Positions 1 to 64,000 of a DNA stretch of 64,000 nucleotides are shown here, one piece after another (the stretch's first letter is position 1; every line of letters starts with the position of its first letter). The notes beneath the pieces are model-generated. The model ran no database searches. It was given only the letters and a program-made list of their open reading frames with translations, and had not been told where the DNA came from. The DNA is taken from the NCBI GenBank assembly GCA_024398965.1, contig JAKSIF010000003.1, forward strand, positions 1-64,000, in the 5' to 3' direction. The stretch is from Fibrobacter sp. (GTDB lineage Bacteria > Fibrobacterota > Fibrobacteria > Fibrobacterales > Fibrobacteraceae). The position numbers were made by a program, and so were the translations under genes.

Positions 1-452
1 GCAGCGGCGACGTAAGCTCCTCTAGCAGCAGCGTTCCTGGCTCCTCCAGCAGTTCTACCGAAGGCTCCAGCTCCAGTAGCGAGGCAGGTTCCTCTAGCTC
101 CAGCAGCGGCGACGTAAGCTCCTCTAGCAGCAGCGTTCCTGGCTCCTCCAGCAGTTCCACCGAAGGCTCCAGCTCTAGTAGTGAGGCAGGTTCCTCCAGC
201 TCCAGTAACGAAGAAAAACCCACCACTGTACAGCAGTTACAGCCAGAGTTTGGTATGAAGCTTGAGGTTAATGGACTCCGCGTTGGTATATCCAGCACGC
301 AGAACGGAATTGTCTCGATATATGATCTCTTGGGTCATGTAGTCGCAAGGCTATATGTTACAGCAAATACAGAAACTTACTATGTAATGCCATATCCAGG
401 AAAGTATATCATCAAGCAGAACGGTGTAATACGTTCGTTTAATGTTAGGTAG
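1..452 (+). CDS. C-terminal part of a Ser-rich secreted surface protein (5' truncated by window edge)
   Basis: The reading frame enters at base 3 and runs open to TAG at 450-452; the start lies outside the window. The first ~70 codons are an extreme Ser-rich linker with Gly, Val, Pro, Thr, Glu and Ala, built from two copies of a 34-residue unit. The last ~75 residues form a compact beta-rich module (from about position 220) with the pattern G-x-V-S-I-Y-D-x-x-G, typical of Por/type-IX-type C-terminal sorting domains. Ser-rich linkers joining modules are usual in Fibrobacter extracellular enzymes, so this is probably the tail of a secreted, surface-attached enzyme or adhesin; the catalytic part is not visible. 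A terminator follows at once. Confidence 0.75.
   Translation, partial: SGDVSSSSSSVPGSSSSSTEGSSSSSEAGSSSSSSGDVSSSSSSVPGSSSSSTEGSSSSSEAGSSSSSNEEKPTTVQQLQPEFGMKLEVNGLRVGISSTQNGIVSIYDLLGHVVARLYVTANTETYYVMPYPGKYIIKQNGVIRSFNVR
3..206 (+). repeat. Two tandem copies of a 102-bp coding repeat
   Basis: Unit 1 is 3-104 and unit 2 is 105-206, each beginning AGCGGCGACGTAAGC. They differ by a few, mainly third-position, changes. The period is 34 codons, so copy-number change keeps the frame. The array may extend leftward past the window edge. Confidence 0.85.
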
Positions 453-480
453 CGGCACTTCCATTTCGCTGTAAAAAATA

Positions 481-516
481 AAAGCCCGAACATGAAATGT
501 GTTTCGGGCTTTTTTA
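481..516. terminator. Rho-independent terminator, probably bidirectional
   Basis: The arms AAGCCCGAA and TTCGGGCTT enclose a short A/T-rich loop, with a T-run on the plus side and an A-run before the left arm. It sits between the convergent surface-protein gene and Nudix gene and can serve both. Confidence 0.85.
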
Positions 517-552
517 ATGTAGAGTTTTACAGATTTATGTAATGACTTTTGA

Positions 553-1038
553 TTAAATAAAATCTTCCACCTTCACCGGTTCTTCATTCAAAAGGGCCTC
601 GGTCAAGGTGCTGCCCTTGTAGGTCAGTTTCAGGCTGAAGAAGGGCTCGCCCCGTTCCAACAGGGCCAAAAAGATCAGGTCGCCGTCCCAGTGGGGGAGT
701 TTCGCAACGTCTGCCTTCGGAACCCATTCCAAGTTGCCTTCGTCACACTCCTTGATTTCGCCGGTCCATTGGGTTGCTGTAAACAGGTGCATAAACTCGG
801 TCTGGTCCATGCCGTCGCTAATGAAGGTTACGATGCCGCGGTACCTGGGCTTAATCAAGGTTAGTCCGGTCTCTTCCATCGCTTCGCGCTTGATGCAATC
901 CTCGGGGGATTCCCACTCCTCGAACTTTCCGCCGATGCCAATCCACTTGTCCTTGTTGATGTCATTCTTTTTCTTGACACGGTGGAGTAGCAGATACTTG
1001 TCATCTTGCTCGATGTAGCAGAGGGTGGTGTTTAGCAT
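553..1038 (-). CDS. Nudix hydrolase, MutT/8-oxo-dGTP diphosphatase-like
   Basis: 161 residues, the usual size for a single-domain Nudix enzyme. A complete Nudix box runs from about residue 37 to 59: GGKFEE, then REAMEETGL with the metal-binding REx2EE core. The family hydrolyses nucleoside diphosphates linked to another moiety. The N-terminal strand pattern and the WIGIGGKFE segment resemble MutT-like 8-oxo-dGTP/dNTP-cleaning enzymes, but the substrate cannot be fixed from sequence. No Shine-Dalgarno is visible before the ATG; the upstream 30 bp is a low-complexity ATGAATTATGAG-type repeat. It lies just downstream of, and co-oriented with, the transporter gene at 1062-1847, so they may share a transcript. 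Confidence 0.85.
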   Translation of the reverse strand: MLNTTLCYIEQDDKYLLLHRVKKKNDINKDKWIGIGGKFEEWESPEDCIKREAMEETGLTLIKPRYRGIVTFISDGMDQTEFMHLFTATQWTGEIKECDEGNLEWVPKADVAKLPHWDGDLIFLALLERGEPFFSLKLTYKGSTLTEALLNEEPVKVEDFI

Positions 1039-1066
1039 AATTATGAATTATGAGTTATGAATTACG
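1036..1066. repeat. AT-rich short-period intergenic repeat
   Basis: Degenerate copies of an ATGAATT(A)/ATGAGTT(A) unit fill the 23-bp gap between the Nudix and transporter genes and spill into both gene ends. Similar low-complexity tracts occur at 8524-8558, 29341-29384 and 45711-45752. Confidence 0.6.
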
Positions 1067-1847
1067 AGAGTTTGTCGTTTTCGTTGCGGAGGCCGTCAAG
1101 GCTTTCTGTGATAGAATTCAGCACCAATTCTTGCTTGCCTTCCATGGCTTCAAAACGTTTACGCAGCCAGTTGATGAGGGCGTAGGCGATAGGTGTTGCG
1201 CAGATGGCTTCAATAGCAAGCTTGCCCGGGAACTGCACCACGATCATGCTGATTAGGTCGTTGGTGGGCACCGTGCCAGCAAAGGCGATCAGCACAAAGA
1301 TGCTGGTGTCTACGATGTAGCCGAAAAGGGAACTGCCGATGGTTCGCACCCAAAGAAGCCTGCGTCCGGTCTTCTCGCGAATCTTCACCATGGTCCAGGC
1401 GTTGGTCAATTCCCCAAGCAAAAACGCAATGAGGGAAGCCACGGTGATTCTCGGTACGAAACTGAAAATGGTGGAGTAGGCGCTGGCCGTTTCTTCCGTA
1501 AAGTCGGGGTAGGGGAGTGTGGTACCGATGAAGGTGAATACCGCCATGAACACCTGGCAGAAGAAGGTGAGCCAGATAACCTTGCGAGCTGTCTTGAATC
1601 CCCAGATTTCTGTGAGAACGTCCCCAAGCATATAGGCCAGGGGGAAGGTGATGGTTCCGGCATCGAAAATGGTAATGCCGCAGACCGACAGCAGTTTCAC
1701 TGCCATCACGTTTGATGTCAAGTAGCAGGCCACCATCAGGCCGGCAATGACTACCAATGGGGAGAAGGGATCCTTTTTTGCGCCGATATCAAAATCAGAC
1801 ACATTATTAGGGACGGTTTTATCAAGGTTTTCCGAAACTTGTTTCAT
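1062..1847 (-). CDS. Queuosine precursor transporter, YhhQ/VUT family
   Basis: 261 residues with about six hydrophobic segments starting near residue 32. Family-typical features include an early CYLTSNVMAVK segment and a FPLAYMLGDVLTEIWG stretch (YhhQ/DUF165). The family imports 7-deazaguanine precursors (preQ0/preQ1) for queuosine in tRNA, acting in the inner membrane. The hydrophilic Asn/Asp-rich N-terminus (first ~25 residues) and the C-terminal ~35-residue tail are cytoplasmic-looking extensions. I looked for a preQ1 riboswitch in the 90 bp upstream and found no convincing pseudoknot motif. No clear Shine-Dalgarno precedes the start. Function is assigned from the family; substrate not proven. 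Confidence 0.85.
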   Translation of the reverse strand: MKQVSENLDKTVPNNVSDFDIGAKKDPFSPLVVIAGLMVACYLTSNVMAVKLLSVCGITIFDAGTITFPLAYMLGDVLTEIWGFKTARKVIWLTFFCQVFMAVFTFIGTTLPYPDFTEETASAYSTIFSFVPRITVASLIAFLLGELTNAWTMVKIREKTGRRLLWVRTIGSSLFGYIVDTSIFVLIAFAGTVPTNDLISMIVVQFPGKLAIEAICATPIAYALINWLRKRFEAMEGKQELVLNSITESLDGLRNENDKLS

Positions 1848-2006
1848 AGTCTAGGAAAAGTTAGAAAAAATATCCGAGATGATTTGATTATTCTATTTTA
1901 GAGTTGTTTTGTTTGAGTTTTTTACACTTGTGACGTATGTTTGTATATCTTTAATCTTACAAATATTTTTCACGGGTCTCAGTTTTACTTTTGGGGAGAA
2001 AGGTTG

Positions 2007-4382
2007 ATGCAAAAACGAGTCTTTTCCTTTGTAGATACGGTTAGTTTTAAAAAGGAACTGTCTAAGTTCAAGGAATCGTATAGCTCAACGGCGCAGGGAT
2101 CCCTCTTTTTCCATATCCATTCCGCCGTAATCGACGAGGCTCGCCTTAGGTCTGTCTGGACTTCCATCGAAGAGGTTTTTCCCGGTGTACCCTGGCTGGG
2201 AAACTCCACCAGCGGAAACATTGTGGATTGTAAACAGTCCGCCGAAATCTCTGTTACCGCAACTTTGTTTGAGAAAGCATCAACACGCTTCAAGTTGTTC
2301 CAGTACGACATGAAGTCTACGTCCGTAGAAAAGATAGCCCAAAGCATTGTTGCTGACGCTCAGAATAATCCGTGGGTCAAGGCTATCGAGATGCACTACA
2401 CCATTTCCGATTTCTCCACTACAAAGATTTGCGACGGATTGCATGGCCTACGTAACGACATCCAGGTTTTTGGTGGAATAGTCTGCTCCATGGATATCAC
2501 CAGTTCTGATTCCTGCGTGTTCTCTTCCGTTGGGGGATTCAATCCCCATGGTCTGTTGATCATGTTCTATGGAGGCGATGAATTCTTTGTGGAGTCTATC
2601 AAGATCAGCGGTTGGAAACCTCTTGGCAGAAATTTTCACGTGACCCGGGCCAACGGAAGTACTCTTTACGAACTGGGTGGCGTTCCTGCCTATGACATAT
2701 ACCGCAAGTATTTGAATATCGGCAACGATGAGAACTTTTTCTACAATGCCCTCGAATTCCCCTTGCTGTATGAACACAATGGCACAACCATTGTACGTGC
2801 TCCTGCGGCAAGTAATCCCGATGGCTCCTTGAACATGTCCTCGGATATTGATGTAGAGTCCATTGTGCGCTTGTCCTATGGCGAACCCCAGACGATTCTC
2901 GAAAGCATCCGCCAGGAAGGTGAAAGAATTAAGAAGTTCAAACCGGACATGATGCATATTTTCTCCTGTGCAGCGCGAAAGGCCTTCTGGTCCAGTCACG
3001 AGCCGACCTATGAACTTCTGCCTCTTAAGAACATCGCAGAAAGCGTGGGGTTCTTCTCCCATGGCGAATTTATCCGCGAAAAAGGTCATCTGAACCAGCA
3101 CAACATCACCTTGGTGATTGCGTCCATGCGCGAAGGCTGCGGTAGGGAAGAACTAACAGCAGCAGAATCTACTTCTAAGAAACAGTCTAAGCTGCCATTG
3201 GCTGCCCGTATGGCCACCTTCATTCGCGAGACCTCCTTTGAGTTGGAGGAGATGAACAGCAAGCTTCAGGTATTCAACCGTCAGCTTCAAGATCTTGCTA
3301 CTACGGATAGTCTTACTGGCCTCGAAAATAGACTGGCCTTTGATGAAATGCTTAAAGGCATTAGCAACGAAGAAGATTTAAGTGCAAACTGGGTCATGGT
3401 GATGATAGACGTGAATGGCCTGAAGTATACCAACGACACCTTTGGCCATTTGGCTGGAGATGCCTTGATTGTTGCTGCGGGCAAGGCCATTTCCTCTGCG
3501 TTTGCCGATGTAGGATCTTGCTTCCGAATCGGTGGTGATGAGTTTGTGGTGCTGGTGAAGGCCGACCACGAACAACTTTATAGACTTAGGAACAAACTGA
3601 AAAAATCGGTAGACGAATACAACAAGGATGCTCTCTACAGACTTTCCATGGCCATAGGTGAAAGTTTCTTGAAAAACGACATGGGCGTCCGCAAGTCCAT
3701 CTGTGACTGGAAACTGGATGCCGACCTGAACATGTATCACGACAAGGTGAGCTCTCACCACAGTCGTGAGACTAGTGAAAACCAGAACCTGAGGGAACTG
3801 GTTTCCTGCTTGAATTCTATCGAGGAAGCCAAGGATTCCTATACGGCTCATCACTCCGACCGCGTGCAGGAAATTTCCAATATGCTTTCCAAGGCTCTTG
3901 GACTTTCTGAGTCAACCCAGCACTTGATTTCTGATGCAGCCTTGTTGCACGACATTGGCAAGGTCGGCGTTAGCGATGCCATCCTTAGTAAGCCGGGCAG
4001 ATTGACTAACGAAGAATTTTCTGTTATTAAGCAGCACCCCGTTATTGGTGCTAGAATCCTGATGCAGTCCAACTATACTCAGGAACTGGTTCAGATTGTG
4101 CTTCATCATCACGAACGTTACGATGGTCACGGTTATCCGGAGGGCCTCGCTGGCGATGACATTCCTATTGGTGCCCGCATTATTGCCATTGCGGATTCCT
4201 TTGATGCAATGACAAGCAAACGCTGCTATCGCGACGCCCTTTCCCTGGATTTCTGCCGTTCAGAAATCGAGAAGAATGTGGGCGTAATGTACGATCCGGC
4301 TATCGCCAAGGTTGCCTTGGATCACTGGGATGAAATTGCGGATAAGCAGCTGGTCATGATGAGTGGCCATACCCGTCGATAG
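2007..4382 (+). CDS. FIST sensor - GGDEF - HD-GYP cyclic-di-GMP signalling protein
   Basis: 791 residues from the ATG at 2007, chosen because GGGAGAAAGG lies just upstream; an in-frame ATG at 1941 has no ribosome site. Residues ~20-370 match the FIST N/C small-ligand sensor fold. A diguanylate cyclase domain follows, with an intact GGDEF near residue 509. The C-terminal HD-GYP phosphodiesterase has HDIGK near 648 and HHHERYDGHGYP near 700. There is no transmembrane segment, so it is probably cytoplasmic. Both catalytic signatures are intact, so it may make and break c-di-GMP. The RxxD inhibitory site normally nine residues before GGDEF is absent (A and G at the key positions). FIST domains are thought to bind small molecules such as amino acids. 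The gene stands alone. Confidence 0.9.
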   Translation: MQKRVFSFVDTVSFKKELSKFKESYSSTAQGSLFFHIHSAVIDEARLRSVWTSIEEVFPGVPWLGNSTSGNIVDCKQSAEISVTATLFEKASTRFKLFQYDMKSTSVEKIAQSIVADAQNNPWVKAIEMHYTISDFSTTKICDGLHGLRNDIQVFGGIVCSMDITSSDSCVFSSVGGFNPHGLLIMFYGGDEFFVESIKISGWKPLGRNFHVTRANGSTLYELGGVPAYDIYRKYLNIGNDENFFYNALEFPLLYEHNGTTIVRAPAASNPDGSLNMSSDIDVESIVRLSYGEPQTILESIRQEGERIKKFKPDMMHIFSCAARKAFWSSHEPTYELLPLKNIAESVGFFSHGEFIREKGHLNQHNITLVIASMREGCGREELTAAESTSKKQSKLPLAARMATFIRETSFELEEMNSKLQVFNRQLQDLATTDSLTGLENRLAFDEMLKGISNEEDLSANWVMVMIDVNGLKYTNDTFGHLAGDALIVAAGKAISSAFADVGSCFRIGGDEFVVLVKADHEQLYRLRNKLKKSVDEYNKDALYRLSMAIGESFLKNDMGVRKSICDWKLDADLNMYHDKVSSHHSRETSENQNLRELVSCLNSIEEAKDSYTAHHSDRVQEISNMLSKALGLSESTQHLISDAALLHDIGKVGVSDAILSKPGRLTNEEFSVIKQHPVIGARILMQSNYTQELVQIVLHHHERYDGHGYPEGLAGDDIPIGARIIAIADSFDAMTSKRCYRDALSLDFCRSEIEKNVGVMYDPAIAKVALDHWDEIADKQLVMMSGHTRR

Positions 4383-4391
4383 ACAGGATTC

Positions 4392-4772
4392 TTATTCGTG
4401 TATTTCCAGGGGCAATCCGTCGGGATCGCTGAAGAAAGTCATTTTCTTTCCGGTGTAGTCGTCCACGCGAACAGGTTCCGTTGCGATTCCCAAGGCGTTC
4501 AGCTCTGCAACGGTTGCATCTACGGATTCTACGTGGAATGCCAGGTGACGAAGGCCGTTTGCCTCGGGGTAGCTGGGGCGGGGCGGCCTACCCGGAATGA
4601 TGAACAGTTCCAACTCCATGCCGTTTAACTGCAGGTCAATCTTGTAATCTCCGCGTTCTGTACGGTAATTTTCGCGGATGATTTTAAATCCCAGAAGGTC
4701 CACATAAAAATGCTTGGACTTCTCGTAATCGCTGCCGATGATGGCGATGTGATGGACTTGTGTAAGGTTCAT
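4392..4772 (-). CDS. VOC-superfamily protein, YaeR/glyoxalase I-like
   Basis: 126 residues, one vicinal-oxygen-chelate unit of two beta-alpha-beta-beta-beta modules. The opening VHHIAIIGSDYEKSKHFYVDLLGF, with metal-type His near residue 8, and the closing FFSDPDGLPLEIHE with the C-terminal Glu ligand are typical; GLRHLAFHV gives the third ligand. This resembles the small YaeR/GloA-like subgroup. Substrate is unknown; true lactoylglutathione lyase activity is not implied. It converges on the c-di-GMP gene with a 9-bp gap and no obvious terminator between them. Confidence 0.8.
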   Translation of the reverse strand: MNLTQVHHIAIIGSDYEKSKHFYVDLLGFKIIRENYRTERGDYKIDLQLNGMELELFIIPGRPPRPSYPEANGLRHLAFHVESVDATVAELNALGIATEPVRVDDYTGKKMTFFSDPDGLPLEIHE

Positions 4773-4878
4773 AAATTGCTCGTCAGTTGAATTCCTTGAC
4801 GAAAGTAGATTTTGTTTCGACGAATCGCAAATCCGTATTCGAAAAAAAAGCCTATATTAGAGCTATCGGGGTTAGCTT

Positions 4879-5439
4879 ATGAAATGTCCTTCCTATAAAT
4901 TCCTTGGTTTATTTGCGGGCCTGTTCTGCTTTGCCATGAATAGCCATGCCCAGCTTGTGTTGTTGCCAGTCCAGTCGGATTCTTTGGTTAATCCAAATCT
5001 TGATGGACCTGTCCGTTTCGACAAGAATCCTCAAATCGTCGAGTCACAAAGCACTGGCCTTGGATTTAATGTTGCCGTGGACGATACGGTAGGGGCGGAT
5101 AAGTTTTACATAGGCAAAGACTCTCTTGCCATGTATTGCAAGACGACCGTTGTCCAGGGACGCAAAAAGAAAAAGGAAAAACGCTACTGCTGGATTCCCG
5201 AAATTCCAGAGGCTGTGCAGAAGCCCGTAAAAGAGATTAGCTGTACCGATGACTGTCCCATCACTGAAGAAAGCTGGGACCGTGAACAGAAAATGAAGGA
5301 ACGCAAAAAGGACTGGCGTGATCCTCTCGAAAGGGACAGGGATCGGGAACGTAGGACCGCTTTTCGTGTGATGTTGAAAGCAGCGCCTTTTATGGCGGCA
5401 GGGGCTTTGTGTCATCTTGATGCGAGTTGCTCAGAGTAA
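4879..5439 (+). CDS. Secreted protein of unknown function
   Basis: 186 residues. A signal peptide covers residues 1-24 (Lys early, hydrophobic core, cleavage near SHA-Q). The mature part is hydrophilic with a Lys/Arg-rich middle (GRKKKKEKR near residue 94), a Cys pair around CTDDC, a strongly charged RDPLERDRDRERR segment, and a hydrophobic C-terminal stretch ending in two Cys. No family recognised. A TATATT box at 4853-4858 is a likely -10. A terminator follows at 5458. Confidence 0.65.
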   Translation: MKCPSYKFLGLFAGLFCFAMNSHAQLVLLPVQSDSLVNPNLDGPVRFDKNPQIVESQSTGLGFNVAVDDTVGADKFYIGKDSLAMYCKTTVVQGRKKKKEKRYCWIPEIPEAVQKPVKEISCTDDCPITEESWDREQKMKERKKDWRDPLERDRDRERRTAFRVMLKAAPFMAAGALCHLDASCSE

Positions 5440-5457
5440 TCTGAATCGAAAAAAAAT

Positions 5458-5484
5458 GACCCGCTTTGAAGCGGGCCTTTTTTG
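5458..5484 (+). terminator. Rho-independent terminator
   Basis: GACCCGCTT/AAGCGGGCC hairpin with a TGA loop followed by a T-run, directly after the small secreted-protein gene. Confidence 0.85.
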
Positions 5485-5488
5485 AATT

Positions 5489-5514
5489 GTCATTCTCGCG
5501 AAGGCGAGAATCTA
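5489..5514. repeat. Palindromic element (GTCATTCTCGC...GCGAGAATCTA)
   Basis: The ATTCTCGC/GCGAGAAT arms form a perfect 8-bp stem around AAG. It starts GTCAT and ends ATCTA, as do related elements inside the FISUMP gene at 12.7-13.2 kb and at 20008. It lies 3 bp from the metG stop codon. Confidence 0.7.
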
Positions 5515-5517
5515 ACG

Positions 5518-7611
5518 TTAATGCACGCCGTTGCCTTCCGGAACGTCGCAGGTTACGGCCTTGCCGCCGATTTCCAACGCGATGGGTGCGGCACCTTCGC
5601 CGGCAGTGCAGAACACTTCGCCGTTTTTGACGGAGAGAGCGATCTTGTCGAAATCCTTCAGCTTCAGTTCGCGAGGCTCGCTGGGAGAGACGCCCTTGAA
5701 CAGTGCGCGGTCACCGGGCTTTGCTCCTTCAGGTACGGCCACCAGGCGGCACTTGTGGGTTTCCGGTTCTAGGTCGCCTGCGAAGAGCATGCCTGCGCTC
5801 ATGATGCCGCGGAGGGGTGCGGGCTTCAGGTTTGCAAACAAAAGAATCATGCGGTCCTTAAGTTCAGAAGCTTCGTAGCTAGCCTTCAGGCCGGAGCAAA
5901 CGGTGCGGAGTTCGCCTTCGCCTGCGTCCACCTTCAGAACGTAGAGGGAAGTTGCATCCGGGTGGTCTGCCACTTCCACGATCTTTGCTGCGCGAAGGTC
6001 CATGGCGGCAGGAACATCTGCTGCGGTCAGGGGCTTGTTCTGCTTGGGCTTGGCCTGCTGCTGTTGCTGCTGGGGCTTCACTTCTTCTTCGATGCGGGGG
6101 AACAGGGGCTTGCCTTCACCGAAAGCTTCGCCACCCTTCATGAGACCCCAGACCAGGTCTTCAGCGCTGGTGAACTTGGTGCCCAGCATAGTAAGGCCTT
6201 CTTCAGCCTTGGTGGGGATCACCGGCCACAGCATGCAGAGGCTGAGTCGCACGGCTTCGGCTGCCACATAGAGAACGGTTGCCAGTTCATCCTTGGCGGC
6301 CGGGTCCTTGGCCAGCTTCCAGGGAGCCTTGATTTCGAAGTAGCGGTTGATGCTACGGACCAGACTCATGATGTTTTCGATAGACTGGGAAAGACGTGCC
6401 TGGGGCAGATCCTGCTTGATGTCTTCGATAACCTTCTTGGCCAGGTTCATCACGTCGTTGGCGGCGTCATCCATAACGACAGCTGCGGGGAGCTTGCCTT
6501 CGAAGTTGGTGAGCACCAGCTTGTGGACGCGGTTCAGAACGTTACCCAGGTCGTTTGCCAAGTCGGCGTTAATGCGACGGACAAAGGAATCGTGGGTGAA
6601 GTTTGCATCCTGGCCAACCACCATTTCGCGGGCCAGGTAGTAGCGGAAGGCGTCGTCGCCGTACTTTTCCATGTAGTCCATGGGCTTTACGACGTTACCG
6701 GCGGACTTACTCATCTTTTCGCCGCCGTTCACCAGCCACCAGCCGTGGGCCAGAATATGCTTGGGCAGAGGAATGTCCAGGGCCATGAGCATGGTGGGCC
6801 AGTACACGCTATGAGTGGTGAGGATGTCCTTACCGATCAGGTGGTAGGTGGCGGGCCAAATGGGGGTGCCGTCGGCAAAAGTCTTGTGGAAGGCGGTGGA
6901 GGCGCTCACGTAGTTGAGCAAGGCGTCGAACCACACGTAGGTTACGTAGTCGCCATCGAAAGGCAGAGGAATGCCCCAGCTAAGGCGTGCCTTCGGGCGG
7001 CTGATGCAAAGGTCGTTCAGGGGCTGGCGGAGGAAGCCCAGGATTTCGTTACGACGGTAGTCGGGAACGATCCAGTCCGGGTTGTTGTTCAAGTGGTCGA
7101 TGAGCTGCTGCTGGTACTTGCTCATCTTGAAGAAGTAGTTCTTTTCCTTCAGCCATTCCACCGGGCGGTGGCTAATGGGGTCGCACTTGTTTTCGTCCAG
7201 TTCGTCTTCGCCAAAGAAACGTTCTTCGCCAACGGAATACCAGCCTTCGTATTCCTTGGAGTAGATTTCGCCCTTGTCCCACAGCTTCTGCAGGCATTCC
7301 TGCACGTAAGCCTTGTGTTCGGGATAGGTGGTGCGGATAAAGAAGTCGTTGCAGATGCCCATCTTCTTCCACAGGTCTTCGAAGTGATGGTAGTATTCAT
7401 CTACATGCTGCTGCGGGTCCACTTCGCGCTTGGCGGCGGCGCGCTGCACCTTCTGGCCGTGTTCGTCGGTACCGGTCAAAAAGAAGGTCTGGTAGCCAAG
7501 AATCTTGTGGAAGCGGGTAAGAATGTCTGCAAGGACGGTGGTGTAGGAATGACCGATATGAGGTGCGTCATTCACATAATAAATCGGGGTAGTAACGTAA
7601 AAGTTCTTCAT
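5518..7611 (-). CDS. metG: Methionyl-tRNA synthetase
   Basis: 697 residues; charges tRNA-Met in the cytoplasm. The class I signature HIGH is at residues 18-21 and KMSKS near residue 297. Domains in order: Rossmann catalytic core, anticodon-binding helices (~residues 370-520), a poly-Gln linker near 530, and a C-terminal EMAP-II/Trbp111-type tRNA-binding domain that promotes dimerisation. The zinc-knuckle region (around residue 135-160, WYSVGEERFFGEDEL) lacks the usual paired Cys ligands. The start is supported by N-terminal alignment with the family; no Shine-Dalgarno precedes it, and a TAAATT box lies 7 nt upstream, so the mRNA may be leaderless. Confidence 0.97.
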   Translation of the reverse strand: MKNFYVTTPIYYVNDAPHIGHSYTTVLADILTRFHKILGYQTFFLTGTDEHGQKVQRAAAKREVDPQQHVDEYYHHFEDLWKKMGICNDFFIRTTYPEHKAYVQECLQKLWDKGEIYSKEYEGWYSVGEERFFGEDELDENKCDPISHRPVEWLKEKNYFFKMSKYQQQLIDHLNNNPDWIVPDYRRNEILGFLRQPLNDLCISRPKARLSWGIPLPFDGDYVTYVWFDALLNYVSASTAFHKTFADGTPIWPATYHLIGKDILTTHSVYWPTMLMALDIPLPKHILAHGWWLVNGGEKMSKSAGNVVKPMDYMEKYGDDAFRYYLAREMVVGQDANFTHDSFVRRINADLANDLGNVLNRVHKLVLTNFEGKLPAAVVMDDAANDVMNLAKKVIEDIKQDLPQARLSQSIENIMSLVRSINRYFEIKAPWKLAKDPAAKDELATVLYVAAEAVRLSLCMLWPVIPTKAEEGLTMLGTKFTSAEDLVWGLMKGGEAFGEGKPLFPRIEEEVKPQQQQQQAKPKQNKPLTAADVPAAMDLRAAKIVEVADHPDATSLYVLKVDAGEGELRTVCSGLKASYEASELKDRMILLFANLKPAPLRGIMSAGMLFAGDLEPETHKCRLVAVPEGAKPGDRALFKGVSPSEPRELKLKDFDKIALSVKNGEVFCTAGEGAAPIALEIGGKAVTCDVPEGNGVH

Positions 7612-7738
7612 GGGCCCAAATTTAGTAAATATTCCAAAGATGAAGAGGCTTGAAACCTGGACCCTAGGTTAGCTGTCTGGATATTCTAAGAAAGAAAAAA
7701 ATATTTCATTTTTTTGTACTATTGCTTCAAAAATTGCA

Positions 7739-7764
7739 TATATTGGAATTATTCCAAGTTGGAA
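7739..7764 (+). promoter_or_regulatory. padR promoter with overlapping TTCCAA-TTGGAA operator
   Basis: TATATT at 7739-7744 is a likely -10. It is overlapped by TTGGAATTATTCCAA (7743-7757) and TTCCAAGTTGGAA (7752-7764), three half-sites in a row. A protein bound here would cover the expected transcription start. The same 14-bp core occurs upstream of proA. Confidence 0.6.
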
Positions 7765-7791
7765 TACTTGGGTATTAGAAGAGGATGGAAT

Positions 7792-8418
7792 ATGAATCGT
7801 TACGACTTGGTTTTGCTGGGTCTTATATTGGAACACGAAAGCAGCGGTTATGATATTATTACCGCGATTCGTGAACGTGAACTGGACCGCTGGGCAAACC
7901 TGAGCACCTCTACGGTGTACAATCGTCTGACTACGCTCGAAAAGAACGAGTGTATCGTGGGCCGTACCGAACGTGACGGAAACCGCCCTGAACGAGTCGT
8001 GTTCAATATTACCGAAAAGGGTAGGGACGTTCTCAAGAAGGAAGTTCTCAAGCACCTGACCGGTTTTAACGACGACCCTCGTACCCTGGGCTTTGCTTTC
8101 CTTTTCGGCGCCGACAACAAGGAACTGATCCGTACCCTGGAGGCTCATGAACGCCGCCTTGTGGCTGAAATTGAAAATTTGGAGAAGATGATTGCGGAAG
8201 AACCGCGCCCCACGCTCTATCCGGAAGGCCCGTTCCTGAACTGCATGAGCCGCGACCACATTCTGGTGGAACTGAAGTACGTGCGTGCAGCAATCGGCAT
8301 TTTACGTGACCCGATCCGCAACAAGAAGCTGGATGGTTATTTCTATATCAATTTCGGTAACCGCCCCTTCGAAAACTTCAAACAGAATGAATTAAAGGAA
8401 TCTTCCGAAGTAAAATAG
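7792..8418 (+). CDS. PadR-family transcriptional regulator
   Basis: 208 residues from the ATG at 7792, chosen because GAGGATGG precedes it; upstream in-frame starts lie inside the promoter. The N-terminal ~90 residues are a PadR winged helix (YDLVLLGLILEHESSGYDI, then a STSTVYNRLTTLEKNE recognition helix). The second half is helical, like the PadR C-terminal dimerisation domain (LVAEIENLEKM and following). PadR proteins repress detoxification, efflux or metabolic genes on binding small ligands. The triple half-site over its own promoter suggests autorepression; the matching site at proA suggests a wider regulon. The ligand is unknown. Confidence 0.85.
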   Translation: MNRYDLVLLGLILEHESSGYDIITAIRERELDRWANLSTSTVYNRLTTLEKNECIVGRTERDGNRPERVVFNITEKGRDVLKKEVLKHLTGFNDDPRTLGFAFLFGADNKELIRTLEAHERRLVAEIENLEKMIAEEPRPTLYPEGPFLNCMSRDHILVELKYVRAAIGILRDPIRNKKLDGYFYINFGNRPFENFKQNELKESSEVK

Positions 8419-8429
8419 GTGACTTTTAT

Positions 8430-8468
8430 AGGAGGTCATAGGGGTAGCCTATCCCTGCCTCCATTTTT
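8430..8468 (+). terminator. Terminator after padR
   Basis: The GGAGG...CCTCC outer arms and an inner ATAGGGG/CTATCCC pairing form an imperfect long hairpin, followed by a T-run. Confidence 0.7.
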
Positions 8469-8586
8469 TATTTCTAGATTTTAAACGGAAAATGGTGTGG
8501 ACGAAATTTGAACCGTCAAAAGTCTCATAATTCGTAATTCATACCTCGTAATTTTTAAATCACAACCCCTCTATAACGGAGATAAA

Positions 8587-11103
8587 ATGGCTACAACAAA
8601 GACAAAGAAGCCCGCTGCAAAGAAGGTGTCCGCTAAGGCCGCCGCCAAGTACGGTTACTTCGATGACGCTGCTAAAGAATACGTTCTCACCAACCCGGCA
8701 ACCCCGATCAAGTGGTGCAACTACGTTGGTACCCTGAACTTCGGTGGTATTGTTGATACTACCGGTGGTACCCTGGTTTGCAAGGGCGACCCCGCTCTGA
8801 ACCGTATTACCAAGTACATCGCTCAGATGCCTTGCTCTGACTTCAAGGCAAGCACTGTTTACATCCGCGTTAAGGATGCTAAGGGTGGCTACAGCGTGTT
8901 CTCTCCGTTCGTGGTTCCGACCCTCACCAAGATGGACAAGTGGGAATGCCACGTTGGTCTGTCCTACATGCGTTGGATCGCTGAATGCCAGGGCGTTCGC
9001 ACTCAGGTCACCATCTTCGTTCCGACCGGATCCAACACCCTCCTCCAGGACATCCAGGTTACCAATATCTCTAAGGCCGCTAAGGAAATTGATATTGTTC
9101 CCGTTTACGAATTCAGCCACTTCGAAGCTGAAAAGCAGCTCACCAACGCTGACTGGGTTCCCCAGACCATGACCCTCAAGGCTCATCCGGAAAAGGATGG
9201 CTGCCTGGTTCTCGAACAGTATGCTTACATGAAGCGTGACTTCGCCGTGAACTACGTTACCGCCAACGGTAAGGTTTCCTCCTTCGATGGCGACCGCCGC
9301 GTATTCCTCGGCTCCAACGAAATGGGCTCCTGGGCTGCTCCGCTCTCTCTCGCTAACAAGGAACTTTCCAACTCTGAATGCGACCGTGGCGACAACATCG
9401 CTGCTCTCATGATTCACGCTGGCAAGGTTGCTGCCGGCAAGACTTTCCGTACCTGCACTCAGCTCGGTCAGGAACAGTCTCTCAAGGTTGCTAACAAGGC
9501 TATCAAGAAGTACCGCGACCTCAAGAACGTCGACAAGGCTTTCGCAGAACTGGCTCAGTTCTGGGTCAAGTACCTCTCTACCATCCAGGTGGAAACCCCG
9601 GATGCAGCATTCAACTCCATGGTGAACGTGCACAATCCTCGTCAGTGCCACACCACCAAGAACTGGTCTCGTTACCTGTCCCTGTACCAGCTGGGCTACG
9701 GCACCAGCCGCGGTATTGGTTACCGTGACTCCAGCCAGGACCTCATGGGCGTTATGAGCCACATGCCGGAAGAAGCTCTGGAACTCGCTAAGAACCTTCT
9801 CTCCGTACAGCGCCCCGAAGGTAACGCAATGCACCAGTACGCTCCGCTCGCTCTTGCTGAAGATAACGGCAACGAAGCTAACGCCGGTGACTCCCGCGAA
9901 AAGGCTGGCGTCAAGGACGAAAAGGGCAATCCGATGTATGCCGACTGGTACGGTGACGACCATCTGTGGATCGTTCTCACCGTTGCTAACTACCTCAAGG
10001 AAACTGGCAAGCTCGCTCTCCTCGACGAAGAAATTCCGTTCTACGTTGCTGGCAAGAAGCGCGCTGACCGTCCGAAGGGCACTGTCCTCGAACACCTCAA
10101 GCGTTCTCTCGCTTTCACTCACTCCAACATGGGTAAGCATGGTCTTCCGCTCCTCGGCTTCGCTGACTGGAACGACTGCATGAACCTCCCGCTGGGTGCA
10201 GAATCCAACTTCAACTCCGGCTTGTACGCAAAGGCCCTTCTGGAAATGATGGACATCTGCGAAGCTACCGGCGACAAGAAGTCCCTGGACATGTACAAGA
10301 AGTGGTACGAAGAAATCAAGAAGGCCTTCAACGACAGTTCTTGGGACGGCAAGTGGTGGATCCGCTGGTTCGGCAAGGACGGCACCGCTTACGGTACCAA
10401 CAAGGCTAAGTACGGCAAGATCTATTGCAACAGCCAGTCTTGGTCTGTGATTTCTGGCATCGCTTACGGCGATCGCGCAGTACAGGGCATGGACAGCCTG
10501 AACAAGCTCCTGAACACTGCTAACGGTGTGAAGAGCTCTACTCCGGGTTACCGCGGCTTCGATCCGACCGTTGGTGGCATCTCCACCTATCCTCCTGGAG
10601 CAAAGGAAAACGGCGGTATCTTCCTCCACACCAACCCGTGGGTGATGATCGCTGAAACTATCCTTGGCCGTGGCGACAAGGCATTCCAGTACTACAACCA
10701 GATCAACCCCGCTGCAAAGAACGTCAAGCTGGACGAATTCGAATCCGAACCGTACTGCTATCCGCAGAACATCCTCGGTGACGAACACAAGCAGTTCGGT
10801 ATGGGCCGTAACGCATGGCTCTCCGGTACCTCTTCCTGGACCTACCAGGCTGCTACCCAGTTCATCATCGGTGTTCGCGCAAGCTTCAAGGGCCTGATCA
10901 TCAATCCTTGCATTCCTTCCGCATGGGGCGAATTCAAGGTGACCCGTAAGTTCCGTGGCGCTACCTACGAAATCTCCGTGAAGAACCCGAAGCACGTCTG
11001 CAAGGGCGTTGCCAAGATGGTTGTTGACGGCAAGGAAATCGATTCCAACGTCGCACCGGTGTTTACTAGCGGCATCCACAAGGTCGAAGTAACTCTGGGC
11101 TAA
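8587..11103 (+). CDS. GH94 cellobiose/cellodextrin-type phosphorylase
   Basis: 838 residues, the usual size for cellobiose phosphorylase and shorter than most cellodextrin phosphorylases (~980). It would cleave beta-1,4-glucosyl bonds with phosphate to give glucose 1-phosphate, saving ATP during cellulose use. No signal peptide, so cytoplasmic. GH94 signatures: a GIGYRDSSQDLMG segment near residue 378 and the catalytic-acid motif FADWNDC near 524-530. A Lys/Ala-rich ~22-residue N-terminal tail precedes the fold. Codon use is strongly biased (GAC, AAG, CTC, GGC), as in highly expressed genes. GGAGAT lies before the ATG. Two strong terminators follow. The exact acceptor (glucose versus cellodextrin) cannot be fixed. 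Confidence 0.9.
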   Translation: MATTKTKKPAAKKVSAKAAAKYGYFDDAAKEYVLTNPATPIKWCNYVGTLNFGGIVDTTGGTLVCKGDPALNRITKYIAQMPCSDFKASTVYIRVKDAKGGYSVFSPFVVPTLTKMDKWECHVGLSYMRWIAECQGVRTQVTIFVPTGSNTLLQDIQVTNISKAAKEIDIVPVYEFSHFEAEKQLTNADWVPQTMTLKAHPEKDGCLVLEQYAYMKRDFAVNYVTANGKVSSFDGDRRVFLGSNEMGSWAAPLSLANKELSNSECDRGDNIAALMIHAGKVAAGKTFRTCTQLGQEQSLKVANKAIKKYRDLKNVDKAFAELAQFWVKYLSTIQVETPDAAFNSMVNVHNPRQCHTTKNWSRYLSLYQLGYGTSRGIGYRDSSQDLMGVMSHMPEEALELAKNLLSVQRPEGNAMHQYAPLALAEDNGNEANAGDSREKAGVKDEKGNPMYADWYGDDHLWIVLTVANYLKETGKLALLDEEIPFYVAGKKRADRPKGTVLEHLKRSLAFTHSNMGKHGLPLLGFADWNDCMNLPLGAESNFNSGLYAKALLEMMDICEATGDKKSLDMYKKWYEEIKKAFNDSSWDGKWWIRWFGKDGTAYGTNKAKYGKIYCNSQSWSVISGIAYGDRAVQGMDSLNKLLNTANGVKSSTPGYRGFDPTVGGISTYPPGAKENGGIFLHTNPWVMIAETILGRGDKAFQYYNQINPAAKNVKLDEFESEPYCYPQNILGDEHKQFGMGRNAWLSGTSSWTYQAATQFIIGVRASFKGLIINPCIPSAWGEFKVTRKFRGATYEISVKNPKHVCKGVAKMVVDGKEIDSNVAPVFTSGIHKVEVTLG

Positions 11104-11125
11104 AATTTCCCATAGCCGTCGCAAT

Positions 11126-11180
11126 AGTTCGTCGTTCGCCCCCTTACGTACTACTTGTACGCTACGGGGGCTCACTCCTG
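11126..11180. repeat. Hairpin element with CCCCC/GGGGG ends
   Basis: CCCCCTTACGTAC (11139-11151) can pair imperfectly with GTACGCTACGGGGG (11157-11170), flanked by GTCGTTCG and CTCACTCC. No T-run follows, so it is not a standard terminator. It has the look of a dispersed intergenic repeat; no second copy is in this window. Confidence 0.4.
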
Positions 11181-11206
11181 CTCTTGCTAGGCTCTGAAAA
11201 ATTTTC

Positions 11207-11243
11207 GAAGAGGAGGTTCTGGAAAGGACCTCTTCTTTTTTTT
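11207..11243 (+). terminator. Terminator 1 after GH94 gene
   Basis: GAAGAGGAGGTT...GGACCTCTTC stem followed by eight T. Confidence 0.85.
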
Positions 11244-11297
11244 CGCATATACCCTCGCTAGGTTATCTGTGATTTTTTGAATCTGAATTGATTTAAA

Positions 11298-11333
11298 GAG
11301 GCTCGTCTGCAAAGACGGGCTTCTTTTTTTTTG
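11298..11333 (+). terminator. Terminator 2 after GH94 gene
   Basis: GAGGCTCGTCT/AGACGGGCTTC stem with a short loop and a T-run, about 55 bp after the first terminator. The double arrangement fits a strongly transcribed gene. The 326 bp between the GH94 and fic genes hold only the hairpin element, these two terminators and the fic control region. Confidence 0.85.
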
Positions 11334-11361
11334 CGTTTTTCAATAACCATTATTATTTTTT

Positions 11362-11422
11362 GCGTCATTTTTCTCTAAACAATGCCGCAAATTATGCGTC
11401 ATTATTGTATATTTAATGACGG
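11362..11422 (+). promoter_or_regulatory. fic promoter with GCGTCATT half-sites around the -10 box
   Basis: CGTCATTA (11397-11404) and TAATGACG (11414-11421) form a perfect 8-bp inverted repeat whose 9-bp spacer holds TATATT (11408-11413), the likely -10. A further GCGTCATT lies at 11362-11369, near the -35 position. This arrangement is typical of an operator for a dimeric repressor. Confidence 0.6.
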
Positions 11423-11429
11423 TAATGCT

Positions 11430-12518
11430 ATGTATATTCACGAAAAGCCGCATTGGACTGATTTTTACTGGAACAAGGGCGAGGTTACGCCCCTGGTTGA
11501 CAAGGTGCGTATTGCTCAGGGGCATCTCTACGGTCGCCTCCTTGGCCTGGGGTTTGACAAGCAACTTTCAAAAGTGGCGGAAAACCTGACCGCAGACATT
11601 ATCCGTTCCTCCGAAATCGAGGGCATCGAGCTGAATATGGATCAGGTTCGTTCCTCGGTGGCAACAAGGCTTGGCATCGATGGTGACAAGGTCGCCTATT
11701 CCCGTGGGGTGGAGGCCGTAGTGGCCGTGATGATGGATGCCATGGAGCATTACGACCGCGCAATTACCGATGAAATTCTGTTCGGCTGGCAAGCGGCATT
11801 TTTCCAGGACCGTTTCAGCAACGGCGCCCGCCTGGAGGTGGGAAAGTACAGAACCTGCGAGGAGCAGGTGGTATCTGGAATCATGGGCCGCCAGAAGGTC
11901 CATTACGAGGCCCCCAAGCCGGAGCGAGTTCCTGCAGAAATGAACCGTTATATGGAATGGTTCAACGGCTTCGATAACAATTCTTGGGTGGTGCGTGCCG
12001 CCATTGCCCATTTCTGGTTTGTGAGCATCCATCCCTTTGAAGACGGCAACGGCCGCCTGGCCCGAATCCTTGCGGATATCCAGCTGGCGAAGGGGGAGGA
12101 GAGCCGCCTGCGTTTTTACAATATGTCCACCCAGATCAACAAGGACCGTAAGGAATATTACCGCCTTCTGGAGTTGACCCAGCATGGCAACGGGGATATT
12201 ACCCAGTGGCTGGTATGGTTCATGAATACCCTGCTTTACTCCTTGCGCGATGCAGAAGTTTCGCTGGACCTGGTGATGAAAAAGACCTTGTTCTGGAACC
12301 GCTTTGCAGACGTTGCCGTGACGGAGCGAGAGAAGGAAATCCTGAACATCTACCTGAACGGTTACGAAGGCAAGATGAATTCCAAGAACTGGGCGAACTT
12401 TGGCAAATGCTCCTCGGATACCGCCAACCGCGACCTGCAGGATTTATGTCAAAAAGGCCTTATCAAGTGCGACGACGAAGCCGCCAAGCGTAGGACGTAC
12501 CACCTGGTGCTGGAGTAG
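11430..12518 (+). CDS. Fic-domain protein with C-terminal winged helix
   Basis: 362 residues from the ATG at 11430; an earlier ATG at 11382 would start inside the promoter. The canonical Fic motif HPFEDGNGRLAR is near residue 200, so AMP (or other nucleotide) transfer from ATP to protein hydroxyls is expected. An N-terminal SSEIEG fits the S/TxxxEG inhibitory helix, placing it in class II, self-inhibited. The N-terminus resembles DUF4172. The last ~70 residues (TEREKEILNIYLNG onward) look like a winged-helix DNA-binding domain. No separate toxin or antitoxin gene is adjacent. Target unknown; autoregulation through the inverted repeat at its promoter is an inference. Confidence 0.9.
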   Translation: MYIHEKPHWTDFYWNKGEVTPLVDKVRIAQGHLYGRLLGLGFDKQLSKVAENLTADIIRSSEIEGIELNMDQVRSSVATRLGIDGDKVAYSRGVEAVVAVMMDAMEHYDRAITDEILFGWQAAFFQDRFSNGARLEVGKYRTCEEQVVSGIMGRQKVHYEAPKPERVPAEMNRYMEWFNGFDNNSWVVRAAIAHFWFVSIHPFEDGNGRLARILADIQLAKGEESRLRFYNMSTQINKDRKEYYRLLELTQHGNGDITQWLVWFMNTLLYSLRDAEVSLDLVMKKTLFWNRFADVAVTEREKEILNIYLNGYEGKMNSKNWANFGKCSSDTANRDLQDLCQKGLIKCDDEAAKRRTYHLVLE

Positions 12519-12608
12519 AAGTTTGCAAATTAAATTTGGAAAAAATTCCGAATTTTAATTTTTAGATTTGTCAGTAGAATTTTTGAAATTGTGGGTTAGA
12601 GGTCTCTC

Positions 12609-13895
12609 ATGAAAAAGAATTTCCTTGCTCTTGGAACTTGTGCGTTTGCGCTGGTCTTGGGCCTTGTGGCCTGCGATGACAGCACTTCTGCGAATGGTTC
12701 GTCCGGGGATGAAAATCCCGCTGAAGTGTCTTCCTCCAGTGTCATCCCGAGTTCCTCCTCCAGTGTCATCCTGAGCGATAGCGAAGGATCTAGCAGCTCT
12801 GTGGTTTCCTCTTCAGATGTCATCCCGGGCACCGACCCGGGATCTAGCTGTTCCGTAGCAAGCTCCAGCTCAGTAACTTCCTCTAGTTCCGTGGAGTCCT
12901 CTTCGTCGGTTGCTAGCTCCTCTAGCGAGAAGAGTTCCTCTTCTATTGCTAGTAGTTCCTCCGTAAAGAGCAGCAGCTCCGTTGCATCGTCAAGTTCTGC
13001 GGAATCTTCCTCCTCCAGTGTCATTCTGAGCTCATCGAGCGAAGAATCTAGCAGCTCTGTCGCTAGTTCCAGTTCGGAAGAATCTTCAAGTTCCGTAACA
13101 TCCTCTTCTTCTGTCGCAAGTAGTTCTTCTTCGAGTGTCATCCCGAGCGAAGTCGAGGGATCTAGCAGCTCCGTTGCATCTTCCAGCTCCGCGAAGTCTT
13201 CGTCGTCGGTAGCAAGTAGTTCCTCGGTAAAGAGTAGTAGCAGTGTAGTTGTTGTAAAGGGGTCCATGACCGATTCTCGCGACGGTCAAGTTTACAAGAC
13301 CGTAACTATTGGCACCCAGACATGGATGGCGGAAAACCTGAACTACGCATACACTGGCGTGAAGTACAATTACAACGGTTACACCTCCGACTCCACCAGC
13401 TGGTGCTATGAAAATGAAGCTTCCAACTGCGACAAGTATGGTCGTCTTTACACCTGGAGCGCCGTGATGGACAGTGCAGCCCAGTTCAGCGTGAACGCTG
13501 GAACCCAGTGCGGCTATGGTAAGACCTGCACCCCCAACAGCCCCCACCGCGGCATTTGCCCCGAGGGCTGGCACGTGCCCACGAACGAGGAGTACAGCAC
13601 TCTGTACACCTACATCGGTGGTTCCAGCACCGCTGGTTCGTTGTTGAAATCTACCAGCGGCTGGTACAGTGGCGGCAACGGTTCCGACAAGTATGGCGTC
13701 TCGGTGCTCCCCGCCGGTTACAGGAACTACAATGGCGGTTTCTACTATGAGAGCGACGACGCCGACTTGTGGTCTGCCTCTGAGTACAGTAGCAAAGGCG
13801 CGTGGTACCAGTACTTCCGCTACAATTACGACGACGCGCGCCAGCGCAACCACGACAAGTACAACGGTCAAAGTTTGCGTTGCCTCAAGGATTGA
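12609..13895 (+). CDS. FISUMP-domain lipoprotein with long Ser-rich linker
   Basis: 428 residues. A lipoprotein signal with lipobox LVAC puts the acylated Cys near residue 21. Residues ~30-215 are a Ser-rich linker with short Ala, Val, Lys and Glu interruptions. The C-terminal ~205 residues are a FISUMP domain (PF09603/TIGR02145): YKTVTIGTQTWMAENLNY at its start, a CPEGWHVPTNEEY core, and a closing SLRCLKD. Function of FISUMP domains is unknown; surface display is assumed. The linker contains four to five copies of a DNA palindromic element in the same frame (see repeats). A terminator follows. Confidence 0.9.
   Translation: MKKNFLALGTCAFALVLGLVACDDSTSANGSSGDENPAEVSSSSVIPSSSSSVILSDSEGSSSSVVSSSDVIPGTDPGSSCSVASSSSVTSSSSVESSSSVASSSSEKSSSSIASSSSVKSSSSVASSSSAESSSSSVILSSSSEESSSSVASSSSEESSSSVTSSSSVASSSSSSVIPSEVEGSSSSVASSSSAKSSSSVASSSSVKSSSSVVVVKGSMTDSRDGQVYKTVTIGTQTWMAENLNYAYTGVKYNYNGYTSDSTSWCYENEASNCDKYGRLYTWSAVMDSAAQFSVNAGTQCGYGKTCTPNSPHRGICPEGWHVPTNEEYSTLYTYIGGSSTAGSLLKSTSGWYSGGNGSDKYGVSVLPAGYRNYNGGFYYESDDADLWSASEYSSKGAWYQYFRYNYDDARQRNHDKYNGQSLRCLKD
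12741..13162 (+). repeat. In-frame palindromic elements inside the Ser-rich linker
   Basis: Copies at 12765-12792, 12819-12846, 13020-13050 and 13137-13162, plus a half copy at 12741-12750. Each begins GTCATYCYGRG and ends GRATCTAG, with complementary arms (for example CATCCCGGG and CCCGGGATC). All lie in the same frame and encode V-I-(L/P)-(S/G)...-(E/P)-(G/E)-S-S-S. They resemble the intergenic elements at 5489 and 20008 and the insert at 46049. Confidence 0.7.
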
Positions 13896-13981
13896 GCCTA
13901 CGGCTCGGATCCGCTTGCTCGAAGAATGAAATCAAGCTAGCTTGATTTCGCTTTTAACCAGGCCCAACGGGCCACAAAACA

Positions 13982-14018
13982 GGCCGCCAAGCAGCAACGC
14001 AAGCGGCCCGATTTTTTT
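13982..14018 (+). terminator. Terminator after FISUMP lipoprotein gene
   Basis: GGCCGCC...GCGGCC stem with an A-rich loop, followed by a T-run. A second small hairpin, GCCCAACGGGC, lies just upstream. Confidence 0.75.
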
Positions 14019-14146
14019 ACACCATTTTCTTCAAATGTCATCTTTTGTCATTTGACTGTTTCTAAATTACACCCCGTGCAAAATTTGCACACGCTTAACA
14101 CAACATGCCTTGCAGTTTCAGCTTGTTTGCAAGGAAAGGAAAATCT

Positions 14147-15034
14147 ATGAATACAAAAGATCACGATGGCATCTTCAAGACCGCCTTCAAGGAACCTAAG
14201 CGCGCAGCCTCGCTGCTTAAGCTCGCTGCAAAAAAGAACAAAAGCCTTGCAAAGTTTTTGCAGGTGGTTGATCTCAAGACCATGCGTGCTGAACGCAGCG
14301 AAACAAACCGACAAGGCCTCAAAGGTTCTGCAGATTTGGCCTTCTCACTAAAAATCAAGAATTCAAAGAACAAAGCCAAACTGGTTGTTGGCCTTGTTCT
14401 AGAGCACAAGTCGTACCCCGATAACGAAGTGGTCTCCCAGCTGGAGCATTACTTTTATGAACTGTTCCGCCTCAGTCGTCCCGACTGCCCAATGGTCGCT
14501 GTAATCGTCTATAACGGCGAAATCAAGTGGAACCCGCTCAAAGCAAAACTTTACGCAAAGTACCCGGAATATTTCCATGACATCGGCTATCCTTTCAAGA
14601 TCGAGATGATCAATGTGGGCAAGGAAGTAGGGAATATCGACTTCAGTAAGTTGAACCCTTACGTGGCGCTCACACTTGTAGCCATGAAGTATGTGTTCAA
14701 TGCCGAAAAGTACAAGCCCCTCATGGATAAGGCCGTGGCATATTTTACGAACCCGAAAAATAAAATCGATGCAAACTTCATCCAAGAAGTTTTGCTATAC
14801 TTAGGCGAGGAATCATCTTCGGAATACAGGGAGGCTATCATGGACCGTCCAGAAATCATGGCAGAACGCAAGCGCAACGGCTTCGTGTCTGTAGCCGATG
14901 TGATTCGCGCCGAAGCAAAGCATTCCGCTGTAATCAAGGCTCTGAAACGTGGTAAGCTTACAGTTGAGGAAATCGCCGAAGATAACGATTTGTCTCTTGA
15001 CGAGGTCCTTAAGATTCAAAAGGAACTGTCTTAA
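14147..15034 (+). CDS. Rpn/YhgA-like PD-(D/E)XK nuclease family protein
   Basis: 295 residues from the ATG at 14147, preceded by AAGGAAAGGAAAA; an earlier in-frame ATG at 14105 lacks a ribosome site. The PD-(D/E)XK core is visible as GSADLAF (Asp), then VVGLVLEHKSY with the E-x-K pair near residues 85-87, followed by a QLEHYFYELF helix. Rpn proteins are DNA nucleases first described as transposase-like and linked to recA-independent recombination; many are now seen as phage-defence or toxin-like. The C-terminal ~60 residues form a small helical domain (LTVEEIAEDNDLSLDEVLKI). It stands alone, with no transposon ends. Confidence 0.85.
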   Translation: MNTKDHDGIFKTAFKEPKRAASLLKLAAKKNKSLAKFLQVVDLKTMRAERSETNRQGLKGSADLAFSLKIKNSKNKAKLVVGLVLEHKSYPDNEVVSQLEHYFYELFRLSRPDCPMVAVIVYNGEIKWNPLKAKLYAKYPEYFHDIGYPFKIEMINVGKEVGNIDFSKLNPYVALTLVAMKYVFNAEKYKPLMDKAVAYFTNPKNKIDANFIQEVLLYLGEESSSEYREAIMDRPEIMAERKRNGFVSVADVIRAEAKHSAVIKALKRGKLTVEEIAEDNDLSLDEVLKIQKELS

Positions 15035-15044
15035 GTAAAATTTA

Positions 15045-15078
15045 AGGTTCTAGCAGAGAAATCGGCTAGAACTTTTTT
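15045..15078 (+). terminator. Terminator after rpn-like gene
   Basis: GTTCTAGC/GCTAGAAC perfect stem followed by eight T. Confidence 0.9.
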
Positions 15079-15124
15079 TTACAAGTGCCATATTTTTGCT
15101 TATATTCACCAGTGAGGTGTGAAT

Positions 15125-17026
15125 ATGACTAAGGGATTGGTTGCATTTTTTATCTCAACTAGTTTGGCAGTATCTGCAGTAAGTGCAGCAAATCTTGTTG
15201 AACAGAATCTTGATTACAGCGACCACTTGCAGGAACTGCATAATCCTGCTCGCGGAACCACCCATCACAAGGGTTTTTACCTGCGTCCGGGAAAGACGTT
15301 GGATTTGAAATCCAACGGCACGGTCTATAACGACTTTATGCGTTTCCTCATTGACCTGGGCGGTTTCTCTAGCAACGCCTGGGAGAAGGATGCCGATGGC
15401 AACAAGGTGTCTCGCGGTGTTTCGCAGCCGCTGGATGAGGTTTCGCTGAACAATGTGCGGGCGGCCTTGGATTCCCTGCGTCGCCGTGGGGGAGCCTGCA
15501 CCATTCGCGCTTCCTACGATATTGACTGCCGCGGTTCCCAGGATCCGGATATCGAGACCACTTTAATTCACACGAAGCAGCTGGCGGAACTTTACAGCGA
15601 CTACGAGGATGTGATTCACTTTGTGGAGTTGGGAATGTTCGGCACCTGCGGCGAGATGACTACGGGCGGCCAGGACAATCACGCAAAGGCTTTGCAGACG
15701 TTTCTTGAAAACTCCAGCGATTGCATCAAGGTGGGTGTCCGCAGCCCGCAGGTGGTGGCGCTGTGGATGGGCCTGAAGGATCCCTACAGCACTTGGTATG
15801 TTTTCCCCGATTTCCGGGCGGATTCGGAACGCTTTCAAGATAGCACCCGCTCGGAGCGTTACGCCAAGTACATGGACCGGGTGGGTCTTTACAATGACGG
15901 CTACCTGGGAAGCGATAACGATCTTGGGACTTTCGGGGCGGGAGAGCCTTACCCGATTTCCCGTGAGAACGTGATTTCCTGGATGGAAGAGTTTGGCGTG
16001 GCGGTTCCCTATGGCGGAGACTTTGTCTGTAATTATAACCCGGAGACGCGCCCGCCCTTGAATACGGCGGAGTACCTTTCCTACGAAGGTTTCCGAACGC
16101 ATACTTCTTACATTGGAGGGTCTATGGCGGGCAAGTGCTACAACTTTATGGACACCACCACGTTTATCGGCATTGACCCGGAGTATGGCGGCAAGGTGAT
16201 GGGGCGTGAATATGTCCGCGACCATCTGGGTTACCGCTTTGTTTTGCGCAAGTCGGCGCTGTCTGATTCGGCGGCTCCGGGCGGCAAACTTCTGCTGAAA
16301 CTGAATATCCAGAATGTTGGGTTTGCCAATAATCTGACGGCGGGGAAGGCTTCCTTGATTTTGAAGCGTTCTTCGTCAGAGGGTGCGCCTGCAGGTGATA
16401 CCGTCGTTCGCGCAGGCGATGTCGTGGAGATCCCGCTTTCCTTTGACCCACGCCATTTGAATTCCCGCAAGCTGAAGATGAAGGAAACGAAAAATCCCAC
16501 AGGACTTTGGACGGGAAAGAATTTTGCAGACTTGTTCGACGCGGAACATCCCGAGTTTGACGGCGTTAATGAAATTAGCGAAAGCGTGACTTTGCCCGCC
16601 GATTTGGCCTTGGGCGAATACAGTGCCTACCTGCGTTTTTCCCGTTATGGCGATTTCAAGACCGACAAGAATTTCCATGTGATTCAGTTTGCCAACGATT
16701 CTACCTATTTTGACAAGGAAACTGGCTCCAACTACATCGGGAATTTCCTGCTGGTGGAAAAGCTGGAAAATCCGGAGGCTATCGACGGTTGCGGCCCTAG
16801 GGGATGCTGCGGAACTTCTCCCGCGCATAAGGCTGTTTCCGTCCAGTATGTCTCTGGTTTGCTGCGTGTCTCTCATGCGACCCGTATAGAAATTTTCAAC
16901 ACCCGCGGACAAAGACTTTTCCGCTTTACGGGTCTAGAGAAAAATGCAGAAATTCCGATCCGGCTTAATCCTAGCATCTACATTGTAAAGACGGAAAGTT
17001 TACTTCAGACGCTTGTGGTAAAATAG
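15125..17026 (+). CDS. Secreted DUF4874/DUF4832 protein with sorting-type C-terminus
   Basis: 633 residues from the ATG at 15125 (GAGG seven bases upstream; a GTG at 15119 is too close to it). A signal peptide ends near AVSAVSAA. Residues ~20-250 match DUF4874, a TIM-barrel-like domain often found with glycosidases (HFVELGMFGTCGEM resembles the end of a barrel strand). DUF4832 follows, with HLGYRFVLRKS opening a beta-sandwich and a LKLNIQNVGFAN strand. The final ~65 residues form a type-IX-like sorting domain (IEIFNTRGQRLFRF). It probably acts on or binds polysaccharide outside the cell; no activity is proven for the family. TATATT at 15101-15106 is the likely -10. Confidence 0.8.
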   Translation: MTKGLVAFFISTSLAVSAVSAANLVEQNLDYSDHLQELHNPARGTTHHKGFYLRPGKTLDLKSNGTVYNDFMRFLIDLGGFSSNAWEKDADGNKVSRGVSQPLDEVSLNNVRAALDSLRRRGGACTIRASYDIDCRGSQDPDIETTLIHTKQLAELYSDYEDVIHFVELGMFGTCGEMTTGGQDNHAKALQTFLENSSDCIKVGVRSPQVVALWMGLKDPYSTWYVFPDFRADSERFQDSTRSERYAKYMDRVGLYNDGYLGSDNDLGTFGAGEPYPISRENVISWMEEFGVAVPYGGDFVCNYNPETRPPLNTAEYLSYEGFRTHTSYIGGSMAGKCYNFMDTTTFIGIDPEYGGKVMGREYVRDHLGYRFVLRKSALSDSAAPGGKLLLKLNIQNVGFANNLTAGKASLILKRSSSEGAPAGDTVVRAGDVVEIPLSFDPRHLNSRKLKMKETKNPTGLWTGKNFADLFDAEHPEFDGVNEISESVTLPADLALGEYSAYLRFSRYGDFKTDKNFHVIQFANDSTYFDKETGSNYIGNFLLVEKLENPEAIDGCGPRGCCGTSPAHKAVSVQYVSGLLRVSHATRIEIFNTRGQRLFRFTGLEKNAEIPIRLNPSIYIVKTESLLQTLVVK

Positions 17027-17068
17027 CTCTGATTTTGTCTAAGCCCTTGATTCGTGTATAAAAAAGGG

Positions 17069-17090
17069 GGGCAAAAGCCCTGTTTTGTAA
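17069..17090 (+). terminator. Weak terminator-like hairpin
   Basis: A short GGGC-AAAA-GCCC hairpin followed by TGTTTTGT, between the DUF4832 gene and the isomerase gene. Confidence 0.4.
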
Positions 17091-17149
17091 TATTTAAGTG
17101 GTTAGTTTTTCTATATTTGAGTCGGAAAATTTTTAACAAGGATTAGATA

Positions 17150-18157
17150 ATGTCCCTTAAATTGATTTCTCGTGGTGTTGCCGCTATGCTGCTCACTGCA
17201 GGTATTGCTTCTGCACAGTTGATGAATTCCAAGAGCCTGGATGTTATCCGCGTCGAAAAGGTCGGCATTTCTGCTGGCAAGATCGATAGCTTGGCCAAGA
17301 TGCTTGGCGAACAGCAGCTCCGCGGCAAGAAGATTGACGACCAGACCATGACTCAGCTTCGCTATGCAGTTATCGACAACCTGGTTGGTCAGGAACTTAT
17401 CAAGCTCGAAGCCAAGAAACAGGGTATCAAGGTTCCCGCAGCTAAGGTTGACAGTGTGACCAAGCTTTTCAAGGCTCAGTTCGGTTCCGAAGAAAACTTC
17501 AAGAAGGAACTTAAGAAGTCCAATACTACTGAAGCCCAGTTCAAGGAAAAGATCGAAGATCAGTTGAAGAGCGAAATCATTCTCGAAAAGAAGGTTCCGT
17601 ATCCGCAGGATCCTACCGACAAGCAGAAGGAAGCATTCTGGGAACTTAACAAGTCCAAGGTCCAGGTTAACGACTCCATCAGCGGTGCCCGCATCGTTAT
17701 CTACACCAAGGGCAAGTCCGCACAGGAAATTTCCGACGCTAAGGACATGCTGAAGGGTCTTGCTGCCCAGGTTCGCTCCAAGAAGGCAACCTTCGCTCAG
17801 CTTGCTGCCATGTATAGCGACGACCAGACTGCCAAGAAGACTGGCGGTGTCATGTCCAAGTTCGTGCCTAAGTCCAAGACCGATGCTTTCGGCAAGGCTA
17901 TTGCAAAGATCAAGGTCGGCGAAATTACCGAAGTTTACCAGGATGCAGAAGGCGTTTGCATCTTTATGCTTACCGAACGTAACGATGGCAAGTACGAAAG
18001 CTACAAGCACCAGATCGACTACATCCTGCGTGTGCAGGCTGAACAGGATCGTCAGGCTCAGCTGAAGGCTTATCTGGATGGCCTTGGAAAGACCTACAAG
18101 GTTCAGTACCTTGATTCCAAGTACACTCCGCCTCAGGCAATCGGTTCTGCAAAGTAA
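17150..18157 (+). CDS. Periplasmic SurA/PpiC-type peptidyl-prolyl isomerase
   Basis: 335 residues with a signal peptide cut near ASA-Q (residues 1-22). Residues ~35-150 form a SurA-N-like helical chaperone region rich in Lys and Glu. Residues ~180-285 match a parvulin (PpiC) domain, with KATFAQLAAMYSDD and a TGGVMSKFVP segment. It would assist outer-membrane or secreted protein folding in the periplasm, consistent with the many barrel proteins nearby. AAGGA precedes the ATG; TATATT at 17112-17117 is the likely -10. Confidence 0.85.
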   Translation: MSLKLISRGVAAMLLTAGIASAQLMNSKSLDVIRVEKVGISAGKIDSLAKMLGEQQLRGKKIDDQTMTQLRYAVIDNLVGQELIKLEAKKQGIKVPAAKVDSVTKLFKAQFGSEENFKKELKKSNTTEAQFKEKIEDQLKSEIILEKKVPYPQDPTDKQKEAFWELNKSKVQVNDSISGARIVIYTKGKSAQEISDAKDMLKGLAAQVRSKKATFAQLAAMYSDDQTAKKTGGVMSKFVPKSKTDAFGKAIAKIKVGEITEVYQDAEGVCIFMLTERNDGKYESYKHQIDYILRVQAEQDRQAQLKAYLDGLGKTYKVQYLDSKYTPPQAIGSAK

Positions 18158-18175
18158 TTCGCATACATTTATGAA

Positions 18176-18210
18176 AAGGCAGCGGCGAATATAAGCCGTT
18201 GCTTTTTTTA
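18176..18210 (+). terminator. Terminator between ppiC-like gene and prfB
   Basis: GCAGCGGC/GCCGTTGC stem with a GAATATAA loop followed by a T-run. It ends only 13 bp before the prfB ATG. Confidence 0.85.
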
Positions 18211-18222
18211 TAGGAGATTTTA

Positions 18223-19333
18223 ATGGCATTTCAGACTACACATACCGGGCTTATTGACTTGCGCGCACGCGTAGATAAGCTCTGGGGGTATCTTTGACTT
18301 AGAGGCCAAGACAGAAGAACTGTACGTGTTGGAAAAGGATTCCAACGACCCTAACCTGTGGAATGACCAGGAGAAGGCTCAGGCCATGATGAAGAAGATC
18401 GGCAACTTGCGCGATCTCCTGAACAAGTGGAATGAAGTTTCTACTGCCTGCAATGACCTGGCGGAACTTTACGAAATGAGCAAGGACGAGGAGTCCGAAG
18501 ACTTGACCAAGTCCATCGAGTCTGACATTGCCGACCTTAAGGCAAAAATCGAGGAAATGGAATTCAAGAAGATGCTTAATGGCCCCGATGACGCCTGCGC
18601 ATGCTTGCTTTCCATTCACCCGGGTGCTGGCGGTACCGAGTCCCAGGACTGGGCCCTTATGCTGTTCCGCATGTATACCCACTTCTTTGAACGGGAAAAG
18701 ATGGACTTTAAGGTGGTGGACTTCCAGGAAGCGGAAGATGCAGGCCTCAAGAGCGCTACCATTGAAGTGACCTGTGAAAATGCCTACGGTCTGCTTCGTT
18801 CCGAGATTGGTGTGCATCGTCTGGTGCGTATCAGCCCCTTTGATGCAAACGCCCGCCGTCATACAAGCTTTACCGCAGTGTATCTTTACCCGGAACACGA
18901 AGACGTGGAGTTCGACCTGGATATGGCTGATGTCCGTGTGGATACCTACCGCAGTAGCGGCGCCGGTGGTCAGTACATCAACAAGACGGACTCCGCCGTA
19001 CGTATGACTCACTTGCCCACAGGCATTATGGCAAGCTGCCAGACGGAACGTTCCCAGATCCAGAACCGTGAAACCTGTTACAAGATGCTTAAGACCATGG
19101 TGGCCGAACATTACCGCCTGGAAGAAGAAGCCAAGCGTGATGCACGTATGGCCGAAAAGAAGAAGGTGGAATGGGGTAGCCAGATCCGCAGCTACGTGCT
19201 GCAGCCTTACCAGATGGTGAAGGACTTGCGTACTGGTGTGGAAACATCAGACACTGCAGGCGTGCTGGACGGAAAGATTAAGCCGTTCATTAACGCTTAC
19301 TTGCTTAGCACCAGCGAAACCCAGCAAGGTTAA
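18223..19333 (+). CDS. prfB: Peptide chain release factor 2, with programmed +1 frameshift
   Basis: RF2 terminates translation at UGA and UAA. Frame 0 starts at the ATG at 18223 (AGGAG six bases upstream) and runs 24 codons to an in-frame TGA at 18295-18297. The classic shift site GGGGGTATCTTTGAC lies here; skipping T18295 joins codons to 18296-19333, giving ~369 residues. The internal Shine-Dalgarno-like GGGGG and the CTT-TGA slip are canonical. The SPF motif (RISPFDANARRHTSF) that defines RF2 specificity and the GGQ hydrolysis motif (residues ~248-250) are present. RF2 level is autoregulated: low RF2 favours the shift. Annotators starting at the first ATG after the shift (18326) would lose ~34 residues. 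Confidence 0.97.
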
Positions 19334-19368
19334 AGCTATCGCGGAACCAAGATCGAGTCCATTTAAAT

Positions 19369-19408
19369 AAAGGTCTTCGGCGTTACAGCTGAAGACCTTT
19401 ACTTTTTT
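19369..19408. terminator. Terminator after prfB, usable from both sides
   Basis: AAAGGTCTTC/GAAGACCTTT arms enclose GGCGTTACAGCT. A T-run follows on the plus side and an A-rich run precedes the left arm. Confidence 0.8.
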
Positions 19409-19661
19409 AGGATTTTTTAAACTTTGCTTTCAGTCGTTTGACGCCTTCAACACCAAGGATGGTGAGGCCGCCGTATTGGAATGTCTTTGCCAATCCAAAG
19501 AATATGACCCACAGAACACCTTTTGTTGCTGCGTCGATGTCCAGGGCCATCTGTGCGAAGGATATGATGTAGCAGGGAATGCAGAGTAGCAGTACGATAA
19601 CGCCTGTCCTAAAGGATAGCTTGGCCAGTTGGGTCTTGATCTTCTGAAGAAGTTTTTTCAC
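19407..19661 (-). CDS. Small two-helix membrane protein
   Basis: 84 residues from a GTG at 19661, chosen because AAGGAG lies eight bases upstream. The longer frame starting at 19745 overlaps the small gene at 19702-19872. A basic start (KKLLQKIKTQLAKLSFR) is followed by a hydrophobic segment (~residues 20-40), a short loop, and a second (~residues 46-68), with a Lys-rich tail. By the positive-inside rule both ends would be cytoplasmic. No family recognised. It follows the 56-residue Cys protein gene by 40 bp and is probably co-transcribed with it. Confidence 0.65.
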   Translation of the reverse strand: MKKLLQKIKTQLAKLSFRTGVIVLLLCIPCYIISFAQMALDIDAATKGVLWVIFFGLAKTFQYGGLTILGVEGVKRLKAKFKKS

Positions 19662-19701
19662 TGGCGGGGCTCCTTGGATTATTGGGTCTCGCGGCGGTTG
19701 A

Positions 19702-19872
19702 TTACTTAATATCGTACTTTGCGCAGATTTCTGCTCGTTCCTCATCGCTGAGGCTCTTTAGGTAAGCCTTGAAGCCGGGGCAGAACTTGGTATGAAAATG
19801 CCAAAGACGTCCAATGATGGACTTAGGATTCTTGTCGTACTGGGCGCGGATTTTGCAGTTTGCACATGCCAT
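19702..19872 (-). CDS. 56-residue conserved-looking CxxC small protein
   Basis: Translates from the ATG at 19870-19872 to TAA at 19702-19704. It begins MACANCKIRAQYDKNPKS with a C-x-x-C, then GRLWHFHTKFCPGFKAYLKS with two His and another Cys, and ends in a charged helix (LSDEERAEICAKYDIK). The spacing of Cys and His suggests a small metal- or zinc-binding fold. To my recollection similar ~55-residue proteins occur in other anaerobes, but I cannot check. Upstream, GAGAGCG lies just before the ATG. Length would exclude it from many gene calls. Confidence 0.7.
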   Translation of the reverse strand: MACANCKIRAQYDKNPKSIIGRLWHFHTKFCPGFKAYLKSLSDEERAEICAKYDIK

Positions 19873-19927
19873 AGGTCGCTCTCTTTTCGATGGGGATCAC
19901 GGTTCTTTCTTGTTTAGAACAAAATAA

Positions 19928-19962
19928 AAAAAAGAAAGGTTCCCGCGAGGGAACCTCTCTTT
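19928..19962 (-). terminator. pfp terminator
   Basis: On the minus strand GAGGTTCCC-TCGC-GGGAACCTTTC is followed by eight T and an AT-rich tract. Confidence 0.85.
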
Positions 19963-20007
19963 AAGTTTGCACTGGTCACGACGAATTTAATCGGCTATGA
20001 CCCAAAT

Positions 20008-20032
20008 GTCATTCCCGGCTTGACCGGGAATC
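20008..20032. repeat. Palindromic element (GTCATTCCCGG...CCGGGAATC)
   Basis: The ATTCCCGG/CCGGGAAT arms pair perfectly around CTTGA. It starts 5 bp beyond the pfp stop codon and shares the GTCAT start and GAATC end with the element at 5489. The ATTCCC(N)GGGAAT pattern is reminiscent of neisserial dRS3 repeats; no homology is claimed. Confidence 0.65.
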
Positions 20033-20037
20033 GGGCA

Positions 20038-21732
20038 TTACTTGCTCTTCTTAGCGGACTTCTTAGCAGCAGCAACCTTCATTGCGCCGCGTTCCAGCTT
20101 GATGGTGAAGTTGGTAACGTCGCAAACTTCGCTCGGACCCCAGTACTGGATCGGACCCGGATAGGTGTAGGATTCAGTCTTTGCCCATTCTTCGCGGTTA
20201 GCAGCAAAGAACTTGAACGGAGCACCGTCGAGAACGACGAGAGCCTTCTGGATAACCGGCTTGTCTGCACCGTGACGGCGTTCCATGTTCATCATCATGG
20301 TGATAGGAATGCCACCAGCGGTCCACTTTTCGATACCCTTGGTCAGGTCGCGAACAGAGCTCATGTAGCCGTTCATCTTGTTGAAAGCGAGAACGGAAGC
20401 GGTGTAGCCCAGGCTGTAGCAGTAGTCAGCGTCGAAGTTGGACGGAGCTGCGCAACGACCTTCGTAACCGAAGAAGTGGTTGAGGGCGGAGAACTTGCCC
20501 TTGAAGTTCTTGCGGCTCTTGAGTTCGCTCTTCACCATGTCGATGATGAGCTTTTCAGTTTCGATGAGGGAAACCTGAACGTTGCCATGGCTGTCGCGGT
20601 CCAGCATGAGCTGAGCCTGAACGAATGCCGGGAGGGAAACGAGAACTTCTGCAGAAGCCTTGGAAACCCACTTGCAGAGCTTTTCAACCTTAGCAGCGGT
20701 GTCGAGGCCTTCAACTTCCTTTTCGTGGTGAGCGAGGGCTTCGGAGAGTTCGGAAATCAGAACGCCAACATCCGGGATGAATTCCAGGAGGCCTTCCGGA
20801 ATGAGAGCAACACCGAAGTTCTTGCCAGCAGCAGCACGTGCAGCAACGATGTCTGCAACATACTTGATGACCTGCTTGAGCTTCATCTTCTTGGCCTTGA
20901 CTTCTTCAGAGATCAAGCAGATGTTCGGATGGGTTTGGAGAGCAGCTTCCAATGCAATGTGAGAAGCGCTACGGCCCATGAGCTTGATGAAGTGCCAGTA
21001 CTTCTGAGCGGAGTTGGCATCGCGCATGATGTTGCCGATGAGTTCAGAGTAGGTCTTCACAGCGGTGTCGAAACCGAAGGAGGTTTCGATGTATTCGTTC
21101 TTCAAGTCGCCGTCGATGGTCTTGGGGCAGCCGCAAACAACGCAGGAAGCTCCGTTAGCCTGGAAGTATTCACCGAGAACAGCTGCGTTGGTGTTGGAGT
21201 CGTCACCGCCGATGATGACGATAGCGTCCAGCTTCTGAGCCTTGGCAACAGCCATGCACTTCTTGAACTGTTCTTCAGTTTCCAGTTTGGTACGGCCGGA
21301 CTGGATGATGTCGAAACCACCAGTGTTGCGGTAGGAGTCCATGATCTTTTCGTTGATCACGATGAACTTGCCGTTTTCGAGGCCAGACGGACCACCGAGG
21401 AAGCCCAGGAGCTTGGAGTTCTTGTTGATGGACTTGATACCGTCGAAGAGACCTGCGATAACGTTGTGGCCACCAGGTGCCTGACCGCCAGAAAGAACAA
21501 CGCCAACGTTCAAAGCCTTAGCAGCACCAGCTGCCTTGCCTGCCTTCAGCTGAATGTAGGGAGCACCGTAAGTGTTGGGGAACAGAGCCTTGATCTTCTT
21601 CTGATCAGAGACGGATTCGGTTGCCTTACCCTTGTTGAGTGCGACATTGAGAGCGCCCTTGCGGAGAGCGACGGGGAGTTTCGGCTGGTAGGCCTTGCGA
21701 GCCTTGCCGAGGACGGACAGATTGTCAGCCAT
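20038..21732 (-). CDS. pfp: Pyrophosphate-dependent 6-phosphofructokinase, long type
   Basis: 564 residues from the ATG at 21732 (AGGAAG upstream); the open frame continues further but without a start site and into the promoter. It interconverts fructose 6-phosphate and the 1,6-bisphosphate with PPi. Signatures: GVVLSGGQAPGG near residue 78, IIGGDDSNTN near 173 (the second Asp is the PPi-type residue), the catalytic PKTIDGD, and MGRSASH. Length matches the plant-like/clade-II enzymes. The C-terminus has a Lys/Ala-rich tail (KVAAAKKSAKKSK). Codon bias suggests high expression. PPi-linked glycolysis and the GH94 phosphorylase both save ATP. TATATT on the minus strand at 21798-21793 is the likely -10. 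Confidence 0.93.
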   Translation of the reverse strand: MADNLSVLGKARKAYQPKLPVALRKGALNVALNKGKATESVSDQKKIKALFPNTYGAPYIQLKAGKAAGAAKALNVGVVLSGGQAPGGHNVIAGLFDGIKSINKNSKLLGFLGGPSGLENGKFIVINEKIMDSYRNTGGFDIIQSGRTKLETEEQFKKCMAVAKAQKLDAIVIIGGDDSNTNAAVLGEYFQANGASCVVCGCPKTIDGDLKNEYIETSFGFDTAVKTYSELIGNIMRDANSAQKYWHFIKLMGRSASHIALEAALQTHPNICLISEEVKAKKMKLKQVIKYVADIVAARAAAGKNFGVALIPEGLLEFIPDVGVLISELSEALAHHEKEVEGLDTAAKVEKLCKWVSKASAEVLVSLPAFVQAQLMLDRDSHGNVQVSLIETEKLIIDMVKSELKSRKNFKGKFSALNHFFGYEGRCAAPSNFDADYCYSLGYTASVLAFNKMNGYMSSVRDLTKGIEKWTAGGIPITMMMNMERRHGADKPVIQKALVVLDGAPFKFFAANREEWAKTESYTYPGPIQYWGPSEVCDVTNFTIKLERGAMKVAAAKKSAKKSK

Positions 21733-21911
21733 TGTTTCTTCCTTTGGTTGAGAGTCCACAGGATGTGGACGGGTTAAAAAATCTACGAAGTAAATATAAC
21801 AAAATATTTCATTTATGAAATTCATGGCGATGAGGACGAATTCCCGAAATAAGTCGATTACAATTCGCCTTGTTATTTTTACATTACGGTGTGGTTGATT
21901 AGGAGAAATAT

Positions 21912-22988
21912 ATGCGTAAAGTAGTTCTTGCCCTCGGGGCTGTGGTTGCTGGTGGAATCCTTGGTGCATGTGGCGACAATGGCTCAAGCGTCAATGAAAA
22001 TTCAAAGACTGAATCTAGGGTAGATACCCTCTATGTCAGCAACTTGGATACCATTATCGCCATCGATACCATTCATTCCGTTGATACGGTTGTTCTAAAT
22101 AACGTGGACACCCTTGTTTTGGACCGCGTCGACACCCTGGTTCAGGTGGACACCACTATTCTTAACAATGTGGATACCCTGATTCAAAAGGACACGGTCT
22201 ATTCTGTGGATACTCTGGTCTTGAACAAAGTAGATACCTTGCTCATTACGGACACTCTTGTTGTGGAGGAACCCGCAGAACCTCCCTTCGGCTATGTTAC
22301 TGATCCACGTGATAAGAAAACTTACAGGACTGTAAAAATCGGTTCCCAGGAATGGATGGCCGAAAATTTGAACTACCGCTATATGGGTTCTACGGATACC
22401 GACGATTCCTTAAGCTTCTGTCTCTTTGCAGATGAAGAAAATTGCAATCTTTTTGGACGTCTGTATTTCTGGTCCGCCGCCATGGACTCTGCGGGCTCAT
22501 TCAGCCAGGATGCTGTGGGCTGCGGCAAGGGCGTGACTTGCGATCACAAAGATACAGTGCAGGGTATTTGCATGGAAGGCTGGCACCTGCCTAGTGTCGA
22601 TGAATGGCAACAGCTCATTGATTATGCTGGTGGCGAGAAGAAGGCTTATAGTCTTTTGGAATCCCAAGACGACTGGGGCAAACGCATCGAATTTTTCAGG
22701 GACGAAGAAACTCAATCCGCTACACAAAATGAATTTATCTATAGAGGGGTGGATGCTTATGGCTTCAATGTGAAACCTTACGTTAGCGGTTCCGATCCTG
22801 GTCCAAGCTATATTGAAATTTTCGAATCAGCCTTTTATTGTTCCTCTACGGAAGACGATGAAAATTACATGATGGGCGTGGAATTCGGTAGAGCCAGGCT
22901 TTCCGTCAACCCTTCCATGAAAAACAAGTTCCATATACCTATGATGGAGGCTGATCAGGGCTTTTCTGTTCGTTGCGTAAAGAATTGA
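21912..22988 (+). CDS. FISUMP-domain lipoprotein with VDTL-repeat linker
   Basis: 358 residues. A lipoprotein signal with lipobox LGAC puts the Cys near residue 20. Instead of a Ser-rich linker, residues ~37-118 hold about ten irregular repeats built on VDTLVL(N/D), spaced roughly eight residues. A FISUMP domain follows from ~residue 128: YRTVKIGSQEWMAENLNY, a C-rich middle (FCLFADEENC), CMEGWHLPSVDEW, and a final RCVKN. AGGAG precedes the ATG. Role unknown; the repeats may form a stiff stalk off the outer membrane. Confidence 0.88.
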   Translation: MRKVVLALGAVVAGGILGACGDNGSSVNENSKTESRVDTLYVSNLDTIIAIDTIHSVDTVVLNNVDTLVLDRVDTLVQVDTTILNNVDTLIQKDTVYSVDTLVLNKVDTLLITDTLVVEEPAEPPFGYVTDPRDKKTYRTVKIGSQEWMAENLNYRYMGSTDTDDSLSFCLFADEENCNLFGRLYFWSAAMDSAGSFSQDAVGCGKGVTCDHKDTVQGICMEGWHLPSVDEWQQLIDYAGGEKKAYSLLESQDDWGKRIEFFRDEETQSATQNEFIYRGVDAYGFNVKPYVSGSDPGPSYIEIFESAFYCSSTEDDENYMMGVEFGRARLSVNPSMKNKFHIPMMEADQGFSVRCVKN

Positions 22989-23069
22989 CCCTAGGCCTTG
23001 CCGCTTGTCATATTCCGACATTTAAGGAATTTCTATATTTGTCACCGGAACGTTTGAATACGGATTAAA

Positions 23070-23933
23070 ATGATGAACGAATTTGAAAAAGCCCTTAATA
23101 GCTTGCTGAACTTTGATGACTGTGATTCCAAGGCTGCGGAAAAGTACAATGCGCTTTTCAAGCAGATGGTGTCTGCTTCCATGCAAATCTGTGGCGAAAC
23201 AGATTACAGCGCCTTGGTAAAGCAGAAAATCGAAACTGCAGAAAAGAAGTATGGCAGCAAGGTCGAAGTGGAGGATGGGGAGACCGATCCCTACAAGTTG
23301 CTCCGCGATGTTGTACGTTTCGAGATGTCTCGCGAAGCCGTTTTGGCCAATATGGAGTACGAAATCTGCTGTACAGAGAGTAACTACAGTAACGCCATGG
23401 CCAAGTTCCGCAGCGAACTGGAAAAGATCGTGCCCCAGGGGCAGTTTGAAGTGGTGGAGTCCATGTCTCAGGCGCTCTATTCCGATTTCACCAACTTCTT
23501 TGTGAACATGACGCTTGACATGGTTGCTGATTCCAAGATTTACCAGATGAAGGAATTCCGTCCGCTGCAGCTGAATGCCATGGGCAAGGAAATCCGTACC
23601 TACGCCAATGTTATCAAGCAGCAGAACGAAAAGCCTCAGAAGTCAGAAACTGTTTCAAGCTGGTTCCGTACCTTGTTTGTGCTGCCGGCGTTCCTCTTCA
23701 AGAATCTTTACGCTGTAAACATGATTGGCATGTTCCAGGTGCCTCAGAAGCATGTGGACGATGCGGCCCACATGTTCAACATCTTTACCCGCACGAATGA
23801 AACCTTCATGGCGGGAGACGAGTACAAGATTCTGCTTTATTTCCTGGCTGAGATGGGGCTTAGCAGCTGCTTCACGGTTCGCCCTAAGAAAAAGTCGAGC
23901 AATGCAGACGCAAAGAAACCTTTGGTGAACTAA
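23070..23933 (+). CDS. Hypothetical protein, Fibrobacter-type
   Basis: 287 residues, no signal peptide. Mostly helical, acidic N-terminal half with Cys at residues 18, 41 and a CC pair near 100; from ~210 a hydrophobic FVLPAFLFKNLYAVNMIGMF stretch may be membrane-associated. The C-terminus is Lys-rich. No family recognised. Codon use resembles its neighbours. TATATT at 23035-23040 is the likely -10; the Shine-Dalgarno is weak. It is followed by a terminator shared with the convergent CotH gene. Confidence 0.75.
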   Translation: MMNEFEKALNSLLNFDDCDSKAAEKYNALFKQMVSASMQICGETDYSALVKQKIETAEKKYGSKVEVEDGETDPYKLLRDVVRFEMSREAVLANMEYEICCTESNYSNAMAKFRSELEKIVPQGQFEVVESMSQALYSDFTNFFVNMTLDMVADSKIYQMKEFRPLQLNAMGKEIRTYANVIKQQNEKPQKSETVSSWFRTLFVLPAFLFKNLYAVNMIGMFQVPQKHVDDAAHMFNIFTRTNETFMAGDEYKILLYFLAEMGLSSCFTVRPKKKSSNADAKKPLVN

Positions 23934-23950
23934 CAACCTCACGGAATGTT

Positions 23951-23986
23951 AAAAAGGCCCGGTCTCGTTTGAGGCCGGGTCTTTCA
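23951..23986. terminator. Bidirectional terminator
   Basis: AAAAGGCCCGGTCTCG/GAGGCCGGGTCTTT arms around a TTT loop, with A-run and T-run at either side, between two convergent genes. Confidence 0.85.
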
Positions 23987-24006
23987 CATAGGGAAAATTT
24001 CAAGGC

Positions 24007-26301
24007 TTACTTGAAGTTTGCCGTAATTGTCATGCCTTCGCTGGGATTGACCAGGTGGGGATTCTCGGTAGCACCGTCGCTCCAGCCTGCAAATACACGG
24101 CCTGCGTCAGGAATCGCCGTAAGCTGCATTCCGTTTCCGCTGAAGAATTTACCCTTGAAGCTGTTGCCCGGAATCTTTATTCCGTCTACAAGAATAGATC
24201 CATTGCCGCTTGCAGAAATATTCACATTGACCTCTCCGGAAAGTCCGAAGTATTGAGTGACTTCCTGCTTGAAGGTCTCGGTGCGGGTTCGTGCGAAGCT
24301 GAGCAGGTCGGAACCATCGGGAGACCAGTTGAAGCGGCTCTGGTTACGGGGCCAGCGCTGCTCGTCTCGTTGCTGTTCCGAACTGGGAATGGAACTTTTC
24401 ATATTCTGTACGGCGGCCTGGACTTTCTCATAGGTTAAGTAGCCGTTCAAAAGGACGCTTGCCTGGTTGATGAACATTCGCTTGAATTCCGGGTTGGCCA
24501 AGAGCTTCTTCAGCATGTTTCCGATGGTGGAATTGGCTCCACCACCGAAACCTCCAAAGCCGCCAAAGCCTCCGAAGCCGCCGCCCATGCCGCCCCAACC
24601 GCCGTTGTTGCCGCCGTTATTATTATTGCCGCCATTGTTATCCATGGTGGCGCTTCCCAGTACCCACTGGAACATGTTCTGGCTCTGAACGTCAAAGCCG
24701 GAAATACCCGGAGTAAATCCATAGCCGTGGTCCACGTCAAAGATCATGAACTTGAAGGGATTACCGTTGCCGCCCCAGGCGCGGATGTTGTTGCCCGGCC
24801 AGTCACCGTTGTGAATGTACATTTCCGCGATCATATACTGAGCGAAACTGACCACATTCATCTTTTCCTTGACTTGGCTATACTGCTGGTTGTTTTCGCC
24901 TTCGAAGTTTCCGTTGGTAATCTGGTTCACCAGCTGGACAAATTCATTGGGAGAAGCGCCGGTTGTACCGCTTGCAACCCAGCCATTCTGGCAGCCGGTA
25001 TCCATGCTGCTGCAGTTCTTCACTACGTTGATGCTTTTGGAATCGATGCCGTAGTTTGTTTCTACGAAACTGCGGTTTAAACGTTCACGCATGTCGTGAA
25101 TGCCGAAGTATTCGCCGTTGTAGAACACCACCACCTGACGGCTGCGCTGGTAATCCACCTCGGTACCTTCCATGAGGCTTACCAGCATGGCGTCGCCGAA
25201 GTAGTCCGTCCAGAAACGGTTGCCGTTATTACGGAGGTTGAAACTCTTGATTTTCTTGGCTTCCGGGCGGGTCTTGAAGAGAGAGTATTTCAGGACCTTG
25301 TCGCCGTAGTTGTCGTTATCCATCTTGATGGCGACGCTCTTCTTGGGCTTGTAGCGGCTGTAGTTTCCGATAATGGAAATGCCCGCGTCAATTTCCCAGT
25401 TCTTGGTCTTGGTGGAGCTTCCGTTCTCGAAGAATTCCACATGGACAGGAAGTTCTGTTTCTTTCCAGAAGTTAGCTCCCTTGCAAGGTTCCTGGCACTT
25501 GGGGTTGTTGTTATCTGTCGCGTTCATGGCGTCGCCCTGGTAGGGGCCGGGGCCAGTAGCGTAGAGACCAGCGGTGGAGTCGAACATGTCGTGATGATTG
25601 ACCGTAAGGGCCACCACCGGCATGGAAACGTTTTCGTTAATGAAGTAAGTCTGGGTTGTGGTATCGGCAGCCTGGCCGTTCACGAATTCAGAACAGCGGA
25701 CTACCGTATTTTCGGTAATCGTTTTTGCTGCCGTAATTGCCTGGGAACCCTGGGTGGGGAAGGATCCGTCAAAGGTACACTTGATTTCGCCGCCCTTTCG
25801 TGGGGTTGGCGGATTGATGGTCAAGCTGGAATAGAAACCCGCTGCCGGAAGGACACTTTCCTTAGGCAGGTGGTTGTCGTCGTAGTCCTTGATACCTACG
25901 GAGGAGGAAGACTGTTTGCTTGACGAGGAGCTTGAACCGGGTTGAACCTGGTTGTTTCCGTTAGGCTGCTCTCCGGGATTGGTCGGGTTTTGCGTGTTAC
26001 CCTGGTTCTGGGATGCGCCAGGATTGGATGGGTCTGCCGGATTAGTAGGATTCGACGGATCTACGGTATTTTGGGGATTGCTAGGATCCTGCGGAATTCC
26101 CATGTTGGGGTTGTTTGGGTCCTGCGTGTTGCCGGGGATAATTTCGCCTGTAATGGGGTCGATAACGTCGCCGGGGTAGATGTCGTCAATACCGGGATTT
26201 TCCCCGATTATGGGATTATTGGGGGATGTTTCGGAGTCTGAACACGCAAGGAACAAAGTGCTGGCTACAACAGCCGAGAATAGAGCGATTTTTTTATTCA
26301 T
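24007..26301 (-). CDS. CotH-kinase-family lipoprotein
   Basis: 764 residues. Lipobox LACS puts the lipid Cys at ~20. Residues ~25-125 are an Asn/Pro/Gly linker with DPSNP repeats, then a short Ser tract. A chitobiase-C-like (CHB_HEX) module follows (~145-220). The CotH kinase domain (~225-640) shows SFNLRNNGN, HNGDWPGNN and FDVDHGYG near residue 520. CotH proteins are atypical protein kinases, first known from spore coats. A Gly-rich tract of about 33 residues, with GGF repeats, interrupts the kinase at ~554-587. The C-terminus holds an InlB-B/Flg_new-type repeat (AIPDAGRVFAGWSDG), common in Fibrobacter surface proteins. Substrate unknown. Confidence 0.88.
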   Translation of the reverse strand: MNKKIALFSAVVASTLFLACSDSETSPNNPIIGENPGIDDIYPGDVIDPITGEIIPGNTQDPNNPNMGIPQDPSNPQNTVDPSNPTNPADPSNPGASQNQGNTQNPTNPGEQPNGNNQVQPGSSSSSSKQSSSSVGIKDYDDNHLPKESVLPAAGFYSSLTINPPTPRKGGEIKCTFDGSFPTQGSQAITAAKTITENTVVRCSEFVNGQAADTTTQTYFINENVSMPVVALTVNHHDMFDSTAGLYATGPGPYQGDAMNATDNNNPKCQEPCKGANFWKETELPVHVEFFENGSSTKTKNWEIDAGISIIGNYSRYKPKKSVAIKMDNDNYGDKVLKYSLFKTRPEAKKIKSFNLRNNGNRFWTDYFGDAMLVSLMEGTEVDYQRSRQVVVFYNGEYFGIHDMRERLNRSFVETNYGIDSKSINVVKNCSSMDTGCQNGWVASGTTGASPNEFVQLVNQITNGNFEGENNQQYSQVKEKMNVVSFAQYMIAEMYIHNGDWPGNNIRAWGGNGNPFKFMIFDVDHGYGFTPGISGFDVQSQNMFQWVLGSATMDNNGGNNNNGGNNGGWGGMGGGFGGFGGFGGFGGGANSTIGNMLKKLLANPEFKRMFINQASVLLNGYLTYEKVQAAVQNMKSSIPSSEQQRDEQRWPRNQSRFNWSPDGSDLLSFARTRTETFKQEVTQYFGLSGEVNVNISASGNGSILVDGIKIPGNSFKGKFFSGNGMQLTAIPDAGRVFAGWSDGATENPHLVNPSEGMTITANFK

Positions 26302-26502
26302 ATAAGCCCAAACAAGAATGGATTTCTATCCAAAACATCGCCACCATTTTTCAAAATAGGAAAATTTACACCACATGAATCTTTTGTTACACCATTGTTT
26401 ACAAGAAGATTCTGAAAAATGATTCATAGTTGATTATAATCACATAATAGCGCTATGGGTAAAAAGTTTACACACTTTTTAGTGTTAATTCATTTTTAAC
26501 TG
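26302..26502. other. AT-rich control region upstream of the CotH gene
   Basis: No gene is visible. It holds an inverted repeat AAAAAGTTTACACACTTTTT around 26461-26480 and two TTACACCA copies around 26368-26396. It probably carries the minus-strand promoter of the CotH gene. Confidence 0.45.
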
Positions 26503-26543
26503 ATAAAAAAAGACTGCTTCGGATTTTTCCGAAACAGCCTCTG
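26503..26543 (-). terminator. aqpZ terminator
   Basis: On the minus strand GGCTGTTTCGG-AAAAA-TCCGAAGCAGTC is followed by seven T. Confidence 0.85.
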
Positions 26544-26567
26544 AAAGGAGTTTTTTAAAGGTCTTGC

Positions 26568-27287
26568 TTACTTCTTTTCAGCGAGGCACTTGTAGCCGAA
26601 ACCACCGATAACGCCACCGAGGATGGGGGCGACCCAGAAGAGCCACAGCTGCTTGATAGCTGCACCGCCAACGAACACTGCAACTGCGGTAGAGCGAGCC
26701 GGGTTCACGGAGGTGTTGGTCACGGGGATGGAGATGAGGTGGATGAGGGTAAGGCAGAGGCCGATGGCGATAGGAGCAAAGCCAGCGGGAGCACGGCCGT
26801 CAGTAGCGCCCATGATAACAAACAGGAAGATTGCGGTGAGGACAACTTCGATGAGGAATGCGCTCATCATGCCGCAGGTCTTGCCGCCGAATGCGTTGAT
26901 GCCGTTGGTGAGAGTGTCGGACCAGCCGTTAGTTGCGAATGCACCGATGCCTGCATTGGTGAGGTCCGGGCAAGCGATCACGTAGAGGAGGCCAGCAGCG
27001 ATGATACCACCGATAACCTGTGCAATGATGTAAGCCGGAGCTTCCTTAGCCGGGAAACGACCGCCAGCAACCTGGCCAAGAGTAACAGCCGGGTTCAGAT
27101 GGCAACCAGAAACATGGCCCAGGGCATAAGCCATAGTGAGAACGGTAAGACCGAAGGCGAGGGACACGCCTACGTAACCGATGCCAACGCCTGCAACACC
27201 GCATGCGAGAACAGCTGCGCCGCAGCCGCCGAAAACGAGCCAGAATGTACCGATTGCTTCTGCAATTGCACGAGTAGAAAGTTTCAT
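26568..27287 (-). CDS. aqpZ: Aquaporin Z-type water channel
   Basis: 239 residues from the ATG at 27287, with AAGGAG just upstream; an in-frame ATG 42 bases earlier has none. Six transmembrane segments and two half-helices with the NPA boxes: HLNPAVT near residue 60 and NPARST near 185. The Arg after the second NPA is the selectivity-filter residue; the narrow, water-selective AqpZ type is likelier than a glycerol facilitator because the loops are short. It would equilibrate water across the inner membrane. Confidence 0.93.
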
Positions 27288-27445
27288 TTTTGTCTCCTTG
27301 GTGTATTCACCATTATAAGGTTGTTGCAAATCTACAAATTGTAGGTTCCCAATTTCGGAATGAGGGCTGTTTTAAGTCGTTGACGTGAGGTTTGTCACGA
27401 AAAATGAATCGGAGAACTCGTTTTATAAACCAAGTTTTACATATT

Positions 27446-27489
27446 GGAATAAAAAGAAAGTCGGCTTTCCGTGGTGGAGAGCCGACTTT
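27446..27489 (-). terminator. tRNA-Arg terminator
   Basis: On the minus strand AAAAGTCGGCT/AGCCGACTTT arms are followed by CTTTTTATT, starting 4 bp after the tRNA. Confidence 0.8.
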
Positions 27490-27492
27490 TAC

Positions 27493-27565
27493 TACCCGGA
27501 TCGCGATTCGAACGCGAGTTTGATCCTTAGGAGGGACCCGTTCTATCCAACTGAACTATCCAGGC
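27493..27565 (-). tRNA. tRNA-Arg (anticodon CCT)
   Basis: 73 nt on the minus strand. Acceptor GCCTGGA pairs with TCCGGGT (with one T-G and a terminal G-T wobble). D-stem GTTC/GAAC, anticodon stem GGTCC/GGATC with loop CTCCTAA (anticodon CCT, reads AGG), and T-stem TCGCG/CGCGA with loop TTCGAAT. Discriminator A; the CCA end is not encoded. AGG is uncommon in the highly expressed genes here. Confidence 0.93.
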
Positions 27566-27581
27566 AGATTAATGTGGTCCA

Positions 27582-27587
27582 AATATA
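27582..27587 (-). promoter_or_regulatory. tRNA-Arg -10 box (TATATT)
   Basis: ACTATATTTGG on the minus strand, ending 16 bp before the mature tRNA 5' end. Because a tRNA has no start codon, this copy supports reading TATATT(TG) as a core promoter element. Confidence 0.6.
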
Positions 27588-27698
27588 GTAAAACAAAACA
27601 TGATAACTGGGTTGTCGTTTCCAAAAATATGATTTTATGACCAAGATGCCTGCTAAAACGGATTTGGCGATTACGTGCCTTATGGAAATTTCTAACTT

Positions 27699-29282
27699 AT
27701 GGATGTGAATAAGAAGTTTGTCCCCTTTGTAGTTGTATTTGCCGTCTTGCTGCTGCTGCCCTTTACTGTGCAGACTGTTTCCGATGTCAGGAACATGGGG
27801 GAGGCAAGTCCTCGACTTTTGAGTTTTGACATTTTCAAGGATCTTTTCTGCACGCCGTTCCAGCGAGAAAGCAAGATGAACGAAAGCGCCCTGGCTTTGG
27901 AGACTGCTTGGCGTGATGCTCGCGAGTCCATCGCTGGCGGCGAAGAAATCGGTGAATCGCTGGAAACTGTAATGGCGGCCCTTTCGGATCTAGAGTCAGC
28001 CGTATTCACGGTCAACGGCTATAATGACCTGGATTCCTCGGAGTTCGACTACAAGCTTTTGAAACAGGCCGACACGCTTCTTGCCGCTTTGGAAGATAAG
28101 CCCCTGACCTTTACGGCTGTCGACAGTTGCCTTAAGGTCGTGATTGCCAGTTATAGGGATTTCTCCCTCGGTCGGGCAATGTACGGTGTGAAGCATTATG
28201 GACTTTGGACCAGTCGCTACCTCCGCGCGTTCGAAAAGAAAGTCGAAGATGAAAACGCCCTTGTTCTTGCGGCTCGCCCCAAGTATCAGCTGGCCGTCTG
28301 GAAGTTGTTTAGTGACCCTGGTGAAAAGGTTGTGCTGGGGGATAAGTGGCTGTTCTACCGCCAGGATGTGGAATTCCTGGTTCAGCCATCACCTTTTGAA
28401 GCTCGTTCCGCAAAACTGGATAATCCTATTTCTGCCATCACCACGTTCCGAGATCAGCTTAAGGAGAAGGGTGTTGAATTGCTTGTTGTGGTCGTCCCTG
28501 GCAAGCCTAGCATCTATCCGGAGCGTTTGACCGGAACAAAGGTTCCTGCTTCCAGGGAGGAACTGTTTGGCCATGGCAAGAAAATTCTTGATTCTTTGAC
28601 TGCGCTTGGCTTTAATACCGTGGATCTTTACACCCCTCTATGGAGTGCCAAGGCTGGAGACGAAAAGTTCGGTGCCTTATACCTGGATGACGATACTCAC
28701 TGGACTCCTCGTGGTGCGGAACTGGCTGCAGGCGTGATTGCGGCAAAGGTTCACAAGATGAGTGCCGCCGGTGAAATTGATATAGGCGAAGCATCCATGA
28801 ACTATGTTGCGAACGACAGCTTGGCAGACCGCATGGGCGATATCGGCGAAATGAGCGGGTTGAACAAGTTCAACGTATTTGCTGCACAGCAGGTGGTTGG
28901 CCATGTTGTCCAGCAACAGAATGTTACCCAGAGAGTTGTTCCTGCCGTTGACTCTACTGCGAAAGATTCGGTTGTGTACGACACTACGACGGTTCCTTTC
29001 AAGGATGATTTCCGCAAGGCCAGGATTTTGATTCTCGGCGACAGTTTCAGCCGAATCTATCAGACGGATTCCCCAGTGAATGCCGGCTGGATTTCTCACT
29101 TCGCAAAGAACATGGGCCGACCTGTTGCGAGCATTGTCAGCGACGGTGGTGCAAGTACCTTGGTTCGTGAAAAACTTGCCCGTAAGTCAGGCGTGCTGAA
29201 GGGCAAAAAACTCGTTATCTGGGAATTTGTGGAACGAGACCTTCGCTTTGGTGCAGAAGGCTGGAAGGATGTTGAATTTTAA
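27699..29282 (+). CDS. AlgX/AlgJ-like SGNH-type protein
   Basis: 527 residues. One N-terminal membrane anchor (~residues 6-24), then a periplasmic domain. Residues ~200-500 resemble the AlgX/AlgJ acetyltransferase fold: a KWLFYRQD start (near 212), LYLDDDTHWTPRGAELAA with the Asp-x-x-His pair near 330, and ILGDSFSR with the nucleophile Ser near 450. The family O-acetylates exopolysaccharides, normally together with an MBOAT acyl-carrier in the same operon. No MBOAT gene is adjacent here, so the donor system must be elsewhere or the role differs. No Shine-Dalgarno is obvious. Confidence 0.8.
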   Translation: MDVNKKFVPFVVVFAVLLLLPFTVQTVSDVRNMGEASPRLLSFDIFKDLFCTPFQRESKMNESALALETAWRDARESIAGGEEIGESLETVMAALSDLESAVFTVNGYNDLDSSEFDYKLLKQADTLLAALEDKPLTFTAVDSCLKVVIASYRDFSLGRAMYGVKHYGLWTSRYLRAFEKKVEDENALVLAARPKYQLAVWKLFSDPGEKVVLGDKWLFYRQDVEFLVQPSPFEARSAKLDNPISAITTFRDQLKEKGVELLVVVVPGKPSIYPERLTGTKVPASREELFGHGKKILDSLTALGFNTVDLYTPLWSAKAGDEKFGALYLDDDTHWTPRGAELAAGVIAAKVHKMSAAGEIDIGEASMNYVANDSLADRMGDIGEMSGLNKFNVFAAQQVVGHVVQQQNVTQRVVPAVDSTAKDSVVYDTTTVPFKDDFRKARILILGDSFSRIYQTDSPVNAGWISHFAKNMGRPVASIVSDGGASTLVREKLARKSGVLKGKKLVIWEFVERDLRFGAEGWKDVEF

Positions 29283-29340
29283 TGAAGAATGAAAAGTGAA
29301 GGATGAAGAATTGAAAGTAAGGCGGCTTTGCCGCGATTAT

Positions 29341-29384
29341 CAATAATCATCAATCATCAATCATCAATTGTCAATCATCAATTA
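29341..29384. repeat. (TCAATCA)n-type short tandem repeat
   Basis: About six imperfect copies of a 7-bp AATCATC/TCAATTG unit in the 110-bp gap between the AlgX-like and HigA-like genes, ending just before the latter's ribosome site. Confidence 0.8.
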
Positions 29385-29392
29385 GGTAAGTT

Positions 29393-29626
29393 ATGGCAAG
29401 ACATGGTACCCCGACACCGGGTCAGGCAATTTTGGAAGGTATAGAATGGCTGAAGATGGACAAGGCTGAATTTGCCCGTCGCATTGGTGTTTCCATGGAA
29501 ATGCTGGAGTCTCTGATTGCGGGTGCTCAGCCTATTACAACAGAATTAGCAACGGCTCTGGAATCCGTGACCGGCAGTCCTGCCGCCTACTGGAAGATGC
29601 TGGAACGCAAGTCCAAGAAAGCGTAA
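29393..29626 (+). CDS. HigA-like XRE-family helix-turn-helix protein
   Basis: 77 residues, a single Cro/C1-type HTH: TPGQAILEGIEWLKMDKAEFARRIGVS forms helices 1-2 and MEMLESLIAGAQPIT the recognition region. The TPG start and AxRIGVS...LxGxxPIT pattern match HigA antitoxins (addiction-module family). No HigB/RelE-type toxin gene lies on either side, so it may be an orphan regulator. AGGTAAG precedes the ATG. It is followed 55 bp later by pmbA. Confidence 0.82.
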   Translation: MARHGTPTPGQAILEGIEWLKMDKAEFARRIGVSMEMLESLIAGAQPITTELATALESVTGSPAAYWKMLERKSKKA

Positions 29627-29681
29627 AGATTGCTGAACAAGACCGCTCCTCTTTATCCTTTAACCTTTATACTTAAGCTAT

Positions 29682-31010
29682 ATGAATATTATTGATGCTG
29701 TATCTTACTTGTGTGACCAGGCCAAGGGCCAGGCAGATCAGTTTGATGTGATTGCCTCTACCTCTCATTCCGAAGGTCTTTCCGTTTTTCAGGGGCAGGT
29801 TCAAAATACCGAGATTTCCGATTCTGTGGGTCTAGGTGTGCGCGTTATTAAGGATGGACGCCCGGGCTATGCCTATACGGAACGTCTTACCAAGGATGCC
29901 ATTTCCCAGACCTTGAAGGATGCTCTTTGCCACACCCAGTGGACCGAGGCCGTGAATATCACGTTGCCTTCTGCGGTGGAAATGCCGGAAATCTATCCCA
30001 ACTACAACGCAGACTTGGAATCGGTAAATCTGCAGCAAATGAAGGATTTCTGTATCGAACTTGAAAAGGAAACTTTCGCCAAGTCTAAGGAAATCGAGAA
30101 CATTCCTTATCTTGGTGCAGATCTCAGTTCAGCATCCTCTGTCATTGCCAACAATACGGGCTTGATGTACAAGGGAAAGTCTAACTCCGTTTCTGTCGGC
30201 GCTGGTGCAGTCGCTTCTCGCGATGGAGTCAAGAAGCTTGGCAACTACGTAAAGTCCGGCCGTGACTGGTCTCAGTTTACCGTGGATGAAATCGCATCCA
30301 AGACAGCCGAGTACGCAACGGAACTCTTTGGCGCCAAGAAGATTGAAGGCGGCAAGATTCCTGTGGTTTTCTCGGAACGTGTTTCTGCAAGAATCGTAGG
30401 AATGTACACATCTCCCTTTATCGCAGAATCCATGCAGAAGGGGCAGTCCCGTTTGGCAGGAAAAGTGGGTGAAAAGATCGCCGGCGAAAAGTTCTCCATC
30501 GTGAACGATCCCCAGGGCGAGATGTTCATGCACAAGATCCGTTTTGACTCCGAGGGCTGTGTGGCCAAGCGAGTGGACGTGGTAAAGAATGGCGTCTTTG
30601 AAAGCGCACTTTACAATCTCGAAACTGCAGCCAAGGACGGTTGCGAGACTACGGGAAACGGTGCCCGCGATTTCGGAAGCAAGATGGTAACCGGCTTCAA
30701 CAATCTGCTGGTTCCACCGGGAACCATGACTACCGCAGAACTTTTGAAGCTATTCCCCAAGTGCTTGCTTGTTGTTCGCCTGGAAGGCGGTTCCGGCTGT
30801 AACGCCATCAGTGGTGAACTCTCCATGGGTGCCCACGGCTTCTGGTGTGAGAACGGTGTTATCCAGCATCCGGTAGATGGCGTTACCTTGAGCGGAAACT
30901 TCTTTGATATCATCCAGCATGTGGTTGAAGTGGGCAACGAATTCAAGGATCCGTTCAGCACGTATCAGGTGCCTGCTCTTGCAGTAAGCGAGCTTAGCGT
31001 CAGCGTTTAA
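29682..31010 (+). CDS. pmbA: TldD/PmbA-family protein, PmbA (TldE) type
   Basis: 442 residues, the usual PmbA length. TldD/TldE form a heterodimeric metalloprotease that degrades or matures peptides. This protein lacks the HExxxH zinc motif of the TldD subunit, as expected of TldE/PmbA. Typical features: an early QGQVQNTEISDSVGLGVRV (near 35), the central VVFSERVSARIVG, and NGARDFGSKM plus an ELSMGAHGFWCENG segment near the C-terminus. No tldD is adjacent. No Shine-Dalgarno is visible. A strong terminator follows. Confidence 0.88.
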   Translation: MNIIDAVSYLCDQAKGQADQFDVIASTSHSEGLSVFQGQVQNTEISDSVGLGVRVIKDGRPGYAYTERLTKDAISQTLKDALCHTQWTEAVNITLPSAVEMPEIYPNYNADLESVNLQQMKDFCIELEKETFAKSKEIENIPYLGADLSSASSVIANNTGLMYKGKSNSVSVGAGAVASRDGVKKLGNYVKSGRDWSQFTVDEIASKTAEYATELFGAKKIEGGKIPVVFSERVSARIVGMYTSPFIAESMQKGQSRLAGKVGEKIAGEKFSIVNDPQGEMFMHKIRFDSEGCVAKRVDVVKNGVFESALYNLETAAKDGCETTGNGARDFGSKMVTGFNNLLVPPGTMTTAELLKLFPKCLLVVRLEGGSGCNAISGELSMGAHGFWCENGVIQHPVDGVTLSGNFFDIIQHVVEVGNEFKDPFSTYQVPALAVSELSVSV

Positions 31011-31038
31011 GATAAATCAACGTTCGTGCTTAAGAGTT

Positions 31039-31081
31039 TAGGACTAATTTCTCGATGTACGAGAATTAGTCCTATTTTTTT
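31039..31081 (+). terminator. pmbA terminator (hairpin A)
   Basis: TAGGACTAATTTCTCG pairs with CGAGAATTAGTCCTA (one bulge, 15 bp) around ATGTA, followed by seven T. Confidence 0.9.
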
Positions 31082-31091
31082 ATTGGTCAAA

Positions 31092-31127
31092 TAGGACTAA
31101 ATATTTAGCATCAGGATTTTAGTCCTA
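31092..31127. repeat. Hairpin B with TAGGACTAAA arms
   Basis: TAGGACTAAA (31092-31101) and TTTAGTCCTA (31118-31127) pair perfectly, with a 16-nt loop and no T-run. The arms match those of hairpins A and C. The region 31128-31241 holds only AT-rich sequence, with one degenerate TTAGTCTTA. Confidence 0.75.
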
Positions 31128-31241
31128 CAAAAGAACGATCTAACGATGATTTTATATGAGTTTTCTGTTAATTTGTTTCAAAAAGACGGAGAAAAATAGA
31201 ACTACTTTTATCAAGTTGGCAAATTAGTCTTAAGACAGCCT

Positions 31242-31285
31242 AAAAAAAATAGGACTAAACCTCCCAAAAAGAAAGTTTAGTCCTA
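31242..31285 (-). terminator. lgt terminator (hairpin C)
   Basis: TAGGACTAAAC (31250-31260) and GTTTAGTCCTA (31275-31285) form a perfect 11-bp stem; on the minus strand it is followed by eight T. Confidence 0.85.
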
Positions 31286-31312
31286 AAATATCCGGATTCC
31301 AGCGTAATGGCT

Positions 31313-32176
31313 TTAATTCTTACGCTTTTTTTCTCTATAAATCAGGACGATCAACCAGATCAAACCGCTAAGAATCATCAAGCTGCAAAGAGTCTGGCCG
31401 CGGCTCATGCCGAACAGGTCGACGCGTCCGAGGTGAGCGTCTGGCTTGCGGAAGAATTCGATGAAGAAGCGGAACAGACCGTAGCCCATCAGGTAGAGGC
31501 AGGGCATTTTGTCGCGAAGCTTTGGAATTCGACGTGCGTTGTACAAAATAGCGAAAAGGATGATTCCCTCAAAGCACATTTCGTAAAGCTGGCTGGGGTG
31601 GTGTAGAATGGGATTGCTCAGAGGGCTATCGTGGGCGAGGGGGAAGTACATTCCGATGGAGCTGGTTGTGACTTCGCCGAAAAGTTCACCGTTGATAAAG
31701 TTGCCCCAGCGGCCCCAGGTGTAGGCAAGAGGTGCGACAAGGAAGCAAAGATTCAAACCCTCCCAGACGTTCATCTTGTTTTTCTTCAGGCCGATGAAGG
31801 TGAAGATTGTCCCGAGGATAAGGCCTCCGTGATAGCTCATGCCGGCGATTCCGGAGAAATGATAGCCGGTGGCGTCGTGGGACATGGGAAGGATTATTTC
31901 AGTGGGATTGGCCAGGTAGTAGTCCGCCTTGTAGAAGAAGACGTATCCCAGGCGGGCGCCGATGATGATGCCTGCGATAATCCAAGTGAACAGGCTGTCG
32001 AACTGGTCCTTGGTATAGCCCAGGTTTTCCTTCTTGTTGATTCGCCACATGGTCAGGTATGCGGTGACAAAGGCGAAAATGTACATGATGCCGTACCAAC
32101 GTACAGGAAAACTGCCGATTTCTATGGCAGTCCCGTCAAAGTATGTCGGAATCAGATTCCACCAGGATAAATCCAT
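31313..32176 (-). CDS. lgt: Prolipoprotein diacylglyceryl transferase
   Basis: 287 residues with about seven transmembrane segments. It transfers diacylglyceryl from phosphatidylglycerol to the lipobox Cys of prolipoproteins, the first step of lipoprotein maturation; several lipoproteins are in this window. Signatures: GARLGYVFFYK, GIAGMSYHGG with the essential His, the GRWGNFINGELFG Lgt motif near residue 155, and HPSQLYE. AAGGAG lies before the ATG. The gene follows the PBP gene by 79 bp holding a TTTATCC-type repeat. Confidence 0.95.
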   Translation of the reverse strand: MDLSWWNLIPTYFDGTAIEIGSFPVRWYGIMYIFAFVTAYLTMWRINKKENLGYTKDQFDSLFTWIIAGIIIGARLGYVFFYKADYYLANPTEIILPMSHDATGYHFSGIAGMSYHGGLILGTIFTFIGLKKNKMNVWEGLNLCFLVAPLAYTWGRWGNFINGELFGEVTTSSIGMYFPLAHDSPLSNPILHHPSQLYEMCFEGIILFAILYNARRIPKLRDKMPCLYLMGYGLFRFFIEFFRKPDAHLGRVDLFGMSRGQTLCSLMILSGLIWLIVLIYREKKRKN

Positions 32177-32255
32177 ATAAACTCCTTAATTAGCGTACAG
32201 TTTAAAGGTTAAAGTAGAAAGAAATATCTTTACCCTTTATCCTTTATCCTATAAC

Positions 32256-33599
32256 CTACTTATTAATGTATTCCCGTGCCCAGTGATTGATCAGGATTGC
32301 CGCAACATCGGCAGATGACTGGGTGCGCATTTCTCCATAGACTTGCATAATGACAATGATGATACCCTTGCTCGGGTTGTCCTTGGGTTCTGCAAAGCCG
32401 GCGAACCATTCGTAGCGGCCTGCGGGATTGCTGCCGTCCTTGTTTCCGGTCTTACCACCGATGGTCAGACTTTCAAGGGTCTTGCGGGCCATGTTCCTGT
32501 GAGAGATTCTCTTGCGGGCAGAACCGATGGTGACGGTTGCGATCATGGCCTTCTTGATTTCGTTGCAGGTTTCGTTACTGAACCTCGGCAGGCCGAGAGC
32601 ATAAGGTTTGTCGGGAGCGAAGCCCTTCAGGTTCTTTGCCCAGGGAATTTCCAGGGGCTTCTTGTACACCAGGGCTCGCATCTGGGCTGCAGCAACGATG
32701 GGGGACAGGGTCACATCCTCGGTGAATCCGCTGGCAACCTCGTACAGGCCGTATCCTGTATCGGGCGGAGCGTACTGCAACGGCGGGTTGTTGAATCCAG
32801 GATGTCTTGCGTTATAGCCCAGCATCTTGGCGGTTTCCTTCAACTTCTTGGCGCCAAGATTGTAACCTACAATAGCCATGGACGGATTTGCGGAATGGGC
32901 GTATACTTCCTTGAGGGTGAGGGTCGGTCCGATGTACGGCTCCTTGACCTTCAGCTGATTCCTATAAAGATGGGTGCTCTTTCCTTGGGCGGGAATGGGG
33001 CTGTCCAGATTGTACCTTCGGCTTTCGAGGGCGGCAGCCATGGTTACAGTCTTCGCCACGGAGGCGGCAGGGAAGGTATTCCTTGCAAGATAGTCCGGCT
33101 CGTTCATGACCTTGCCGTCCTTCATTTCGCCCCAGGCCATGATTTCGTTACTCTTGGCATCTACCATCAGGTACATTGCATGGTTCGGTCTGAAGCGGCG
33201 AAGGTACTTGTCGATTTGCTTTGCCATGAATACATCCTTCTGGTTCAGGATGTGGGCGCTGTCTATGATTTCTGGTTCCGGCGGGTTTTCCGGGGCGACC
33301 TCGGCCAGGACAGTGGCTCTTGTATTCTCGATATCTTCAGCCTGGAGCTGTTCCTTGGTTGGCAGGGCCTGTTCTTCGGCAGGCAGGGACTCCTGGGCGG
33401 ATGTTTCTGTTGGCTCAGCTGTCTGCTGGCTTTTTTCTGCGGTTTGCATCTGGGTGGTTTTCTTTTCATCTCCACCGAAGATGCAGGATCCGATACCTAG
33501 ACAGACAAAGAGGAACACCACGATGGCAATGCAGCGGTTGCGCATGCGCGTAGCGTAGGGAAGGCGGTTCTTTGGTTCAATATAAGGTTTCAAACTCAT
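32256..33599 (-). CDS. Penicillin-binding transpeptidase-domain protein
   Basis: 447 residues. An N-terminal cytoplasmic stretch, one membrane helix (~residues 22-40), a Thr/Glu/Gln-rich linker (~45-105), then a transpeptidase domain. The active-site triad is complete: SVAK (S-x-x-K) near 181, SAN (S-x-N) near 240, and KTG near 383. There is no transglycosylase domain and no class-B dimerisation domain, so it is a short monofunctional transpeptidase-like PBP. The start ATG overlaps the orn stop codon (TAATG), so the two are translationally coupled. Confidence 0.88.
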   Translation of the reverse strand: MSLKPYIEPKNRLPYATRMRNRCIAIVVFLFVCLGIGSCIFGGDEKKTTQMQTAEKSQQTAEPTETSAQESLPAEEQALPTKEQLQAEDIENTRATVLAEVAPENPPEPEIIDSAHILNQKDVFMAKQIDKYLRRFRPNHAMYLMVDAKSNEIMAWGEMKDGKVMNEPDYLARNTFPAASVAKTVTMAAALESRRYNLDSPIPAQGKSTHLYRNQLKVKEPYIGPTLTLKEVYAHSANPSMAIVGYNLGAKKLKETAKMLGYNARHPGFNNPPLQYAPPDTGYGLYEVASGFTEDVTLSPIVAAAQMRALVYKKPLEIPWAKNLKGFAPDKPYALGLPRFSNETCNEIKKAMIATVTIGSARKRISHRNMARKTLESLTIGGKTGNKDGSNPAGRYEWFAGFAEPKDNPSKGIIIVIMQVYGEMRTQSSADVAAILINHWAREYINK

Positions 33600-34162
33600 T
33601 ATTTCTTGTAAACGTCTTGCTTGAAAATAGTCTTTCGATAATAGTCGAGTTCTGCAATGCTTTCTCGGATATCGTCCAGTGCTTTATGATTCTCCATCTT
33701 CTGGAATTCAGGAAGACCTGGGAACCACCTAAAGCTTAACTCCTTGATGGAACTGACGTCGATGTTTCTGTAGTTCAGCCATTCGGACAGTTTGGGCATG
33801 TACTTGTAGAGAAAACGTCTGTCCTGGGTGATGGAATTTCCGCAAAGCAGGTTTCCGCCTTTTTCGGTGTAGGGCTTGATCAGGTCCAGAACCATCTTTT
33901 CGCAATCTTCCACAGTAAGCTTTGACTTGCGACATCTGTCTACCAGCCCGCTTTGATTGTGATGGCGGGTGTTCCATTCGTCCATTTGCTCAAAGACATT
34001 CTCTGGCTGATGAACGGCAAGAACCGGCCCCTCGGTAATGACCCTCAGGTTGGCGTCAGTGACGATGGTGGCTACTTCCAGGATAACATCCTTGTCGGGA
34101 TTCAGGCCGGACATTTCCAGGTCCATCCATACCAGGTTCGGTGAACTTTTCCATCTAAGCAT
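33599..34162 (-). CDS. orn: Oligoribonuclease
   Basis: 187 residues from the ATG at 34162 (a GTG at 34171 is the alternative). It is a DEDDh 3'-5' exonuclease that degrades 2-5 nt RNA and pGpG. WMDLEMSGLNPDKDVILEVA near residue 12 has the D-x-E pair; the later Asp and the H-x-x-x-D (HKALDDI) complete the site. Removing pGpG would complement the HD-GYP phosphodiesterase encoded at 2.0-4.4 kb. There is no Shine-Dalgarno; TACATT ends 9 nt before the ATG, suggesting a leaderless transcript. It overlaps the PBP gene by 1 base. Confidence 0.92.
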   Translation of the reverse strand: MLRWKSSPNLVWMDLEMSGLNPDKDVILEVATIVTDANLRVITEGPVLAVHQPENVFEQMDEWNTRHHNQSGLVDRCRKSKLTVEDCEKMVLDLIKPYTEKGGNLLCGNSITQDRRFLYKYMPKLSEWLNYRNIDVSSIKELSFRWFPGLPEFQKMENHKALDDIRESIAELDYYRKTIFKQDVYKK

Positions 34163-34366
34163 AGCAGCCACAATGTAGAAACTTTAAAACGGATAAATTG
34201 TGGTGTTTTTGTTGACTGATTGTTCTTTTGGGTAGTTCTTGATTTGATGCATTTCGTCTAGTTTTTTGGCTTATTTATCAAAAATTGACGTAAAGTACCA
34301 TAAAAATCACTTTAACGTAAGTTTTTCGTTTACTATATTTGGTTCAAAAAATTGAAGGAGTCTGAT

Positions 34367-35596
34367 ATGGAAGACGTTGTAATCACTGGTATGGGCTGCG
34401 TTTCTGCCCTTGGCAACACCCCTGATCTTCTTTGGAACAATTTGCTGGCTGGTAAGTCCGGCATTTCCATGATCGATCGCTTTGACACCACTGCTTACGT
34501 TACCAAGTTTGCTGCATCTGTTAACGAATTTGACAGCTCTGAATATTTCAGCGCCCGTGACCAGTCCCGCTACTCCCGCGCCATCCAGTACGCCGTCTAC
34601 TCTGCATACAAGGCACTGGCCGATGCTGGCATTGATCCTGCTGCAGAAGATCCTAGCCGCGCCGGTGTTATCATCGGTTCTGGTATCGGTGGCATGAAGA
34701 TTTACAACGAATCCTGCGTTGCTCTTGCAAACCGTGGTCCTAGCCGCGTTTCCCCCTTCTTCATCCCTATGTCCATCACCAACATGCCGGCAGGTGAAGT
34801 TTCCAACCGTACTGGCTGGATGGGCCCCTGCTTCGCAGTGACCTCCGCTTGCGCAACCTCCAACCACTCCATCGCCGCCGCCGTTGACGCTATCCGTCTT
34901 GGCCGCGCCGACATCATGCTGGCTGGCGGTGCCGACGAAACTGTGAATGAAGTCGCTGTTGCAGGCTTCTGCTCCATGAAGGCTCTCTCCAAGCGTAACG
35001 ACGATCCTACCACCGCTTCCCGCCCCTTCGATGTTGACCGCGATGGTTTCGTCATTGGTGAAGGTGCTGGCGTCCTCGTTCTCGAAAGCCTTTCTCACGC
35101 TCAGAAGCGCGGTGCAAAGATTCTCGCTCGCATTGCCGGTGTTGGCATGAGCGCCGATGCTCACCACATGTCCGCTCCTCGCGAAGATGGCGAAGGCGTT
35201 CGCATGGCTATTGAAATGGCTCTCCGCGAAGCTGGCATCCAGGCTTCCGAAGTGGGCTACGTCAATACCCACGGTACCTCCACTCCGCTGGGCGACGTTG
35301 CTGAATGCTCCGCTCTCGAAAAGGTGTTTGGCCTCCGCGACACACTCAAGATCAACTCCTCCAAGTGCATGATCGGTCACGCTCTCGGTGCTGCAGGTGC
35401 TCTCGAAGCCATCATCACCATCAAGAGCCTCCAAAACCAGATGATCCACGCTACTACCAACGTGTTCAACCAGGACGAACGCATCCACTTCGACGTTTGC
35501 GCCAACAAGAACACCAGCCACTCCTTCCGCTATGCCATGTCCGATGGCTTCGGCTTCGGTGGCCACAACAGCGTTGTTCTTCTCGCTAAGGACTAA
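34367..35596 (+). CDS. fabF: 3-oxoacyl-ACP synthase II
   Basis: 409 residues from the ATG at 34367 (AAGGAG upstream). It elongates fatty acids by condensing malonyl-ACP with acyl-ACP in the cytoplasm. Cys162 in TSACAT, His302 in NTHGTST and His338 in GHALGAAG form the Cys-His-His triad. The GFGFGGHN C-terminal motif is intact. No acpP or fabG is adjacent, so the gene stands apart from a fab cluster. TATATT at 34334-34339 is the likely -10. Codon bias is strong. Confidence 0.95.
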   Translation: MEDVVITGMGCVSALGNTPDLLWNNLLAGKSGISMIDRFDTTAYVTKFAASVNEFDSSEYFSARDQSRYSRAIQYAVYSAYKALADAGIDPAAEDPSRAGVIIGSGIGGMKIYNESCVALANRGPSRVSPFFIPMSITNMPAGEVSNRTGWMGPCFAVTSACATSNHSIAAAVDAIRLGRADIMLAGGADETVNEVAVAGFCSMKALSKRNDDPTTASRPFDVDRDGFVIGEGAGVLVLESLSHAQKRGAKILARIAGVGMSADAHHMSAPREDGEGVRMAIEMALREAGIQASEVGYVNTHGTSTPLGDVAECSALEKVFGLRDTLKINSSKCMIGHALGAAGALEAIITIKSLQNQMIHATTNVFNQDERIHFDVCANKNTSHSFRYAMSDGFGFGGHNSVVLLAKD

Positions 35597-35615
35597 GAGA
35601 AAATCAATTTTTCTA

Positions 35616-35647
35616 GAAAGCGCCTGCATGGATGCAGGCGTTTTTTT
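35616..35647 (+). terminator. fabF terminator
   Basis: CGCCTGCAT/ATGCAGGCG perfect stem with a short loop, followed by seven T. Its T-run merges with the TATATT box of the next gene. Confidence 0.9.
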
Positions 35648-35659
35648 ATATTTGTGCCC

Positions 35660-36598
35660 GTGAAAAATTTGTCGGTACTAATCCTTTCCTTGCTGATGCT
35701 CTGTGCGGTTTCCGTCCAGGCTGCTCCTGGTGATCCGCTGACTTGGCGTGATTCTACCTGGGATTATCGCAGTGAGGATTCTACAGACATCAAGAGTGAA
35801 ATCTCCGTGCCCAGGCTCGCCACCGTTGTGGGCCTTACAGCCACGGCTTATGGTGCCGCCTACATCTTTGTGTTTGCGAAGGGTTGGTGGGGCGACCAGG
35901 GAAGTGATTTCCACTTCGAGAATGACTTTGATTACGCCTTGAATCTGGACAAGTTCGGACACTTTGCTTCCGGCGTGGCCATGGGTGAACTGTTCTACGA
36001 AGGGTACCGCTGGGCCGGTGTATCCGAGTTCAACTCCTACTTGTACGCCGGTTTGTCCGCCATGTCGACTCATATTGCTATCGACATCAAGGACGGTTTT
36101 GCTCCCAAGTGGGGTTTCAGCATATTTGACGTTCTGTCGGGCTCCCTGGGCGGTTTCCTGCCTATGGCGGAGCGCTATGTCCCTCTGTTCAAGTATGTGG
36201 ATTTGAAGTGGAGCTACTGGATCAATTCCAAGGCCTACTATCGTTGGGAACACGCCGCCTCCAATGGAGTCTTTACAGACGACTACGTGAACCAGACCTA
36301 CTGGGCTAGCTTTAAACCGTATCGCTTGCTGCCGGCTGCAGCCCGCAAGTATTATCCTAGCTGGCTTGCTATTGCCGCGGGCCTAAGTATCGACGATGGC
36401 GTATTCATCAAGCATTACGAGGGGACGCCTCATCGCGAAGTCTATATAGCTCTGGATTACGACCTGGAGGCCTTCCGCCCTCAGAGCCGCATGGCAAGAC
36501 AGGCTATCAAGTGGCTGAATTACTTCAAGCTTCCGGCACCCACCGTTCAGGTGTATCCAGAAGTCCACTGGTATCTGCTTTATCCCATCAAGTTTTAG
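35660..36598 (+). CDS. DUF2279 secreted/periplasmic protein
   Basis: 312 residues from the GTG at 35660 (a GTG two codons earlier is the alternative). A signal peptide ends near VSVQAA. DUF2279 (YfiM-like) signature: NLDKFGHFASGVAMGELFYEG near residue 90 and the EI/DIKDGFAPKWGFSIFDVLSGSLGG stretch near 150. The C-terminal half is Tyr/Trp-rich and ends PIKF, suggesting membrane association. Function unknown. There is no Shine-Dalgarno; TATATT ends 7 nt before the GTG, so the mRNA would be leaderless. Confidence 0.8.
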   Translation: MKNLSVLILSLLMLCAVSVQAAPGDPLTWRDSTWDYRSEDSTDIKSEISVPRLATVVGLTATAYGAAYIFVFAKGWWGDQGSDFHFENDFDYALNLDKFGHFASGVAMGELFYEGYRWAGVSEFNSYLYAGLSAMSTHIAIDIKDGFAPKWGFSIFDVLSGSLGGFLPMAERYVPLFKYVDLKWSYWINSKAYYRWEHAASNGVFTDDYVNQTYWASFKPYRLLPAAARKYYPSWLAIAAGLSIDDGVFIKHYEGTPHREVYIALDYDLEAFRPQSRMARQAIKWLNYFKLPAPTVQVYPEVHWYLLYPIKF

Positions 36599-36610
36599 TA
36601 GAAGTTCGGC

Positions 36611-37738
36611 CTAGAAGCTGAACAGCATTTCGGCGCCAAAGGAAATCTTGGTGTTGTCCTTGGAGTTGTTGAATACCTCTTCCTTGTCGCCTATGGGAAT
36701 CTTGACCATGGAAACAGCCGTTATATCAAGATGTTCGACGGGCGTGAGGTAAAGCCTGGCCCCCGTTTCGATGGTCTCGTAGGAAACGTCCTTGTATCTT
36801 ACTGGCGTGTTGGTATGGAATTCTACGGGAACGCCTAATGCAATGGAATTGTTGAAGGATATGCCAGGCTCAAGATAGGCGAAGAAGAATTCCGGAACCT
36901 CATACTTTTGGTTCATCAAGGTATAGTAATCCTGGTTCCAGCCATGGACCGTGGGGAGCTTGCGGCTGTCTACGATGGAGTATAGGGCGCTGCCCTTGAT
37001 GCTGAACATTCCGTAGGCGAAGTTCGGCTCGAGAAGAATGACATGCGTTGCCTTGGGCTCGCTTTCGCTAAGCTGGTCTGCATGGAGCCCGTAGACTGCA
37101 TGAAGGCCAAAGCCACCGAACAACAGGTTTGCCTCGATGCCGGAGTGCAGTTCATTGAGGTGTTTGTCCTGCAGGCTCTTGTAGTCTCCGAAGGCTCGCA
37201 GGGCTTGCCGCCCGATGTTGAGCTGGTATGCAAGGTGAACATCGTAGGTCTCAAAGCCTATTCCATCGCTTCCGTTTTCGTCGTTCTTTCCTCTTGCAAA
37301 TCCTGCACCAATCTGTAAGCCGTAGGCATTGATTTCAAAACCGCGAATGTCGTGGGACCGCATGCCTGCTGCGAATTTTTCCTCATCGTCGTATAGGTAG
37401 TACTTGATGGCGCCTTCTGTGAAGGATATGTCGCCAACTTTGAAGGCTAGATTGGGGCTAGGGGAGTATTGGATGAAGGCTCCATCGTAAAGGGCTGCCG
37501 CCTTGGCGAAAGTACCCTCTGCTTCAAGCTTGAGCGTTGCGGACCATTTTTCGTTGAATCTATGGCTGATGGCTAAGTTTAGGTCGGTGTCCAGGGTGTG
37601 GAGAACGTCGCTATCTTCAAAGTCGGTTGTGGCGTATGCCTTGGATTCCATGTTGCCGGAAATTTCCAGGGCGTAGGATCCGGAGGACAGGGCGCAGACC
37701 ATTGCTGCGGCGGAACATAGAAACTGCTTTGTAGCCAT
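36611..37738 (-). CDS. Outer-membrane beta-barrel protein, paralogue 1
   Basis: 375 residues from the ATG at 37738 (AGGA eight bases upstream). Signal peptide cut near YALE. The rest is alternating-residue beta-strands, ending in the terminal-Phe signature AEMLFSF recognised by the barrel assembly machinery. It aligns with the 37830-39413 protein along almost its whole barrel: EGAI/FVxYYxYDD, AAGMRxHDIRGxxI, DYKSLQxxHxNELHxGI, FHxVYGxHAD and VPVEFHTNTP. It lacks the Ala/Pro and KKAEEEK N-terminal part. Porin or adhesin function possible; no specific family. Confidence 0.8.
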   Translation of the reverse strand: MATKQFLCSAAAMVCALSSGSYALEISGNMESKAYATTDFEDSDVLHTLDTDLNLAISHRFNEKWSATLKLEAEGTFAKAAALYDGAFIQYSPSPNLAFKVGDISFTEGAIKYYLYDDEEKFAAGMRSHDIRGFEINAYGLQIGAGFARGKNDENGSDGIGFETYDVHLAYQLNIGRQALRAFGDYKSLQDKHLNELHSGIEANLLFGGFGLHAVYGLHADQLSESEPKATHVILLEPNFAYGMFSIKGSALYSIVDSRKLPTVHGWNQDYYTLMNQKYEVPEFFFAYLEPGISFNNSIALGVPVEFHTNTPVRYKDVSYETIETGARLYLTPVEHLDITAVSMVKIPIGDKEEVFNNSKDNTKISFGAEMLFSF

Positions 37739-37769
37739 TGATTTATCCTGCATTATTCTGCAAATTTAA

Positions 37770-37804
37770 AAAAAGTCCCTGGTTGAAAAACCAGGGACTT
37801 TTAC
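37770..37804 (-). terminator. Terminator between the two barrel genes
   Basis: AAGTCCCTGGTT/AACCAGGGACTT arms; on the minus strand followed by a run of T. It lies after paralogue 2 and before paralogue 1. Confidence 0.85.
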
Positions 37805-37829
37805 TCAAAACGAGTCTTAAGCCGTTTTA

Positions 37830-39413
37830 TTAGAAGCTGAAGACAGTTTCAACGCCGAAGCGGAGAGCAGTGTCTGCATCATCGTTGTCGTCACCCATCG
37901 GGATGTCGAGCATACCGAAAGCGGTGATGTTGAGGTTTTCAACCGGGCTCATGTAGAAGCGAGCGCCAACGTCGAGGGTTTCAACGCTTGCGTCGTCATC
38001 GAGAGTGTTGGTGTGGTATTCAACAGGAATACCGAGCTTGATGAAGCCAGCGAGCTTGAGAGCCGGTTCAGCGTAGATGAACATCCATTCAGGAATTTCA
38101 CCTGCATATTCCTGGTTGCCGAGGTCTCCGTCATCGGTGAATGCGATGAAGAAGGAGGTCTTGATCTGGAACATGCTTACGTCGAAGGTCGGTTCAGCCA
38201 AGATGGTGTGTGCAGCAGAGGTGATGTCTGCGTCGCCAGCGAGGCTCTTGTCGTCGTCGTCGTCGCCGAGGAAGTCAGCATGGAAGCCATAGACAGCGCG
38301 GAAGCTGAAGCCACCGATGGTGAGGCCTGCGTCGATACCGGCATGGAGTTCGTTGTGTTCTTCAGTCTGGTAAGACTTGTAGTCCACATACGGACGGAGG
38401 TGCTGACCAGCGTAGTTGAATTCGTATGCTACGTGAGCGTTGTAGTTAGCGCCGTTGCACCAACCGAAGTTGTTATCGGCGTAGCAACGTTCGTCGTTGC
38501 CGTTACGGCCAAAGCCGATGCCCAGTTCAAGGCCGGCGAGTTCGATCTGCATACCGCGGATGTCGTGTTCCTTCATACCAGCAGCATTGTAGGTCGGATC
38601 ATCGTAGCCATAGTAAGCAACGAATGCACCTTCAGAGAAGGTCAGGTCGCCGAACTTAACAGCGAAGAAGTCGGCCGGCTTGTACTGAACGAATGCACCA
38701 TTGTAGCCAAAGCCCGGAGCTTCGTTTGCGTCGTCGGCTTCGATACCCAAGTGTGCAGACCACTTGTTGTTGAACTTCACGTCGATGTTGAGGTCGGCGG
38801 TGGTGGAGTAGTTGTGACCGAGGTCTTCGTCAGCGAGAACGTCGTTGGTGTAAGCGTCGAATTCGACTTCACCAGAGAACTTAACTTCCATCTGAGCAGC
38901 GGAGGTTTCTTCGTTCATGCTAGCCTTGAGCATGTCGAGAGCGTTGCCAGCAGCAGCGGAAACTTCACCCTTGTCTTCTGCAGGAGCAGCTTCGGCGGTC
39001 TTAGCTTCTTCAGCCTTCTGAGCTTCAGCGGCAGCCTTTTCTTCTTCAGCCTTCTTAGCTTCAGCAGCAGCCTTTTCTTCTTCAGCCTTCTTGGCTTCGG
39101 CGGCGGCCTTTTCTTCTTCAGCCTTCTTAGCTTCAGCAGCAGCCTTTTCTTCTTCAGCCTTCTTGGCTTCAGCAGCGGCCTTTTCTTCTTCGGCCTTCTT
39201 GGCTTCTTCAGCAGCCTTTACGGAATCAGCGTTAGCAACCGGAGCGGCAGCTTCAGCCTTGGGAGCTTCAGCAGCAGGAGCAGCGGCAGCAGGAGCAGCG
39301 GCAGCGGGCTGTGCAGCAGGAGCAGCAGCGGGAGCTGCTGCGGGGGCGTTCTGAGCAAGTGCGCCAGCGGCAGCGATGCCGAGGACAATTGCAGAAAGCT
39401 TCATCTTGTTCAT
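37830..39413 (-). CDS. Major-type outer-membrane barrel with Ala/Pro and KKAEEEK repeat region, paralogue 2
   Basis: 527 residues. Signal peptide to ~20 (GALAQ). Residues ~22-60 are an Ala/Pro-rich segment, ~72-131 hold five 12-residue KKAEEEKAAAEA repeats predicted to be a long charged helix, and ~165-527 a beta-barrel ending in FGVETVFSF. A strong AGGAG lies seven bases before the ATG and codon bias is high, so it is probably abundant. An envelope-spanning or peptidoglycan-facing role for the helical region is an inference, by analogy with coiled-coil-anchored porins. Tandem paralogue of the gene at 36611-37738, with a terminator in between. Confidence 0.85.
   Translation of the reverse strand: MNKMKLSAIVLGIAAAGALAQNAPAAAPAAAPAAQPAAAAPAAAAPAAEAPKAEAAAPVANADSVKAAEEAKKAEEEKAAAEAKKAEEEKAAAEAKKAEEEKAAAEAKKAEEEKAAAEAKKAEEEKAAAEAQKAEEAKTAEAAPAEDKGEVSAAAGNALDMLKASMNEETSAAQMEVKFSGEVEFDAYTNDVLADEDLGHNYSTTADLNIDVKFNNKWSAHLGIEADDANEAPGFGYNGAFVQYKPADFFAVKFGDLTFSEGAFVAYYGYDDPTYNAAGMKEHDIRGMQIELAGLELGIGFGRNGNDERCYADNNFGWCNGANYNAHVAYEFNYAGQHLRPYVDYKSYQTEEHNELHAGIDAGLTIGGFSFRAVYGFHADFLGDDDDDKSLAGDADITSAAHTILAEPTFDVSMFQIKTSFFIAFTDDGDLGNQEYAGEIPEWMFIYAEPALKLAGFIKLGIPVEYHTNTLDDDASVETLDVGARFYMSPVENLNITAFGMLDIPMGDDNDDADTALRFGVETVFSF
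39021..39200 (-). repeat. 36-bp coding repeats (five copies of a 12-residue unit)
   Basis: Near-identical units encode KKAEEEKAAAEA, with mainly synonymous differences. Slippage or recombination here would change stalk length in 12-residue steps without breaking the frame. Confidence 0.85.
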
Positions 39414-39554
39414 TCTAATTCTCCTTTTATAGGATTTGGTGTTGTGAATTTCACAACCGCAAATTTAGTTAGTTTCGTGTATTTTTGCACCCCTAGTAAA
39501 TTAAAAATGGTGATAAAACACACAAAAAAAAGGTTATTTTGTATAATTTGGAGT

Positions 39555-40121
39555 ATGAAAAAGAGCTTTTTTACACTGGTGGTAATGTTGTCGACGTTTG
39601 CCGTGGCCCTGCCGGTTACGGGATCATTTAAAGACGGTCGCGATGGAAAAGTTTACCGAACCGTGATAGTCGGTTCAAAAACTTGGATGGCCGAAAACTT
39701 GAACTTCAAGTCCAAGGGTAGCGAGTGCTACGAGGGTTCCGAAGAAAATTGCAAGAAATACGGCCGACTTTATACGTTCGAAGCGGCAACCAGGGCTTGT
39801 CCTGCGGGCTGGCACCTGCCTGAAAACGACGAGTGGACCATGTTCAAGACCTTTATCGAAGATAGCGACGGCAAGGAAGCCGCCTGGGTGAGCCTCAAGT
39901 CACGAGACAAGTGGGATGGCTCCGATAGGTACGGCTTTGATGTTGTTCCTGCAGGGAAGGCTACGGATTCCTTCATGGATTTGGGAGTCTCGGCACATTT
40001 CTGGAGCGCAACCGAAGAGGATGGCGACGCCTATGGATGGCACCTTGCTCCTCCCGGTGACTTTAGCCGCGACTTCGATATCAGCTCCAACATGTATTCC
40101 GTGCGTTGCCTGAAGAATTAG
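39555..40121 (+). CDS. Secreted FISUMP-domain protein, short form
   Basis: 188 residues from the ATG at 39555; the same frame is open far upstream across the barrel gene but that part is antisense. A signal peptide (KKSFFTLVVMLSTFAVA) is followed directly by a FISUMP domain with no linker: YRTVIVGSKTWMAENLNF, YGRLYTFEAATRACPAGWHLPENDEW, HFWSATEE and a final RCLKN. It lacks a lipobox Cys, so it is exported rather than lipid-anchored. It stands divergent from the barrel gene. Confidence 0.85.
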   Translation: MKKSFFTLVVMLSTFAVALPVTGSFKDGRDGKVYRTVIVGSKTWMAENLNFKSKGSECYEGSEENCKKYGRLYTFEAATRACPAGWHLPENDEWTMFKTFIEDSDGKEAAWVSLKSRDKWDGSDRYGFDVVPAGKATDSFMDLGVSAHFWSATEEDGDAYGWHLAPPGDFSRDFDISSNMYSVRCLKN

Positions 40122-40145
40122 ATAGCAGTGAATTTGCTTTGGGAC

Positions 40146-40174
40146 TTGACGATTTTCTTTTTGTAGTTTACATT
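40146..40174 (+). promoter_or_regulatory. Promoter of the UvrD-family helicase gene
   Basis: TTGACG (40146-40151), a 17-bp spacer and TACATT (40169-40174) make a near-consensus sigma-70 type promoter. The ATG is 8 nt beyond the -10, so the transcript would start at or within a few bases of the ATG. Confidence 0.7.
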
Positions 40175-40182
40175 TGTGCACT

Positions 40183-42549
40183 ATGAACGCGGATTTTAAG
40201 TCAGCTCCCGATTTTCAGAAAATGCTTGATTCCTTAGATGCGGAACAGCGCCTTGCCGTAGAGACTACGGAGGGTTTTGTTCGCGTGATTGCGGGGGCTG
40301 GTTCAGGCAAGACCCGTACGCTAACCCATCGTTACCTGTATCTGGCCAAGGAACTGGGAATTTCCCCCGGCAACATTCTTTGCGTAACCTTTACCAACAA
40401 GGCTGCCGGCGAAATGAAGTCCCGTATCCGTACTATGTTGAAGGGTGACGATTCCGGCTACATTTCCACGTTCCATGGCTTTTGTGTTCAGTTTTTGCGT
40501 GAAGATATCCATGTGCTGAACTATCCCAAGGAATTCATGATCCTGGATGAGGACGACCAGAAATCCCTGCTGAAGAAGGCTTATGCCGAACTGGGCTTGC
40601 ACCTGAACGACCTGAAGATCAGTAGCGTCATGGATTTTATCGGTGGTCGCAAGGCCATGGAAACAGATTATGTCTCCATGTTCGCTGAAAAGGATGGCGA
40701 GGCCCTGCTGGAATTGATTGATTCTGCGCCAGACAAGTGGCACAAGGTTTATTACCGTTACCTTTATGAGCAGCGCAAGAACTTTGCCCTAGATTTTGAC
40801 GATCTTATCCTGGTGACGTTGTATATCCTGAAGCGATTCCCGGAGAAATTGGAAAAATGGGCCAAGCGCATGATGTATATCATGGTGGATGAATTCCAGG
40901 ACATTGACGGTCAGCAATACCAGTTGGCAGAACTGCTTAGCAGTTACCACAAGAACCTGTTTGTGGTTGGTGACCCGGACCAGACCATTTACACCTGGCG
41001 CGGCGCCGATGTAAACCGTATTCTTGACTTTGACCGCCATCATGAAGGCTGCAAGACTATTCTTCTGCAGAACAATTACCGCTCTACGCCTAGCATTTTA
41101 AAGGTCCCGGATTCTGTCATCAAGAATAACGAATTCCGTATCCAGAAGGTTTTGAAGCCCGTGCGTGCCGGTGGCAAGACTCCTGTTTTCTACCACGCCA
41201 AGAATACCCGTAAGGAAGCGGAGTGGATTGTTGAACGTGTCCAGCAGGCGGTGGAAAACGGGGTGGACTACAAGGATATCGCGGTTCTGTACCGCATGCA
41301 TTCCCAGTCCCGTTCTGTTGAAGAAGCCTTGATGAGTGCTGAAATTCCTTACAAGGTCTATAGCGGTATCGGTTTCTACCAGCGCCAGGAAGTGAAGGAT
41401 GTGCTTTGCTATCTGCGTATGCTTGTGTATGCCGATGACCTAAGCTTTATGCGTGTGGTGAATACGCCCAAGCGCATGTTCGGTCCCAAGAAGCAGGCAG
41501 TCTTGCAGAGTTATGCGGCTAGCCGTGGGCTCTCTCTTTACGACGCCCTGCTTGAAATCTATGTGGCTGCCGAGGCGGAAAATGCCGCCGTGGAGAATAC
41601 GGAAGATAAGCCGGAGCTGGACTGTGCCGCCTTCATGGCCCGTACCAAGGTAGGGGAGTTTGTAAAGCTTATCGAGAAGTTCCGTTCTTCCTATAAGGAC
41701 ATGGCTGTTAGCGATGTACTGACCAAGATGCTTCGCGAATCGGGCTACGAGGAAATGCTCCGCCTGGATGGAGACGATGACCGACTTAGCAATCTTGCTG
41801 AATTGAAGCAGGGTGTCATGGAGTTCGAAAAGAATTTCGAGGAAGACGCTACCCTGGATGAGTATCTGCAAAACATCGTGCTGTTTACCAATGCGGATAC
41901 GGATGGTTCCGCTGACGCTAATTCCGAAAGTGGTGACGCCGCCGAAAATGCCCGCAAGAATAAAATCCAGCTTATGACCATCCACAACGCCAAGGGGCTG
42001 GAGTTCCCCTATGTGTTTGTTTGCGGGCTGAATGAAGGTTGTTTCCCGGTGAAGCGGGTAAAGAACAAAATCCAGCTAGAAGAGGAGCGTAGGCTTGCTT
42101 ATGTGGCCTTTACCCGCGCCGAGAATGTCCTTTGCATGAGTGATGCCGAAGACAGCGCCGGTGGCGATGTGCAGTGCCGTTATCCGTCTCGGTTCTTGTT
42201 GGAAATGAACATGGACGAACTGGATATTGCCCGCGGCTTCAGCGACGAATGGTACCAGGAGGCCCGCAAGCACATTGCCCAGGTAGATAGCGAGCGCGAA
42301 TTGAACGAAAGTCTAGATAATCTTGATTTAGACGGATCCGGTGTGGATGGGGTTTCTGGCAAAAAGGCTCCTATGGCCCAGTTTGCCGAGGGTGATCGCG
42401 TGTTCCACAAGATCATGGGTGAGGGAACCGTGGTTGGCGTTGATACGGAGAACTTCTATTACGAAATCAAATTTGACAAGATTACCACCCACAGGGCAAT
42501 CCAATTCGACTATCCGCTACAACGGATAGATTCTTCAGACGAAGAATAA
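40183..42549 (+). CDS. UvrD/PcrA/Rep-type superfamily 1A DNA helicase
   Basis: 788 residues. The helicase motifs appear in order: AGAGSGKT (Walker A, near residue 40), FTNKAAGEM (Ia), VDEFQDID (II, Walker B), GDPDQTIYTWRGAD (III), NNYRST (IV), TIHNAKGLEFPYV (V) and VAFTRAENVL (VI). It would unwind DNA 3'-5' in repair and replication restart. The C-terminal ~80 residues end with GDRVFHKIMGEGTVVGV, the small Tudor-like module common in PcrA/UvrD. Start at the ATG; upstream TTG has no support. No Shine-Dalgarno; likely leaderless. Confidence 0.93.
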   Translation: MNADFKSAPDFQKMLDSLDAEQRLAVETTEGFVRVIAGAGSGKTRTLTHRYLYLAKELGISPGNILCVTFTNKAAGEMKSRIRTMLKGDDSGYISTFHGFCVQFLREDIHVLNYPKEFMILDEDDQKSLLKKAYAELGLHLNDLKISSVMDFIGGRKAMETDYVSMFAEKDGEALLELIDSAPDKWHKVYYRYLYEQRKNFALDFDDLILVTLYILKRFPEKLEKWAKRMMYIMVDEFQDIDGQQYQLAELLSSYHKNLFVVGDPDQTIYTWRGADVNRILDFDRHHEGCKTILLQNNYRSTPSILKVPDSVIKNNEFRIQKVLKPVRAGGKTPVFYHAKNTRKEAEWIVERVQQAVENGVDYKDIAVLYRMHSQSRSVEEALMSAEIPYKVYSGIGFYQRQEVKDVLCYLRMLVYADDLSFMRVVNTPKRMFGPKKQAVLQSYAASRGLSLYDALLEIYVAAEAENAAVENTEDKPELDCAAFMARTKVGEFVKLIEKFRSSYKDMAVSDVLTKMLRESGYEEMLRLDGDDDRLSNLAELKQGVMEFEKNFEEDATLDEYLQNIVLFTNADTDGSADANSESGDAAENARKNKIQLMTIHNAKGLEFPYVFVCGLNEGCFPVKRVKNKIQLEEERRLAYVAFTRAENVLCMSDAEDSAGGDVQCRYPSRFLLEMNMDELDIARGFSDEWYQEARKHIAQVDSERELNESLDNLDLDGSGVDGVSGKKAPMAQFAEGDRVFHKIMGEGTVVGVDTENFYYEIKFDKITTHRAIQFDYPLQRIDSSDEE

Positions 42550-42579
42550 TTTCAAAAAGGTGTGAAAACAGTTGCGGGA

Positions 42580-43161
42580 TTAAAGTCCCGTAGCTGCAAC
42601 CAGTGCAAACATCAAGATGCCGGCGTAAACACCGCCCAGCAAGTCGTCTGCCATAACGCCCCATGCTCCGGGAAAAGCTTCGAACTTGTGGATGCCCAGC
42701 GGCTTCAGAATGTCAAAGAAGCGGAACAGGGCGAATGCGATTCCCAAAATCCAGGGGTGTGCCAGGATGCTTGCCGTGGAAACGAAAGCGACGGACATGA
42801 AAATACCGCACACTTCGTCAATGACGATCCAGCCCGGATCTTCTGTCTGGGTGTCATTCATGGCTTTCTTTACGAAAGGGATGGCGGCAAAAAAGACAAT
42901 GAGGGCGGCGGCAAGAAAGGCAATGTTCAAGCCTGCGCTGTATCCCGCGAAGGTCAAGTCCGGGCATCCGATCTTTGCAAACAGTAGAGCCATGGGGTAG
43001 GCTACGATAGCGGCTGCCAAACTTCCCATGGTGCCGGGAGCCTTGGGGCTCATTCCAGAACCGAAGAAAGTACAAATCTGTGCGGAAACAAAGTCCGTAC
43101 CGCGCCACTGGTGAGGTACGCGCTTCTTGCCGTATTTTTCCTTAAGTTCTTCCTTGTTCAT
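42580..43161 (-). CDS. pgpA: Phosphatidylglycerophosphatase A
   Basis: 193 residues, several membrane helices. It dephosphorylates phosphatidylglycerol phosphate to phosphatidylglycerol in the inner membrane, the lipid later used by Lgt. Signatures: SPKAPGTMGS near residue 40, DPGWIVIDEVCG near 108, FRFFDILKP, and GVMADDLLGG near 170. AAGG precedes the ATG. It follows hflX by 28 bp on the same strand, so the two form an operon. Confidence 0.93.
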   Translation of the reverse strand: MNKEELKEKYGKKRVPHQWRGTDFVSAQICTFFGSGMSPKAPGTMGSLAAAIVAYPMALLFAKIGCPDLTFAGYSAGLNIAFLAAALIVFFAAIPFVKKAMNDTQTEDPGWIVIDEVCGIFMSVAFVSTASILAHPWILGIAFALFRFFDILKPLGIHKFEAFPGAWGVMADDLLGGVYAGILMFALVAATGL

Positions 43162-43189
43162 AATTACCTTGCATCTAGAACTTCAAACA

Positions 43190-44560
43190 TCAATCAATAT
43201 AAATTCCTGGCTCGCGGTAGTTTTCGTCGCGGTTGCTGTTGAAGCTTTTGTCGGAAATGCTTTCGGCGGGGTGGGCGGGCCACGGCGATTCCACTTCTTC
43301 CTTGATCTGGGCGGCAGCGGCCTCGCGCTTCTTGTGCCAGGCGGCCAGCTGTTCCTTGAAGGCGGTGCGCAGCAGTTCCATGCCGATGTTTTCCTTGGCG
43401 CTGACCTGAATTGCCTCAGGGTAATTTTCACGCAGTTCGTTACGGCGGGCTTCGTCGCAGGTTTCTACCTTGTTGAATACGCGGAGGCGGGGCGTCTCGG
43501 GGCTGATAATGCCCTGCAGCGTCTTGTGGGTCACTTCCAGATGTTCGCGGTAGTCGGGGGCGCTTCCGTCAACCACTTCAAGGATACAGTCGGCGTGGGC
43601 GGCAACTCCCAGGGTGCTCTTGAAGGTTTCAATCAGGTTGTGGGGGAGCTTGCGGATAAATCCCACGGTGTCAGACAAAATAATGTTCTCGCCTTCCAGG
43701 AACAGTTTACGGGTCGTGCTGTCCAGTGTAGCGAAAAGCTTGTCTTCCACATAGACGTCGGCGCCGGTCAGGCGATTGGTGAGGGTGGACTTGCCCGCAT
43801 TGGTATAGCCCACGATTCCCAGATGGAAAATGTCGTTGCGGTTCTCGGCCTGCTGCTCCCGGGCGTCCTCAATTTTTTCCAGCTTTTTCTTCAGTTCCTG
43901 GATTCGCTTGCGGATCATTCGGCGGTCCGTTTCCAGCTGGGTTTCGCCAGGACCCTTCGTTCCGATACCGCCGTTATGCTGGCGGCATAGGTGAGTCCAC
44001 GCACCTGTCAGGCGGGGCATCATGTACTGCAGCTGGGCCACTTCCACCATGAGGCGGCTTTCGGCCGTGACCGCGTGCTTTGCAAAAATGTCAAGAATCA
44101 AACCAGTGCGGTCCAGCACCTTGATTCCGGGGAGGCGGGCTTCCAGGTTGCGCACCTGGGATCCGCTCAAATCGTCGTCGAAGACCACCATCTTGGCGTC
44201 GTTTTCTTCCAGGGCACGCTTGACTTCGTTTACCTTGCCTTCGCCAATGAGGGTGGCGGCGTTGAACTGCTGAACGCGCTGCAAGAAACTTTGCACCACT
44301 TCGGCGCCGGCGGTTTCTGCCAGGCGGCCAAGTTCCGCCAATTGTTCGGTGGCAAGCCAGGGACGAACCTTGGGAGTGGCGATTCCGACTAGAATGCAAC
44401 GTTCCTTCTGGACCTTATTTTCCTTAAGCCCACGTTCCCCGCGGGATTTCTTTTCGCGGGGGTGGAAATCATTGGAAAATTCGTCGGCATGCTCGCTGTC
44501 GAGCCCTCGGTTGAATTCCGGGTCGTTTCCTCGGTTTCTCTGGTTATCTTGTCTGCGCAT
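43190..44560 (-). CDS. hflX: HflX-type ribosome-associated GTPase
   Basis: 456 residues from the ATG at 44560; the longer open frame runs into the divergent promoter. HflX splits stalled or stressed ribosomes. An N-terminal GTP-binding HflX domain (VVFDDDLSGSQVRNLE, GIGTKGPGETQLETDRR glycine-rich linker near residue 210), then the G domain with GYTNAGKST (P-loop), DTVGF (G3) and NKVE (G4). The first ~45 residues are Arg/Asn/Glu-rich and unusual. TATATT ends 10 nt before the ATG and no Shine-Dalgarno is present. Its promoter is back-to-back with that of yejE. Confidence 0.93.
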   Translation of the reverse strand: MRRQDNQRNRGNDPEFNRGLDSEHADEFSNDFHPREKKSRGERGLKENKVQKERCILVGIATPKVRPWLATEQLAELGRLAETAGAEVVQSFLQRVQQFNAATLIGEGKVNEVKRALEENDAKMVVFDDDLSGSQVRNLEARLPGIKVLDRTGLILDIFAKHAVTAESRLMVEVAQLQYMMPRLTGAWTHLCRQHNGGIGTKGPGETQLETDRRMIRKRIQELKKKLEKIEDAREQQAENRNDIFHLGIVGYTNAGKSTLTNRLTGADVYVEDKLFATLDSTTRKLFLEGENIILSDTVGFIRKLPHNLIETFKSTLGVAAHADCILEVVDGSAPDYREHLEVTHKTLQGIISPETPRLRVFNKVETCDEARRNELRENYPEAIQVSAKENIGMELLRTAFKEQLAAWHKKREAAAAQIKEEVESPWPAHPAESISDKSFNSNRDENYREPGIYID

Positions 44561-44615
44561 ACAAAAATCCAATATAAAAATTTTGAACAGGATTATTTTT
44601 TTATATTGCCCAAAG

Positions 44616-45695
44616 ATGAAAATCCGTCTTACCACAGAGACCAAGAATAGATTGAAACGTTTCCGCAAGAACAAGCGGGCGTTCTATTCCTTGATTGTCC
44701 TGGTGGTTGCCTATCTTCTTTCGTTGACCAGTCCTTGGACGGTGAACGACGAACCTCTGGTGCTCCGCTATCAAGGCAAGACTTATTTCCCGGCATTTGT
44801 CCAGTACAGCGAAAAGGAGTTCGGTGGCAGTTACGATACGGAGCAGGACTATGCCAAGCTTTTTGCCGATGTTCGTGAGTGCGAGGAAGATGCCGCCGAA
44901 GGTTTTACCCGCGCCGGGGGCTGTCCCGAGACGTGGGCAATTATGCCTCCTGTTGCACATGATCCCCTGAAGGCGGATCTTGACGATGATGGTACTCCTC
45001 CATATGCCCCCAGTGCAAAGCATTGGCTGGGAACCGATAGCAACGGCCGTGACGTGCTGGCCCGCCTCATTCACGGCTTTAGAATTTGTATCAGCTTTAG
45101 CTTGCTCTTGACTGTTCTTGGCACCTTGCTGGGAATTGTCATTGGCGGAATCCAGGGCTACCTTGGTAAGTTCTGGGATACGGGCATGCAGCGCATGATT
45201 GAAATCTGGTCGTCGTTACCTATGCTCTATGTGGTAATCTTGATCGGAAGCATCTACGGACGAAGCTTCTGGCTATTGATCTTGATCATGGCCGCGTTCA
45301 ACTGGATTTCCTTGAGCTACTACATGCGTGCGGAATTCCTGAAGCTTCGCAACATGACCTATGTGCAGTCCGCCAAGGTTCTTGGCATGAGCCATCGTCA
45401 TATTTTCTTCAAGGAAATTCTGCCCAATGCCATGACCCCGGTGGTGACCTTGTTCCCCTTTACCCTTATCGGCGGTATCGGTAGCTTGACTTCCCTGGAC
45501 TTTTTGGGCTTTGGACTTCAGCCGCCTACACCTAGCTGGGGCGAACTGATGAGCCAGGGCCTCAACAATCTTTACGCCCCCTGGATTTCGGTAAGCACTG
45601 TGGCTGCTCTTTTTGTGACTTTGCTCTTGACCACCTTCGTGGGAGAAGGTGTCCGTGATGCAATGGATCCCAAGTCCGGAGACCGGTATGAATAA
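44616..45695 (+). CDS. yejE: YejE-like peptide ABC transporter permease
   Basis: 359 residues. A first membrane helix (~residues 23-42) is followed by a long periplasmic loop containing LRYQGKTYFPAFVQYSEKEFGG, which is characteristic of YejE. Five further helices follow, with the EAA-type loop near AKVLGMSHRHIFFKEILPNA. YejABEF imports microcin-C-like peptides and other oligopeptides. Only this permease and an ATPase are adjacent; no yejA or yejB is in the window. TATATT ends 8 nt before the ATG with no Shine-Dalgarno. Confidence 0.85.
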   Translation: MKIRLTTETKNRLKRFRKNKRAFYSLIVLVVAYLLSLTSPWTVNDEPLVLRYQGKTYFPAFVQYSEKEFGGSYDTEQDYAKLFADVRECEEDAAEGFTRAGGCPETWAIMPPVAHDPLKADLDDDGTPPYAPSAKHWLGTDSNGRDVLARLIHGFRICISFSLLLTVLGTLLGIVIGGIQGYLGKFWDTGMQRMIEIWSSLPMLYVVILIGSIYGRSFWLLILIMAAFNWISLSYYMRAEFLKLRNMTYVQSAKVLGMSHRHIFFKEILPNAMTPVVTLFPFTLIGGIGSLTSLDFLGFGLQPPTPSWGELMSQGLNNLYAPWISVSTVAALFVTLLLTTFVGEGVRDAMDPKSGDRYE

Positions 45696-45710
45696 AACGC
45701 TTCGCATTTT

Positions 45711-45752
45711 ATAATGAACCGTGAATAATTAAACGTGAACAATTAATATGGC
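45711..45752. repeat. AT-rich low-complexity intergenic tract
   Basis: Degenerate repeats of GTGAATAATTAA / GTGAACAATTAA between yejE and the ATPase gene. Confidence 0.5.
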
Positions 45753-45775
45753 GCTTCGCGCGGAATAAAGAATAG

Positions 45776-46864
45776 ATGGATGATATGAACATCGCTCCAG
45801 TCCTATCGGTGAGAAATCTTTCTGTTGCCTTTGGTTTTTCCAAGGGCAAGAAAGGTACTTTCATCTGTAAGGAAGGAAAGCCTTTGCAGGTGACGGACAA
45901 GGTCAGCTTTGATATCCGCCCCGGTGAATTCTTTGCGCTGGTGGGGGAGTCTGGCTGTGGCAAGAGTGTTACCGCCATGAGCATCCTGAGATTGCTTCCG
46001 CAGCCCAGCGCCCAGATTGTTAGCGGCGAAGTTCTGTTTAACCGTTCCGTCATTCTGAGCGACTCCTCCTCTGAGGAAGAATCCAGTGCAGTAGACTTGG
46101 TTAAACTGCCTATTGCTGAATTGCAGAAATATCGCGGTTCCAAGATTGCCTGTATTTTCCAGGAACCCATGCAGGCTCTCAATCCGGTACTGACCATCAA
46201 GAAGCAGCTTCTTGAAGTTTTGAGGAGTGAAAAGTCCAAGAAGGAAGAAAGCCTTGAGGTCATCCGTCAGCAGCTAGCTGCAGCAGGATTTTCAGACCCC
46301 AATCGAGTGCTTGATTCCTATCCCCATGAGCTTTCCGGTGGCATGCTCCAGCGCGTATGTATTGTGATGGCGCTTCTTGCTAAGCCCAACCTGATTATCG
46401 CTGATGAACCTACCACCGCTTTGGATGTGACAGTACAGGCTCAGGTTCTTGCTGTCCTGAAGGAAATGGCTTCCAAGTCCGGTACTGCGGTTCTTCTCAT
46501 TACGCACAACATGGGCATTGTGTCCCAGTATGCGGACCGCGTGGCGGTCATGTATGCGGGGCGTATCGTGGAGACGGGCCCTGTGGACCAGGTCATCAAC
46601 GAACCTCTTCATCCCTATACCCAGGGGCTGTTGGCTGCCATTCCTGAAAGCCACAGCCAGATGAAGAACCTAAGATCCATTCCCGGTTCTGTTCCCCACC
46701 CGAGGGATTTTGTCGCCGGTTGCCGATTTGCAGACCGCTGTGAAGTTTGTTCCTGTGGAAGCGAAGAACTCCAGGCTGGCTGCCGCTCGGCGCAAAGACC
46801 GCCTTGCATTGGAAACGTGCAAGACGCTTTCGGCCATATTGCCTTCTGTTTCCGCAAACTTTAA
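45776..46864 (+). CDS. Oligopeptide ABC transporter ATPase (OppD/YejF-N type) with palindrome-like insert
   Basis: 362 residues, one nucleotide-binding domain. YejF proteins usually carry two, so this is OppD-sized. Walker A GESGCGKS near residue 59, Q-loop IFQEPMQ near 136, signature LSGGMLQR near 190, Walker B LIIADEPTTALD, and H-loop THN. The C-terminal oligo_HPY region carries a Cys cluster (GCRFADRCEVCSCG). Between GEVLFN and VKLP, about 15 extra residues (RSVILSDSSSEEESSAV) break the usual family spacing; their DNA matches the palindromic element family. Probably powers the upstream permease. Confidence 0.88.
   Translation: MDDMNIAPVLSVRNLSVAFGFSKGKKGTFICKEGKPLQVTDKVSFDIRPGEFFALVGESGCGKSVTAMSILRLLPQPSAQIVSGEVLFNRSVILSDSSSEEESSAVDLVKLPIAELQKYRGSKIACIFQEPMQALNPVLTIKKQLLEVLRSEKSKKEESLEVIRQQLAAAGFSDPNRVLDSYPHELSGGMLQRVCIVMALLAKPNLIIADEPTTALDVTVQAQVLAVLKEMASKSGTAVLLITHNMGIVSQYADRVAVMYAGRIVETGPVDQVINEPLHPYTQGLLAAIPESHSQMKNLRSIPGSVPHPRDFVAGCRFADRCEVCSCGSEELQAGCRSAQRPPCIGNVQDAFGHIAFCFRKL
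46049..46085 (+). repeat. Palindromic-element-like insert inside the ABC ATPase gene
   Basis: Begins GTCATTCTGAGCGA and ends GAGGAAGAATCC; the ATTCT and AGAAT ends are complementary and an inner TCCTCTGAGGA is palindromic. It starts and ends like the copy at 13020-13050 and encodes the same V-I-L-S...E-E-(S) pattern in the same frame. Confidence 0.6.
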
Positions 46865-46927
46865 CTCTGGTTTTTATGATCGTGTCGCAGGATGCTTGAA
46901 TCCTTGTGCTGCACGAAAATCTTGAAA

Positions 46928-46962
46928 TAAAAAAGGCCGCATTTTATTGCGGTCTCTTTTCG
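46928..46962. terminator. Bidirectional terminator between ATPase gene and cobB
   Basis: AGGCCGCA/TGCGGTCT arms around TTTTAT, with an A-run before the left arm and a T-run after the right. Confidence 0.8.
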
Positions 46963-46976
46963 CATGGCGAAACAGG

Positions 46977-47666
46977 TTACTTAAATGCCTTGCACCACTT
47001 GGGAACGATGTCGGTAGCCTTGCCTTGGATACATACGTCCGTATCGGGATCGTACTGGGGTACTTCTAGGTTCAGGCAGGTAACCTTGGCGCCGTAGCGC
47101 TTGGCTATGCTCTTGAATCCGGCGGCGGGGTAGACCACGCTGCTGGTTCCGATGTATACGAATTCTTCGCATTCAATCAGGGCCTGCTGGATTTCTTCCA
47201 TGTACAGGGGCTGCTCGCCGAAGAATACGATGTCGGGCCGGCTCATGGCTCCGCAGAAGGGGCAGCGGGTTTCCATGGTCTCGTCGGCCTTGTACATAAA
47301 GCGATGCTCTGGATTCTTTTCGCAGGTCAGTCGATTCAGGTCGCCGTGCATGTGGAGAACCTGGCGGCTGCCGGCACGTTCGTGAAGGTCGTCTACGTTC
47401 TGGGTTACCAGCAGGAACTCGTTACCGAGACGTTTTTCCAGTTCTACCAGGGCCAGGTGGGCGGCGTTGGGCTTGTGTTCGGGAAGCCCCTTACGCAGGA
47501 AATTGTAGAAGTCCTTGACGCGCTTCTTGTCGCGGGCGTAGCCTTCGGGTGTGCACACGTCGTCGATATTCTCGTGCTCCCACATGCCGTCGTTGCCGCG
47601 GAAAGTTCTCAGTCCGGATTCTGCGCTGATGCCTGCGCCGGTAAGTACTACAAGACGTTTTTTCAT
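46977..47666 (-). CDS. cobB: SIR2-family NAD-dependent protein deacylase
   Basis: 229 residues from the ATG at 47666, with AGAGGG upstream. It removes acyl groups from lysine side chains with NAD+. GAGISAESG near residue 10, TQNVDDLHERAG, and the catalytic His in HMHG near 105 are intact. The zinc site appears incomplete: CEKN and CPFC give three of the four usual Cys. It begins 11 bp after the M20 peptidase gene on the same strand. Confidence 0.92.
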   Translation of the reverse strand: MKKRLVVLTGAGISAESGLRTFRGNDGMWEHENIDDVCTPEGYARDKKRVKDFYNFLRKGLPEHKPNAAHLALVELEKRLGNEFLLVTQNVDDLHERAGSRQVLHMHGDLNRLTCEKNPEHRFMYKADETMETRCPFCGAMSRPDIVFFGEQPLYMEEIQQALIECEEFVYIGTSSVVYPAAGFKSIAKRYGAKVTCLNLEVPQYDPDTDVCIQGKATDIVPKWCKAFK

Positions 47667-47677
47667 GGGACACCCTC

Positions 47678-49057
47678 TTAGCAGAGGCCTCCAAAGAACA
47701 GGGTTTCCGACAGGATGCCGCTTTCGAAGTCTGGCAGGTAAAGGCTTTCGTTTTCTCCGTGGGCGTTGCATTCAGGGTCTTCGAGACCGGTCATGAGAAT
47801 GGGAATGTCGCCGAGGATGCTACGGAAAAGTTCTGCGCCGGGGATGCTTGCGCCGCAGCCGACAATCTTGGTTTCGGTTCCGTAGGCGGAGGCCATGGCT
47901 TCGCTCATCTTCTTGAAGAAGGGGTGATCCGTATCAGTGACAAAGGGGTTGGCTCCGTCTTCGGTCTCGATTTCGCAGGCGAGGCCATAGGGAACCTGTT
48001 TCTTGATAAAGTCTACCAGCAGCTGTGTGCAGCGTACTGCGTCCATGCCGGGAGCAAGGCGAATGCCGATTCGGGCATAGGCGCTGTCCTGAAGGACGTT
48101 TCCGGCGTTGGTACGGCTGCCCACTTCCATGGCGGTCACCACCAGGCTGGGCTTGCGCCATAGGGTTTCCAGGATTTCGTCTTCGCTGCATTTGAGCTTG
48201 ACGCTGTCCAGTACGCCGCCGTCGTTACGGAAGATTTTCTCGGTCATGCCCAGGCTCTTGTAGGAGGTAAGTTCCTCGGCCGTAGGCGGTACAAGTCCAT
48301 CCTCGAAATGGGGGATGAGGATCTTGCCGGTGCCGTCAGTAAGGCTTGCAATGATACGGCAGAGAGCCTGACCTGGGTCGGGAATAGGGCCTGACCAGGA
48401 ACCGGAATGAAGGGGCGCCTTTGTAGAGCGGAGTACGACAGAGATGGCGCTCATGCCACGGAGGGTGGCTGTAATGGAGGGCGTTCTCTTGGCGAAGTTG
48501 CCCAGGTCCGCAATAATGACTGCGTCGCTTTTCAGGAGCTGGGCATGGGCCTTCAACAGGCCCTCGAATCCGGCGCTGCCGGATTCTTCTTCGCCTTCGA
48601 TGATAAACTTAAGGTTTGGACCATCCTGCTTTTTCCAAGCGCGAACCTGTTCAAGAGCTGCAAGGTGGGTGATGATACCTGCCTTGTCGTCGGCGGTGCC
48701 ACGGCCAAAGAGCCTTTCGCCATCGGCACTGACGGTTGCTTCGAAGGGCTTGGTATTCCAAAGGGCTTCGCGCATGGGCGGCTGCACGTCGTGATGGGCG
48801 TACAAAAGGATGGTGGGCTTGTCCGGGCTGGTGAGGCTTTCACCGTAGACCGTGGGGCGGCCGCTTTCGGGAAGCAGGAACTGTACGTTGGTGAGACCCG
48901 CGTCAATGAACATCTTCTTGACGGCTTCAGCGGATTCAAGGACAAACTTCTGGTCGAAATTGTCGAAACTGATGGAGGGAATACGAACCAACTGGCGGAG
49001 CTGTTCAATGTACTCCGGCATTTTGTCGTGAATGGTCTTTTTCAGTTGTTCCTGCAT
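47678..49057 (-). CDS. M20-family metallopeptidase (dipeptidase-like)
   Basis: 459 residues. M20 signatures: the AHHDVQP first metal-binding motif near residue 88, GRGTADDKAG near 118, the catalytic EGEEESGS near 155, and a C-terminal HGENE. A lid/dimerisation domain lies in the middle. It resembles the M20 dipeptidase/carnosinase-like subgroup, cytoplasmic. The TATATAA stretch upstream is a likely -10; no clear Shine-Dalgarno. Operon with cobB. Confidence 0.9.
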   Translation of the reverse strand: MQEQLKKTIHDKMPEYIEQLRQLVRIPSISFDNFDQKFVLESAEAVKKMFIDAGLTNVQFLLPESGRPTVYGESLTSPDKPTILLYAHHDVQPPMREALWNTKPFEATVSADGERLFGRGTADDKAGIITHLAALEQVRAWKKQDGPNLKFIIEGEEESGSAGFEGLLKAHAQLLKSDAVIIADLGNFAKRTPSITATLRGMSAISVVLRSTKAPLHSGSWSGPIPDPGQALCRIIASLTDGTGKILIPHFEDGLVPPTAEELTSYKSLGMTEKIFRNDGGVLDSVKLKCSEDEILETLWRKPSLVVTAMEVGSRTNAGNVLQDSAYARIGIRLAPGMDAVRCTQLLVDFIKKQVPYGLACEIETEDGANPFVTDTDHPFFKKMSEAMASAYGTETKIVGCGASIPGAELFRSILGDIPILMTGLEDPECNAHGENESLYLPDFESGILSETLFFGGLC

Positions 49058-49213
49058 ATTACGAAATTCTGTTATATATTTATACGCGAATAAGATAGTA
49101 AAGAACTTTGGTTTTGGGCGTTGCCCCCCTTTATTTGCTATTTTTTGAAAGGAATAAAATCAAGATAGTGATTAGAGTCACTAATCGTGATTCTTTAGGA
49201 AAAGGTTTTACTT

Positions 49214-50404
49214 ATGAGTTTTAACTGTGTAAATCACGAATATTATTTAAACTTTGGCGACAGGGTTTTGGCCATGATCAGAAAGGTGTTCCATAAGTAC
49301 CCTGAATTTCGCCATGATTCCCTGAAGCATGTAGCAAAATTTGCTCCCGTGATTCCCTTCATGGGTGGTCGTCCGGACTTGAGCAAGACCCTCAAGCGTG
49401 TGGTGTCCTTCCCGGACCATAGCAACTCCCTTTACTTCGGCTGTCCCATTATTCTGGCTGCAGGTGCCAACAAGACCGCTAAGCGTATTTGCGATTATGC
49501 CAACATGGGTTTCGGTGGTATTTCTGTTGGTACCGCGACCCGTAATTTCCGTGAAGGCAATACCCATCGTCCCCGCATTGGTTTCCTTGAAGAAGAAAGG
49601 GCCATCCATAATAGCATGGGCTTGAATAACGAAGGCGTTGAAGTCATTGCCAAGCGTGTCGATTCCCAGTTGACCAAGGCTCATAAGGTGGGCTTGTGCG
49701 TTGGCGTTTCCGTGGCGGAAACCCCGGGCCTTACAGATGAAAATGAAAAACTGAAGGATGTAGTAGAAAGCTTCGCCATTGCCTACAAGGCTGGCGACTA
49801 TATCGAAATTAACGTGAGCTGCCCCAACACCGGTGAATCCCGTGTAGACATGGACTTGACCCTTACGGAAAAGATCTTCAGTGAAATCATGAACTTCCGT
49901 AACTCGCAGACTTTGCGCAAGGCTGTCTATGCAAAGATCAGTCCGGACCTTTCCGAACGTCACTTGGTGAACATCATGGACATGCTTGTCCGTTGCGGTG
50001 TCAACGGCGTTGTGGTAGGAAATACCTATCCTACAAAGAAGATCAGCGAACTTCCGGTACAGACCAAGTTCGAAGATCTTACTCCGCTCCGTGCCGATGG
50101 TGATTGCGGCGGCATGTCCGGTCGTCCTCTTTACGAAAACATGCTGTGGAACGTAAAGTATATCCGTGAACATTATCCGGAAATGAGCGTCATTGCCTGT
50201 GGCGGTATCGACCATGGCTTCAAGGTTTATGACTTGATTAAGCTGGGTGTAGATGCGGTGCAGTGCTATTCCGTGGTGGCTTTCCGCTGGATGGCTGCAC
50301 ACGCCATGCGTAAGGAACTGGAAGTCGCCCTCAAGGAAGATGGCTACAGCTCCCTGGCAGAATATGACGATCGTAATCCCAAGCAGACAAAGGTTGCTCG
50401 TTGA
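49214..50404 (+). CDS. pyrD: Dihydroorotate dehydrogenase-family protein
   Basis: 396 residues from an ATG with AGGAAAAGG eight bases upstream. The domain is the FMN barrel of PyrD; MGFGGISVGTATRNFREGN and RIGFLEEERAIHNSMGLNNEG near residues 95-140 match class 2. The catalytic-loop segment reads NVSCPNT near residue 200: Cys where class 2 has Ser, as in class 1. The phosphate-binding ACGGIDHG near 330 is intact. An N-terminal ~60-residue region may be membrane-associated as in class 2. Expected role is the fourth step of pyrimidine synthesis. It overlaps the next gene. Confidence 0.85.
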   Translation: MSFNCVNHEYYLNFGDRVLAMIRKVFHKYPEFRHDSLKHVAKFAPVIPFMGGRPDLSKTLKRVVSFPDHSNSLYFGCPIILAAGANKTAKRICDYANMGFGGISVGTATRNFREGNTHRPRIGFLEEERAIHNSMGLNNEGVEVIAKRVDSQLTKAHKVGLCVGVSVAETPGLTDENEKLKDVVESFAIAYKAGDYIEINVSCPNTGESRVDMDLTLTEKIFSEIMNFRNSQTLRKAVYAKISPDLSERHLVNIMDMLVRCGVNGVVVGNTYPTKKISELPVQTKFEDLTPLRADGDCGGMSGRPLYENMLWNVKYIREHYPEMSVIACGGIDHGFKVYDLIKLGVDAVQCYSVVAFRWMAAHAMRKELEVALKEDGYSSLAEYDDRNPKQTKVAR

Positions 50405-50979
50405 TTCAATTCGGACGGATTGTCGCTAGAACTGTGCTGACGGTAGGTCTCCTGCTGTCAGCTTCTTTTGCTGGCTACTTTCTGGACGAAACAACGCCCC
50501 GTGTAGAGCCTCCGCGGGAGTTGCCCTCCTGGATATTTGGCGGTTCCTTCGATATTGGCTTCTATCTCAACGCTCTGGATGTGGGCGCATCTGCTGCAGG
50601 GGAGTACCGCCTCCTTCCCAAACATTCCCTCGGGTTGGCCGCGGGCGTCCAGTTTGGCGGAGAACTGTTGGATGTGGCCTTGGATTACCGCTTCTTCTTT
50701 GGCGGAACCATGATGGAAGTCGGCTACGATGACTTTATCCATCTGGCGGTGGCCGGTATGTACTTTGAAAAGTTTGACGAAAGCTATTTCGTGCCGACTA
50801 TCTCTGTGGGGTATGGCCGCGACTTCATGCCCTTGCGTAAGGCCGATCTCCTGTGCCGTATGGAAATCAAGATTTCCTATCTCATAGGGGAGACAATAGC
50901 CGATTTCGATGAAGGCAAGTTGATTGCCCGAGAAACCCACATGGTAACCAATTTTTCTGTAGGCGTTTTCCTGTTCTAG
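50401..50979 (+). CDS. Barrel-like exported protein of unknown function
   Basis: 192 residues from a TTG at 50401 that overlaps the pyrD stop (TTGA), implying translational coupling. Signal peptide to ~24 (SASFAGY). The rest is alternating hydrophobic/polar strands, ending GVFLF, the C-terminal Phe of outer-membrane barrels. About eight strands would fit. No family recognised. Confidence 0.65.
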   Translation: MIQFGRIVARTVLTVGLLLSASFAGYFLDETTPRVEPPRELPSWIFGGSFDIGFYLNALDVGASAAGEYRLLPKHSLGLAAGVQFGGELLDVALDYRFFFGGTMMEVGYDDFIHLAVAGMYFEKFDESYFVPTISVGYGRDFMPLRKADLLCRMEIKISYLIGETIADFDEGKLIARETHMVTNFSVGVFLF

Positions 50980-51006
50980 CATAGGTTATTTCAGTTGGAG
51001 TTCTAG

Positions 51007-51774
51007 ATGAAAAAATCTTTGTTGTCCGCTGTTCTAATGTTATCCACTTTGTCGTTGGCGGCTCCATGGCTTGGTGTTACCTTCAAGAAAGGAGTTTTTG
51101 AAAATCATCTGGCGCTGGATGTAAAGGGCGTTCATCCAGGTTCCGGTTGCTTTACCGCAGGCATGGTTGCTGGCGACCAGATTATCGGTGTCCAGGGTGT
51201 AGCCCTTACCGACATGTCGCAGATTCAGAGTGCAGTGTCCAAGGGCAAGGCCGGGCAGAACATCAAGATTGAAATTGCAAGAGACGGTAAAAAGATTCCC
51301 TTGAATGTGAAACTGACTGAACGTCCCGATGATATCAGTGACTTGACCGGCTCTGCCATCGGTAGCAAGATTGCTGAATTCAAAGCCAACTTCTACAAGA
51401 ATGGCGAAAGGCGCCTGGCAAAGCCCAAGGCTACGCTGCTGGATTTCTGGGCTACCTGGTGCGGTCCTTGCCGCAAGACTTTGCCGGTCCTGGCGAGCGT
51501 CTACAAGAAATACAATGCAAAGGGGCTTGAAGTCATAGGCATCTCTAACGAGGAAGTCTCCGTGCTGAACCAGTTCTACGCCCAGCAGCATGCGTCCCCC
51601 TATCCGCTGTATCGAGACGCAACCCAGGACATGTGGCGTCGCTATGGAATCCACGCGGTACCCACCCTAATGCTTCTTGATCAGGATGGATACATTAAGC
51701 GCGTATGGAGCGGCGCTCCCAGCGAAGCTATGGTAGAAAAGCTGGTGCTGGAAGTTATGAACGAAGCGAAGTAA
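51007..51774 (+). CDS. Exported PDZ-thioredoxin fusion (TlpA-like)
   Basis: 255 residues. Signal peptide ends near SLAAP. Residues ~20-110 are a PDZ domain (WLGVTF, HPGSGCFTAGMVAGDQIIGVQG). Residues ~125-255 are a TlpA/ResA-type thioredoxin, with the redox WCGPC near 155 and the cis-Pro in HAVPTLML. PDZ domains bind C-terminal peptides, so the oxidoreductase may be targeted to particular exported proteins. GGAG precedes the ATG. The fusion order (PDZ first) is uncommon. Confidence 0.85.
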   Translation: MKKSLLSAVLMLSTLSLAAPWLGVTFKKGVFENHLALDVKGVHPGSGCFTAGMVAGDQIIGVQGVALTDMSQIQSAVSKGKAGQNIKIEIARDGKKIPLNVKLTERPDDISDLTGSAIGSKIAEFKANFYKNGERRLAKPKATLLDFWATWCGPCRKTLPVLASVYKKYNAKGLEVIGISNEEVSVLNQFYAQQHASPYPLYRDATQDMWRRYGIHAVPTLMLLDQDGYIKRVWSGAPSEAMVEKLVLEVMNEAK

Positions 51775-51797
51775 TTCCTGCACGTTCTAGCAAAAAG

Positions 51798-51834
51798 CAA
51801 AGTCCCCGGTCTTGAACCAGGGACTCTTTTTTTA
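51798..51834. terminator. Terminator after PDZ-thioredoxin gene
   Basis: AGTCCCCGGT/ACCAGGGACT arms followed by seven T; the arms closely resemble those at 37770-37804. Confidence 0.85.
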
Positions 51835-51848
51835 AAGGTTGTTGAATA

Positions 51849-52205
51849 TTAATGGACGGAAGCCTTTTTCTGGGTGGCGAACAGCTTGTCGTACTCGGCC
51901 TTGCTGATACGCTTGTAACCGGTAGTGATACCACCAAATTCATAGTAGGCGGAATCACCCTTGACGCTCATGCAGTAGGTCATGTTCAGGGAGTTCTTGC
52001 CACAGATCTTGCCGTCTTGGGCGGTTGCTTCAAGATCGCCATTGACATTGCGAATGGTGAAGTTCTGGTTGTCGGTGCTCAACACTTCGAAGATCATGTT
52101 GGCTTCACCTTGCCACTGTCCTACGTAGCTGCCGGCATTTTCACCGCAGGCGTTGAGGAGGAGGGTAGAAAGCAGAATTGCAGAGAGAGAGAGAATCTTT
52201 TTCAT
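51849..52205 (-). CDS. Small lipoprotein of unknown function
   Basis: 118 residues from the ATG at 52205; the longer open frame runs across the promoter of the divergent gene. Lipobox LLNAC puts the lipid Cys near residue 20. The mature part reads as a small all-beta fold (GQWQGEANMIFEVLST, FTIRNVNGDLEATAQDG) resembling small lipid- or ligand-binding barrels. TATTTT ends 7 nt before the ATG, with no Shine-Dalgarno. Confidence 0.75.
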   Translation of the reverse strand: MKKILSLSAILLSTLLLNACGENAGSYVGQWQGEANMIFEVLSTDNQNFTIRNVNGDLEATAQDGKICGKNSLNMTYCMSVKGDSAYYEFGGITTGYKRISKAEYDKLFATQKKASVH

Positions 52206-52252
52206 GTCATTTAAAATAGTATTTTTGAGTGAAAAAAAACATAATGTAACCA

Positions 52253-52786
52253 ATGAATTACCTAATACGGCATATTTATCTATTGGCACCTGTTCTTGCT
52301 GTGGCCTTGCTGATTGGCATATACAGGCTGATCAAGGTCAATGACAGGCCTATTCCGAAGTATGAACCGAAGTACATAGAGGATACCTGGTCGGCAGAGG
52401 AGTACATAAGGCATTTGAAAATGCGTCCCTTTAACGACAGGGAAGTTCACCGCCTACTGCTGAAACGGACTAGGCAAAAGGCTGGTGTGTACCTGGAAAG
52501 CCTTTTACCTGCAATGGATACTGCCGGAATTGAAATTGTCCATGCCTTCCATGTGGTTCTTGGTGACGACTATGTTCCAGTAATCACCAGCGGTAACGAT
52601 TATCCCTACCATAAGCAGAATTCAAAACATTACAAGAATGCTGCCATGGATTTTAGAATCAAGTACATTCCTTACGAAGACAGAAAAAAAATCGTCGATC
52701 TTGTGGATCAACGACTTAAGGATCGATTCAAGGTTATCTGGGAAAAAGACGAGGCGGAACATCTTCATGTGGAGATGCGGGACTAG
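52253..52786 (+). CDS. M15-like membrane-anchored peptidase-type protein
   Basis: 177 residues. One N-terminal membrane helix (residues ~8-25). The domain carries SKHYKNAAMDFR near residue 125 and EHLHVEMRD at the C-terminus, which match the S-x-H-x-x-x-A-x-D and H-x-E zinc motifs of M15 peptidoglycan peptidases (the usual Gly before Ala is Asn here). Such enzymes cut D-Ala or the L-Ala-D-Glu bond. The divergent neighbour's promoter overlaps its own. Confidence 0.65.
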   Translation: MNYLIRHIYLLAPVLAVALLIGIYRLIKVNDRPIPKYEPKYIEDTWSAEEYIRHLKMRPFNDREVHRLLLKRTRQKAGVYLESLLPAMDTAGIEIVHAFHVVLGDDYVPVITSGNDYPYHKQNSKHYKNAAMDFRIKYIPYEDRKKIVDLVDQRLKDRFKVIWEKDEAEHLHVEMRD

Positions 52787-52819
52787 TTATTCCGGAGCTT
52801 TGCGCCAGCCCCCTTGCGA

Positions 52820-54079
52820 CTACTTACAGCAGCGGAAACCTACAGAAGGATACTGATTCTGGGGATAGAAGCTGAACTTGCTTTCGGTACACTTGCTTCC
52901 ATTGTTGGTATTCCAGGCACCGCCTGCTACCAGGAACATGTTGGGATGGTCCTTGCTTGCAGTAGATGTCCATTCCCAGAGATTTCCGTTCATGTCGTAC
53001 ATGCCCCACCAGCTACGGCACTGTTCCTTGCGGCCAACGCGCTTGGCGGCCTTGGTGTTGGTGTTGCACTTGTTCTGCTTGTAGGAATCGCCGTAGGAGT
53101 ACTTGTAGTTGTCCTTGCCGCGACAGGCTGCCTGCCATTCGTCTATGCTGCAGAGGTGCTTGCCTTCCTTGGCGCAGAGGGCCACTGCTTCTTCCTGGCT
53201 GACCATGTCCTTGGGAAGTTCGTCAGCCTTGTTGGGATATTCGTAGGCGTCGACGCACACGGTCTTGCCGCCAACGGGAACGGGATAGGCGTTCTTGCCG
53301 CAGATGTTGTCGCTGGCCATGTCGTACTTGGCTTCTTCCCACGGGGTGCGGTTTCCAACAGAGTCTTCTGCGAAATAGAATACGGAACCGGTCTTGTTGT
53401 ATTCGATGGCCTTGCCTGCTTCGACGGGGTTCAGTGTGTCGCCAATGGAAAGGAATGTCTTGCACTTGATTTCGTCGCACTTGACCTTCAGCTTGATGGG
53501 GTCGTAGTAACGGCCTGCGGGAGGTGCGATTTCGGCAACCGGCGGAACCTTGTCGGAGTTACGGATGCTGTCCTGAATGCGTTTCTTTTCGGCTTCCTCG
53601 GCGCGGGCCTTGTCGGCGGCTGCGATGCTGTCGGCTACGGCCTTGAGGCTATCCTGACGGGCCTTTTCCAGAAGGGCAAGGCTGTCCTTGACGTGCTTGA
53701 TGCTGTCGCGAACGTGACGGAGGCTGTCGCGGTTAATTTCCGGTTTTAGGTTTGCCAGGGAATCTGCAATACGCAGGCTGTCGGCGATACGGGCGCTGTC
53801 GGCGCGGAGTGCTGCCAGGGAATCGGCTGCACGGAGGCTGTCGGCGCGAAGCTTTTCAAGATTGCGGAGACTGTCAAGAGAACGCTGACGCTGCAGTTCC
53901 AATTCGGACTGCTGCTGGCGAGCTAGGGCTTCCTGCTTCATTTCGTCGAGCTGACACTGCGCAATGAAAAGACATGTCAGCAGAAGGAACATCAGGACAA
54001 GAATGACGATATTCTTTTTCTTGCGGTTCTTCTTTTGGGAATCGTTGCCTTGTGTATTATTCTGATTTTGCTCTGCCAT
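52820..54079 (-). CDS. Membrane-anchored coiled-coil SUMF1/FGE-like protein
   Basis: 419 residues. A polar Asn/Gln-rich N-terminus, one membrane helix (~residues 22-41), then a coiled-coil stretch (~45-175) with DSLR/DSLA repeats. A chitobiase-C-like module follows (~180-240, PPAGRYYDPIKLKV). The C-terminus (~255-419) is an FGE/SUMF1-type domain: CVDAYEYPN, CSIDEWQAACRG, MYDMNGNLWEWT and FRCCK. Many such domains lack enzyme activity; the active Cys pair is uncertain. It follows cdaA in the same operon, which may link it to cell-wall control. Confidence 0.82.
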   Translation of the reverse strand: MAEQNQNNTQGNDSQKKNRKKKNIVILVLMFLLLTCLFIAQCQLDEMKQEALARQQQSELELQRQRSLDSLRNLEKLRADSLRAADSLAALRADSARIADSLRIADSLANLKPEINRDSLRHVRDSIKHVKDSLALLEKARQDSLKAVADSIAAADKARAEEAEKKRIQDSIRNSDKVPPVAEIAPPAGRYYDPIKLKVKCDEIKCKTFLSIGDTLNPVEAGKAIEYNKTGSVFYFAEDSVGNRTPWEEAKYDMASDNICGKNAYPVPVGGKTVCVDAYEYPNKADELPKDMVSQEEAVALCAKEGKHLCSIDEWQAACRGKDNYKYSYGDSYKQNKCNTNTKAAKRVGRKEQCRSWWGMYDMNGNLWEWTSTASKDHPNMFLVAGGAWNTNNGSKCTESKFSFYPQNQYPSVGFRCCK

Positions 54080-54115
54080 AAAAGTCTCTTTTTTAAACCT
54101 AAATAAATGTCTTTA

Positions 54116-54958
54116 CTAGTCTGCCTTTTCTGCGGCAATTGCATCCTGCTTTGCCGATTCGCGGACATCATTGAAAAGTTCACCCCAGTGGCGAATGATT
54201 TCCTGCTTCAATTCCTGGACGCTGATGTTACGGCGCAGGGAGTTTCGATAGGCGATGGAAATGTAACCCGTTTCTTCGGACACGACTATCACCAGGGCGT
54301 CACATTCGGAGGCCAGGGCCTTGGCAGCACGATGGCGCATGCCGTAGCCAGCTTCCTTTTCGGCGTTGCCTGTAGGCATGGGAAGAATACAGCCTGCAGC
54401 CACGATGCGCTTGCTATTCAAGATGACGGCACCGTCATGGAGTGCGGAGTTAGGGAAGAACAGGGCTCGTAAAAGTCTGGAACTGATTCTTGCATCTAGG
54501 ATTTCACCGGTGTCGGCGTAGTTCTTTAGACCAACGCGTTTTTCGAGAACGATCAGTGCACCGGTTCTGGTCTTGGCCAGGTCTTGGACGGCGGCTGCGA
54601 TGGTCTTGGTGATTTCGTCAAGGCCGCTGGCGTGGAAGAATATATTGTGGAAGTCCAGCTTACTTGCTGCCTGGCCGATTCGGGTCAAGGCGCTTCGAAT
54701 TTCGGGCTGGAACAAAATCACGATGGCGATAATACCAAGCGTTGCCAGGTTACTGATGAGCCACACGACGGTGTGCAGTTCCCACCACTGTGCAATAATC
54801 CAGGCGAGGATCAGGAGAAGCCCACCAAAGATCATCTGGGCGGCGCGGGTTCCGCGGAACAATAGGAAGATGTAGTAGATGATGATGGATATCAGGAGAA
54901 CATCCAGGATATCCGCCATACGGACATCAATAATATCGAATAGCTTAAATAGAACCAT
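54116..54958 (-). CDS. cdaA: Diadenylate cyclase CdaA
   Basis: 280 residues. Three N-terminal membrane helices, then a DAC domain: ALHDGAVI near residue 167 and GMRHRAA near 205 are the catalytic DGA and RHR motifs. It makes c-di-AMP, which controls potassium and cell-wall homeostasis. The start at 54958 is supported by GGAGG nine bases upstream, inside folP, and overlaps the folP end by 14 bp. No cdaR (YbbR) gene is visible. Confidence 0.95.
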   Translation of the reverse strand: MVLFKLFDIIDVRMADILDVLLISIIIYYIFLLFRGTRAAQMIFGGLLLILAWIIAQWWELHTVVWLISNLATLGIIAIVILFQPEIRSALTRIGQAASKLDFHNIFFHASGLDEITKTIAAAVQDLAKTRTGALIVLEKRVGLKNYADTGEILDARISSRLLRALFFPNSALHDGAVILNSKRIVAAGCILPMPTGNAEKEAGYGMRHRAAKALASECDALVIVVSEETGYISIAYRNSLRRNISVQELKQEIIRHWGELFNDVRESAKQDAIAAEKAD

Positions 54959-55829
54959 TGGTCATGGCCTCCAGATAAAGCATAGATTCCTTGGCTTCCT
55001 TAACGTCGTGGACGCGAATTACACTTGCTCCACCGAGGGCGGCAACGATGCCTGCGGTAACGGTGGGAATCAGGCGGTCGCTGGTTTCGAGTCCCTTCAT
55101 CTTGCCGATGTAGGATTTTCTTGAAGAACCAATCAGGATGGGGTAGCCTTCCTCCAGGAAATCTTCGACGGACTTCATCAGGTCGATGTTGTCCTGGGCT
55201 GTCTTACCAAAGCCGATACCGGGGTCGATGCAGATTTTTTGCGGATCTACACCAAGTGCTAGAAGCTTAAGTACCTGGTCCATCAGTTCGTCGTGAACTT
55301 CCTTGACCACGTTCTCGTAGGGCTTGAAATCCTGCTGCATGGTGCCGAAGTTACCGCGGATGTGGTTCAATACAACGGACGCCTTAGTTTCGGCAACGGT
55401 CTGTGCCATTTCCGGGTCCATGGTCAGAGCGCTGATATCGTTGATGATATGGGCACCCAGGTGCATGGTTTCCTTGGCTACAGCGGATTTCACGGTGTCG
55501 ATGGAAAGGTAGATGCCCATTTCTTGGGCAAAGGGTGCAAGCTTTTCCACCAAGGGGCAGACACGGTCGATTTCTTCTTGAACGGGAACAGGGGCGCTCC
55601 CGGGGCGACTGCTTTCGCCACCGATATCGATGATGGTTGCGCCTTCTTCAATGAGTTTTCGTGCATGATCAAAGGCTGCATCCAGGGTGTTGTGTGTTCC
55701 ACCGTCGAAGAAACTGTCCGGGGTTACATTCACGATTCCCATGATCAAGGGGGTAGGCCTGCAATCCAGCAGGTCTTTGCCGATTTTCCAAGGAAGAGCT
55801 CTTGATTTGGAAAGCAGTTCTTTAAACAT
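54945..55829 (-). CDS. folP: Dihydropteroate synthase
   Basis: 294 residues. It condenses 6-hydroxymethyl-dihydropterin diphosphate with p-aminobenzoate in folate synthesis, the sulfonamide target. Signatures: MGIVNVTPDSFFDGG near residue 30, IIDIGGESSRPGS near 62, and GSSRKSYIGKM near 225. It starts 14 bp after ftsH and overlaps cdaA. The ftsH-folP-cdaA order recalls folP-linked cda operons in other phyla. Confidence 0.95.
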   Translation of the reverse strand: MFKELLSKSRALPWKIGKDLLDCRPTPLIMGIVNVTPDSFFDGGTHNTLDAAFDHARKLIEEGATIIDIGGESSRPGSAPVPVQEEIDRVCPLVEKLAPFAQEMGIYLSIDTVKSAVAKETMHLGAHIINDISALTMDPEMAQTVAETKASVVLNHIRGNFGTMQQDFKPYENVVKEVHDELMDQVLKLLALGVDPQKICIDPGIGFGKTAQDNIDLMKSVEDFLEEGYPILIGSSRKSYIGKMKGLETSDRLIPTVTAGIVAALGGASVIRVHDVKEAKESMLYLEAMTNGSI

Positions 55830-55843
55830 AATCCGTAGTCTTT

Positions 55844-57982
55844 TTAAGCTTGGGGCTTGGGTTCTTCGGGGGGAACTTCAGAAGAATTTTCATGGACAGT
55901 TTCGCCGCCTTCTGCCGGAGCTGGCTTGACTTCGGTAACGGGGGCGTCTGCGGCCGGTGCTGTCGGAGGATTTGCTCCGGGGTCGGGGGGCGGAACGTCG
56001 ACCATCTTCTTCTTTTCGGCCAGTTCTTCCATGGCCTTGTACTGACGGCTCTTCTTGGTTCCTTCCAGCTTTTCGCCTGCCATGACGCGGTCGATTTCCT
56101 CACGGTCGAGGACTTCGAATTCAAAGAGGGCTTCGGCCAGGGTCTTCAACTGTTCGCGGTTTTCTTCCAGGAGGTTGCGAGCCTGGGTGTCAAGACGTCT
56201 GATCAGTCCGTTGACGGCGTTGTCGATCTTTTCTGCCATCATCTCGGACATTTCCTTGGGCTTGCTGATTTCGCGTCCCAGGAATACTTCGCCATCGGCT
56301 CGGCTGTAGCAGACAGGGCCGATTTCGTCGTCGAAGCCCCATTCGGTAACCATCTTGCGGGCAAGCTCAGTGGCTCGCATAATGTCGTTGGAGGCTCCGG
56401 TACTCTGGTGGTTGAAGAAAATCAGTTCGGCGAGACGACCGGACATCATGATCATGATACGTTCTTCGGCATATTCGCGACTGTAGCTGACTTGGTCTCG
56501 TTCCGGCAGTGCCATGGTAACGCCCAGGGCTCGGCCACGAGGAATGATGGTGATCTTGTGGAGCGGGTCGCTGTTCTTGCAGAGGAGCGTCATGAGGGCA
56601 TGGCCTGCTTCGTGGTAGGCGGTATGACGTTTCTCTTCGTCGGTCATCAGGAGAGTACGGCGTTCTGCACCCATAGAGAGCTTGTCGCGGGCTTCCTCGA
56701 AGTCCAGCATGGTAACTTTCTTGTTGTTGAAGCGGGCTGCCATGAGGGCTGCTTCGTTTACAAGGTTTTCAAGATCGGCACCAGCCAAGCCAGGAGTTCC
56801 CTTTGCAACGGCCTTTATGTCCACGTCATCTGCCAGAGGCACCTTTCTCTTTTTCAGGTGGACGCGGAGGATTTCTTCACGGCCCTTCAGGTCGGGGAGG
56901 CCAACCACAATTTGTCGGTCAAAACGGCCCGGACGGAGCAAGGCCTTGTCCAATACATCGGGACGGTTGGTGGCTGCAATAAGGATAACGCCTTCGTTGG
57001 CGGAGAAACCGTCCATCTCCACCAGGAGCTGGTTCAAGGTCTGTTCACGTTCGTCGTGTCCACCGCCAAGGCCCGCGCCACGCTGGCGACCTACGGCATC
57101 AATTTCATCAATAAACAGGATACAAGGGGCGTTCTTCTTTCCGTTTTCAAAAAGATCACGGACACGGCTTGCGCCCACACCCACGAACATTTCCACAAAG
57201 TCGGAACCGCTCATGCTAAAGAAGGGTACGCCAGCTTCGCCAGCCACGGCGCGGGCGAGCAAAGTCTTACCGGTACCCGGAGGACCAACCAGCAGGGCTC
57301 CCTTGGGAATACGGCCGCCCAGTGCGTCGAACTTCTTTGGATCCTTCAAGAATTCAACCAGTTCCTGCAGGTCTTGCTTTGCTTCGTCGCAACCAGCCAC
57401 ATCGGTGAACAGGGTCTTTTTCTTGGAGTCAAGTTGCTTGGCCTGGCTCTTGCCAAAGGAGAAGGGGTTCTTGCCACCTCCGCCCATCTGGCGGTTCATC
57501 ATGAAGTAGAAGAAAACAATCAGGAGGATTGCGGGCATGAAGGCGATAAGGGTGTCCATCCAAGAGGTCTCTTCGTGGATGACCTTGACCTTGACGCCCT
57601 TGAACACTTCCCATGCGGTAATCTGTTCGTTGGTCACGTCCAGCATGTGGCTGGTAAAGCGCTTGGTGCCACCTTTTTCATTGTCGGACTTGGTAAACCT
57701 AGCGATAGCGCTACGGTTTGCCTTTGCCTCGGCCTGTTCCTCGGGTGTCATTTCGCGGGCACCTTCGATCATTACGCCGTCTTTGGTCTTCTGGAGGGTC
57801 AATTCCGTAATGACCTTGGTGGAGTCGCCCATCATGGCCAGGAATTCGGTGCGAGTTATGTCGGATTCACCTTCCTTGCCTGCCAAGGGGAACATGATAA
57901 ACAGTAAAAGAATCATCACGATAAGGATGATGAAATTCTTGTTCTTGTACGGGGGCGTCGGCTTGCCTTTCGGTTGACTCAT
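55844..57982 (-). CDS. ftsH: ATP-dependent membrane protease FtsH
   Basis: 712 residues. Two membrane helices (~15-30 and ~155-175) flank a periplasmic domain. The AAA+ module follows, with Walker A GPPGTGKT near 232, Walker B FIDEIDA, and the SRH region. The M41 zinc protease has HEAGHAL near residue 450. The C-terminus is Pro/Ala/Glu-rich. It degrades misfolded or surplus membrane and regulatory proteins. Confidence 0.97.
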
Positions 57983-58043
57983 ACGTTCCTTCGGTCGTTA
58001 ATAAACTTGTATACGTGCATTTTAGGCCGCAGATAACGGCCTT

Positions 58044-59090
58044 TTACTTGTCCATAACAAGATACAAATTGTCGCTATCCTTGATTGAGGCTAAATCACA
58101 AAACCAAAGGATATTACGCCGTTTTTCAAGGATAATTTGCTTATGTCTAAAATGTCTTGGAAGTGGATTGGGTAAACAAGCTTTGCTTTGATTGATTGCG
58201 AGCCTGAATCCCTTGGTTTCTAGCCAGAGACGGAAAATTTCAGAACTCAGTAGTTCGTTAGGAAATTTTTTAAGGTCAATGGTCAGGACTTTTCCGTATT
58301 GACTGAATTCGTCGCTGTGGGGGCAGTTCTGCGGCGAAACCATGGCTGGATCAAAGATGGCATTCGCCTTTTCCAGAACGCGGGAATAGGCTTTCTGGGC
58401 AAGGGATCCAACATGGCAAAGCTGCAAAGTAGCTTCGGGAACTGTTTTCTCAAGATAGGGAAGGTCTACGTGACGAATCTGGTTGCGGGCAAACTTGGTG
58501 TCGGAATTGGATTCATCTTCACACCATACAAGACCATTTTCGGCGGCGTATTGAGTCAGTTCCTCTCGCGTCACATTTAAGAAAGGTCGATAAAGTTCCG
58601 TGCTTCCGAAGGATCTTGTCTCTTGAATTCCGCGGAGTCCGGCCAGGCTTACTCCGCGACGCAACCTTAGATAAATCGTTTCTGCCTGGTCTCCCGCGTG
58701 GTGGGCCGTAAGGATGGCGTCGGCGCAGTTCTCTGCTGCGAATTGACGCAGTGCACTGTATCTGGCGTCGCGGGCGTTTTCTTCAAGGGATCCGCCTGCA
58801 TTCTTAAGGGCGGTGCCGTCTAACCTTTCTATGAAAAAGGGAGCTTTGTAATTTACGGCGAAATTTTGAACAAATTCAGCATCCCTGTCGGCTGTTCCTT
58901 CTCGCAGCCCGTGATGCACATGGGCAATACCCAGCCATTCAATGCCGTGGTCTGCTTTGTGGGTTACAAAAAAGTGGGCGAGACAGATGGAGTCCAAACC
59001 GCCCGAAACAGCAAGAAGCAATCGCTTCCAGCCGTTTTGCTTGATTTTATTTCTTGTGGATTCAAGGAATGATGGGGGGGGATTGCTCAA
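58044..59090 (-). CDS. tilS: tRNA(Ile)-lysidine synthase
   Basis: 348 residues. The PP-loop motif SGGLDS is near residue 29. It converts C34 of tRNA-Ile(CAT) to lysidine. The N-terminal ATP-pyrophosphatase core (AHVHHGLR, ARDARYSALR, TAHHAGDQAET, RPFLNVTREEL) is well conserved, while the C-terminal tail is short. It lies 61 bp upstream of ftsH on the same strand, a classical tilS-ftsH pairing. Confidence 0.93.
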   Translation of the reverse strand: MSNPPPSFLESTRNKIKQNGWKRLLLAVSGGLDSICLAHFFVTHKADHGIEWLGIAHVHHGLREGTADRDAEFVQNFAVNYKAPFFIERLDGTALKNAGGSLEENARDARYSALRQFAAENCADAILTAHHAGDQAETIYLRLRRGVSLAGLRGIQETRSFGSTELYRPFLNVTREELTQYAAENGLVWCEDESNSDTKFARNQIRHVDLPYLEKTVPEATLQLCHVGSLAQKAYSRVLEKANAIFDPAMVSPQNCPHSDEFSQYGKVLTIDLKKFPNELLSSEIFRLWLETKGFRLAINQSKACLPNPLPRHFRHKQIILEKRRNILWFCDLASIKDSDNLYLVMDK

Positions 59091-59091
59091 A

Positions 59092-59128
59092 ACAAAAAAC
59101 CTTTATCCTCTATCCTTTATCCTCTCCG
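59092..59128. repeat. CCTTTATCC-type low-complexity tract
   Basis: Repeats of CCTTTATCCTCTAT in the 38-bp gap between hisI and tilS. A similar tract is at 32232-32270, and related pyrimidine-rich repeats occur at 29648-29670. Confidence 0.5.
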
Positions 59129-59479
59129 CTATTTATCGCAAACCTTAAAGAAGCAGCTGCGGGCACCGGTGTGGCAAGCCACTTGCGGGCCCTGCATGCG
59201 GACCTTGAAGAGCAAGGCGTCGCTATCGCAGTCGGTAGCCCATTCCACGACGGTCATAACGTTTCCGCTGGTGTCGCCTTTGTGCCAGTATTCCTTACGG
59301 CTGCGGCTCCAGAAAACCATTTCACCGCATTCCTGGGTACGGCGGAGAGCTTCTTCGTTCATCCATGCCATCATGAGAACGTCGCCCTTGTCTGCATCCT
59401 GAACGATAGCGGGAGCAAGCATAACGCCGTCCACTTCCACTTCGAACTTCACTTCCTTCATGATATCTTCAAACTTCAT
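59129..59479 (-). CDS. hisI: Phosphoribosyl-AMP cyclohydrolase
   Basis: 116 residues, a stand-alone HisI without the HisE domain. It opens the adenine ring of PR-AMP in histidine synthesis. Signatures: [28 protein letters not shown] near residue 57, the metal-binding DCDSDALL near 84, and [11 protein letters not shown] signal-free cytoplasmic enzyme. It is isolated from other his genes. Confidence 0.95.
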
Positions 59480-59502
59480 GGATCACTCTTTTTGTTGATG
59501 TT

Positions 59503-60498
59503 TTAATCGTTTCTTGGCTTGTATGCCGGGTTGTTTGCAAATAGTCCTGCCAGACAGTCTTTGTATTCTTTCTCGTTGCCACGTCCGCGGAGATAGAATG
59601 TTTCTGTGGTATCGGTTGCGTTCATTTCCAAGTAGTTGTTTGTGAGGTAGGCCCTGTATGCTTCGCTGCAGAATTCCGGTTTGTTGACGTAGCCAAATGT
59701 GGTTTCGTTGGAACAGGTTACGCCATTGGAAGAAACCTTGAAGGAATAGCGGGCTTCATTTATGCGGGTGGTTCCGTATGCTTCAACGTCAATGTTTTGT
59801 CCGCCTATGGTCAGGGTTCCTGTATTCTTCGTCAAGTTGGAAAAAGCCACGTCTTTTTGAGGGATGTCCTGGGGGTATTCGCTATCGCTACCTTCATTGT
59901 AATCGTATGGACAGATGTTGAAGTACGTTTCCAGAATGTCGTGCATCATTTCGTTGATGAAGACATAGTTGGGGTCGATTGTCATGTAGCTGATGACGGA
60001 GTCCTGCATGAATTCGTAGGCCATATTGAACAATTGTGCCTTTCCGCAGGTATAAACTCCGTTACGAATTCCGCAGTGGACGGAATTCCAGCTACCCCAA
60101 ATAGAACCATCGTTGTTTCCTCCGAACATGAAGAAATCTATGTCGGGGTCCAAGGGAGAACTGTTTTCGTATTCTTCTGTGCTGCGGTAATACACCTTCA
60201 TGGAATCGGCACTGATGGTGTAGGCGTATATGTTGTCGTCTCCCATGGGGTTCCAAGAGTAAACTCCATTGACGATGGTGCATTTGCCCCAGTAGTAGGT
60301 AAAATAATTGATGCCATCCTTGGTTTCGTACTTTGCAGGACGTGCAACGCGGAATGCGCCTTCTTCAGCTGACGTAGATTGGTTGCTTTCTGACGGAATT
60401 TGAGGATTGGCGGAAGAGTCGTCTCCGCAACCAATCAACAAAGACAATGCGATTGCTGTGAACGTCAGCGCCCCAAAATTCATTTTCTTAAAACTCAT
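59503..60498 (-). CDS. Lipoprotein of unknown function
   Basis: 331 residues. Lipobox LLIGC puts the lipid Cys near residue 24, followed by a short Ser-rich linker. The mature part is Tyr/Asn-rich, probably beta-structured, with paired Cys residues. No family recognised; Fibrobacter-specific by appearance. It is co-oriented with hisI and 24 bp from proA, so it is likely part of the proA transcript. Confidence 0.7.
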   Translation of the reverse strand: MSFKKMNFGALTFTAIALSLLIGCGDDSSANPQIPSESNQSTSAEEGAFRVARPAKYETKDGINYFTYYWGKCTIVNGVYSWNPMGDDNIYAYTISADSMKVYYRSTEEYENSSPLDPDIDFFMFGGNNDGSIWGSWNSVHCGIRNGVYTCGKAQLFNMAYEFMQDSVISYMTIDPNYVFINEMMHDILETYFNICPYDYNEGSDSEYPQDIPQKDVAFSNLTKNTGTLTIGGQNIDVEAYGTTRINEARYSFKVSSNGVTCSNETTFGYVNKPEFCSEAYRAYLTNNYLEMNATDTTETFYLRGRGNEKEYKDCLAGLFANNPAYKPRND

Positions 60499-60522
60499 AA
60501 AACCTCCTAACTTTTTTGAGCA

Positions 60523-61797
60523 TTAACCGCGAACTTGTCCTTCGCCGCGGAGCACCCACTTGTAAGTGCAGAGGCTTTCTACACCCATAGGGCCACGAGC
60601 GTGGAGCTTGTCGGTGGAAATGCCCACTTCTGCACCCAGACCGTATTCGCCGCCGTCGGCAAAACGGGTGCTGGCGTTTACCATGACGCTGCTGGAATCC
60701 ACGTTTGCAACGAAGTAATCCTGTGCGGCAACGTCTTCGGAAACGATGGCTTCCGTGTGGCGGCTGCTGTACTTTTCGATGTGGTCTGCGGCTTCTTCCA
60801 CGTTTTCCACAAACTTTACGCTGGCCTTCAGAGCCAAATACTCGGTGTGGTAGTTGGCTTCGCCGCCGATGTCGGTGACCTTTGCGATACCTTCCAGACG
60901 CTTCTGGGCGTCGGCGTTACCAAACAGTTCTACGCCACGGCTAGTGAGGGCTTCTACCAAACGCTTGACGTCTGCAGTGGGGAGGGCCTTGTCAAACAAG
61001 ACGCATTCCATGGCGTTGCAGACGCCGGTACGCTGAGTCTTGGCGTTAATCAAGATGTTTTCTGCCTTGGCAATATCGGCAGCCTTGTCTACGTACACAT
61101 GGCAGATACCGTTAAAGTGCTTGATCACAGGGATCTTGCTCTGTTCCACAACTGCGCGAATCAGACGTTCGCCACCGCGAGGAATCACCAGGTCGATGCA
61201 GTCGTTGCGCTGGAGCAGCATGCCCACCAGGTCGTGGCTGGTTTCCGTTACCAGCTGGACGGCGTCCGCTTCAACGCCGTTTTCGGTCAATGCCTTGCGG
61301 AAAATTTCAGCCAGGCACTTGGCGCTGTTCAAGGATTCCTTACCGCCACGGAGGATTACTGCGTTACCCGCCTTAAAGCAGAGGCAGGCACCGTCGATAG
61401 TCACGTTGGGGCGGCTTTCAAAAATAAAGAACACGGAGCCGATGGGCACAGCCACACGGCGGATATCAATGCCATTCTTTAGAGAGCGATGTTCAAGCTC
61501 CTTGTTCAGCGGATCTGCAAAGGCCGCAATTTCTTCGGCGCCCTTGGCCATGGTCTCGATGCGTGCATCGTTCAAAGTCAGACGGTCCAGCATGGAATCG
61601 CTGATCTTGCCGCGGGCGGCATCCACATCAATCTGGTTGGCTGCAAGAATCTCCGGCTTGCTTGCGCGGAGCAGTTCTGCCACGCGGGCGAGAACCTTGC
61701 TGCGGGTCTCTGCACTGAGGGTACGGATTTTCTTGCTTGCCTTACGGGCGTTGTTTGCCAGAAGGTCGGAATATTTCTCTAAATCGACAGTGTTCAT
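60523..61797 (-). CDS. proA: Gamma-glutamyl phosphate reductase
   Basis: 424 residues from the ATG at 61797. It reduces glutamyl-5-phosphate to glutamate semialdehyde, step two of proline synthesis. Aldehyde-dehydrogenase fold with VPIGSVFFIFESRPNVT near residue 110, the catalytic Cys in the GVCNAMECVLF segment near 260, and GAEVGISTDKLHARGPMG near the end. TATATT ends 6 nt before the ATG and no Shine-Dalgarno exists. A TTCCAAGTTGGAA site covers the -35 zone. proB is not in the window. Confidence 0.95.
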   Translation of the reverse strand: MNTVDLEKYSDLLANNARKASKKIRTLSAETRSKVLARVAELLRASKPEILAANQIDVDAARGKISDSMLDRLTLNDARIETMAKGAEEIAAFADPLNKELEHRSLKNGIDIRRVAVPIGSVFFIFESRPNVTIDGACLCFKAGNAVILRGGKESLNSAKCLAEIFRKALTENGVEADAVQLVTETSHDLVGMLLQRNDCIDLVIPRGGERLIRAVVEQSKIPVIKHFNGICHVYVDKAADIAKAENILINAKTQRTGVCNAMECVLFDKALPTADVKRLVEALTSRGVELFGNADAQKRLEGIAKVTDIGGEANYHTEYLALKASVKFVENVEEAADHIEKYSSRHTEAIVSEDVAAQDYFVANVDSSSVMVNASTRFADGGEYGLGAEVGISTDKLHARGPMGVESLCTYKWVLRGEGQVRG

Positions 61798-61828
61798 ACG
61801 CAAAATATAGCTTTTGAACATTTCGATG

Positions 61829-61841
61829 TTCCAACTTGGAA
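61829..61841 (-). promoter_or_regulatory. TTCCAA-TTGGAA palindrome at the proA promoter
   Basis: Reads ATTCCAAGTTGGAA on the minus strand, identical over 14 bp to the site at 7751-7764 in the padR promoter. It overlaps the expected -35 of proA (-10 at 61804-61809). Confidence 0.6.
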
Positions 61842-61904
61842 TATGCGGCGGCTGTCAAATGTGAACTGAAACTTGATTTTCGTCACATTTGAGATTATTT
61901 TAAT

Positions 61905-62020
61905 ATCAAACAGGTTTGTTTTTATCCGCGACATTAACGGGTAGTCGCTAGGGTATCGGACTTGGGTGTTTAGACTCGGTGCTAGCCTTCTCTCTCAAAC
62001 GGCACCGAGTCTTTTTTTGT
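61905..62020 (+). ncRNA. Candidate small RNA ending in an orphan terminator
   Basis: AGACTCGGTGC (61972-61982) pairs perfectly with GCACCGAGTCT (62002-62012), followed by seven T: a strong plus-strand terminator with no plus-strand gene before it. A possible promoter TTGATT-17 bp-TATTTT lies upstream, which would give a transcript of about 110 nt. No open frame with a start site was found inside. The 311-bp gap between proA and the GH2 gene holds only this, the proA control region and the GH2 terminator. Not matched to a known RNA family. Confidence 0.4.
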
Positions 62021-62046
62021 TTCGATTTATTTTTGTTTGAACAAAC

Positions 62047-62088
62047 TAAAAGAGACCGCGGAATATATCCGCGGCCTCTTTAACTTTT
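62047..62088 (-). terminator. GH2 gene terminator
   Basis: On the minus strand AAAGAGGCCGCGGA/TCCGCGGTCTCTTTT arms form a long hairpin ending in a T-rich stretch, just after the GH2 stop codon. Confidence 0.7.
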
Positions 62089-62108
62089 AACCTATACGCT
62101 CTACGCTA

Positions 62109-64000
62109 TTACAGCAGTTCCACGATCTTTGCGAACAACTTGTCGGCCAGGGCGTTTGTTTCCAGTCCTTCGAAGATGTTGAACTGGTTGAACATGATCT
62201 TACCCTTACCGAAGGGATAGAGTTGCAGGTCGGAGCCGGCCTTGATTTCGCCATCCTTCAGAGTGAAGTCGCGGGCGAAGACGGTTGCGCCAGGCAGTTC
62301 ATTCAGGGAAAGGCTCGGTGCAACTGCAGCGGAGATGTGGTCCAGCACGGCGCTGTCGCCGAATACGCCAGAAAGGGCGGATCCCTTGGGCAGGTAATGA
62401 ATGCTCATTTCGTTAGCGCCGGTGCTCCAGTGGGATTCGATATTGAAATCGAACAGATGACTCTGATTCATATAGTCAATATCGTCTTGGGTCATGTCGG
62501 AAAGAAGCAGGGTCTTGCCACTGTTCTTTGTAACATCCACAATCTTGTCCAGAATTTCATCGGGCCAGGAACTGAGGTTTGCTGTGAAGATAATCTGTTC
62601 GGGGCCGGTGAGAGCAGCGAGAGCATCGCTGGATTCTTCGCAGTTGTCCAGGAAGCAGACCTTCTTCATGGCGTTCTTTACATCCGCCTGTTCGATGACA
62701 ACAAGGTCTTCGCTAGAACTGTGGACGGTCTTGCCGTCGGCAATCAGGGTAACCTTGATCTGGTACTTGCCAGCGCTACGGGGGGCCATCATGGTGCATA
62801 CGCCCATCTGGGTAAGACTGGTCTTGCCGGCAGGTTCCTCGGGGGTCAGAGTCTGGCTGGAAATTTCCTTGCCCTTTTCGTCTTGCAGGGAGACTTCCAC
62901 AGAAACATCCTCGTAACGCTTGTTGTTAAGCAGGGTTACCTGGAAGCTGACTTCACCCTGGGGAGCGACTACGTGTTCCAGTTCGCTAATGAGTGCGCGG
63001 CTGGGGGTGGTAATTTCCTTGGTGAATTCGTCGAAGCCCTTGCTTACGCGATTTTCGTCGCAAAGACCGTTGAAGTCCGTGGTGTAGTCAGCCCACTGGT
63101 CCAGGAAGAAACCGGAAACCTGAGGGTTGCTCTGGAAGGCGGTAATCTGGTCCAGCTTGCTCTTGATTGCGAGGCGGCGGGAATCCTTACAGAAGTCTTC
63201 GTAGCTCTTCCAGATGGAAAGGTCGCTTTCAACGAAGTTTTCGATGTTCTTAATGAAAGTCTTGATTGCCTTCTGGTTCTTGCCGCTACGGGGGCCTTCA
63301 ATATTGGTGGCGGTTTCGGGCAGCAAGGTGTGGTTCTTCATTGTAACCAGAATCTTGTTGCTGATATCGCTTGCAACGTTTTCTTCTTCGTCCTGGAAAT
63401 GGGCGTCACCCAGGCCGACATCGGGAACCATGAGTTCTTCGTTGTCGCGGTCGAAGCTGTGGGCCAAGTAATGGCTATAAGCTGCACTGGGGTTCATGCG
63501 GGGATTGATACGCAAGGAGGCGTAGCGGTCAATGCGGTCTACCGTTACAGGAACAACCTTGCCGGTATCCTTGCGGAAGTTGCCTTCGTTGTCCAGGTAA
63601 ATGCTGTTCAGGTTGCTGATTGCCGGGCGGGTCATGTCCACAGGGCTAATGGAGTTCAGCATCTTGTTGCCGTTCTGCAGCAGGAAGGTGCCGTTTTCGG
63701 AACCGAGGACCCATGCGCCGATACAAGGATGGTTATGCTGTTCCTTGACGATGTCGTTGATCAGCTTCTTGGCGATTTCCAGACCCTGGGGGGTGGAACG
63801 CATGGTGTGGATGGGGAATTCCTGGAACACGATGAGGCCGAGATTGTCGCAGATGTTCAAGGCTTCTTCGGTCAAAGGTGCACCGCAGGAACGGATTGCG
63901 TTGAAACCTGCGTTCTTTACGGCCTTCAAGTCTTCTTCCAGCTTTTCGTTCTTGTAGGTCCAGAGGCCGCCCTTGCTCCACTGTTGGTTGTAGCTCACGC
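62109..64000 (-). CDS. Glycoside hydrolase family 2-type enzyme (5' end beyond the window)
   Basis: At least 630 residues; the frame is still open at base 64000, so the start and N-terminal sugar-binding domain lie outside. The TIM-barrel part shows LKAVKNAGFNAIRSCGAP and HNHPCIGAWVLGSENG, with the Asn-Glu acid/base pair typical of GH2 near base 63700. Two later beta-sandwich segments and a C-terminal alpha/beta part follow (LLLSDMTQDD, GKGKIMFNQFNIF), resembling the trailing domains of bacterial beta-galactosidase/mannosidase-like proteins. Substrate cannot be fixed. Confidence 0.8.
   Translation of the reverse strand, partial: VSYNQQWSKGGLWTYKNEKLEEDLKAVKNAGFNAIRSCGAPLTEEALNICDNLGLIVFQEFPIHTMRSTPQGLEIAKKLINDIVKEQHNHPCIGAWVLGSENGTFLLQNGNKMLNSISPVDMTRPAISNLNSIYLDNEGNFRKDTGKVVPVTVDRIDRYASLRINPRMNPSAAYSHYLAHSFDRDNEELMVPDVGLGDAHFQDEEENVASDISNKILVTMKNHTLLPETATNIEGPRSGKNQKAIKTFIKNIENFVESDLSIWKSYEDFCKDSRRLAIKSKLDQITAFQSNPQVSGFFLDQWADYTTDFNGLCDENRVSKGFDEFTKEITTPSRALISELEHVVAPQGEVSFQVTLLNNKRYEDVSVEVSLQDEKGKEISSQTLTPEEPAGKTSLTQMGVCTMMAPRSAGKYQIKVTLIADGKTVHSSSEDLVVIEQADVKNAMKKVCFLDNCEESSDALAALTGPEQIIFTANLSSWPDEILDKIVDVTKNSGKTLLLSDMTQDDIDYMNQSHLFDFNIESHWSTGANEMSIHYLPKGSALSGVFGDSAVLDHISAAVAPSLSLNELPGATVFARDFTLKDGEIKAGSDLQLYPFGKGKIMFNQFNIFEGLETNALADKLFAKIVELL

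Follow-up and report, generated by a model that had tools for sequence, protein, structure and literature searches.

The CGTC-tagged REPs are a superfamily of short palindromic repeats (Di Nocera, De Gregorio and Rocco 2013, PMC3733652) that carry an unpaired [C/T]GTC tag, a stem that opens with AT and a short CCA-like tail. Head-to-head dimers predominate among them, their number differs among related genomes, and copies are found both between and within genes, including intragenic REPs in uvrA and uvrB of other bacteria, without any dedicated transposase. The Rickettsia palindromic elements RPE-4 and RPE-6 have been placed in the same superfamily (PMC3733652), while the GTAG REPs, also short hairpins that form dimers and abound between genes, are moved by RAYT transposases. 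How do the CGTC-tagged palindromes move, and are they still moving? Both questions have been open since these palindromes were described, and it has been suggested that they may be on the way to extinction (PMC3733652). Fibrobacter is absent from the main text of that paper, palindromes are not mentioned in the main text of the F. succinogenes S85 genome paper, and no paper naming both Fibrobacter and FISUMP was found among the open-access papers searched.

The window analysed here, a 64-kb stretch of DNA from Fibrobacter sp., contains six matches to GTCATYCYGRG, against 0.27 expected from shuffles, and five of the six lie in the Ser-rich linker (approximately residues 41-218) of a FISUMP-domain lipoprotein (Table 1). 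The first-pass annotation of this DNA had described four full copies and one half copy of a palindromic element in that linker, all read in one frame; the five sites were found where it had placed them, and each starts at a multiple of three from the ATG at 12609, i.e., in frame 0. The four full copies span 12765-12790, 12819-12844, 13020-13048 and 13137-13162, and three more nucleotides are included at the 3' end of each in Table 1. The sixth match, missing from that annotation, is an in-frame element in an ABC ATPase gene. Related stand-alone elements had also been proposed at 5489 and 20008, and this could be upheld in part: both are real, with perfect 8-bp stems and the same tagged design, although their stem types differ from those of the linker copies. 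Each lies approximately 10 bp or less from the 3' end of a minus-strand open reading frame, and the 5489 type has more copies elsewhere across the genus. At gathering thresholds, the described RNA families yielded nothing in the window beyond one tRNA.

Table 1. Host gene and palindromic elements, in window coordinates except for the last row
Feature	Position	Strand	Sequence	Read as	Remarks
FISUMP-domain lipoprotein gene, 428 aa	12609..13895	+			TIGR02145, E 1.8e-57; PF09603
Half copy, 5' tag and arm only	12741..12751	+	GTCATCCCGAG		exactly 24 nt 5' of the next full copy
Full element 1	12765..12793	+	GTCATCCTGAGCGATAGCGAAGGATCTAG	VILSDSEGSS	
Full element 2	12819..12847	+	GTCATCCCGGGCACCGACCCGGGATCTAG	VIPGTDPGSS	perfect 8-bp stem
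Full element 3	13020..13051	+	GTCATTCTGAGCTCATCGAGCGAAGAATCTAG	VILSSSSEESS	outer stem pair T-A, C-G in the others
Full element 4	13137..13165	+	GTCATCCCGAGCGAAGTCGAGGGATCTAG	VIPSEVEGSS	
Stand-alone element	5489..5515	+	GTCATTCTCGCGAAGGCGAGAATCTAA		8-bp stem, 4-nt loop; just 3' of minus-strand ORF 5518-7611
Stand-alone element	20008..20035	+	GTCATTCCCGGCTTGACCGGGAATC		8-bp stem, 5-nt loop; just 3' of minus-strand ORF 20038-21987
In-frame element	46049..46083	+	GTCATTCTGAGCGACTCCTCCTCTGAGGAAGAATC	VILSDSSSEEES	in OppD/DppD-type ABC ATPase gene 45776-46864
UvrA-like element locus L012	G000:C7, near 89033-89068				

The elements belong to a repeat family that extends over the whole genus. When the pattern GTCATYCYGAG-N4-24-GATC was searched on both strands of the window's own genome, 41 copies were obtained, against none with the reversed pattern used as a control, and the search across Fibrobacter genomes that the first-pass annotation had recommended was positive in all 37 genomes of the genus (the own genome and 36 others), with 1 to 79 copies each; the same search returned almost no copies from the remaining order, class and phylum. 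Most copies outside linkers appear intergenic, a status judged from open reading frames and not from curated annotation, so that enrichment is not confined to Ser-rich coding DNA. Which stem variant has expanded differs from one sibling species to another (CCCGGG in G023, TTCCCGG in G010 and CCCCGG in G035), and the expanded copies appear to be mostly intergenic. In G000 most copies are single, and L014/L015 form a dimer with a shared CTAG. Outside the phylum, the matches listed for one exact 25-bp version of the palindrome include named genomes from many other phyla, such as Acidobacteria, Bacteroidota, Chloroflexi, Nitrospirae, Omnitrophota, Planctomycetes and Verrucomicrobia, as well as Lachnospiraceae. 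Among the open-access papers searched, this exact 25-mer led to none, and shorter motifs led only to papers of unrelated title and abstract. The copies in other phyla (loci L217-L296) are sometimes arranged as inverted pairs, approximately 30-80 bp apart.

Regarding the structure of the element, a C or T precedes GTC in 97 of the 101 copies examined (all 30 in linkers and 67 of the 71 others). Of the same 101, at least 55 have a CTA tail after the stem and at least 18 a CCA tail, CCAGT being typical of G004 and G013. Among 118 distinct elements, pairing at stem positions 5, 7, 8, 9 and 10 reaches a frequency that none of 2000 shuffles attained (position 7 in 97% vs 78% when shuffled, position 10 in 82% vs 53%), and positions 8 and 9 change jointly, between tandem G.A/A.G and either C-G/G-C or G-C/G-C. 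The first two stem pairs are A-T and T-A in all copies, the GTCAT and ATC ends having been built into the search pattern. The uninterrupted stem of 8-9 bp and the loop of 4-5 nt that characterize the CGTC-tagged REP superfamily describe both stand-alone elements of the window, and element 2 has an 8-bp stem with a 6-nt loop. The commonest type, GAG/CGA, has a stem broken by tandem G.A and falls outside this description, and it is therefore treated as a variant, and not as a proven member, of the CGTC-tagged REP superfamily.

Approximately 15 of the 47 copies catalogued in the own genome lie within Ser-rich stretches of several different genes, all of them in frame 0. A length that preserves the frame was found in 29 of 30 linker copies vs 11 of 71 others (Fisher 3e-15, a value to be read with the non-independence of paralogous linker copies and the assignment of a few copies to the linker class by hand); all but one of the 30 linker copies are 26, 29 or 38 nt long, and the copies outside linkers are mostly 25, 31 or 36 nt. 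The linkers of relatives contain many other stem types, including SSSAPTEDPSDS read in frame +1 and SEIPGQAGNDIESS in reverse orientation, other frames or the reverse strand being used when open, and some linker copies match the intergenic variant of their own species. Such varied stem types, frames and orientations, together with these own-species matches, argue for repeated insertion with selection of the frame, and not for one convergent sequence.

In-frame copies in functional-looking protein genes are not limited to FISUMP linkers, since they also occupy loops that are not Ser-rich, in an OppD/DppD-type ATPase, a UvrA-like protein, LpxD and FeoB. In the three of these that were compared (OppD-type, UvrA-like and LpxD), relatives have no element, or different elements, at that place. 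The OppD-type loop, which encodes VILSDSSSEEES in the own genome, consists in G035 of an array with a 24-nt period ending in a full element, holds another element in G020, and is short and element-free in most other genomes; a second OppD-type loop contains element-like sequences in several genomes. Similarly, the linker joining both ATPase halves of the UvrA-like protein has elements in G000, G010 and G035, different element-like sequences in G027, G002 and G015, and no element in G024. Presence or absence of single elements between relatives, a comparison previously proposed for orthologous linkers, is seen both in linkers and in core-protein loops. The copies in LpxD (N-terminal region, L018) and FeoB (C-terminal region, L047) form element-encoded segments in otherwise conserved proteins, and the FeoB stretch comprises several tandem element-like segments.

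The first-pass annotation had interpreted the locus as part of a mobile or recombining palindrome family tolerated as protein, and the genome-wide family, the in-frame copies and their presence or absence between species support that proposal. It is quite probable that CGTC/TGTC-tagged REP-type repeats proliferated in Fibrobacter, that some were inserted in genes, and that these were then multiplied and shuffled inside linkers. The short repeats would have spread through the genomes mostly between genes, and those inserted in a gene would survive only if their length allowed read-through, their frame was open and their site was a disordered linker or a surface loop. Ser-rich linkers would accept many copies, since the common variants, when read in frame 0, encode small polar residues (V-I-L/P-S/G-x-x-E-G-S-S). 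Within linkers, 24-nt tandem slippage and exchange between paralogous linkers would account for multiplication and shuffling; the coding copies themselves probably arose by insertion and were probably amplified by these two processes.

Traces compatible with both amplifying processes can be recognized. A second 5' arm is found upstream of 13 of 30 linker copies and 28 of 70 others, against a shuffled mean of approximately 1 (examples are L010, L012, L055, L095 and L105), at a distance of 24 nt in 12 linker cases, one of them the half copy of the window, and in 10 other cases, and of 21-40 nt in the rest. In some intergenic half copies the flank has been duplicated together with the arm, which suggests slippage at the hairpin. 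As for exchange, positions 12866-13053 of the window and G010:C24:2169-2356 share 188 bp that are 99.5% identical, while the adjoining gene parts are only approximately 77-80% identical. Besides, no intergenic sibling of element 2 was found in the own genome, which fits exchange better than local insertion; its siblings are in linkers of G023, G024 and G063 and, apparently between genes, in G023 and G024. Both the 188-bp stretch and element 2 indicate that exchange between linkers also contributes. These observations, as well as the almost invariable 24-nt distance of the linker half copies, also speak for a history in which insertion into a Ser linker took place once or a few times in an ancestor, and all later spread was due to slippage, unequal recombination and gene conversion among paralogous linkers, with no continuing insertion into them. 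Such a history is conceivable but doubtful, given that linkers hold unrelated stem types, frames and orientations, some of which match the intergenic variant of the species, and that non-Ser loops of single proteins have received insertions too.

Could the palindromes instead be kept for a function in linkers or transcripts, for instance as translation-pausing RNA hairpins or as sites of recombination through which surface proteins diversify? The coding copies retain their arms and the covariation, and linkers differ between species while the downstream flank is common, as would be anticipated from a function; nonetheless, this explanation is improbable in view of the lineage-specific copy content, the copies at loops of unrelated proteins and the weak predicted folding of three of the four window copies (z of -0.13, -1.19 and -1.20, in a test that is insensitive for short interrupted stems). 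Convergence, i.e., chance mimicry of the palindrome by runs of Ser/Glu codons whose residues suit the composition of the linker, is rejected as hardly credible because arm pairing is far above that of codon shuffles (in the comparison that the first-pass annotation had named as decisive, ten distinct linker elements form 69 arm pairs vs a mean of 37-41 in synonymous codon shuffles and a maximum of 51-55 in 5000) and stem positions covary, and it is further excluded by the 41 copies vs 0 in the control and by the occurrence of the very same sequences outside coding DNA and in other reading frames.

If insertion is the origin of the coding copies, which enzyme would carry it out? PF01797 is present in six of 31 genomes and absent from the high-copy genomes G006 and G018, and the four Y1 transposase loci inspected are of the ordinary IS200 type, with no elements flanking them. 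RAYT mobilisation via PF01797 is consequently unsupported, and no mobilising gene was found among the Y1 transposases, the class tested. Among orthologous intergenic sites compared with G024 (in part, approximately 2 Mb), no clean insertion with a target-site duplication was isolated; one neat presence/absence site was found, L010 vs G024, and the difference could be a deletion leaving GACATCC. Tentatively, a still-active family without a transposase, its 25-bp core identical across many phyla, might continue to insert into Fibrobacter genes and so keep providing them with new protein segments, with a widespread host enzyme recognizing the hairpin and Ser linkers being partly built of repeats.

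These repeats illustrate how new protein segments have come, time and again, from repetitive DNA, above all in the Ser-rich linkers of surface proteins, and Fibrobacter shows repetitive DNA turning into protein linker. The genus provides material for asking by what means CGTC-tagged palindromes move, and if they do so to this day: sibling species that differ in their expanded stem variants although a reference gene region is approximately 91-95% identical, sites occupied by an element in one species but vacant in another, and coding copies from which the insertions permitted by selection can be read.

Compared with the known systems, the Fibrobacter elements resemble the CGTC-tagged REP superfamily in their [C/T]GTC tag and C[T/C]A tail, their inter- and intragenic location and a copy number that differs among relatives, and they likewise have no dedicated transposase as far as the Y1 class is concerned; the AT opening of the stem agrees as well, but was part of the search pattern. 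They depart from it in the tandem G.A mismatch of the commonest type, the variable inner hairpins, the often CTA tail, the frequent half copies 24 nt upstream and the concentration of coding copies in Ser-rich linkers. Short hairpins, dimers and abundance between genes also recall the GTAG REPs, but the tag is YGTC and not GTAG, and no Y1 transposase among those inspected is flanked by elements. The likeness to Rickettsia palindromic elements drawn in the first-pass annotation was apt, judging by the published descriptions: RPE-4 and RPE-6 are in-frame palindromes in functional proteins and belong to the superfamily with the same tag and tail (PMC3733652), although their hosts are intracellular, whereas the Fibrobacter elements are found in gut bacteria and favour Ser linkers. 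In-frame REPs are already known elsewhere; what appears to be new is the phylum in which they are found here and the degree to which they saturate Ser linkers.

Follow-up and report, generated by a model that had tools for sequence, protein, structure and literature searches.

Leaderless genes are known in Actinobacteria. In the Deinococcus-Thermus group, they are described as carrying a TANNNT motif a few base pairs before the open reading frame, beside a GGAG ribosome-binding motif. These -10-motif genes are reported to be mostly without a clear -35 element, the box was tested there as a working -10 element, and about one third of the genes of D. radiodurans are of this type (PMC12340547). 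The survey of Zheng et al. 2011 recognised leaderless (TA-led) genes by a TANNNT lying about 12 bp upstream of the start; Fibrobacteres are absent from the bacterial groups for which it lists such genes, and Bacteroidetes/Chlorobi contribute 1 of 37 genomes (PMC3160421). Leaderless genes have also been called rare in Gram-negative bacteria (PMC7366714). In Bacteroidota, sigma-A is described as reading a -7 box, TAnnTTTG; a leader of over 10 nt is given for 87% of F. johnsoniae transcripts, about 3.7% of the 5' UTRs of B. thetaiotaomicron are shorter than 10 nt, and 5.5% leaderless is the value for F. psychrophilum (PMC6847099, PMC7366714, PMC9723704). The Shine-Dalgarno (SD) signal of Fibrobacteres is described as less obvious yet detectable (PMC3155529). 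Among titles and abstracts of mostly freely accessible papers, no report of leaderless genes in Fibrobacterota was found, and the predicted class described here is apparently a phylum-level instance of an established phenomenon, hitherto unreported.

The window, meaning the whole 64,000-nucleotide stretch that was analysed, comprises bases 1-64000 of contig 3 of the 3.59-Mb draft genome of a Fibrobacter sp. (G000). An original prediction had placed eight of its genes in a class with no SD site and a TANATT box 6-10 nt before the start codon. Every box is present at that distance, and seven of the eight read TANATT, the exception being TATTTT before the lipoprotein-like gene. The TTGACG element proposed at 17 bp from the box of the UvrD-family gene was found as well, and the AGGAG-type sites noted on other genes are real and clear. 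The boxes and starts, together with the tRNA-Arg promoter box, are as follows.

7609..7624, minus strand: metG; TAAATT at 7619-7624, 7 nt, ATG at 7611
27580..27587, minus strand: tRNA-Arg promoter box TATATTTG, an independent example of the -10 element
34160..34177, minus strand: orn; TACATT at 34172-34177, 9 nt, ATG at 34162
35647..35662, plus strand: DUF2279 gene; TATATT at 35647-35652, 7 nt, GTG at 35660
40146..40185, plus strand: UvrD-family gene; TTGACG at 40146-40151, 17-nt spacer, TACATT at 40169-40174, 8 nt (TGTGCACT), ATG at 40183
44558..44576, minus strand: HflX-type GTPase gene (hflX); TATATT at 44571-44576, 10 nt, ATG at 44560
44602..44618, plus strand: yejE-like permease gene; TATATT at 44602-44607, 8 nt, ATG at 44616
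52203..52218, minus strand: lipoprotein-like gene (the 51.8-kb gene); TATTTT at 52213-52218, 7 nt, ATG at 52205
61795..61809, minus strand: proA; TATATT at 61804-61809, 6 nt, ATG at 61797

The distances from the end of the box to the start are thus 6, 7, 7, 7, 8, 8, 9 and 10 nt. The proA start is an inner ATG (61797), the longest reading frame beginning at the ATG at 61821. Pfam matches support the names metG, orn (exonuclease), UvrD and HflX-type GTPase; the DUF2279 gene scores 28.9 bits against a cut-off of 28.6, the yejE-like gene matches an OppC/BPD permease and proA the aldehyde-dehydrogenase family, and the Pfam search gave no match for the 51.8-kb lipoprotein-like gene. The divergent hflX and yejE-like genes (44558-44618) lie 55 bp apart, with a -10 box at either edge of the interval. 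In addition, a palindrome, TTCCAAGTTGGAA, which is a possible operator candidate, occurs at 7752-7764 and 61829-61841, upstream of two unrelated genes (the 7792 gene and proA). Within the window, TANATTTG was counted 12 times against 6.9 expected, and 2 of 100 shuffles were equally high; judged from the window by itself this excess is modest, and the test was therefore widened to a larger sample, which decides the matter.

The wider sample comprised 464 kb of the same genome (the window plus 400 kb more) and 400 kb from each of three relatives, one of the same genus (G003) and two of the same class (G025 and G026). Genes were called with a home-made finder that uses coding statistics and ignores SD and TA signals; some starts were put wrongly, for example those of orn and the DUF2279 gene. 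The strongest positional signal before starts consists of SD k-mers. The main test took genes separated by 40 bp or more from their upstream neighbour and compared TANNNT boxes starting at -14 to -12 with 200 dinucleotide shuffles. Among SD-less genes, such a box precedes 38/132 in G000 (shuffle mean 11.3, maximum 25), 24/95 in G003 (7.1, 14), 14/98 in G025 (4.1, 9) and 18/119 in G026 (3.1, 8). Genes with an SD site have it in 2/84, 3/80, 1/69 and 0/72 cases, respectively, a comparison affected by the fact that box and SD can in part physically exclude each other. At the level of sequence this supports the proposed coexistence of two initiation modes, the box being concentrated in SD-less genes and nearly absent from SD genes.

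The signal is also sharply positioned. In the SD-less G000 genes that pass this gap threshold of 40 bp, TANNNT begins at -14 in 10, at -13 in 18 and at -12 in 10, most neighbouring positions holding 2-7. The suggested check of box distance against SD, carried out over the 464 kb, gave a peak at -13/-12 in SD-less genes, and the stricter TANATT was found in 19/132 of them (shuffle mean 1.6, maximum 7) as opposed to 0/84 SD genes. It likewise exceeds shuffles in G003 (12/95, maximum 5); in G025 (2/98, maximum 3) and G026 (3/119, maximum 3), where counts are small, it does not. Control ATGs inside G000 genes are preceded by a box in 182/6070 cases. E. coli has no TANNNT excess (4/81 against 4.6 expected), nor has a genome labelled Bacteroidetes (2/68 against 1.6), which at 61% GC and with SD sites is a poor stand-in for typical Bacteroidota; GC alone does not account for its missing signal, because G026 shows the signal at 60% GC. 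Summed over -17 to -11 and after subtraction of the positional background, roughly 35/216 genes in G000 and 24/175 in G003 would be box-led. This corresponds to an estimated 15% (about one in seven) of the genes whose upstream gap reaches 40 bp, an estimate that is probably low because some starts are misplaced.

If transcription begins at the start codon, -13/-12 is the canonical position of a -10 box. The very probable reading is that, next to its SD genes, Fibrobacter has a conserved class of genes with little or no mRNA leader, whose -10 box is read by the housekeeping sigma factor; as far as sequence can tell, this supports the interpretation first put forward for the window. The boxes would be housekeeping -10 elements with a consensus of about TTTTCTAtaTTtG, a short Bacteroidota-like sigma would read them near the start codon, and transcription would begin at that codon or about 0-4 nt from it. 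The predicted leader of 0-4 nt would follow from standard promoter spacing. The resulting mRNAs would lack an SD site, and ribosomes would probably engage them through the 5'-terminal AUG. The coexisting mode would comprise SD-led genes with a promoter about 25-60 nt upstream and SD-led genes inside operons.

Comparison of orthologues illustrates how firmly the arrangement is kept in some genes. The metG box lies at exactly -13 in every one of the 16 genus orthologues whose start could be read (G002, G015 and G029 being left out as partial matches and G014 as having no match). Upstream of metG, T-17, T-16, T-13, A-12, T-9, T-8 and T-7 are invariant and the region from -40 to -20 has drifted; the box has the form TA[A/T/C][A/T/C]TTTG, with the final G in 13 of the 16. 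Outside the genus, it lies at -13 in both f2 genomes and at -14 in G021, G023 and G025, four orthologues have an SD site and two have neither. The orn box is found at -14 to -16 in 18/18 genus orthologues (no match in G016, G022 and G024), one having an additional box at -12; outside the genus it was found in 0/10, partly due to poor starts, several of which in genus g5 were picked too far downstream.

Other genes vary more. A box precedes proA in 14/17 genus orthologues and 8/10 of those tabulated outside the genus (excluding G022 and G024, at L290 and L288, and G012 and G015, no match), and in G003, G005 and G009 an SD-type AAGGA leader takes its place. For hflX, the counts are 8/14 tabulated genus orthologues and 3/4 outside (excluding L299, L300, L304, L308, L311, L314-L320, and G012, no match). 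The UvrD-family gene has a near-start box among readable orthologues only in G000 and G010, the latter reading TACATT, 9 nt, ATG. Its leaders in G009, G005 and G003 (L004, L005 and L008) contain a far-upstream TATATT, short inverted repeats and GAGG before the ATG, and the leader appears to have been gained or lost inside one genus. Since the orthologues of metG, orn, proA, hflX and the UvrD-family gene differ in state, their sequences indicate that genes do switch between the box-led and the SD-led mode. Among reciprocal matches between G000 and G003, three of five box-led G000 genes are box-led in G003 too, with several starts doubtful; the eight pairs left after filters are too few for a state-by-state test.

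The same genes bear on an unlikely alternative, namely that the box is a promoter element but the main transcripts begin about 3-10 nt ahead of the start codon, or the translated mRNA comes from a second promoter upstream, so that the genes are not functionally leaderless. Boxes at -15 to -17 in orn, hflX and part of the proA orthologues fit this explanation, as do the good TTGACG element of the UvrD-family gene and the SD leader of its relatives. With their boxes at -14 to -16 (orn) and -16 (hflX), these two genes appear as likely to have a leader of about 2-4 nt as to have none. Against it, the mode at -13/-12 in both Fibrobacter samples would leave 0-1 nt by the promoter numbering described for F. 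johnsoniae, with T at -12 (PMC6847099).

On a very unlikely alternative, ribosomes would bind the box as an AT-rich, non-SD element, recognised for example by protein S1, and the true promoter would lie farther upstream. Such an element would have precedents, as genomes of the FCB group are described with AT-rich non-canonical RBSs (PMC9581028) and the Bacteroidetes logos are AT-enriched 12-13 nt before the start (PMC3155529). Against it, in the four genomes pooled the box precedes 47/172 divergent SD-less genes, 47/272 same-strand ones that begin 40 bp or more after the preceding gene and no more than 8/114 operon-internal ones. A distal TANATT at -60 to -22, moreover, is present in 57/151 SD-led but only 7/49 box-led genes (p=0.0025), and a distal TANWTT in 79/151 versus 15/49 (p=0.009); a third, sparser distal pattern showed no significant difference (30/151 versus 6/49, p=0.29). 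Farther upstream than -60, TANATT occurs in 17/151 SD-led and 9/49 box-led genes. Because operon-internal genes stay near background and box-led genes are without a distal box, the near-start box is supported as a putative promoter -10 element rather than a ribosome-binding site, and the invariant metG spacing likewise argues against the ribosome-binding explanation.

The tRNA genes, whose promoter box equals the near-start box, speak against a ribosome-binding role in the same way. The tRNA-Arg box at 27580-27587 had been cited in favour of TATATT as a -10 element, and among 12 tRNA upstream regions read by eye the majority agree with it, carrying a cTAtaTTtGG box at the distance expected of a promoter; in several, an element resembling CCTTGAAA lies about 17 bp before the box. 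A tRNA-Pyl called by ARAGORN in GC-rich sequence of G003 (L061:5773-5868) has no promoter box and is probably a false call. In the aligned box-led promoters (38 in G000, 24 in G003), neither a -33 (TTTG) nor a -35 element is conspicuous; the T next after the hexamer is present in 66% and 62%, respectively, and the following G is weak (21% in both). Upstream of the DUF2279 gene, the T-run of a perfect terminator-like hairpin (35620-35640) merges into the -10 box (35620-35662), and comparable junctions occur before metG of G012 (L079) and proA of G001 (L266). Terminator fusion was rejected as an explanation, a hairpin T-run entering the box in 5/54 and 4/36 box-led genes versus 20/245 and 7/141 other boxes. 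Finally, chance boxes in AT-rich intergenic DNA, with which the mild window-only excess of TANATTTG would agree, have a negligible probability and are refuted by the dinucleotide shuffles and the positional background, by ATGs inside and between genes, by E. coli and by the conservation among orthologues.

The 16S rRNA of G000 is incomplete, and the anti-SD evidence comes from three genus relatives, G003, G005 and G013; the 3' end of their 16S reads GGATTACCTCCTTT in each, so the anti-SD is intact there. G000 encodes three sigma proteins of 281-294 aa, with RpoD-family matches below the cut-off. The short sigma has 283-287 aa, and the best one in G000 lacks region 1.1, because its alignment to SigA structures begins only at residue 7-8. 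A segment of the short sigma, KFISYAVWWIRQSI, is shared with a Bacteroidetes-labelled sigma, E. coli having KFSTYATWWIRQAI instead. The Bacteroidota-type trait, that is, absence of region 1.1 together with substitutions in regions 2.3-2.4, was found. In the genus genomes searched for sigma (G000 and G013), short sigmas only were seen; in G026 (L321), short Bacteroidota-like sigmas occur together with an E. coli-type RpoD of 519 aa.

The class is functionally mixed. Of the 38 box-led G000 genes, 35 were searched against Pfam (30 of 33 in the sampled loci and five in the window), and the matches include a release factor, MutL, a histidine-biosynthesis protein, metG, glycosyltransferases, radical SAM and ABC proteins. 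Three are DUF4423 proteins, members of a paralogous, regulator-like Fibrobacter family which we take to be TIGR02147. A blastp search of both Fibrobacter samples yielded ten DUF4423-like genes (for example L041:1881-2708, L047:11895-12749 and L042:18674-19531, with seven more), of which 7/10 have a box at -17 to -11 and 0/10 an SD site.

These features allow a tentative and rather speculative suggestion. Fibrobacterota may represent a present-day intermediate stage within the FCB group, with a dual SD and leaderless start on a Bacteroidota-type sigma and box; promoters might have reached start codons before Bacteroidota dropped SD, and the leaderless genes, including most DUF4423 genes, might form a separately tunable translation programme. 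Fibrobacter appears to break two generalisations, the rarity of leaderless genes in Gram-negative bacteria and the AT-rich non-SD sites of the FCB group, and annotation of start codons and promoters in these fibre-degrading bacteria should therefore model leaderless genes. The inner-ATG start of proA is an example in the window. As a Gram-negative anaerobe, Fibrobacter would also allow the two initiation modes to be compared, and the conserved spacing of box, 7 nt and ATG is a candidate for expression tools.

In comparison with known systems, the metG box fits the Bacteroidota form TAHHTTTG, and a short sigma without region 1.1 is shared with that phylum. Bacteroidota are, however, mostly leadered and without SD, whereas in Fibrobacter the SD mode and the predicted leaderless mode both appear. 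The shuffling logic of the present test is shared with the TA-led analysis of Zheng et al. 2011 as described there (PMC3160421). In Deinococcus-Thermus, TANNNT likewise stands before the start and coexists with a GGAG motif, most of the -10-motif genes being without a clear -35 element. The share there is about one third of genes in D. radiodurans, compared with the estimate for Fibrobacter of about 15% among genes whose upstream gap is 40 bp or more. The predicted Fibrobacter promoter box is more AT-rich than that of Deinococcus-Thermus, combining TAtaTTtG and a T-tract with a short Bacteroidota-like sigma.
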